A DNA stretch of 26,751 nt from positions 1 through 26,751 of the forward strand of contig CABJAE010000010.1 of NCBI GenBank assembly GCA_902363535.1, read 5' to 3'. How positions within the stretch are numbered: position 1 is the first letter of the stretch; each line of letters starts with the position of its first letter. The translations under genes were made by a program, and so were the position numbers. The DNA comes from Peptoniphilaceae bacterium. Its GTDB lineage: Bacteria; Bacillota; Clostridia; Tissierellales; Peptoniphilaceae. Shown here piece after piece: positions 1 to 26,751 of this stretch. The notes beneath the pieces are model-generated. The model saw only the letters and a program-made list of their open reading frames with translations, made no database searches and had not been told where the DNA came from.

Positions 1-1
1 T

Positions 2-2641
2 TTTGCGAACAGCTATGACAAGTTAGATAGAAACAACAAGAACTATTTTGAAGACGACGGCGAATATGAAGAATTATTCAAAGAAGCCGTAGGTGAGACT
101 TGGTTTGAATATATTGGACAAAGCAATAACTATAGTTCACGTGACAATATTAGATTAAATTTATTATCTAGCTATTACAATAAAATCAAATCACCAACTC
201 CATGGACACCAATAACACCATCAAAGACAGACGTTAAAGTAAAAAAAGCTTGGGAAGATAAAGATGGGAAAGAAATAGCAGCCCCAGTAGAAGAAATTGA
301 AGTAGAACTCTACAAAGATGGAAATGCCACAGGTGAAAAGAAAAAACTAAACAAAGCTAACAATTGGAAAGCAGAATTTAAAGATTTGGACGTAGTAGAA
401 AAGACAGATTCAGAAAAGGCCTACGAATATACAGTAAAAGAAGTTGGCGAAAAAGACGGAAGCATTACCATAGGGGACAGTAAATACAAAGTAAGCTATA
501 ACGGAAGCATGGAAGAAGGCTTTAAAGTAACAAATAAGTTAGAGGAAAAATCAAGCCCATGGACACCAATAACACCATCAAAGACAGACGTTAAAGTAAA
601 AAAAGCTTGGGAAGATAAAGATGGAAAAGAAATAGCAGCCCCAGTAGAAAAAATAGAAGTAGAACTCTACAAAGATGGAAAAGCTACAGGCAAAAATCTA
701 GAACTAAACAAAGCCAACAAGTGGAGTGGAGAATTCAAAGACTTAGATGTATTGGAAAAAGTAGACTCAGAAAAAGCCTACGAATACACAGTAAAAGAAG
801 TCGGAGAAGAAAAAGGCAAAGTAGTTATAGGAAACAATAAATACGAAGTAAAATATAGCGGAAGTATGAAAGATGGATTCACTATAACTAACGAAGAAGA
901 GCCAACAATCCCTCCAACACCACTAGATCCACCAAAGGAAGACATCAAGGTTGAAAAGATTTGGCAAGACAAAGGCGGAAAAGAAATATCCGCACCAGTA
1001 GACAAAATCGAAGTAGAACTCTACAGAGACGGAAAATCTACAGGCAAAAAGCTAGAACTAAACAAAGCCAATAATTGGAGTGGGGAATTTAAAGACTTAG
1101 ACGTAGTAGAAAAATTAGACTCAGAAAAAGCCTACGAATACTCAGTCAAAGAAGTTGGGGAAGAAAAAGGCAAAGTGGCTATAGGAAACAATAAATACGA
1201 AGTAAAATATAGCGGAAGTATGAAAGATGGATTCACTATAACTAACGAAGAAGAACCAACAATCCCTCCAACACCACTTGATCCACCAAAGGAAGACATT
1301 AAGGTTGAAAAGATTTGGCAAGACAAAGACGGAAAAGAAATATCCGCACCAGTAGACAAAATCGAAGTAGAACTCTACAGAGACGAAAAATCTACAGGCA
1401 AAAAGCTAGAACTAAACAAAGCCAATAATTGGAGTGGAGAATTTAAAGACTTAGACGTAGTAGAAAAATTAGACTCAGAAAAAGCCTACGAATACTCAGT
1501 CAAAGAAGTTGGGGAAGAAAAAGGTAAAGTAGTTATAGGAAATAATAAATACGAAGTAAAATATAGCGGAAGTATGAAAGATGGATTCACTATAACTAAC
1601 GAAGAAGAGCCAACAATCCCTCCAACACCACTAGATCCACCAAAGGAAGACATCAAGGTTGAAAAGATTTGGCAAGACAAAGACGGAAAAGAAATATCCG
1701 CACCAGTAGACAAAATCGAAGTAGAACTCTACAGAGACGGAAAATCTACAGGCAAAAAGCTAGAACTAAACAAAGCCAATAATTGGAGTGGAGAATTTAA
1801 AGACTTAGACGTAGTAGAAAAAGTAGATTCAAAAGAGGCCTTTAAATACTCAGTAAAAGAAGTCGGAGAAGAAACTGGATCAATTAAGCTGAATGGGCAT
1901 TGGTACAAAGTAAATTACAGTGGGTCTATGAAAGATGGCTTTACAGTAACAAATAAAGAAGAGCCTAAAACACCGCCTACACCACCAACACCATCTGAAC
2001 CAGATACTATAACTATTAAAGTTAAGAAAGACTGGACTTTATATGGAAATAAACCAGTAGACAAAATCGTGGTTGAACTATATAGAGATGGAAAAGCTAC
2101 AGGGAAAATTCTTGAGTTAAATAAAGATAATAATTGGAGTGGAGAATTCAAGAACTTAGATGTTAAGAAAGGTGCAAATTCAACGCATGACTACCACTAT
2201 ACGATAAAAGAAATTGGCGAATCTGGAAATACAATAAAACTAGATGGAAGATGGTTTGATGTCAATTATCTTGGCAATATGAAAGATGGTTTTACAATTG
2301 TAAATAAAGAAGAAAAACCAAAAGAGCCAGGTAAGCCAGAAGAACCAAGTACACCAAATAAACCTAATGACCCACAGGAACCAAATAAACCTAATCACCC
2401 ACAAGAACCAAATAAGCCTGAAACTCCAAAAGAGCCAGAAAAGCCAAATAACCCTGGAACACCAGTTAAACCAAATATTCCTAAGACTCCTTTACCAGGT
2501 AAGCCTCTACCTAAAACAGGAAACGGATTAAATCCATCAACCTATGCTTGGATTTTACTAGGACTTGGTAATCTTTCTACTTTTGCTGGAATTCAAAGAA
2601 AAAAGAGAATAAAATCAAGAAGAAAGAAAAATGTCAAATAA
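2..2641 (+). CDS. LPxTG-anchored CnaB-repeat surface adhesin (5' partial)
   Basis: The reading frame is open from the window edge, so the N-terminus lies outside; the first in-frame ATG (386) is internal to a repeat. About 75 residues of unrecognised ectodomain precede six CnaB-type modules. A Pro/Lys/Glu-rich stalk follows, then the sorting signal LPKTG (2507-2521), a hydrophobic segment (AWILLGLGNLSTFAG) and a very basic tail, which is the standard layout for sortase anchoring to peptidoglycan. In each module a Lys in the KVKKxW or KVEKIW strand, a Glu in VKE and an Asn in the closing TN are kept; in the CnaB family these form a Lys-Asn isopeptide bond. The likely role is adhesion or a rigid surface stalk; the ligand is unknown. 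The stop overlaps the sortase gene by 11 bases. Base composition is AT-rich, unlike the genes after 4750, which suggests transfer. Confidence 0.9.
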   Translation, partial: FANSYDKLDRNNKNYFEDDGEYEELFKEAVGETWFEYIGQSNNYSSRDNIRLNLLSSYYNKIKSPTPWTPITPSKTDVKVKKAWEDKDGKEIAAPVEEIEVELYKDGNATGEKKKLNKANNWKAEFKDLDVVEKTDSEKAYEYTVKEVGEKDGSITIGDSKYKVSYNGSMEEGFKVTNKLEEKSSPWTPITPSKTDVKVKKAWEDKDGKEIAAPVEKIEVELYKDGKATGKNLELNKANKWSGEFKDLDVLEKVDSEKAYEYTVKEVGEEKGKVVIGNNKYEVKYSGSMKDGFTITNEEEPTIPPTPLDPPKEDIKVEKIWQDKGGKEISAPVDKIEVELYRDGKSTGKKLELNKANNWSGEFKDLDVVEKLDSEKAYEYSVKEVGEEKGKVAIGNNKYEVKYSGSMKDGFTITNEEEPTIPPTPLDPPKEDIKVEKIWQDKDGKEISAPVDKIEVELYRDEKSTGKKLELNKANNWSGEFKDLDVVEKLDSEKAYEYSVKEVGEEKGKVVIGNNKYEVKYSGSMKDGFTITNEEEPTIPPTPLDPPKEDIKVEKIWQDKDGKEISAPVDKIEVELYRDGKSTGKKLELNKANNWSGEFKDLDVVEKVDSKEAFKYSVKEVGEETGSIKLNGHWYKVNYSGSMKDGFTVTNKEEPKTPPTPPTPSEPDTITIKVKKDWTLYGNKPVDKIVVELYRDGKATGKILELNKDNNWSGEFKNLDVKKGANSTHDYHYTIKEIGESGNTIKLDGRWFDVNYLGNMKDGFTIVNKEEKPKEPGKPEEPSTPNKPNDPQEPNKPNHPQEPNKPETPKEPEKPNNPGTPVKPNIPKTPLPGKPLPKTGNGLNPSTYAWILLGLGNLSTFAGIQRKKRIKSRRKKNVK
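230..2330 (+). repeat. Six tandem CnaB-domain coding repeats, ~354 bp unit
   Basis: Repeat units begin at 230, 587, 941, 1295, 1649 and 2012. The spacing is 357, 354, 354, 354 and 363 bases. Units 3 to 5 are nearly identical at DNA level, differing at only about ten positions between units 3 and 4. Units 1 and 2 share a different linker (SPWTPITPSKTD), and unit 6 is the most diverged, with GRWFDVNY in place of NNKYEVKY. This gradient of similarity fits recent duplication or gene conversion in the middle of the array. Copy number may vary between strains, and short-read assembly could collapse it. Confidence 0.9.
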
Positions 2642-3296
2642 GCAAAAAAAAGATCATCTAAGTAAATTTCTTCTTGCAGTCGGGTTAATATTCATTGTTT
2701 TTTCTATTGCTTTTCTATTCCTAAACCATAAGAGGATAGAATTAAAGAAAGAAGAATCTATTAATCTGGAAAAACAAATAAAACAAGAATTACCTCCTTT
2801 TGAAAATTACGAACAGGAGAATAAACCTGAAGAGATAGAACAAAATGTTGCATCAAAAGACTCTATAAAAGATACAGCTATAGGCGTTCTTAGGATTGAT
2901 AAGATAGGAGTAATTACCCCTATTAGTGACAATACAAGTGAACAATCTTTATTAGAAGGTTCAGGTATTGTTGAAGATACAGATATACCGACTTCAGAGG
3001 AAAATACTATAACTGTTCTTGCGGGACACAGAGGAGGGATAAACGAAACGCAATCTTTTTTAAACATTGATAAGTTGGAAAAAGGTGATGAGCTAAAAAT
3101 TACTACTAGGGAAGAAGAACTCTATTACAAAGTAGTTGATAAAGAAGTGATTGAACCTACAGACTGGAGTAAATTTACACGAGAAGAAGGAAAGACGAAA
3201 CTCTTTTTAATGGCGTGTCACCCCTATCCAAAAAACGATAAAAGGCTTTTAGTAAAAGCTGAGCTAATCAAAAATGATGAAAAGATAAACAACTAA
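2631..3296 (+). CDS. Sortase (class A/D-like transpeptidase)
   Basis: This 221-residue protein has a short basic N-terminus, one membrane segment at about residues 13-31 and an extracellular linker rich in Glu and Lys. The sortase fold follows from about residue 80. The catalytic set is visible: His133 in AGHRGG, Cys196 in LFLMACHPYP and Arg205 in DKRLLV. Sortases cleave LPxTG between Thr and Gly and join the protein to the cell wall or to a pilin. The gene overlaps the adhesin stop by 11 bases and has only a purine-rich, weak ribosome site, so translation is probably coupled. The position suggests a dedicated sortase for the upstream LPKTG protein. Class assignment is uncertain because TLxTC is replaced by LFLMAC. 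Confidence 0.88.
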   Translation: MSNKQKKDHLSKFLLAVGLIFIVFSIAFLFLNHKRIELKKEESINLEKQIKQELPPFENYEQENKPEEIEQNVASKDSIKDTAIGVLRIDKIGVITPISDNTSEQSLLEGSGIVEDTDIPTSEENTITVLAGHRGGINETQSFLNIDKLEKGDELKITTREEELYYKVVDKEVIEPTDWSKFTREEGKTKLFLMACHPYPKNDKRLLVKAELIKNDEKINN

Positions 3297-3332
3297 ATTA
3301 GCAATATAAAAAACTATCCATTGAAATGTACT

Positions 3333-3378
3333 GACCCCCAAAAGTTGGACCAAGAAATCCAACCTTTGGGGGTCTTTT
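3333..3378 (+). terminator. IS left-end hairpin: inward terminator / RBS sequestration
   Basis: The left inverted repeat GACCCCCAAA-A-GTTGGA (3333-3349) is followed after 8 bases by its own complement TCCAAC-C-TTTGGGGGTC (3358-3374). This forms a stem of 16 pairs with one internal mismatch, followed by TTTT. The GGGGG that best fits as the Shine-Dalgarno of orfA (ATG at 3380) lies in the right arm. Transcripts entering from outside would carry the whole stem, so it could both terminate transcription and hide the start site. Protection from outside read-through by end hairpins is known for IS10 and IS50; here it is inferred. Confidence 0.6.
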
Positions 3379-3379
3379 A

Positions 3380-3823
3380 ATGGCAAAATACAGTTATGAG
3401 TTGAAGAAGAAAATCGTCGAAGAATACCTGTCCGGGAAGACAAGCTATCCCGTCTTAGAAAATAAGTATCAAATCGGCGAATCGCAGATCAGACGCTGGG
3501 TGAACAATTACAAACAATTTGGCGATGAAGGGTTAATGCGCTCTAGAAATAATCGTGAGTACAGTGTAGAGTTTAAGTTAGAAGCCATCACACGCTACGA
3601 AACGAGCGACCGCAATCAAGCACCAAATCCTTCAAAGTCGAGTGAAGATCTTGATGCTTCCACACGGGAGGCATTGGAAAATCGCATCAAAGAATTAGAA
3701 GCGGAGAACGAAATACTCACCATTCAAAAGATGTTCTGGGAGCAGCTAAGGAGTTTGGCGAGGGAAGAAAAAATGAACAAAAGGCGAGGATCGTCGCCAA
3801 ACTCCGAGAACAATTCCAACTAA
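3380..3823 (+). CDS. IS3-family transposase OrfA
   Basis: This 147-residue protein begins with a helix-turn-helix (about residues 5-50: ELKKKIVEEYLSG...GESQIRRWVNNY). A second HTH-like start (EYSVEFKLEAITRY) follows, then a leucine-zipper-like helix (ALENRIKELEAENEIL) near residues 95-115. This is the normal DNA-binding half of IS150-type transposases. After about residue 130 the frame gives a low-complexity tail (KRRGSSPNSENNSN) that probably has no function, because productive reading shifts into orfB before this. It is transcribed from within or just upstream of the element. Confidence 0.9.
   Translation: MAKYSYELKKKIVEEYLSGKTSYPVLENKYQIGESQIRRWVNNYKQFGDEGLMRSRNNREYSVEFKLEAITRYETSDRNQAPNPSKSSEDLDASTREALENRIKELEAENEILTIQKMFWEQLRSLAREEKMNKRRGSSPNSENNSN
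3767..3776 (+). other. Probable -1 frameshift site joining OrfA and OrfB
   Basis: A run of six A (3768-3773) lies in orfA codons GAA AAA ATG. A shift of -1 here joins OrfA ...LRSLAREEK to the orfB frame NEQKARIVAKLREQF..., which restores the continuous protein expected for IS3-family OrfAB. The orfB frame has no good start codon before 3865, although conserved-looking sequence begins around 3775. The exact slip mechanism (ribosomal or transcriptional slippage) cannot be told from sequence. Confidence 0.6.
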
Positions 3824-3864
3824 GAAAGATTCTTGCCGCCATCAACTTTCCAAAATCCACCTTT

Positions 3865-4665
3865 ATGTACTGGCAGAAAAAGTGGAGTGAAGAAGATAAG
3901 GATCAAGCGTTAAAAGATGAAATCTTGGCCATCCGACACGAACACAAAGACTACGGCTACCGAAGGATCCACCTGGAGCTGAAGAACCGGGGTTGGGCGA
4001 TCAACAAAAAGAAAGTTCAACGATTGGTTCAGGTCATGGGCCTTCAAGTCCGTGCCTATAGGAGAAAATACAAGAAGTACAACTCCTACAAAGGCATCGT
4101 CGGAAAAATCAAGAAAAATCGAATCAATCGACGCTTCAATACCTCCATCCCCTACCAAAAAATTACCACCGACACCACGGAATTCAAATACTACGTCGAA
4201 GATAAAGTGGGGAAACTCCAAACAAAGAAACTCTACCTCGATTCGTACATGGACATGTACAATCTGGAAATCATCAGCTACGTCCTCTCCGATCAGCCCA
4301 ACGGCGTCACCATGCTACAAGGCTTAGAAGAAGCCATCGAACGAACCCGCACCTGCCCCTACCGCCGCACCTTCCACTCCGATCGCGGGTGGGGCTACCA
4401 AATGACCGCCTATCAAGCCATGCTGAAAGAACACCACATCTTCCAAAGCATGTCGAGAAAAGGCAACTGCTACGACAACGCACCCATGGAAAACTTCTTC
4501 AGCGTCCTGAAAAGAGAAATCTACGACGGATATGTTTACCGAAGTCGGGGAGAACTCGTCCGGACCATCGAGTGCTTTATCCGCTACTACAACAACGATC
4601 GAATCAAAGAAAAGTTAGGAGGCCTGAGTCCGAAACAATACCGTGAACGCATGGAATCTGCATAG
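3865..4665 (+). CDS. IS3-family transposase OrfB (DDE integrase core)
   Basis: The first ATG in this frame is 3865, but related sequence extends upstream to the A-run near 3770, so the natural product is an OrfA-OrfB fusion by -1 frameshift. The N-terminal part carries the HTH_21-type motif HEHKDYGYRRIHLEL. The integrase core shows Asp in ITTDTTEF, Asp in FHSDRGWGYQ and Glu in NAPMENFFSVLKRE, which is the DDE triad. The end YYNNDRIKEKLGGLSPKQYR is typical of the IS150 group. The catalytic core appears intact, so the element may be active. Confidence 0.93.
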   Translation: MYWQKKWSEEDKDQALKDEILAIRHEHKDYGYRRIHLELKNRGWAINKKKVQRLVQVMGLQVRAYRRKYKKYNSYKGIVGKIKKNRINRRFNTSIPYQKITTDTTEFKYYVEDKVGKLQTKKLYLDSYMDMYNLEIISYVLSDQPNGVTMLQGLEEAIERTRTCPYRRTFHSDRGWGYQMTAYQAMLKEHHIFQSMSRKGNCYDNAPMENFFSVLKREIYDGYVYRSRGELVRTIECFIRYYNNDRIKEKLGGLSPKQYRERMESA

Positions 4666-4680
4666 AAAGAAGAGTATGTA

Positions 4681-4715
4681 AAACAAAATCGAGCAAGCAA
4701 AATGCTTGCTCGATT
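4681..4715 (-). terminator. IS right-end hairpin, terminator for minus-strand transcription
   Basis: A perfect 13-bp stem, AATCGAGCAAGCA with its complement TGCTTGCTCGATT, has a 3-base loop (arms 4687-4699 and 4703-4715). Read on the minus strand it is followed by TTGTTTT. It would stop transcripts coming from the DUF4298 gene, which is transcribed toward the IS and has no other visible terminator. Confidence 0.7.
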
Positions 4716-4751
4716 AAGTCCAACTTTATGGGGTCACTCTAGGCCGCTTTT

Positions 4752-5051
4752 TCAGTGTTTTTGAAAAATGGAATTGGCCACGCGAATCATTTCCTTGGCC
4801 ATTTCGTAATTGTCTCCGATTAAATCGTAGACGGCATCTTCCGTGAGCACGCCGCAGTCCACGGTGATCTCGCCCTTGTCGTAGGCGTCCACGTCGTCGA
4901 ACCAATCCTTGGAGCTGTAATAGGCATCCAGCTTATCGTAGGCGATCTGCGCCTCGTCGAAGGCGGCCAGGGCTTTTTTAAAAGCCTTTACGGCGTCATT
5001 GTGTTTGTTTAAAATGGCCTTCATTTCGGCCACCCGTTCGTTTCGATCCAT
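4752..5051 (-). CDS. DUF4298 family protein
   Basis: This 99-residue acidic, helical protein has the pattern ERVAEMKAILN...FDEAQIAYDKLDAYYSSKDWFDD...GVLTEDAVYDLIGDN. The YYxSxDWxxD and GVLTEDAxYDL blocks mark the DUF4298 family, whose function is unknown. The start is ATG 5051 because AAAGGAG lies 6 bases before it; a longer TTG start at 5066 would contain that ribosome site. The gene follows rubrerythrin on the same strand but a terminator separates them. Its 3' end stops about 10 bases from the IS3 element, so any native terminator may have been displaced. Confidence 0.8.
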   Translation of the reverse strand: MDRNERVAEMKAILNKHNDAVKAFKKALAAFDEAQIAYDKLDAYYSSKDWFDDVDAYDKGEITVDCGVLTEDAVYDLIGDNYEMAKEMIRVANSIFQKH

Positions 5052-5066
5052 GGCTTCTCCTTTCAA

Positions 5067-5098
5067 GAAAAAAGCACCGAAGCCGAGGCTCGGTGCTT
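5067..5098 (-). terminator. Intrinsic terminator of rubrerythrin
   Basis: On the minus strand AAGCACCGA and TCGGTGCTT pair around GCCTCGGCT, and the stem runs directly into TTTTTT (plus-strand A run 5068-5073). It stands 15 bases after the rubrerythrin stop and just before the DUF4298 gene. Confidence 0.85.
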
Positions 5099-5113
5099 GG
5101 TTTCCGGATTATT

Positions 5114-5695
5114 TTAATAGGTTTCCACGAAAAGTTCAAACCATTTTTGCGGGTGGAAGCAGGCGGGGCATTTTTCCGGCGCTTCCTTGCCTTCGTGAAT
5201 GTAGCCGCAGTTGTTGCACTTCCAGAGGACGACTTCGTCGCGCTTAAAGAGCTTGTCTTCCTTTACATTTTCCAAAAGCTTCAGGAAGCGATCCCGGTGA
5301 GCTTCTTCCACTTCGGCGATTTCGATCCAGTTGTCGGCGATTTCATCGAAGCCTTCTTCGCGGGCGATTTCCGCAAATTTCGGATACATGTCGGTGGCTT
5401 CGCCGTCTTCCCCTTCGGCGGCGTTTTTCAGGTTCAGCTCCGTGCTGCCTAAGGCCACGGGATAGTCCCATTTCACTTCGAGTTCGTCTTCGTTAAAGTC
5501 GTCGACTAAGTACTTGAAGAAGCGCTTGCCGTGTTCTTCTTCGTTGCGGGCCGTTTCCAAGAAGATGTTCTTAATTTGAACGGAAGCGTCTTTGTCCGCT
5601 TGTTTGGCGTACATGGTGTAGCGCGCCGTAGCTTGAGATTCCCCTGCGAAGGAGATTAACAGATTGTTTGCGGTCTTGGTTCCTTTTAATGACAT
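5114..5695 (-). CDS. Rubrerythrin
   Basis: This 193-residue protein has an N-terminal four-helix diiron domain with the expected carboxylate motifs (FAGESQATARY, ARNEEEHGKRF, AREEGFDEIA, AEVEEAHRDRF). A C-terminal rubredoxin domain carries CNNCGYIHEGKEAPEKCPAC. Rubrerythrin reduces hydrogen peroxide with electrons from reduced rubredoxin or NAD(P)H and protects anaerobes from oxygen in the cytoplasm. AGGAGG stands 7 bases before the ATG. A good promoter and an intrinsic terminator frame it as a single-gene unit. Ferritin at 12165 may work alongside it in iron and peroxide handling. Confidence 0.97.
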   Translation of the reverse strand: MSLKGTKTANNLLISFAGESQATARYTMYAKQADKDASVQIKNIFLETARNEEEHGKRFFKYLVDDFNEDELEVKWDYPVALGSTELNLKNAAEGEDGEATDMYPKFAEIAREEGFDEIADNWIEIAEVEEAHRDRFLKLLENVKEDKLFKRDEVVLWKCNNCGYIHEGKEAPEKCPACFHPQKWFELFVETY

Positions 5696-5734
5696 GATTT
5701 CCTCCTATTTCTCATAGAATACGCGATTGCAATC

Positions 5735-5763
5735 AGTATACCCCAATTTCCACCTACGTTCAA
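5735..5763 (-). promoter_or_regulatory. Promoter of rubrerythrin
   Basis: On the minus strand TTGAAC (5758-5763) and TATACT (5735-5740) are separated by exactly 17 bases, which fits a housekeeping sigma factor. The leader to the ATG at 5695 is about 30 bases and holds AGGAGG. Confidence 0.8.
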
Positions 5764-5775
5764 CCGCCCCGACCG

Positions 5776-5784
5776 TGTTATACT
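5776..5784 (+). promoter_or_regulatory. Extended -10 promoter of the class V aminotransferase
   Basis: TGT-TATACT matches an extended -10 element. No convincing -35 hexamer is found 16-18 bases upstream. It lies back to back with the rubrerythrin promoter and about 45 bases before the ATG at 5829. Confidence 0.55.
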
Positions 5785-5828
5785 GGTAGTAAGAATGAAA
5801 AAATAGGAATGAAATAAAGGAGACGATC

Positions 5829-6947
5829 ATGCGAATTTTATGTGCCGGCCCGACCACCCTTTTACCGGAAGTGGAAGCGGCCATGACCGAGGTAGTGACC
5901 AATCCGGACTTGGATCCGGCTTACGAAGCCTTTCACAGAAATGTGGAGAAGCGCCTTTCCGCCGTGGTAAAGACCGACCGCCCCACGGTGATTATGTTGG
6001 GCGAAGGGATGCTCGCCCTCGAGGCCGCCGTCTGCTCGTTGATGGAGCCGGGCGAGCGGGTGCTGGTCATGAGCAACGGCGTCTTCGGCGGCGGCTTTGC
6101 CGATTACGTGAATTTCTTCGGCGGGGAAGCCGTCCTTTACGAAAAGGACCATCGCCGGGGCTTCGATTTGGATGAGTTGAAGGCCTATCTGGAAAAGGAT
6201 TCTGACTTCGCCATGGCCACCATGGTCCACTGCGAAACTCCCTCGGGCCTCACCAACGACGTAAAGGCCATTTGCAATCTCTTGAAGGACTACGGCATTT
6301 TGTCCATCGTGGACTGCGTCTCCTCCTTCGGAGGCGAAGACATCGACTTCGACGCCTACGGCGTGGACATGATGCTTTCCGCCACGCAAAAATGCCTTTC
6401 CGCCCCCACGGGCCTTTCCATGATTACCATTTCCGAAGCGGCGGAAGAAAAGATGCGGAGCCGCAAGGAGCCCATCCCGAGCTATTACATGAATGTGCTT
6501 AACTACATGAGCGGCCAGGAAGATTTCGCCTTCCCCTACACCATGAGCGAACACTTAACCGGCGCCCTGAACAAGGCTCTGGACCTTTGGGAGACGAAAG
6601 ACAGCGTCGCCCTGCACAAATCCTACGGCAAGATGACCCGGGCGCTTTTCGAAAAAGAAGGCTTCGAGCTCTACCCGAAGGATTCCTTCGCTAACACGGT
6701 CACCGCCGTGTGTTTGCCCGACGGGATTTCCGCCACGGAATTTCTCGCCAAGTGCCGGGACAAGGGCGTGTTTATCTCTAAAGGCGCCGGAAAACTCCAC
6801 GACCGCATCATTCGCATCGGCCACATGGGGGCCAATATTTCCGAGGAAAACTTCAGCGCTCTCTTCAAGGTGTTGGATGAAGTCTTTGCAAGCTACGGAA
6901 TCGAAACCCGCTTCACCGAAGGCTTCGACGCCTACGAGCTCGACTGA
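5829..6947 (+). CDS. PLP-dependent class V aminotransferase (alanine-glyoxylate / serine-pyruvate type)
   Basis: This 372-residue protein opens with AGPTTLLPEVEAAM, the usual start of this family. The PLP site shows Asp162 (SIVDCVSSFGG) and the Schiff-base lysine Lys188 in SATQKCLSAPTGL; the motif HCETPSG at about 134-140 is also typical. Members move amino groups between alanine, serine or related donors and glyoxylate or pyruvate, and some act on phosphonates. No neighbour decides the substrate. AAAGGAG stands 6 bases before the ATG. The gene seems to be alone in its unit: a new promoter precedes tmk. Confidence 0.88.
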   Translation: MRILCAGPTTLLPEVEAAMTEVVTNPDLDPAYEAFHRNVEKRLSAVVKTDRPTVIMLGEGMLALEAAVCSLMEPGERVLVMSNGVFGGGFADYVNFFGGEAVLYEKDHRRGFDLDELKAYLEKDSDFAMATMVHCETPSGLTNDVKAICNLLKDYGILSIVDCVSSFGGEDIDFDAYGVDMMLSATQKCLSAPTGLSMITISEAAEEKMRSRKEPIPSYYMNVLNYMSGQEDFAFPYTMSEHLTGALNKALDLWETKDSVALHKSYGKMTRALFEKEGFELYPKDSFANTVTAVCLPDGISATEFLAKCRDKGVFISKGAGKLHDRIIRIGHMGANISEENFSALFKVLDEVFASYGIETRFTEGFDAYELD

Positions 6948-6951
6948 GCTA

Positions 6952-6960
6952 TGTTATAAT
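6952..6960 (+). promoter_or_regulatory. Extended -10 promoter of the tmk operon
   Basis: TGT-TATAAT lies five bases after the aminotransferase stop and about 20 bases before the tmk ATG. The -10 is perfect but a -35 is not evident. Confidence 0.6.
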
Positions 6961-6980
6961 AAGGCCAAGGGGGTGTTTCC

Positions 6981-7595
6981 ATGAAAGGATTGTTTGTCGT
7001 CATCGAAGGGCCGGACGGCTCGGGAAAATCCACCGTCGCCGAAGGCATTTGCCGTCACTTTAAGGAAAAAGGCGTGGACGTGATCCACACGAGAGAGCCC
7101 GGCGGCACGGCCATTTCAGAAGCCGTGCGGGAGATTCTTTTGGATCCGAAAAACGAGGCCATGGATCCGCGCTGCGAGGCGCTGCTTTATGCCGCCGCCC
7201 GGGCCCAACACGTGGAGGAAGTGATTCGACCCGCCCTGGCCGAAGGGGCCTTGGTCCTGTCGGAACGCTTCGTCTTCTCGAGCCTGGTCTACCAGGGCCT
7301 GTGCCGTCAATTGGGCCTCGCGCCCGTGGAAGCAATCAACGCCTTCGCTACCGACGGCCTCGTCCCCGACATCACCCTGTATCTCGATGTGCCCGAAGGC
7401 ACGGGCAAGGAACGCATGAAAGATCGCCTCGCCGATCGCCTGGAGTCCGACAAGAAGATCACGGACACGGTGGAGGCCTATTATAGAATCTTGGCTGAGC
7501 GGCGCCGAGGAGAACTTTGCTTTATCGACGCGTCCATGGATGCGGAGCAGGTGCTTTCGGCCGCCGTGGAAGCCATCGAAAAGGAGTACCGGTAA
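6981..7595 (+). CDS. tmk: Thymidylate kinase
   Basis: This 204-residue enzyme phosphorylates dTMP to dTDP in the cytoplasm for DNA synthesis. The P-loop GPDGSGKST is at residues 10-18, the dTMP-binding TREPGG motif near 37-42, the SERFVFSSLVYQG motif follows in the middle, and a Lid-type region DRLADRLESD is near 150. The length is normal for the family. The ribosome site is AAGGGGG before the ATG. It is the first gene of a tight unit with darA, a second DarA-like gene, holB and ricT, an arrangement well known in Firmicutes. Confidence 0.96.
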   Translation: MKGLFVVIEGPDGSGKSTVAEGICRHFKEKGVDVIHTREPGGTAISEAVREILLDPKNEAMDPRCEALLYAAARAQHVEEVIRPALAEGALVLSERFVFSSLVYQGLCRQLGLAPVEAINAFATDGLVPDITLYLDVPEGTGKERMKDRLADRLESDKKITDTVEAYYRILAERRRGELCFIDASMDAEQVLSAAVEAIEKEYR

Positions 7596-7596
7596 A

Positions 7597-7920
7597 ATGA
7601 AACTTATATTCGCTATTGTGCAGGATCAGGACGCACCGGGTTTAATCGACGCATTGACCGAAAAGCGCTTCCGCGTAACGAAATTATCTTCTTCCGGAGG
7701 CTTCTTAAAAGCGGGCAACACCACCCTTTTAATGGGCGTGGAAGAAAAAGACATGGACGAGCTCTTCGACATTATGGAAGCCAACTGCTCTGTGCGGGAA
7801 GAGCCCACATCCATGGTCTCCATGTCCCCCGGGGAATCCTTTATGCCCTATCCCTTAAACGTGCGCGTCGGGGGCGCCACGATCTTTATTCTCGACGTAG
7901 CCGAATACAATCGGTATTAA
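7597..7920 (+). CDS. darA: Cyclic-di-AMP receptor, DarA/PstA (YaaQ, DUF970)
   Basis: This 107-residue PII-like protein has the family marks RVTKLSSSGGFLKAGNTTLLMGV near the N-terminal third and the C-terminal block MPYPLNVRVGGATIFILDV. In Bacillus, Listeria and Staphylococcus the trimer binds c-di-AMP between subunits; its output is still poorly defined. The start ATG 7597 lies one base after the tmk stop, with AAAGGAG inside the end of tmk, which implies translational coupling. A longer frame from 7540 is rejected because it lies inside tmk and would include that ribosome site. Confidence 0.93.
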   Translation: MKLIFAIVQDQDAPGLIDALTEKRFRVTKLSSSGGFLKAGNTTLLMGVEEKDMDELFDIMEANCSVREEPTSMVSMSPGESFMPYPLNVRVGGATIFILDVAEYNRY

Positions 7921-7932
7921 GGGGGCCGCATC

Positions 7933-8208
7933 ATGGATAAAATGGTGTTTGCGATTATCGCCGATCGCTTCGTCGGCGACGTCATCGACGAATTGCTGGA
8001 GGCGGAAATTTCCGTCACGGAAATGGCCTCCACCGGCGGCTTCCTGAAAGAGGGAAACACGACGGTGGTCGTCGGCGTCACCAACAGCCAGTACGAAAAA
8101 TTAAAAGAAATATTTGAACGCATCGTCGGCAAAAAAAGCGGGCGAGACGAAACCCACGCCGGGGCCCACGTCTTCGCCATCGACCTGATTAAGGGCATTC
8201 ACATTTGA
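7933..8208 (+). CDS. Second, shortened DarA/DUF970-like protein
   Basis: This 91-residue paralog of the gene just before it keeps the core SVTEMASTGGFLKEGNTTVVVGV. Between the second helix and the last strand it lacks the PYPxxVxVGGAT block: residues run GKKSGRDETHAGAHVFAIDLI. In PstA structures the equivalent segment belongs to the larger loops around the ligand, so binding may differ or be lost; this is an inference. GGGGG precedes the ATG at a short distance. In Bacillus subtilis the same place holds the unrelated yaaR, so the tandem pair is a departure from that layout. Confidence 0.85.
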   Translation: MDKMVFAIIADRFVGDVIDELLEAEISVTEMASTGGFLKEGNTTVVVGVTNSQYEKLKEIFERIVGKKSGRDETHAGAHVFAIDLIKGIHI

Positions 8209-9044
8209 CGGCCGATCTCTTACACTCCGGCCTTCACGCCTATATCTTAAAGGGGAGAGGCGAGGCGGCCCTGGAGGCGGCCAGGCATTTGGCCATGGGC
8301 TATCTGTGCGCGAGTGATGCGGCGCCTTGCGGCAGCTGCCCCTCCTGCAAGCTCTTTCTTTCGGGAGAAGGTCGGGGAGAAAATCATCCGGACTACGTGG
8401 AAATCGCCCCGTCCAAAAAGACGTCCAAGGCGTCCATAAAAAAGGAGCGCATCGAAGAGGTGCTGAAGGCGGCGGCCATGACAGACTACGCCGGCGGAGG
8501 CAAGGTCTTCGTCTTCCTGGACTTCGACACCACCACCGTAGAGGGGCAAAACGCCCTTTTAAAAGTGCTGGAAGAGCCGCCGGAGAAGACCCGTTTTCTC
8601 CTCTTAAGCGAATCGCCGGAGAAGATTCTTCCCACGGTGCGCTCCCGGGCGGGCTTTTTGGATTTAAAGAGCGAGGAGGCCCTCTACGATCCCGAGCGGC
8701 GCCACAAAAGCTATCGCCTCGTGGAAAAAGTATTGTCCCGGCCCGAGGAAGTGTTTTTGGCGCGGGGTTTTTTCGAAGAAGAAAAGGACCATCTGCCCGA
8801 GATCTTCGATCACTTTCTCGCCTACTTTCGGGACATGGCCGTTTATTACGAAACCGGCGACGAAAATGCAATTATAAACAAAGATTACCGCGTGCCCATC
8901 GCCTGCCAGTCGCAGATCGTGGGGATGCGGGTCTACGACATAATCGATGCTCTCTACCGGGCGCGGCGCTACGTGGAGATGAATGTAAACAAAAGCTTTG
9001 CCTTTGAGTGGCTGCTTTTAACGATGGGAGGCCAGTGGATTTGA
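8205..9044 (+). CDS. holB: DNA polymerase III, delta' subunit
   Basis: This 279-residue clamp-loader subunit carries the zinc cysteines C35, C42, C45 and C48 (PCGSCPSCKLF) and the motif VEGQNALLKVLEEPPEKTRFLLL followed by ILPTVRSRAGF. The Walker A lysine is missing (KGRGEAALEAA), as expected of a subunit that need not hydrolyse ATP. The usual SRC motif reads SRA here. The start is TTG at 8205, whose bases overlap the TGA of the previous gene, with AAGGG nine bases upstream. Delta' works with DnaX and delta to load the beta clamp at the replication fork. Confidence 0.9.
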   Translation: MTADLLHSGLHAYILKGRGEAALEAARHLAMGYLCASDAAPCGSCPSCKLFLSGEGRGENHPDYVEIAPSKKTSKASIKKERIEEVLKAAAMTDYAGGGKVFVFLDFDTTTVEGQNALLKVLEEPPEKTRFLLLSESPEKILPTVRSRAGFLDLKSEEALYDPERRHKSYRLVEKVLSRPEEVFLARGFFEEEKDHLPEIFDHFLAYFRDMAVYYETGDENAIINKDYRVPIACQSQIVGMRVYDIIDALYRARRYVEMNVNKSFAFEWLLLTMGGQWI

Positions 9045-9907
9045 CAGAGACGAGAGATGTAGTCGGCGTGCGATTTAAGCGCCGCGGAAAAATTTATTAC
9101 TTCGATCCGAAAGACGCCGAGCCTGCCTTAGACGGCGGCGTCATCGTGGAGACCTCCAGGGGCGTGGAATACGGCTACGTGGCCATGGAGCGCAAGGCCA
9201 TCGAGGCCGAAGATGTCGTGGGCGAGCTGAAGCCCATTGTTCGCATAGCCACGGAAGACGACGACAGGCGCCACCTGTCCAATCGCAATCTGGCCCGGGA
9301 GGCCATGGTGGTCTGCGAGGAAAAAATAAAAGAACACGGCTTGAAAATGCGCCTGATCAGCGCGGAATACACCTTCGACAATTCCAAGCTCCTCTTTTAC
9401 TTCACCGCCGACGGTCGGGTGGATTTCCGCCGCCTGGTTCGCGATTTAGCGGCGATTTTCCGCACCCGCATCGAGCTCAGACAAATCGGCGTTCGCGACG
9501 AAGCCAAGCTTTTAGGCGGCATCGGCATTTGCGGCCGGGAATGCTGCTGCGCATCCTTTCTCGGGGATTTTTCCCCCGTATCCATTAACATGGCCAAGGA
9601 TCAGGGCCTTTCCCTAAATCCCGACGCCATCAGCGGCGTCTGCGGCAGACTCTTGTGCTGCCTCAGGTACGAACAGCCGGGCTACGAGACCAATTTAAAA
9701 ATCATGCCCCGCGTGGGACGTGTGGTCTACACCGCCGAAGGAAAGGGCGTAGTGGTTTCCACCAACACCTTGCAGGCCTTGGTGAAGGTAAAAATCGAAA
9801 CCGACGACGGCGTGGAATTTGTCGTGGTCTCCGCCGAAGATCTGGCGAGAAAGCCCTGCCGGGGAAAGGGGTGTGCCCATGAAGGGGATATGGAAGAAGC
9901 TGAATAG
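9041..9907 (+). CDS. ricT: RicT (YaaT), PSP1-domain regulator of RNA maturation
   Basis: This 288-residue protein has a PSP1 domain. Its conserved cysteine clusters are GICGRECCC (residues 162-170) and VCGRLLCC (about 200-207), the residues linked to iron-sulfur clusters in the RicA-RicF-RicT complex that helps RNase Y in Bacillus. The C-terminus adds CRGKGC. The start is TTG 9041 in TTGA, overlapping the holB stop, with GGGAGG nine bases upstream; a GTG at 9008 would run through that ribosome site. Linkage to tmk, darA and holB is conserved in Firmicutes. Confidence 0.93.
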   Translation: MTETRDVVGVRFKRRGKIYYFDPKDAEPALDGGVIVETSRGVEYGYVAMERKAIEAEDVVGELKPIVRIATEDDDRRHLSNRNLAREAMVVCEEKIKEHGLKMRLISAEYTFDNSKLLFYFTADGRVDFRRLVRDLAAIFRTRIELRQIGVRDEAKLLGGIGICGRECCCASFLGDFSPVSINMAKDQGLSLNPDAISGVCGRLLCCLRYEQPGYETNLKIMPRVGRVVYTAEGKGVVVSTNTLQALVKVKIETDDGVEFVVVSAEDLARKPCRGKGCAHEGDMEEAE

Positions 9908-11825
9908 AGGCAAATTCAACGGCGGGCGATTGGCGTGGCTCGCAGGCTTCTTGGCGCTCTTTTTCCTCGACGAATTCCCCGGTTTCTACTTTCAGACGAA
10001 GATTCCCCACGCCGCGGCCGACGTGGCCCTGTGGGGGATCTATTTTTGTGCCCTTCTCGGGATCCTCGCCCTCATAAGAAAATTCGCCTCGGCCATCCTT
10101 ACTCCGGCGGCGACGGAGCTCATCCTTCTCGGGCTCCTGGCCTATCAGGTGACGGATGTACTCCGCACCACTTCCTTTTTGGGCCCCTCCTCCGATACCT
10201 ACATCTACGGTGCCACCGCCGCCGTGGTGGCGATCATTTGGCTATTCGCCCTGGGCATGGGGGCGCGGAAGCTCTATCCCATGGCAGCCCTTCTCGGCGG
10301 CCTCCTTATGGCGGGGCTCATCTTTGTCTGCGCATGGCCCGGCCCGAAGACCCGCCCGGACGTGGCCCGTGCAGAGAAGACGATTCCCGCCGCCTATAAG
10401 GTAGAAAAAATTACTTACGGCCCGAAAAGCGCCTACGACTACGGGGAGGAAAATTACGCCTCCTACCTGCGCCTGCCCAAGGGCCAGGACCGCTGGCGGA
10501 AACTGTTTTTCGGCTACACGCCGGCCCACGTGCCCTACGAAGGGGATCTGTACCTGCCCGTGGGCGCAAAAAATGCCCCTCTCCTCGTCTTCGTTCACGG
10601 CAATCACAACATGATCGAAGACAACAAAGGGGGCTACGAGTATTTGGGCCGCTACTTGGCGGCGCGGGGCGTGGCCTTTCAATCCGTGGAGCAATCCCAT
10701 TTTAACGCCTACTTCGGCAAGGGCCTTTCCGGCGAAAACGACGCCCGGGCCCTGAGCCTCTTGGATCACGCCGACAAAATTCTGAACGATCCCCGCTTCA
10801 AGGACCGCATCGATCGAGACCGCGTCTTTCTCGGCGGCCACAGCCGCGGCGGCGAGGCGGCGGCCGTGGCGGCATCCTTCGCCGAATTGCCCTACAATCC
10901 CGACACCGGCCGAGCCACGAAAGACATCAAGGTGGCCGGCGTCCTGGCCGTGGCCCCCACCGACGGCCAGTACAAGCCCGGGGACCGGCCCGTGGATTTA
11001 AATGTGCCCTACTTCCTCGTCACCGGAGCCTGGGATCAAGACGTGTCCTCCCTGGAAGGCATGGATCAATACCTCCGCGCCGGCGCCTGGCGGGGCCAGC
11101 TCTTTGTGGACTACGCCAATCACAGCCAATTTAATTCCAACTGGGGCCGCCTGGATCGAGAGGGCCTCGCCGCCCTGGCCCTGGCCACGGGAAACATTTT
11201 GGACAAAGCCGATCAAGAGCGCTTCCTTGAAGTGGCGGCCTACGCCTTTATCGAAGACCGGGAAGTATTGAATGACATGAAAGCCTACCTGCCTCAATCG
11301 GGCTTTGCCCTCGCCACCCAGCCGAAGAGCCGCGTCCTCGCCGATTTCGAAGAAGACGCGGACCTTACCACCGCCTCAGGCGCCGAGCCGGATATAAAAG
11401 GCGCCACCACCTATCAGGAAGGCGCCTTCATTCCCTCCGATCGCGGCGGCACCAATCACGTGGCCCGACTCATCGGCACCTACGCCCTGAACGTAGACGG
11501 GGGAGGGGAGGGGGCCTTCGCACTGGACGTGGCGGCAAAAAGCGGCCGCGCCGATATTAAAATCACCTTGATCGACGCCGCCGGCGAAGCCGTACACATT
11601 ACTCCGAAAAAAGACGCGCTCCACGCCGCCCACGAAACCGGCCTTTTAAAATGGCAGTACGCGGCGAAAAAGTGGGAATACAAGCGGGCACTGGAGACGG
11701 TGCGCTTCACGAAAAGCGCCATGGCGAAAGAAAACCCCGCCTTTCATCTCAAGGACCTGAGCCGCGTGGAAATCACCGTGGGGGGCCTTACGGAAATCGA
11801 CAATATTCGTATCGAAAGCGATTAA
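9879..11825 (+). CDS. Membrane-anchored alpha/beta hydrolase
   Basis: This 648-residue protein has about five hydrophobic segments in its first 160 residues, then an alpha/beta hydrolase domain. The motif FVHGNHN looks like the oxyanion-hole strand. The nucleophile elbow is GHSRGG with Ser322. Candidate triad partners are Asp in VTGAWDQD and His in DYANHSQF. After about residue 480 comes a beta-rich tail of unknown type (LADFEEDADL...INDIRIES-like strands) ending near IDNIRIESD. Substrate is unknown; an extracellular or membrane-face esterase, lipase or deacylase is possible. ATG 9879 overlaps ricT by 29 bases and has GGAAAGGGG just upstream, so it is probably co-translated. It sits where yabA-type genes are found in Bacillus. 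Confidence 0.8.
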   Translation: MKGIWKKLNRGKFNGGRLAWLAGFLALFFLDEFPGFYFQTKIPHAAADVALWGIYFCALLGILALIRKFASAILTPAATELILLGLLAYQVTDVLRTTSFLGPSSDTYIYGATAAVVAIIWLFALGMGARKLYPMAALLGGLLMAGLIFVCAWPGPKTRPDVARAEKTIPAAYKVEKITYGPKSAYDYGEENYASYLRLPKGQDRWRKLFFGYTPAHVPYEGDLYLPVGAKNAPLLVFVHGNHNMIEDNKGGYEYLGRYLAARGVAFQSVEQSHFNAYFGKGLSGENDARALSLLDHADKILNDPRFKDRIDRDRVFLGGHSRGGEAAAVAASFAELPYNPDTGRATKDIKVAGVLAVAPTDGQYKPGDRPVDLNVPYFLVTGAWDQDVSSLEGMDQYLRAGAWRGQLFVDYANHSQFNSNWGRLDREGLAALALATGNILDKADQERFLEVAAYAFIEDREVLNDMKAYLPQSGFALATQPKSRVLADFEEDADLTTASGAEPDIKGATTYQEGAFIPSDRGGTNHVARLIGTYALNVDGGGEGAFALDVAAKSGRADIKITLIDAAGEAVHITPKKDALHAAHETGLLKWQYAAKKWEYKRALETVRFTKSAMAKENPAFHLKDLSRVEITVGGLTEIDNIRIESD

Positions 11826-11878
11826 AACCGAATCCCTCGGGTATAAGTAATGCGAACAGAGTTCGGGGGGTTACGTTC

Positions 11879-12142
11879 ATGCACGATACACTTTTAATAA
11901 AAACAATCAACAGAGATCAAGCCGGTTTGCGGAACGTCTTTTTCCAAATCGGCGATATGGATGCGCACATCGGCGAGCTCATGGACCTATTAAACAAGCC
12001 CGACAGCCCCTATGCCGGGCGTTGTCTGTTTCGCTACAACGGCATTCGTCTCAAGTTGGAAGTCGATGAAATCCCCACTGTCCTGGCACTCCTCGTAAAG
12101 AAAGGCGTGCCGGTGTATGGCGTTTATGAACCGTACTTTTAG
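11879..12142 (+). CDS. Small protein of unknown function
   Basis: This 87-residue ORF has GC-rich codon use like its neighbours and a GGGGGG ribosome site a few bases before ATG 11879. It reads as alternating strands and helices (LLIKTI; GLRNVFFQIGDMDAHIGELMDLLN; RCLFRYNGIRLKLEVD; IPTVLALLVKKGVPVYGVYEPYF), compatible with a small ACT- or ferredoxin-like fold, but I do not recognise a family. It lies between the hydrolase and ferritin genes, 22 bases before the latter, so it may share a transcript with ferritin. A 5-bp hairpin (CGAAC/GTTCG, 11853-11865) lies in its leader. Confidence 0.6.
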   Translation: MHDTLLIKTINRDQAGLRNVFFQIGDMDAHIGELMDLLNKPDSPYAGRCLFRYNGIRLKLEVDEIPTVLALLVKKGVPVYGVYEPYF

Positions 12143-12164
12143 GAGTAAGACTAGGAGGAATACT

Positions 12165-12647
12165 ATGTCCAATGAATTAAGCAAAAAACTGAACGAACAA
12201 CTTAACTTTGAAATCGAATCGGCCTACATTTACATGGCCATGGCCAACTACATGGACACCCAAGGCATGTCCGGTTTCGACCACTTCTTCGTCCATCAAG
12301 CCAAGGAAGAAATGGAACACGCCAAAGAATTCTACGATTTCCTTCAAGAAATGGACTGGGCTCCGGAATACGAAGCCATCGCCAAACCGCCGAAGGAATT
12401 CGGTAACTTCACCGACACCTTCCGTGCCGCTTACGAACACGAACAAGAAGTTACGAGTCGCATCAAGGCCATCTACAAAGAAGCCATCGAAGCGGGCTGC
12501 TTAGATACCCAAGAATTCCTGAACAAGTTCATCGAAGAACAACGGGAAGAAGAAGACACCTTCCGCTCCATCGTCGAACGTCTGGAACGCATCAACGAAT
12601 CCTGGAACGGCCTCTACATCTTCGACCACGAATTGGCTCAAAGATAA
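12165..12647 (+). CDS. Non-haem ferritin
   Basis: This 160-residue four-helix protein starts MSNELSKKLNEQLNFEIESAYIY and keeps the ferroxidase motif KEEMEHAKEF and the downstream EEQREEEDTF, all typical of bacterial FtnA-type ferritin. It stores iron and detoxifies ferrous iron plus peroxide in the cytoplasm. AGGAGG stands 5 bases before ATG 12165. A strong terminator follows 12 bases after the stop. Confidence 0.95.
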   Translation: MSNELSKKLNEQLNFEIESAYIYMAMANYMDTQGMSGFDHFFVHQAKEEMEHAKEFYDFLQEMDWAPEYEAIAKPPKEFGNFTDTFRAAYEHEQEVTSRIKAIYKEAIEAGCLDTQEFLNKFIEEQREEEDTFRSIVERLERINESWNGLYIFDHELAQR

Positions 12648-12659
12648 GCATAAAAATGT

Positions 12660-12688
12660 CCCTCACCAAGCGGTGGGGGATTTTTTAT
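12660..12688 (+). terminator. Intrinsic terminator of ferritin
   Basis: A 9-bp stem, TCCCTCACC with GGTGGGGGA (one T-G pair, loop AAGC), is followed by TTTTTT. On the other strand the same stem is followed by CATTTTTA, so weak bidirectional action is possible for the convergent XRE gene. Confidence 0.88.
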
Positions 12689-12722
12689 TGGGAAAATTTA
12701 CGGGCTGAAGTAGGGAAGCCGG

Positions 12723-13682
12723 CTAGTCTTCGTCGAAGGCCCGAATGGACTCGGCGATGCTGCGGCAGATGACGTTGACCAGCGCCGCCCCGGGCCAAAG
12801 AATCCACGTCCACTGCCACTTGTTCGTGTAAAAGGACAGGGCCAAAAAGATCAAGAGCATCGAAAGGTAGTAGGCCCGTTGAATAGGCGCTGTGCGGCGA
12901 CGGGCGATTTTTTTGCGGCGGGTATAATCCCCCTGTTCCAAAATCTTATCGAAGCCCGCCTCGATGACCGAAGTGCGCACGATGAAAAAGACGCCGGCCG
13001 CCACGATACATAATGTGGTCGCAAAGCCCGTGGTGGTAAAGGCATCGCCTCTTCCCGCCGCCGAGGAAAAGAGCATGGGCGCGGCGGAGAGAATACACAG
13101 AATAATCCCGGCGCTCAAGCGGCGGCTGTGAAGAGGAGCGTAGTTCTCCTTGCGTTTTTTTACGACACCGTCCACGCCGTAGGCCGTATCCACGGGTTCG
13201 TCGAAGGCCTCGAAATCGTCGGGCATTTTCGGGCCGAAGACCAGAAGAAAGACGCCCACGGCCACCACGGCAAGGGTGGCAATGATGCCCAAGGTGTAGG
13301 CGGCGTCGGTATCGGCAATGCCGGCCAGGATAGGCGGAATGGCGGAGAGAATAAACAGGCTCACGGCCAGGGCCACCTTCGGCGCGCGGTCGGCGAGGTA
13401 ATTCATGTAGGCATCGGCATCTTCCAATGCAACGGACGAGAGGGCTTCTTCCGCCGGCTGATCCGCCCCATCCTCGGAGGGATCCATGGAATCCAAGAGC
13501 AAAAAGTCCGTGGACACGTGAAAGTACTTGCTGATTTCGATGATCTTCGCCATTTCGGGCATGGCACCGGCTGCTTCCCACTTCGAAACGGATTGGCGGG
13601 ACACGCCCAAGGCCTCGGCCAAGGCTTCCTGGGTGAGGCCGGATTTTTTCCTTAGGTAGACGAGCTTTTCAGAAAATAACAT
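12723..13682 (-). CDS. XRE-family membrane-bound transcriptional regulator
   Basis: This 319-residue protein has an N-terminal helix-turn-helix (residues about 4-58: LRKKSGLTQEALAEALGVSRQSVSKWE), an acidic linker, and about six hydrophobic segments (for example VALAVSLFILSAIPPILAGI and LGIIATLAVVAVGVFLLVF). This layout of HTH plus membrane domain is common in Firmicutes; the sensed signal is unknown. The start is 13682, with AAGGAG 8 bases before the ATG. A longer frame to 13778 is rejected because it would run through the likely promoter. The regulon is not evident; self-control is suggested by the palindrome upstream. Confidence 0.85.
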   Translation of the reverse strand: MLFSEKLVYLRKKSGLTQEALAEALGVSRQSVSKWEAAGAMPEMAKIIEISKYFHVSTDFLLLDSMDPSEDGADQPAEEALSSVALEDADAYMNYLADRAPKVALAVSLFILSAIPPILAGIADTDAAYTLGIIATLAVVAVGVFLLVFGPKMPDDFEAFDEPVDTAYGVDGVVKKRKENYAPLHSRRLSAGIILCILSAAPMLFSSAAGRGDAFTTTGFATTLCIVAAGVFFIVRTSVIEAGFDKILEQGDYTRRKKIARRRTAPIQRAYYLSMLLIFLALSFYTNKWQWTWILWPGAALVNVICRSIAESIRAFDED

Positions 13683-13741
13683 GAGACACTCCTTGTAAAC
13701 ATAGTCGGTTCGCTTTCTGAAAAAAGAATACGCCATGAGCC

Positions 13742-13789
13742 GGTTGCATGCCATACACAGGCCTTGGAATTTTCGCAACCACAGGTTGC
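13742..13789 (-). promoter_or_regulatory. Promoter and possible operator of the XRE regulator
   Basis: On the minus strand TTGCGA (13773-13778) and TATGGC (13750-13755) are 17 bases apart. The -35 overlaps the perfect palindrome GCAACC-ACA-GGTTGC (13775-13789), and another GGTTGC half site (13742-13747) lies next to the -10 on the start side. The arrangement suits repression by a dimeric HTH protein, most simply the gene's own product. The rest of the 130-base gap to the next gene shows nothing further. Confidence 0.45.
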
Positions 13790-13814
13790 AATGGCGAAAT
13801 CAAGCCGTTTTCGG

Positions 13815-14900
13815 CTAAGACGTTTTAAAGAAATCGTCGATGGCCTTCACCAGAGCCTCGTTGGATTCCGGATCCAAGAGGCAGAAGCGGAAGAAACGCT
13901 CGTCTAAATTCTTAAAATTCGAGCAGTCCCGGATCACCATTTTCTGCGCGAGAAGGGCTTCGCGAAGATCCGCCGCCCCATGACGTCGATCTATTATTTT
14001 CACCAAGACGAAATTTCCGTAGGAGGGAAACACCTTCAGGGCGTCGTTGGCCTCCAAAGCGGCGATGACCTTGGCCTTCTCCCGCTGAATCAGGCGAAAG
14101 CTTTCCTCGCGAAAAGCCGCATCCTGAAACATGACCCGCCCCATGACATCGGCCATGGCGTTGATCCCCCACATGGAAAGATCCGCGGCAAGGGCCGCAT
14201 GAAGGGCCTCATCCCCGGTCACGGCGTAGCCCAGGCGAATCCCCGGCGTGGCGAAAAATTTGCTCGTGCCGCGAATCACGATGAGTTTTTCGCGGCTTTT
14301 TACCAAAGATACGGCGGAGTAAATGGCGGGATCCGTAAATTCGATGTAGGTTTCATCCACCAACACGTGGGCGGAGGTCTCGTCTAAAATCCGCGCCACG
14401 TCCGCCCGGGTTAAAATGGAGCCCGTGGGATTGTTGGGATTGGTGAGCACGTAAAGATCCACGGCCTCCTCGTTGATCCGCGCGATGATTTCGTCCACGT
14501 CGATGGAGAAATTTTTGTGGTAGTCCAGGCGGTATTCAAAAATCTCCGCCCCGACCTTTTCCAGCTCCCGGGCGTACTCGCTGTAACAGGGGCTGTTGAT
14601 CAAGGCCCGGGCGGGCTTCAGAAAGGCGATGGCCTCCTGAATCAGTTGCGACGTGCCGCTTCCCAAGAGCACGGCCGCCTGATCCACCTTCAGGTAATCA
14701 CCAATGGCCGCCTTCAATTTCCGGTACTCCGGATCCGGGTAGTGACACAGAGCCCGAATGTTTTTCGCCGCCGCCTCCATGGCTTTCGGCGAAGGGCCCA
14801 GGGGATTGATGTTCGACGAAAAATCCCGTATGTCTTCCGGGCGGTAGTGGTATTTTGTTTCCAAGGCGTAGAGATCGGCGCCGTGGCGATTCTTTTTCAT
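13815..14900 (-). CDS. PLP-dependent aminotransferase, CobD/HisC-like
   Basis: This 361-residue fold-type I enzyme has RHGADLYAL near the start and DFSSNINPLGPSP (26-38), which resembles threonine-phosphate decarboxylase CobD more than HisC. Later motifs are VLTNPNNPTG (151-160), VDETYIEF (about 181-188) and the PLP lysine Lys214 in RGTSKFFATPGIRLGY. CobD makes aminopropanol phosphate for cobalamin; HisC acts in histidine synthesis. No cobalamin or histidine genes are nearby, so the substrate is open. ATG 14900 is preceded by AAAGGA; the longer frame to 14993 crosses the divergent promoters and is rejected. Confidence 0.82.
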   Translation of the reverse strand: MKKNRHGADLYALETKYHYRPEDIRDFSSNINPLGPSPKAMEAAAKNIRALCHYPDPEYRKLKAAIGDYLKVDQAAVLLGSGTSQLIQEAIAFLKPARALINSPCYSEYARELEKVGAEIFEYRLDYHKNFSIDVDEIIARINEEAVDLYVLTNPNNPTGSILTRADVARILDETSAHVLVDETYIEFTDPAIYSAVSLVKSREKLIVIRGTSKFFATPGIRLGYAVTGDEALHAALAADLSMWGINAMADVMGRVMFQDAAFREESFRLIQREKAKVIAALEANDALKVFPSYGNFVLVKIIDRRHGAADLREALLAQKMVIRDCSNFKNLDERFFRFCLLDPESNEALVKAIDDFFKTS

Positions 14901-14921
14901 AGGATCCTTCCTTTCGGACCT

Positions 14922-14950
14922 ATGATATAATGACAAAAACAAAAAGACAA
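14922..14950 (-). promoter_or_regulatory. Promoter of the CobD/HisC-like gene
   Basis: On the minus strand TTGTCT (14945-14950), 17 bases, then TATCAT (14922-14927). It overlaps the -10 of the opposite promoter, so the two divergent genes probably compete for polymerase. Confidence 0.5.
14923..14931 (+). promoter_or_regulatory. Extended -10 promoter of the threonine-aldolase-like gene
   Basis: TGA-TATAAT with no clear -35. The ATG at 14967 lies about 35 bases downstream, with AAAGGGG in the leader. Confidence 0.55.
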
Positions 14951-14966
14951 TGAAAAAGGGGTGCCT

Positions 14967-16001
14967 ATGTTTAATTTCAGAAACGACTACCACGATTTAT
15001 GCCATCCGAATGTATTGAAAGCCCTGGCTGCCACCGACGGCGAGGGAAATATGGGCTACGGCTTCGATCCCCACACGGAGCGGGCCACGCGCCTGATTCA
15101 GGAAGCTGCAGGCGGCGACTACCCCGTGCACTTCGTCCACGGCGGCACGGCGGCCAATGTCCTGGCCCTCACCTTCCACCTCCGCCCCCATGAAGCCATC
15201 GTAAGTGCTGATCTGGGCCACGTCGTGGGACACGAAGTGGGCGCCATGGAAGCGGCGGGCCACAAAGTGGTCACTGTAAAAACCGAAGCAGGCAAATACG
15301 ATCCCGAGGTGCTCGACGAATTCATCGCATCCTTCGGCGACTTCCACAATGTCCTTCCCGGCATCATCTACCTATCAAACACCACGGAAACCGGCCTCGT
15401 CTACCGAAAAGAAGAGCTCGCCGCCATTAAAAAAGTGGCCGACAAATATTCTCTTCCCGTCTACATCGACGGCGCCCGCATGGCCAGCGCCCTCACAAGC
15501 GAGGTCAATGACGTGAAGCTTTCCGAATACATGGACTACGCCGATATCTTCTCCGTCGGCGGCACGAAAAACGGTGCCCTCTTCGGCGAAGCTTTGGTCT
15601 TTAAAAACGAGGACCTGGCCCGGGAATTTATCTACTTCCAAAAACAGCGTGCCCTCTTGATGGCCAAAGGCTTTACCCTGGGCGCCCAGTACGAAGCCCT
15701 CTTCACCGACGACCTCTTTTTCGAAAACGGCCGCGCCGCCAATGGGGCCGCCAGCTACCTCGCCCGAGAACTCGCCTACCTGGACGTGGAATTTATCTAT
15801 CCCCCCGAGAGCAATCAATTATTTATTCGCCTGCCGAAAGCTGTGGCCGACGAGTTGGAAAAACACGGCCAATTCGACATTATGGGCCCGAAAGAAGACG
15901 GCACTGTCCCCGTCCGCTTCGTCACCGATTACAACACGACGAAAGATGAAATCGACGGTGCCATCAAAATCCTGGAAGGCCTCTTAAACGAAACGCTTTA
16001 G
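14967..16001 (+). CDS. Low-specificity L-threonine aldolase / beta-eliminating lyase family
   Basis: This 344-residue PLP enzyme starts NFRNDYHDLCHPNVL, a variant of the family's FRSDT opening. It shows HGGTAAN (58-64), IDGARMASAL (Asp168, Arg171) and the PLP lysine Lys201 in SVGGTKNGALFGEA. Relatives cleave threonine or allo-threonine to glycine and acetaldehyde. ATG 14967 is chosen because AAAGGGG ends 6 bases upstream; the GTG at 14961 overlaps that site. It is divergent from another PLP enzyme and precedes the transporter unit, which has its own promoter. Confidence 0.87.
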   Translation: MFNFRNDYHDLCHPNVLKALAATDGEGNMGYGFDPHTERATRLIQEAAGGDYPVHFVHGGTAANVLALTFHLRPHEAIVSADLGHVVGHEVGAMEAAGHKVVTVKTEAGKYDPEVLDEFIASFGDFHNVLPGIIYLSNTTETGLVYRKEELAAIKKVADKYSLPVYIDGARMASALTSEVNDVKLSEYMDYADIFSVGGTKNGALFGEALVFKNEDLAREFIYFQKQRALLMAKGFTLGAQYEALFTDDLFFENGRAANGAASYLARELAYLDVEFIYPPESNQLFIRLPKAVADELEKHGQFDIMGPKEDGTVPVRFVTDYNTTKDEIDGAIKILEGLLNETL

Positions 16002-16032
16002 TCCGAAAAAGGGAAAATCAGAGTAAATTGGT

Positions 16033-16061
16033 TTGACAAGGCAAGGGTGCCGTGTTATGAT
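16033..16061 (+). promoter_or_regulatory. Strong promoter of the leader peptide / ABC transporter operon
   Basis: TTGACA (16033-16038) is a perfect -35, the spacer is 17 bases, and TATGAT (16056-16061) is preceded by TGT, giving an extended -10 as well. The start is expected near 16068, about 18 bases before the leader peptide ATG. Such a strong promoter fits control by attenuation rather than by initiation. Confidence 0.85.
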
Positions 16062-16085
16062 AAGAAAAAATCAAAAGGAGAAACC

Positions 16086-16193
16086 ATGAACACCTTATTC
16101 CAAAGCATCTGCAAATGTGCTTGTTCCTGTACCTGTTGTTGTACGGGTTATTTGCCTGCGCAGATGTTGGGAAACGACATGGCTTTGTCCTGA
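16086..16193 (+). CDS. Cysteine-rich leader peptide (35 aa)
   Basis: A short ORF with AAAAGGAG 5 bases before its ATG. Residues 9-19 read CKCACSCTCCC, that is seven Cys codons (TGC/TGT) in eleven positions; the stop TGA is 16191-16193. The peptide has no other notable feature, and its use is most simply as a ribosome-stalling sensor of charged tRNA-Cys. Leader peptides rich in the regulated amino acid are classic for trp, his and leu attenuators, and poly-Cys uORFs controlling sulfur genes are known in mycobacteria. An alternative is a free metal-binding microprotein. Confidence 0.75.
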   Translation: MNTLFQSICKCACSCTCCCTGYLPAQMLGNDMALS

Positions 16194-16245
16194 TTGTTAT
16201 TTTCCATAGGCATCTTGAAGCGGGCTTCGGCTCGCTTTTTTATTT
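16105..16245 (+). promoter_or_regulatory. Putative cysteine-responsive transcription attenuator
   Basis: Three mutually exclusive pairings can be drawn. 1:2 is GCATCTGC (16105-16112, over the first Cys codon) with GCAGATGT (16160-16167). 2:3, the antiterminator, is GCCTGC (16154-16159) with GCGGGC (16220-16225) plus AGATGT (16162-16167) with GCATCT (16210-16215). 3:4, the terminator, is AAGCGGGC (16218-16225) with GCTCGCTT (16230-16237). A ribosome stalled at Cys codons 9-13 would cover segment 1 and free segment 2 for 2:3, so transcription continues. With enough Cys-tRNA, 1:2 forms and 3:4 terminates. This is inferred from pairing alone. Confidence 0.7.
16218..16245 (+). terminator. Attenuator terminator with UUCG loop
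   Basis: AAGCGGGC and GCTCGCTT form 8 pairs (one G-U) closed by the very stable TTCG tetraloop, then TTTT-A-TTT. It stands between the leader peptide and the first permease gene, where it must be bypassed for transporter expression. Confidence 0.85.
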
Positions 16246-16262
16246 GCCTGAAAGGAGTTGTC

Positions 16263-16931
16263 ATGAACCGAGAATTTCTCGTGGCCATGCTGCCGCAGTA
16301 CGCTGCGGCGGCGAAGCTTACCCTGTCTATCGGGCTCATCGGGGTGGCGGGATCCGTCCTCTTGGGGCTCATCCTCGCCTTTATTCGGGTGGAAAAAGTC
16401 CCCGTCCTAAACGGCTTGGCCAAAGCCTACATAGAAATCTCCAGAAATACCCCCCTGTTGATTCAACTGTTTTTTCTCTACTTCGGCCTGCCGAAGATCG
16501 GCATCGTCCTATCCTCGGAAGCCTGCGCCGTCGTGGGCCTGATCTTTCTCGGGGCAAGCTACATGGCTGAGTCCTTCCGCTCCGGCATCGAAGCCGTGGA
16601 TGTGCGGCAGATCGAAGCGGCCATGGCCATCGGCCTCACCAAGCACCAGCGCATCCGCCACGTCGTCCTGCCCCAGGCATTGGCCATCGCCATCCCCTCT
16701 TTGGGCGCCAACACCATCTTTCTCTTGAAAGAAACCTCCGTCTTCAGCGCCGTGGCCCTGGCGGATCTTATGTACGTGGCAAAAGACTTAATCGGCATCT
16801 ACTACGAAACCGACGAAGCCCTCTTGCTCTTGGTCTTATCTTACCTGGTGATCCTGGTTCCCGTAGCCGTGATCTTCAGCCTGCTTGAAAGGAGGATGCG
16901 ACGTGGCATCGGCACAAGCGCTATTGCTTAA
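16263..16931 (+). CDS. Polar amino acid ABC transporter permease 1
   Basis: This 222-residue protein has several membrane segments and the His/Glu/Gln-type permease signature EAAMAIGLTKHQRIRHVVLPQAL, the loop that contacts the ATPase. The start ATG 16263 has AAAGGAG 7 bases upstream; an upstream TTG at 16194 in frame would make the terminator hairpin part of the coding region and is rejected. It is the first transport gene behind the cysteine leader and probably forms a heterodimer with the next gene. Confidence 0.9.
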   Translation: MNREFLVAMLPQYAAAAKLTLSIGLIGVAGSVLLGLILAFIRVEKVPVLNGLAKAYIEISRNTPLLIQLFFLYFGLPKIGIVLSSEACAVVGLIFLGASYMAESFRSGIEAVDVRQIEAAMAIGLTKHQRIRHVVLPQALAIAIPSLGANTIFLLKETSVFSAVALADLMYVAKDLIGIYYETDEALLLLVLSYLVILVPVAVIFSLLERRMRRGIGTSAIA

Positions 16932-17580
16932 TCCACATACAATCACAAGACTCCTGAAAGGCCTCTCCGTTACCCTGCGCGTGTCTCTCATCTCCGTGGC
17001 CCTCTCCATCCTCTTCGGCCTCGTATTCGGCTGGACCATGACCAAAAAATCCCCGGTCATCAAAATCCTTTCGAAAATCTACTTGGAATTCATGCGCCTC
17101 ATGCCCCAACTCGTGCTCCTCTTTATCGTCTACTTCGGCATGGCGCGGGCCCTGGGCGTGCATATCTCGGGATTTAACGCCGCCATCATCGTCTTCACCC
17201 TCTGGGGCACGGCGGAAATGGGCGATCTCGTCCGCGGCGCCATCTCATCCATTCCGAAACACCAATACGAAGCCGCCCAATCCATCGGCCTCACCCGCCT
17301 TCAGGTCATGGGCTACGTCGTGCTTCCACAAGCACTTCGCCGCCTCATACCCCAGGCCATGAACCTCGTGACCCGCATGATCAAAACCACCTCCCTCATC
17401 GCCCTCATCGGCGTCGTGGAAGTCATCAAAACCGGGCAACAAATTGTGGAAGCCGTGCGGCTGGAATTCGCCTCCGCGGCCCTTTGGATCTACCTCGTCA
17501 TCTTGATTTTATACTTTTTGGTTTGCTATCCCCTGTCCAAATGGGCCGGGCACTTAGAAAAGAAATGGAAGGAGGCATAA
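16903..17580 (+). CDS. Polar amino acid ABC transporter permease 2
   Basis: This 225-residue permease of the same family carries the motif YEAAQSIGLTRLQVMGYVVLPQALRRLIPQ and about five membrane segments. GTG 16903 is preferred: AAAGGAGG ends 8 bases before it, inside the previous gene, and a TTG at 16885 would lie upstream of that site. The 29-base overlap with permease 1 implies coupled translation. Together the two permeases would form the channel for the ATPase and binding protein that follow. Confidence 0.9.
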   Translation: MASAQALLLNPHTITRLLKGLSVTLRVSLISVALSILFGLVFGWTMTKKSPVIKILSKIYLEFMRLMPQLVLLFIVYFGMARALGVHISGFNAAIIVFTLWGTAEMGDLVRGAISSIPKHQYEAAQSIGLTRLQVMGYVVLPQALRRLIPQAMNLVTRMIKTTSLIALIGVVEVIKTGQQIVEAVRLEFASAALWIYLVILILYFLVCYPLSKWAGHLEKKWKEA

Positions 17581-18314
17581 TGGCCATACTGGAAATAAAA
17601 GACATGGTAAAAGCCTACGACGGCGCCCCCATCTTCAGCGGCTTTTCCCTAAACGTTGAAAAAGGCGACGTCATCGCCGTTCTGGGCCCCTCGGGCTGCG
17701 GCAAAAGCACCATGCTTCGTTGCATCAACGGCCTGGAAAAAATTCAGGGAGGCGACATTCTCCTGAACGGCGAAAGCGTCGTAAAAGAAGAAAAAGACAT
17801 GCCCGGCGTCAGGAAAAAAATCGGCATGGTCTTTCAGTCCTACGAACTCTTCGGCCACATGACGGTCCTCGACAACCTTACCCTCGGGCCCGTGAAGGCC
17901 AAAGGCGAAGACAAAGCCGAGGCCGAAAAGCGCGCCCTGGCCCTCTTGGATCGGGTGGGACTCAAAGACAAAGCCCAAAGCTTTCCGAGAAACCTCTCCG
18001 GCGGCCAGCAACAGCGCGTCGCCATCCTTCGGGCCATGCTCATGGACCCGGAAATATTCCTCTTCGACGAAGTCACCGCCGCCCTGGACCCGGAAATGGT
18101 GCAGGAAGTCTTATCCCTCGTCGGCGAGCTGGCAAAAGAGGGAAAAACCATGCTCATCGTCACCCACGAGATGGAATTCGCGAGAAAAGTCGCGAACCGC
18201 ATCTTGTTTATGGAAGAAGGCCACATCATCGAAGACACGGGGCCGGAAGAATTTTTCGAGCACCCGACCACCGAACGAAGCCGCCGATTTTTAGAAGGAT
18301 TGCATTACAACTAA
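17580..18314 (+). CDS. Amino acid ABC transporter ATP-binding protein
   Basis: This 244-residue ATPase has Walker A GPSGCGKST (36-44), Q-loop in VFQSYELF, signature LSGGQQQR (139-146), Walker B IFLFDE (159-164) and the switch His in IVTHEM. It is of the GlnQ/TcyC type and would energise the two permeases on the cytoplasmic side. Its ATG shares one base with the TAA of permease 2, with GGAGG just upstream. Confidence 0.94.
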   Translation: MAILEIKDMVKAYDGAPIFSGFSLNVEKGDVIAVLGPSGCGKSTMLRCINGLEKIQGGDILLNGESVVKEEKDMPGVRKKIGMVFQSYELFGHMTVLDNLTLGPVKAKGEDKAEAEKRALALLDRVGLKDKAQSFPRNLSGGQQQRVAILRAMLMDPEIFLFDEVTAALDPEMVQEVLSLVGELAKEGKTMLIVTHEMEFARKVANRILFMEEGHIIEDTGPEEFFEHPTTERSRRFLEGLHYN

Positions 18315-18324
18315 GGAGGACAAA

Positions 18325-19179
18325 ATGAAAAAACTGCTTACCGTACTTATGATCGCCACACTCGCCCTGGGCCTCGTAGCCTGCGGCGGCGCGGAAGAAG
18401 AAGGCGCCCCGGCCGCCGACAAAGCCGGCGTACGCACCGTCGACGAAATCAAAAAATCCGGCGAAATCACCATCGGCGTCTTCGGCGACAAAAAACCCTT
18501 CGGCTACATGGACGAAAAAGGCCAATTTAAAGGCTACGACATCGCCCTCGGCGATCGCATCGGCGAAGAACTGGGCGTGAAAGTCAAATACATTCCCGTG
18601 GAAGCCGCAAGTCGCGTCGAATACCTGAACGCCAACAAAATCGACCTCTTGCTCGCCAACTTCACCGTCACCGACGAGCGAAAAGAACAAGTCGACTTTG
18701 CGCTGCCCTACATGAAAGTCTCCCTGGGCGTCGTGTCCCCGAAAGGCGAAATCACCGACGTTTCCCAACTGAAAGACAAAACCCTCATCATCTCCAAAGG
18801 CACCACGGCGGAAACCTACTTCACCGAAAAACACCCCGAAGTGAAACTGCAAAAATACGACCAATACGCCGAAGCCTACAGCGCCCTCTTAGACGGCCGC
18901 GGCGACGCTATGAGCACCGACAACACCGAAGTTTTGGCATGGGCACTTGAAAACGACGGCTACGACGTGGGCATCAAAACCCTCGGCGATGTGGATTACA
19001 TTGCCCCCGCCGTAAAAAAAGGCAACAAAGAAATGCTCGACTGCGTGAATGGAATCATCGAAAAACTCTACGGAGAAAAATTCTTCATCAAAGCATTTGA
19101 AGACACCCTCGCCCCCACCTACGGCGATGCCGCCAAGGCAGAAGACATGGTAGTGGAGGAGAAGCCGGCAGACTTTTAA
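18325..19179 (+). CDS. CjaA-like cysteine-type substrate-binding lipoprotein
   Basis: This 284-residue protein has a lipoprotein signal peptide with lipobox LVAC (Cys20), then a family 3 solute-binding domain. Stretches such as GVFGDKKPFGYMDEKG, GYDIALGDRIGEEL, LLANFTVTDERKEQVDFALPYMKV and KGTTAETYFT closely follow what I recall of Campylobacter CjaA, a cysteine-binding protein. The match is from memory, not a search. AAGGAGG precedes the ATG. Attached to the outer face of the membrane, it would deliver cysteine or a similar amino acid to the permeases encoded just upstream. Confidence 0.85.
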   Translation: MKKLLTVLMIATLALGLVACGGAEEEGAPAADKAGVRTVDEIKKSGEITIGVFGDKKPFGYMDEKGQFKGYDIALGDRIGEELGVKVKYIPVEAASRVEYLNANKIDLLLANFTVTDERKEQVDFALPYMKVSLGVVSPKGEITDVSQLKDKTLIISKGTTAETYFTEKHPEVKLQKYDQYAEAYSALLDGRGDAMSTDNTEVLAWALENDGYDVGIKTLGDVDYIAPAVKKGNKEMLDCVNGIIEKLYGEKFFIKAFEDTLAPTYGDAAKAEDMVVEEKPADF

Positions 19180-19226
19180 AAATAAGGAAAGGATCGAGAG
19201 GAATCGATCCTTTCCTTATTTTTATT
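19178..19226 (+). terminator. Terminator of the transporter operon
   Basis: A 20-bp perfect stem (19178-19197 with 19204-19223, 6-base loop) starts in the stop codon of the binding protein. Its right arm ends in a TTATTTTTATT tract. The core GGAAAGGATCGA is GC-moderate and the outer part is A/T, giving a typical terminator that may work on both strands. Confidence 0.85.
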
Positions 19227-19451
19227 GCGCACTGAATTTGTTCAAGCAACTTATTTTTTTCTTCGCCAAAAGTACATCTTTGCTTTCCAAGTGCTCAGTT
19301 TCTGTGATTCGCGATCCCTTTTTTCTTAACTCAAAATTCCACTCTTTCATGGCTTTGAAACCCGGGGGCGGGGAAAAGAGCTCAGAGCGGAAGGCCGCAT
19401 TTTCCCCGCCCCCGGGGCCCCCACCCCTTTTTTGGCCGCGCTTAAGCTGTA

Positions 19452-19474
19452 AGAAAATGCCTGCGGCATTTTCT
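19452..19474. repeat. 10-bp perfect hairpin
   Basis: AGAAAATGCC and GGCATTTTCT flank TGC. There is no T run on either side. It lies in the core between the two inverted GC-rich modules. Confidence 0.6.
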
Positions 19475-19592
19475 ACAAATTGGGCCGTGTCGTGGAAAAG
19501 AAGAATGTGAGGTGGGCGAAGAATTCTTATTGGCGAAAAAGTATCTTTGCCCAACTCAAAATCAATCAAAAGCAAAGAAGCCCAATAGGAAT

Positions 19593-19612
19593 CGAAGCCC
19601 GGTAGGGCTTCG
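19593..19612. repeat. 8-bp perfect hairpin
   Basis: CGAAGCCC and GGGCTTCG flank GGTA. A further GAAGCCC copy lies 17 bases upstream (19578). It lies in the core of the inverted-module region. Confidence 0.6.
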
Positions 19613-19846
19613 CACATATAGAAGGCGTTTGTGGGTGGAGGGGGATGGGGCCCCGGGGAAGGGGCAGAGGGCGAATCGCAACGCCCTAGCCCCTTCCCCG
19701 GGTCTAAAAGCCATTTAAGAACATATTTTAAGCGAAATAGAAAACACCACGAGTCATCATTCGGTCCGCGATCGGAAAACAAAGATAAAAAATGAGCGTA
19801 GATAAGATATAAGGAAAAAGAAAAAACAATCCGCATCTTCCCCGGG

Positions 19847-19885
19847 TATGAAAAAACAGCCTCATTCAGAGACTGTTTTTTCATA
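19847..19885 (-). terminator. Terminator of the Ser-rich lipoprotein
   Basis: TATGAAAAAACAG (19847-19859) pairs with CTGTTTTTTCATA (19873-19885), with an inner CTC/GAG. Read on the minus strand it immediately follows the lipoprotein stop and contains the TTTTTT run in its descending arm; the A/T symmetry means it could also act on the plus strand. Confidence 0.7.
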
Positions 19886-20626
19886 CTAATTACTTTCTTT
19901 GGAAGAAGAGGATTCTTTTTCCGTGGAAGTAGAAGAAGTAGTAGAAGAACCCTTCTTGCTCGTATTCTTTTTAGAAGAAGAATCACTCGTTTTCTTCTCG
20001 GAAGTGGAAGAAGTCCCCTTCTTCCCGGACGAAGAACTCCGCGAGGAATCCTCAGAAGATTCATAAGAAGAATTCGTCTTATCCCCATACACATCGGCGT
20101 CTTTCTTCGACTTCACCGAATCCGTATCTTCCTCTTCATCCGAATCGCCGTAAGTTCTTTCCATGTGGCGCAGGAGGCTGTCGTCGCTGCCGTTTACGGC
20201 GTAGTAGCCGTAGGTGTCGTGGACCGGGCCCACGATGCCGTCGGCACCGTCGCGATAGAAGATGATGTATTCCTGATTCGGCGTCATCCCCTTGGGAATG
20301 GGAATTTCCACCGTGCTCAACGCGCCCTTGTAGTTTTTAATAAACTCCAGCTCCGTTTGGCCCTTGGCATTGGTGGTCAGCTCAACCAAAGCGATGTAGT
20401 CGCTGGCGGCCTCCAGAGCGGCATTTCTCTTGTCTTCGTCGTCGCTTTCAAAGAGGGCCTTTTCCTCGGCGGCCTTGTCCTTTTCAGGCGTATAGGCCTC
20501 GTCCTTACTCTCCGTGGCCACGGCCTTGGCGGCCTTTTCCTCTTCCTTCGGCGCCTCCGCCTTCTTGCCGCAGCCGGCGAGACACAAACACAGAGCCAAA
20601 GCGAGAGCCGTGTAATTCCGTTTCAT
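19886..20626 (-). CDS. Lipoprotein with Ser-rich C-terminal tail
   Basis: This 246-residue protein starts MKRNYTALALALCLCLAGCGKK: a signal peptide with lipobox LAGC, so it should be a membrane-anchored lipoprotein. An acidic/Ala-rich linker follows, then a compact middle domain (about residues 75-150, DYIALVELTTNAKGQTELEFIKNYKG cut by beta strands) that I do not recognise. The last ~80 residues are Ser/Lys/Thr/Glu low complexity. ATG 20626 is chosen because GGGAGG stands 6 bases before it. The longer frame to 20659 starts two bases after the likely -10. The function is unknown. Confidence 0.75.
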   Translation of the reverse strand: MKRNYTALALALCLCLAGCGKKAEAPKEEEKAAKAVATESKDEAYTPEKDKAAEEKALFESDDEDKRNAALEAASDYIALVELTTNAKGQTELEFIKNYKGALSTVEIPIPKGMTPNQEYIIFYRDGADGIVGPVHDTYGYYAVNGSDDSLLRHMERTYGDSDEEEDTDSVKSKKDADVYGDKTNSSYESSEDSSRSSSSGKKGTSSTSEKKTSDSSSKKNTSKKGSSTTSSTSTEKESSSSKESN

Positions 20627-20660
20627 TCCATACCTCCCAACAGATTCCGTCTTTTTCATG

Positions 20661-20669
20661 ATTATACCA
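20661..20669 (-). promoter_or_regulatory. Extended -10 promoter of the lipoprotein gene
   Basis: On the minus strand TGG-TATAAT lies about 35 bases before ATG 20626. No -35 consensus is seen. It faces away from the cca promoter 48 bases further on. Confidence 0.55.
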
Positions 20670-20716
20670 CGTCGCCGCCAAAAAGGCCCACGAGAAAGGC
20701 AAAAAACCGCGCGAAG

Positions 20717-20725
20717 TGTTATAAT
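20717..20725 (+). promoter_or_regulatory. Extended -10 promoter of cca (probably leaderless)
   Basis: TGT-TATAAT ends six bases before the cca ATG (20732), so the expected transcription start falls on or next to the A of the start codon. No Shine-Dalgarno is present in the gap GACTCT. Confidence 0.6.
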
Positions 20726-20731
20726 GACTCT

Positions 20732-22108
20732 ATGAAATTACCTCAAGCCATCGAAGATGCCATCCGCCGCTTTCGCGAAAAAGGCGTGCCCGTCTACGTC
20801 GTCGGCGGCGCCGTGCGCGACAGCCTCATGGGCATCACGCCCCACGACTACGACCTCACCACCCCGGCCACACCGGAAGAAATCCTCGCCATTATGGCGG
20901 GGGAGAAGACCTTCCGTGAAGGTGAAAAATTCGGCACCATCGCCGTCATGACCGCCATCGGCCCCGTAGAGATCACCACCTTTCGCATCGACGGCACCTA
21001 CACCGACAACCGCAAACCCGACGCCGTTACCTTTACGGCGGATCTGAAAGAAGATCTGGCGCGGCGAGATTTCACCGTGAACGCCATGGCTTACAGCCCG
21101 GAGACGGGCCTCGTGGATCCCTTCGGCGGCCGGGATGATCTGGAAAACAAAATCCTCCGCGCCGTCGGCGATCCCGCCCGGCGCTTTTCGGAAGACGCCC
21201 TCCGGATCCTTCGCGCCTTTCGTTTTATGGGTCAGCTGAACATGACCTTGGATCCCGCCCTCCTCGCGGCGGCGAAAAATGAAGCTTATCGCATCGAAAG
21301 CCTCTCCGCCGAGCGGGTGGCCGATGAAATGAACAAAATCCTCCTTCAAGACGCCCCGTCTCGGGTCCTCTACGCCATGGAAGAAGCCGGCGTCCTCGAA
21401 AAAATCTTTCCCGAGCTCGTCCCTACTGTGGGCTACGACCAACGGAACCCCCACCACGACAAAACCCTATTCGATCACATCCTTTGCGTGGTGGACCGGG
21501 CACCCAAAACACTGCCCCTGCGCTACGCCGCCCTTTTTCACGACGTCAACAAACCCGACACCCTGACAATCGACGAAAATGGAAAAGGGCACTTCTTCGG
21601 CCACGACACCATGGGCGCGGAAACCGCAGGGCGCATCCTCGCCCGTCTAAAGAGCCAAAAAGCCCTTTCGCGGGAAGTGGAAGTCCTTATAAAAGAACAC
21701 ATGAAAGTCCACGACACCATGACCGACAAAGCCCTGCGCCGGCAAATCAAGCGGGTAGGGGAAGATTACATCCTGGATCTCTACGATCTTATGGCGGCGG
21801 ACATGGCCTGCACCTATGGCGCGCGGGACATCTCCTTCATCCTCCAGCGAAAAGCGCGCATCCGCGCCCTCATGGACGAAGGCATCGTCAACCGAAACAC
21901 CCTGGCCGTGAGCGGCAGAGACCTCATCGCCCTGGGCATGGCCCCCGGCCCCGCCATGGGCCGCCTCCTAAAAGAAATGGAAGACATGGCCCTGGACGAT
22001 CCCGAAACAAACGAAAAAGAACAGCTTTTGGCCTACGCCGAAAAGCGCATCGCAGAAGAAAACGCAGCAAACAACAACGAAGAAACAACCAAGAGGAGAC
22101 ACCCATGA
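20732..22108 (+). CDS. cca: CCA tRNA nucleotidyltransferase
   Basis: This 458-residue class II enzyme adds or repairs the 3' CCA of tRNA. It has VVGGAVRDSLMG (23-34), the metal-binding DYD (Asp39 and Asp41) in HDYDLTT, RRDFTVNAMAY and the neck motif EDALRILRAFRF. An HD domain follows (ALFHDVNKP, later EHMKVHD). The last 20 residues are a polar tail. The frame is open upstream to 20165, but that part lies over the lipoprotein gene and its promoter, and similarity starts at MKLPQAIEDAIRRF. No ribosome site is visible, in line with a leaderless message. It overlaps glmM by ATGA. Confidence 0.94.
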   Translation: MKLPQAIEDAIRRFREKGVPVYVVGGAVRDSLMGITPHDYDLTTPATPEEILAIMAGEKTFREGEKFGTIAVMTAIGPVEITTFRIDGTYTDNRKPDAVTFTADLKEDLARRDFTVNAMAYSPETGLVDPFGGRDDLENKILRAVGDPARRFSEDALRILRAFRFMGQLNMTLDPALLAAAKNEAYRIESLSAERVADEMNKILLQDAPSRVLYAMEEAGVLEKIFPELVPTVGYDQRNPHHDKTLFDHILCVVDRAPKTLPLRYAALFHDVNKPDTLTIDENGKGHFFGHDTMGAETAGRILARLKSQKALSREVEVLIKEHMKVHDTMTDKALRRQIKRVGEDYILDLYDLMAADMACTYGARDISFILQRKARIRALMDEGIVNRNTLAVSGRDLIALGMAPGPAMGRLLKEMEDMALDDPETNEKEQLLAYAEKRIAEENAANNNEETTKRRHP

Positions 22109-23451
22109 AACTATTTGGAACCGACGGCATCCGCGGCGTCGCAAACGAAGAACTTACACCGGAACTTGCCATGAAACTGGGACGCGTCCTGGCCGAGCGC
22201 ATTCACGAAACCGGCGCCGAAAAGCCCTTCGTCCTCACCGGCAGAGACACGAGACAATCCGGCACCATGCTCTCCATGGCCCTCGCCACAGGCCTCATGG
22301 CAGGCGGCGTTGACTGCGCGAACCTCTCCGTCATTCCCACCCCCGGCGTCGCCTACCTCACCCGTAAATACGGCGCCGCCATGGGCATCGTCATCTCCGC
22401 ATCCCACAACCCCTTCGAATACAACGGCATCAAAATCTTCTCCGACAAAGGCCTCAAACTCCCCGACGCCGTGGAAGAAGAAATCGAAGAGCGGCTCACC
22501 GATCCCGGCTACACCCCGGTTCCCATCGATCCCAAAGCCATCGGTCAAAAGAAAAAAGACCTCCCCGGCATCGTCGACTACGAAGACTACCTCGTGGGCC
22601 TTGTGGACCGCGACCTTAGCGGCACAAAAATCGCCGTCGACGCAGGAAACGGCGCCCTGAGCGAACTGGCGGAAAAAGTCCTTACGAGACTCGGCGCCGA
22701 AGTCGTGGCCATTAACACCGCCCCCGACGGCGCCAACATCAACGCTCAATGCGGCTCCACCGCCCCCGAAAAAATTCAGGCCCTCGTAAAAGACACAGGC
22801 GCTGACGTGGGCTTCTCCTTCGACGGCGACGCCGACCGCATCATCGCCGTCGACGAAAAAGGCCAAATCCTCGACGGCGACCACATCCTCGCCATCTGCG
22901 CCAAAAGCTTGAAAGCCAAAGGCGAGCTCGATAACACCACCGTCGTCGGCACCGTCATGACCAACATCGGCCTTGATCGCTTCCTCAAAGAAGAAGGCAT
23001 CGACCTCGTCAAGACCAAAGTCGGCGACCGCTACGTCCTGGAAGAAATGCTCGAAAAAGGCTACGTCCTCGGCGGCGAACAATCCGGCCACATCATCTTC
23101 AGCCGCTACAACACCACCGGCGACGGCCTGGCCACCGGCCTCCACCTCCTGGAAGTCATGGCCGAAACAAACAAGCCCATGAGCGAACTCAACGCCCTCA
23201 TGACCTCCTATCCCCAAGTCCTCGTCAACGCCAAAGTCGACAACAAGAAAAAACACGCCTACGAAGACCACGCAGGGATTCAGGAAAAAATTCGCGAACT
23301 GGAAGCCAAATTTAAAGACGAAGGCCGCGTCGTGATCCGCTCCTCCGGCACCGAACCCCTCGTTCGCGTCATGATCGAAGGCAAAGACCAAGACCAACTG
23401 CAAGCCGAAGCCGAAAACCTCGCCCGCTATATAGAAGAGGTGCTCCAATGA
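22105..23451 (+). CDS. glmM: Phosphoglucosamine mutase
   Basis: This 448-residue enzyme turns glucosamine-6-phosphate into glucosamine-1-phosphate for peptidoglycan precursors. It starts KLFGTDGIRGVAN, carries the phosphoserine loop ISASHNP (Ser100), the metal site FDGDADR, the sugar-binding GGEQSGH and the phosphate-binding RSSGTEPLVRV. All are standard for GlmM. ATG overlaps the cca stop as ATGA with AGAGGAG upstream, and the stop overlaps degV in the same way, so the three genes form an operon. Confidence 0.96.
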   Translation: MKLFGTDGIRGVANEELTPELAMKLGRVLAERIHETGAEKPFVLTGRDTRQSGTMLSMALATGLMAGGVDCANLSVIPTPGVAYLTRKYGAAMGIVISASHNPFEYNGIKIFSDKGLKLPDAVEEEIEERLTDPGYTPVPIDPKAIGQKKKDLPGIVDYEDYLVGLVDRDLSGTKIAVDAGNGALSELAEKVLTRLGAEVVAINTAPDGANINAQCGSTAPEKIQALVKDTGADVGFSFDGDADRIIAVDEKGQILDGDHILAICAKSLKAKGELDNTTVVGTVMTNIGLDRFLKEEGIDLVKTKVGDRYVLEEMLEKGYVLGGEQSGHIIFSRYNTTGDGLATGLHLLEVMAETNKPMSELNALMTSYPQVLVNAKVDNKKKHAYEDHAGIQEKIRELEAKFKDEGRVVIRSSGTEPLVRVMIEGKDQDQLQAEAENLARYIEEVLQ

Positions 23452-24290
23452 ACAAAATAAAAATCATCGCAGACACATCCGCCGACTTCACCGCAGAAGA
23501 AGCGAAAGCCATGGATATTGCCTTCGTCCCCTTCACCATCGACGCGGGAAAGAATACCTACATCGACGACGACGAACTGAATCTCGACGCCCTCTACGCC
23601 GACATGCAGGCCAGCCAAGAGCCCACCCGCACCGGCTGCCCCTCGCCCTACAACTACAAAGAGGCCATCTTAGGAACAGGCGCCGACGAAATCTTCGTCG
23701 TCACCATCTCCTCCAAACTCTCCGGCAGCTACAACGCCGCCCAAACCGCCGTGGAAGAAGTGAAAAGAGAGCATCCCGAGAAAAAAATCGCCCTCATCGA
23801 CTCCAAATCCGCCTCCGCCGGCACCGCCAACGTTGTGAGCTTCATCCATAAGCGGGCCGAAGAAGGCAAAGACTTCGACGCCATCGAAAGAGAAGTGAGA
23901 GAATTCGCCGACAAACAATCCACCTTCTTCATCCTGGAATCCATGGACAACCTCATCAAAAACGGCCGCATCCCCAAACTCGCGGGAAAAGCCGTCAACG
24001 TCCTGAACATGAAACCCATCATGCGCGGCGAAGACGGCGCCATCGGCCTCTTCCAAATCAACCGCGGCTTCAAAAAAAGCCTGGCCAAACTCGCCAAAGA
24101 AGTCATCAGAATCAACGCCGAAAAAAGCGTCGAATTCATCACCATCAGCCATTCCCACGCGGAAGAAAAAGCCAAACTCTTTAAAAGCTACATTCAAGAC
24201 GAAATACAAACAGCCACCATACGCATCGTGCAGACCAAAGGCCTTTCAAGCGTCTATGCCGATTTCGGAGGCATCGTCGTCGCCCTGTAA
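23448..24290 (+). CDS. DegV family fatty-acid-binding protein
   Basis: This 280-residue protein shows the DegV marks KIIADTSADFT at the N-terminus, TGCPSPYNYKEA, SSKLSGSYNAAQ (lipid head-group binding Ser) and IDSKSASAGT. In Firmicutes, FakB proteins of this fold present fatty acids to the kinase FakA; no fakA is in view, so the partner is unknown. It overlaps glmM by ATGA and has GAAGAGGTG upstream. Confidence 0.93.
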   Translation: MNKIKIIADTSADFTAEEAKAMDIAFVPFTIDAGKNTYIDDDELNLDALYADMQASQEPTRTGCPSPYNYKEAILGTGADEIFVVTISSKLSGSYNAAQTAVEEVKREHPEKKIALIDSKSASAGTANVVSFIHKRAEEGKDFDAIEREVREFADKQSTFFILESMDNLIKNGRIPKLAGKAVNVLNMKPIMRGEDGAIGLFQINRGFKKSLAKLAKEVIRINAEKSVEFITISHSHAEEKAKLFKSYIQDEIQTATIRIVQTKGLSSVYADFGGIVVAL

Positions 24291-24294
24291 AATC

Positions 24295-24323
24295 TTGCAA
24301 TTTTACGCGATTTGCGGTAACAT
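24295..24323 (+). promoter_or_regulatory. Possible promoter of tuf
   Basis: TTGCAA (24295-24300), 17 bases, TAACAT (24318-24323). The match is moderate, and an alternative -10 (TATATT, about 24330) lacks a -35. The 7-bp hairpin GTAAAAT/ATTTTAC at 24287-24306 lacks GC pairs and is probably not a terminator. Confidence 0.4.
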
Positions 24324-24359
24324 AAGCTTATATATTGTGCGAAACATAGGAGGACAATT

Positions 24360-25553
24360 ATGGCAAAAGGAAAATTTGAAAGAAACAAACCCCACGTCAA
24401 CGTCGGCACCATCGGCCACGTCGACCACGGCAAGACCACCCTTACGGCGGCAATCACCCTCGTATTAAACAAACGCTTCGGCTCCGGCGAATTCGTCGAC
24501 TACGCAAACATCGACAAAGCCCCCGAAGAAAGAGAACGCGGCATCACCATTTCCACGTCCCACGTCGAATACGAAACCGACAAACGCCACTACGCCCACG
24601 TCGACTGCCCCGGCCACGCCGACTACGTTAAAAACATGATCACCGGCGCAGCCCAAATGGACGGCGCCATCCTCGTTGTATCCGCGGCAGACGGCCCCAT
24701 GCCCCAAACCCGCGAACACATCCTCTTGGCCCGCCAAGTCGGCGTACCCAAAATCGTCGTCTTCTTAAACAAACAAGACCAAGTCGATGACGACGAACTC
24801 ATCGAACTCGTCGAAATGGAAGTCAGAGACCTCCTGAGCGAATACGAATTCGACGGCGACAACACCCCCATCACCGTGGGCAGCGCCTTAAAAGCATTAG
24901 AAGATCCCGACGGGGAATGGGGAGACAAAATCGTCGCCCTCATGGACACCGTCGACGAATGGATCGACGATCCCATCCGCGACATCGATCACCCCTTCCT
25001 CATGCCCGTCGAAGACATCTTCTCCATCACCGGCCGCGGCACCGTCGCCACCGGTCGTGTTGAACGCGGCACCATCAAAGTCAACGACAACGTCGAAATC
25101 GTCGGCTTAACCACCGAAAAAAGAACCGTCGTCGTTACCGGCGTCGAAATGTTCAGAAAACAACTCGACCAAGCCGAAGCAGGCGACAACGTCGGCCTTC
25201 TGCTCCGCGGCGTCCAAAGAGACGAAATCGAACGCGGCCAAGTACTGGCAGAACCCGGCAGCATCCATCCCCACACCAAATTCGAAGCTGAAGTCTACGT
25301 CCTGAGCAAAGAAGAAGGCGGACGCCACACCCCGTTCTTTAACGGCTACCGTCCCCAATTCTACTTCAGAACCACCGACGTAACCGGCGACATCACCTTA
25401 GCAGACGGTGTCGAAATGGTCATGCCCGGCGACAACGCCACCTTCAAAGTCGAACTCATCACCCCCGTCGCCATGGACGAAGGATTACGCTTCGCCATCA
25501 GAGAAGGCGGCCGCACCGTCGCCTCCGGGGTCGTATCCAAGATTGTAGAATAA
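24360..25553 (+). CDS. tuf: Elongation factor Tu
   Basis: This 397-residue GTPase delivers aminoacyl-tRNA to the ribosome. G1 GHVDHGKT, G3 DCPGH, G4 NKQD and G5 SALK are present, with domains 2 and 3 complete ([36 protein letters not shown]). The G4 box reads NKQDQVDD where many bacteria have NKCD. AGGAGG lies 7 bases before the ATG. Codon use is extreme, with C-ending codons throughout, as expected for a very highly expressed gene. It stands outside the usual str operon, after degV. An IS begins three bases after its stop. Confidence 0.98.
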
Positions 25554-25576
25554 ATAGGTTCTATGTCAACCATTGG

Positions 25577-25610
25577 GGAGTCTAGTGAAAACTAGGCTCC
25601 TTTTTGTTTT
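25577..25610 (+). terminator. Terminator inside the ISL3 end, serving tuf
   Basis: GGAGTCTAGT and ACTAGGCTCC (10 pairs, one T-G) are closed by GAAA and followed by TTTTTGTTTT. It lies about 20 bases inside the presumed IS end and faces tuf transcription. If the IS end is correctly placed, tuf now uses a terminator brought by the IS. Confidence 0.8.
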
Positions 25611-25625
25611 CCTAAAAGCCATTCA

Positions 25626-26751
25626 TCACCGGTCTTTTGAACAGACGAAAAGCAGTTTGGTTCGGAAATGATGAAAGTTTTGCATCCCAAAGGCCACGCG
25701 CTTCACCGTCTTGATCTTGTTGTGCGTTCCCTCCACGTAGCCGTTACTCCACGGGTAATCAAAGCTGTTGGTGATCTCCTCGAACCAGTTGTTGTAGGCG
25801 CGCAAGCAGTAGCGCCATTCCCTTTGCCCGCCTTTCTTTGCCTCTTCCATCCACTTTGAAAGAGCGGTGGCGGCGGTTTCTTTGTCGTTCTGAGAAAGGA
25901 CGTAGGTGTAAAAGCCTTCTTTTAAGATGTAGGCGGTTCGAATGGCGTCGCTCTTTTCAAGCATGGTGGCGACAAGGCTTTTCTCCGCTTCGGTCAGGTC
26001 TTTCGCCGGCTTTTTTAGGAGGCTGCGGCTCCTTTTAAACCATTTTCTCTCCGTTGCCGTCATCCGTTTCTGCTCCCGCTTCCTTACGTTTTCCAAGGCC
26101 CAATGGACTTGGCGGATGAAATGGTAGCGGTCAATGACATGGGTACTCTGTGGAAAGAAGGCTTCTCTCACGCCTTTAAAGGTGCCGCACATATCGCTGA
26201 CAAAGATTTCGACGCCGCGTCGTTCCGCTCGATCAATGGAAGAGAAATACGCGGCTAAATCCTTGCCGTAGCGTGTCGGAAGAATGTCGATGATCCGATG
26301 GGCCTCTCCATCGGCCAAGGTGGTTTGGTACTTGCTTCCGCCGCTATCGCCCTTAAACTCGTCGATGCAAAAGACGCGAGGCAGCCGTTGACGGGGCACA
26401 AACAAACAAGCGACGATGCGGAAAATGCTCGTCGTTGAGATCCCCACCTCCTTAGCCAGCTCTGACACGGATCGGATATCCCGGAAGGCGTCCACCACAT
26501 AAGCGATTAAGCGCTTTGTCATCTGTTTGCCCTTGGCGGCAAAGGAAAGGGGCGCTTCAAAGCGCGCGCCGCAATCCTTGCAATCATACCGTGTCTTCTT
26601 AACCCGCAGAAGCACGTGCTTTCGGCGCATCGGTGCGTCCCGAAGCACTTGCTTCCGGTGATCGTGGACCCAAGCGTGGGTCGAGCCACAGTGAGGACAA
26701 ACCCGATCATGAACGGGTTTGCAGTCAATGGTAATGAGCCGTCTTTCTTCT
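25626..26751 (-). CDS. ISL3-family transposase (N-terminus outside the window)
   Basis: The frame is open to the window edge on the minus strand. Its N-terminal part includes a zinc ribbon VCPHCGSTHAWVHDHR ... YDCKDCGARF, then an HTH (VSELAKEVGISTTSIFRIV) and the DDE domain, with Asp in FCIDEFKGD, Asp in IFVSDMCGTFKGV and Glu in NGYVEGTHNKIKTVKR. The internal GTG at 26648 would cut the zinc ribbon and is not the start. The visible part shows no breaks, so the transposase may be functional. Confidence 0.9.
   Translation of the reverse strand, partial: EERRLITIDCKPVHDRVCPHCGSTHAWVHDHRKQVLRDAPMRRKHVLLRVKKTRYDCKDCGARFEAPLSFAAKGKQMTKRLIAYVVDAFRDIRSVSELAKEVGISTTSIFRIVACLFVPRQRLPRVFCIDEFKGDSGGSKYQTTLADGEAHRIIDILPTRYGKDLAAYFSSIDRAERRGVEIFVSDMCGTFKGVREAFFPQSTHVIDRYHFIRQVHWALENVRKREQKRMTATERKWFKRSRSLLKKPAKDLTEAEKSLVATMLEKSDAIRTAYILKEGFYTYVLSQNDKETAATALSKWMEEAKKGGQREWRYCLRAYNNWFEEITNSFDYPWSNGYVEGTHNKIKTVKRVAFGMQNFHHFRTKLLFVCSKDR

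Follow-up and report, generated by a model that had tools for sequence, protein, structure and literature searches.

The 35-codon leader ORF that precedes an ABC importer operon in the window (i.e., the whole stretch of 26,751 nucleotides of Peptoniphilaceae DNA analyzed here) is best explained, with a probability of roughly 0.8, as a ribosome-mediated transcription attenuator that reads charged tRNA-Cys ahead of a probable cysteine importer. A trp-style cysteine attenuator had already been proposed for this site in a sequence-only reading, and the proposal is supported: the features that it named are present and the comparative test is favourable.

In general terms, RNA polymerase would start shortly past the -10 element, and the leader would be translated while it emerges. 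Two situations can then be differentiated: (i) when cysteine is plentiful, the ribosome would clear the run of Cys codons, segment 1 would re-pair with segment 2 behind it and, once helix 1:2 has formed, segment 3 would be free, so that the 3:4 hairpin would stop transcription near 16241; and (ii) when charged tRNA-Cys is scarce, the ribosome would stall on the first Cys codons (16110-16124) and cover segment 1, so that 2:3 would pair before segment 4 is made and the polymerase would continue into the importer.

The leader and the importer operon in the window

The following features can be distinguished (window coordinates, strand, description):

16033..16061, +, putative promoter from a sequence scan: -35 TTGACA, 17 bp, -10 TATGAT, TG extension
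16076..16080, +, ribosome-binding site AGGAG of the leader ORF
16086..16193, +, leader ORF of 35 codons, ATG at 16086, TGA at 16191-16193, MNTLFQSICKCACSCTCCCTGYLPAQMLGNDMALS
16105..16113, +, segment 1, GCATCTGCA, which takes in the first Cys codon
16126..16147, +, hairpin within the Cys run, CCUGUAC/GUACGGG, nested in 1:2
16154..16168, +, segment 2, GCCTGCGCAGATGTT
16209..16225, +, segment 3, GGCATCTTGAAGCGGGC, which overlaps the terminator 5' arm
16217..16241, +, intrinsic terminator, segments 3:4, GAAGCGGGC-UUCG-GCUCGCUUU (16217-16238), then U tract
16230..16238, +, segment 4, the terminator 3' arm
16263..16931, +, ABC permease 1, polar amino acid importer, HEQRo_perm_3TM domain
16903..17580, +, ABC permease 2, GTG start
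17580..18314, +, ABC ATPase, polar amino acid type
18325..19179, +, substrate-binding lipoprotein, closest solved relatives 1xt8 and 2yjp

The strong promoter and the 35-codon Cys-run ORF with a good ribosome site, both claimed in the sequence-only reading, were borne out. The promoter matches 11 of the 12 consensus bases, with a TG ahead of the -10; two promoter-like sites, of which it is the better, were found over the 4.5 kb scanned, versus 2.4 in shuffles, and therefore the count itself is not beyond chance. Regarding the ORF, its ribosome-binding site suggests that it is translated. The Cys codons (16110, 16116, 16122, 16128, 16134, 16137 and 16140; one TGC and six TGT) amount to seven within 11 codons. 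Cys thus takes up 7 of the 35 positions, versus 40 of the 4968 residues (0.8%) of 15 other ORFs of the window (binomial P = 1.2e-8). A run of regulatory codons in a short ORF, as is typical of trp-type attenuators, is therefore present far above chance.

Between the leader ORF and the first gene lies an intrinsic terminator, a further mark of trp-type attenuators. As had been claimed, it is capped by UUCG; it has 9 bp and ends 24 nt ahead of the first permease. In the same 4.5 kb, 12 terminator-like sites were found, versus 8.5 in shuffles, and the leader terminator, with nine pairs, stands at the top of the list.

The alternative pairings 1:2, 2:3 and 3:4 described earlier are also present. 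Helix 1:2 joins 16105-16112 with 16160-16167, while 2:3 consists of two parts: (i) 16154-16159 with 16220-16225; and (ii) 16162-16168 with 16209-16215. The window leader folds better than shuffles (z = -3.49). Within single leaders, complementarity is weak: P values are 0.025-0.12 for helix 1:2 and 0.0035-0.45, mostly not significant, for the upper arm of 2:3 in nine leaders. The support for the helices is their conservation, not complementarity within one sequence. In any case, an antiterminator that shares the terminator 5' arm, together with a 1:2 helix that competes with it at the codon run, is found here and is mostly conserved in the nine leaders of the genus.

A T-box or riboswitch was also considered for the window leader. 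No Rfam family matched it at the gathering threshold, RF00230 included, and the best match in 16000-16300 at E<=10 was SorY (24.3 bits versus a cut-off of 111).

The four genes of the importer operon end at 19179. According to NCBIfam, the permeases and the ATPase fall in the polar amino acid uptake group, and no equivalog above cut-off was found for them among the families listed (for the ATPase, the best 25 of 189). The binding protein gives two outstanding PDB matches, 1xt8 (E 1.2e-84) and 2yjp (2e-78), the third being about 40 orders of magnitude weaker (6.7e-36). We take 1xt8 to be CjaA and 2yjp to be a Neisseria protein, both solved with cysteine bound. Because these are the best matches, cysteine is the likely ligand of the importer, and the sequence (1xt8 match) supports the earlier description of the last gene as CjaA-like, with a cysteine ligand that we likewise assume. 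A long palindrome, AAATAAGGAAAGGATCG...CGATCCTTTCCTTATTT, follows the binding-protein gene (19180-19225) and is probably the terminator of the operon.

Elsewhere in the window, the following elements were observed: (i) a gene for a surface protein with Cna-B repeats (five matched stretches), followed by a sortase gene (386-3296); (ii) a two-ORF transposase element with HTH and rve domains (3380-4665, + strand); (iii) an ISL3-family transposase (25626-26648, - strand); and (iv) a 668-aa ORF (9819-11825) with no Pfam match at E<=0.001.

Conservation within and beyond the Peptoniphilaceae

The orthologous operon, defined by a permease match at E<=1e-50, occurs in 11 of 130 Peptoniphilaceae genomes, namely eight of the genus Aedoeadaptatus (G001-G008) and three from three other genera (G014, G016 and G133). 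All 11 have a terminator directly ahead of the permease. A Cys-rich leader ORF is present in ten, that of G133 being the poorest (CTCC plus one more Cys). The leader of G016 (L009) has two Cys and a run of Ser (AASCSSCSSLSSGSG) in place of the Cys run, and keeps the terminator. The sequence-only reading had suggested two checks in related genomes: the search for a Cys-rich ORF plus terminator thus turned out favourably, and the search for covariation in the arms yielded some compensatory changes, few in number.

Nine Aedoeadaptatus leaders (the window and the eight genomes) were aligned. The Cys run and the terminator are kept in all nine, and the three competing helices mostly so. Segment 2 varies at a single A/G position, and the codons TTG CCT GCG within it are the same throughout; in the adjoining permease, identity across all nine extends to 21 of 141 amino-acid-invariant codons and to 5 of 66 four-fold sites. 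Opposite segment 3, the A/G position forms five G-C pairs, three A-U and one G-U. In the Cys-run hairpin, compensatory changes were found from C-G to G-C (G002, G003) and from C-G to U-A (G008 and, in another genus, G014).

Two sets of helices were scored in the nine leaders: (i) for the hairpin plus 2:3, 94.4% of cells are paired versus 36.1-43.8% when slid, the covariation score (0.136) is equalled by 1 of 500 shuffles, and the two double-changed pairs, with seven pair types, are equalled by 181 of 500, in an alignment that misplaces the hairpin pair of G008; and (ii) for 1:2 plus the hairpin and 3:4, 95.8% are paired versus 26.5-55.2% when slid, the covariation score is equalled by 12 of 500 shuffles and the single double-changed pair by 211 of 500. 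Compensatory events are few because the nine related sequences fall in about five groups. Three of the eight pairs of helix 1:2 are broken, in three, three and two of the nine leaders. As for more distant leaders, G014 has altered helix sequences with the pairing retained, and pairing is weak or reversed in G133 and L101.

Upstream, the -35 region (TTTGACAA) recurs in all eight relatives of the genus, with a -10 of TATGAT in four and of TATTCT or TATCCT in the other four. Just before TTTGACAA, at 16018-16033 of the window and at the same place in L001-L008, there is a partly conserved stretch (TAAATTGG or similar) that may bind a regulator.

In the eight genus genomes, the pattern C-x-CCC gave 53 matches, eight of which are the importer leader, one per genome; among the other 45, the 42 that were read include no short ORF with an ATG start that avoids overlap with a frame of >=150 codons. 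The backward control pattern is commoner (140 matches) and, therefore, the motif as such is not enriched. Class-wide, runs of five Cys codons gave matches in 190 of 245 genomes, and 30 such loci among the matches listed held two short ORFs with an ATG start, each of which overlaps a longer frame. The eight genus genomes also have 9-11 T-box matches each and, without exception, a CysK/CysM-family synthase above the curated cut-off.

The search was extended to named genomes with alignment of the permease, and the best 80 of 538 confirmed stretches were kept. Removal of five duplicates (L040-L043, L058) and of L070 (short upstream DNA), and addition of the window, L001-L010 and L039, resulted in 86 loci. 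A leader was counted when an ATG ORF of 10-60 codons with >=3 Cys in five codons lay within the 420 bases upstream. Among the matches listed, such a leader occurs at 28 of the 86 loci, versus none in antisense and a mean of 1.05 (maximum 3) in 20 shuffles; with the stricter demand of four Cys in five codons, the count is 23 of 86 listed loci, versus 0 in antisense and 0.00 in shuffles. At the other 58 of the 86 tested loci among those listed, no Cys-run leader was found in the 420 upstream bases. Eleven of the 28 listed leader loci belong to the Peptoniphilaceae (the window, eight genus genomes, G014 and G133) and 17 lie outside. The latter include Anaerocolumna, Herbinix, Lacrimispora and Lachnoclostridium phytofermentans, as well as Candidatus Avacidaminococcus (Negativicutes), Candidatus Apopatocola, loci labelled Clostridia, Clostridiales, Eubacteriales or Bacillota, and one Paenibacillaceae-labelled MAG. 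The proposed attenuator is thus not confined to the Peptoniphilaceae, since poly-Cys leaders precede the same importer in other Clostridia and in one Negativicutes.

The Streptococcus and Treponema loci have no such leader in the 420 bases upstream of the permease; in Treponema, the binding-protein gene stands ahead of the permease in 8 of the 11 loci among the matches listed. A swap of sensor at orthologous operons was also considered: at 38 of the best 80 loci (19 without a Cys leader and 19 more, of which 16 have Cys leaders and three are from Streptococcus), cmscan at the gathering threshold returned one tRNA only.

The features that vary among these leaders bear on one alternative explanation, which we regard as improbable: the Cys-rich product might be a functional small protein or a peptide sensor (of a metal, an oxidant or a thiol) whose own chemistry stalls the ribosome, or which acts in trans, in such a way that the terminator would answer that signal and not charged tRNA-Cys. 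Cys-dense peptides can bind metals, and metal-related functions are known for other Cys-rich upstream peptides. Nevertheless, the spacing of Cys differs between lineages (CKCACSCTCCC, CACCCTCC, CICDCTCICCC, CCCMC, CCCCCMC, CCCCCC), the peptide ends vary in sequence and length and, outside the Cys run, what the genus keeps is segment 2 at the codon level. Likewise, the peptide was rejected as a member of a known protein family: none of eight leaders matches NCBIfam, and none matches Pfam over the cut-off (the weak matches being Pmp3, 16.4 bits versus 22.9, and Radical_SAM_2, 10.4 versus 26.7). Furthermore, among the matches listed, a binding-protein gene of the same type (53-92% identity) lies downstream of the permease in 19 of the 22 leader loci scanned; for the other three, no binding-protein match was found in the DNA retrieved around the locus.

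Ribosome position and the competing pairings

Attenuation by a stalled ribosome was modelled by masking a ribosome of 30 nt at each codon and calculating the upstream pairing of the terminator 5' arm just before the 3' arm is made. In the window, the predicted probability that segment 3 is paired upstream is 0.64 with the A site at Cys 9, 11 or 13, 0.31 at Cys 15, 17 and 18, and 0.55 at Cys 19. Elsewhere in the leader, it is 0.64-0.65 over codons 1-8 and 0.30 over codons 20-29; codons 30-35 give 0.35-0.64 and the stop 0.47. Given these values near the stop, a ribosome located there does not by itself exclude 2:3, and helix 1:2 must form first. With the same model, the values for E. coli trpL are 0.63-0.72 when the ribosome is at Trp 10, Trp 11 or Arg 12, versus 0.05 when it is at the stop. 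Among the relatives, G005 and G007 show a cleaner profile (about 0.6 across the Cys run and 0.3 at the stop), the contrast is small in G004, and in G003 the stop lies above the first Cys codons.

In a set of 29 leaders, the value at the first Cys codons is >0.05 above that at the stop in 20 and below it in four; the value at the densest part of the Cys run is above that of the last five codons and the stop in 17 and below it in seven. As high values are common at early positions, the proper test is a shuffle control. The difference between the first Cys codons and the stop is positive in 23 of the 29 leaders and averages 0.150, whereas 16 shuffles in which the terminator was kept average 0.012 and reach 0.076 at most. 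Without the strongest leader (L078), the difference is 0.128 versus a shuffle maximum of 0.081, and for the 18 leaders outside the family it is 0.156 versus 0.069. For the eight genus leaders alone, it is 0.154 versus a shuffle maximum of 0.237, some shuffles being higher. The difference is negative in six leaders, clearly in L007 (G003), L039 (G133), L056 and L101, and slightly in L057 and L079. A smaller set of 22 leaders, without near-duplicates and weaker leaders, gave a mean of 0.149 versus a maximum of 0.070 in 12 shuffles; contrary leaders such as L007 and L056 were omitted from it and are taken in by the set of 29. Two loci lie outside both sets: L082, for which the terminator finder returned nothing, and L001, a near copy of the window.

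When the full-length leader is folded, the terminator forms at about 0.95 in the window at every ribosome position, and at 0.97 in trpL. Since the full-length equilibrium always favours the terminator, the switch must be kinetic, in the window and in trpL alike. The sequence-only reading had proposed that a stalled ribosome frees segment 2 to block the terminator; in the model, it is favoured on average and, among the seven Cys codons of the window leader, at only the first three, and it is not favoured in six of the 29 leaders or at full-length equilibrium.

Known systems, further alternatives and meaning

The closest counterpart in mechanism is E. coli trpL, which likewise has a codon run in a leader ORF, the helices 1:2, 2:3 and 3:4, a U-tailed terminator and a comparable masking profile. 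The differences are: (i) Cys instead of Trp codons; (ii) an importer here versus biosynthesis in trp; (iii) a longer leader in the window, with its stop codon placed past segment 2 and ahead of segment 3, so that a ribosome at the stop leaves segment 2 uncovered; and (iv) an extra hairpin within the codon run.

Within the Bacillota, classical leader-peptide attenuation is known from the Lactococcus leu-phe leader (RF01743), which scores 14.2 bits on the window leader versus a cut-off of 70. Both this leader and the His leaders of Bacilli read other amino acids, whereas the window leader would read Cys. The His leader peptides of hisS/hisZ in Bacilli are described as leader-peptide attenuation in Bacillota and, according to the part of that paper available to us, there was no earlier demonstration outside Proteobacteria and Actinobacteria, with the exception of ermC (PMC2965389).

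For cysteine, the available part of another source predicts the attenuator uORFC-8-2 ahead of cysS in Rhodobacterales, with two tandem Cys codons (PMC8632094). The two systems are alike in that, in the text available, the uORF has Cys codons within a stem, an intrinsic terminator and a predicted response to charged tRNA-Cys; they differ in gene and clade, i.e., an importer in Bacillota here versus cysS in Alphaproteobacteria there (PMC8632094). The earlier statement that no ribosome-mediated cysteine attenuator had been described therefore holds for the Bacillota in the literature searched and fails for bacteria at large, and novelty is limited to the Bacillota because of the cysS prediction (PMC8632094, available part). 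No cysteine leader-peptide attenuator in Bacillota was found in that literature, whose coverage of subscription papers and preprints is thin.

Actinobacterial polycysteine uORFs also resemble the window leader, as leader ORFs with Cys-codon runs that precede cysteine genes. Those of mycobacteria were reportedly described by Canestrari in 2020. In the available parts of the sources, such uORFs precede cysteine genes in mycobacteria, P. acnes and B. longum, where a terminator was not found (PMC1262725), and the mycobacterial ones are described as translational attenuation (PMC13236596). An explanation of that type, in which stalling at Cys codons would alter access to the permease start or access of Rho, the hairpin being a by-product, would follow this precedent; we hold it to be as unlikely as the sensor peptide. 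The mycobacterial uORFs, which belong to another phylum and precede other genes, act without a terminator, whereas here a U-tailed hairpin stands between leader stop and permease in the nine genus leaders, G014, G016 and G133. Besides, among 19 further loci (17 leaders plus the weaker L056 and L088), the terminator finder located a terminator in 18, at 21-75 nt past the leader stop; in the one it missed, L082, a U-tailed hairpin of 15 pairs is present.

Least probable of all is that the leader is constitutive or otherwise regulated, with a terminator that merely lowers basal expression, or a protein acting near the promoter (where the stretch just upstream of the -35 is indeed partly conserved), and with the Cys run as a relic, since Cys runs have been kept or remade at the importer operon across distant lineages and, in the genus, lie nowhere else among the matches examined.

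The known cysteine controls in Bacillota are CymR and T-boxes. We lean towards a broader proposal: ribosome-mediated cysteine attenuation would be a common, so far unreported control of cysteine uptake across Bacillota (Tissierellia, Clostridia and at least one Negativicutes), kept or remade repeatedly at one importer, with T-boxes elsewhere in the genome and with a leader codon that can change (Ser/Cys, as in G016). Such short leaders, with no family matches for the eight tested, are easily missed in annotation. The set as a whole offers a natural series in which to ask how such attenuators persist, disappear or are retuned where T-boxes are present as well. Both sulfide output and redox balance are shaped by the supply of cysteine, and a leader-peptide switch at a cysteine importer, in cultured and uncultured lineages, would add a control that is visible from sequence alone.
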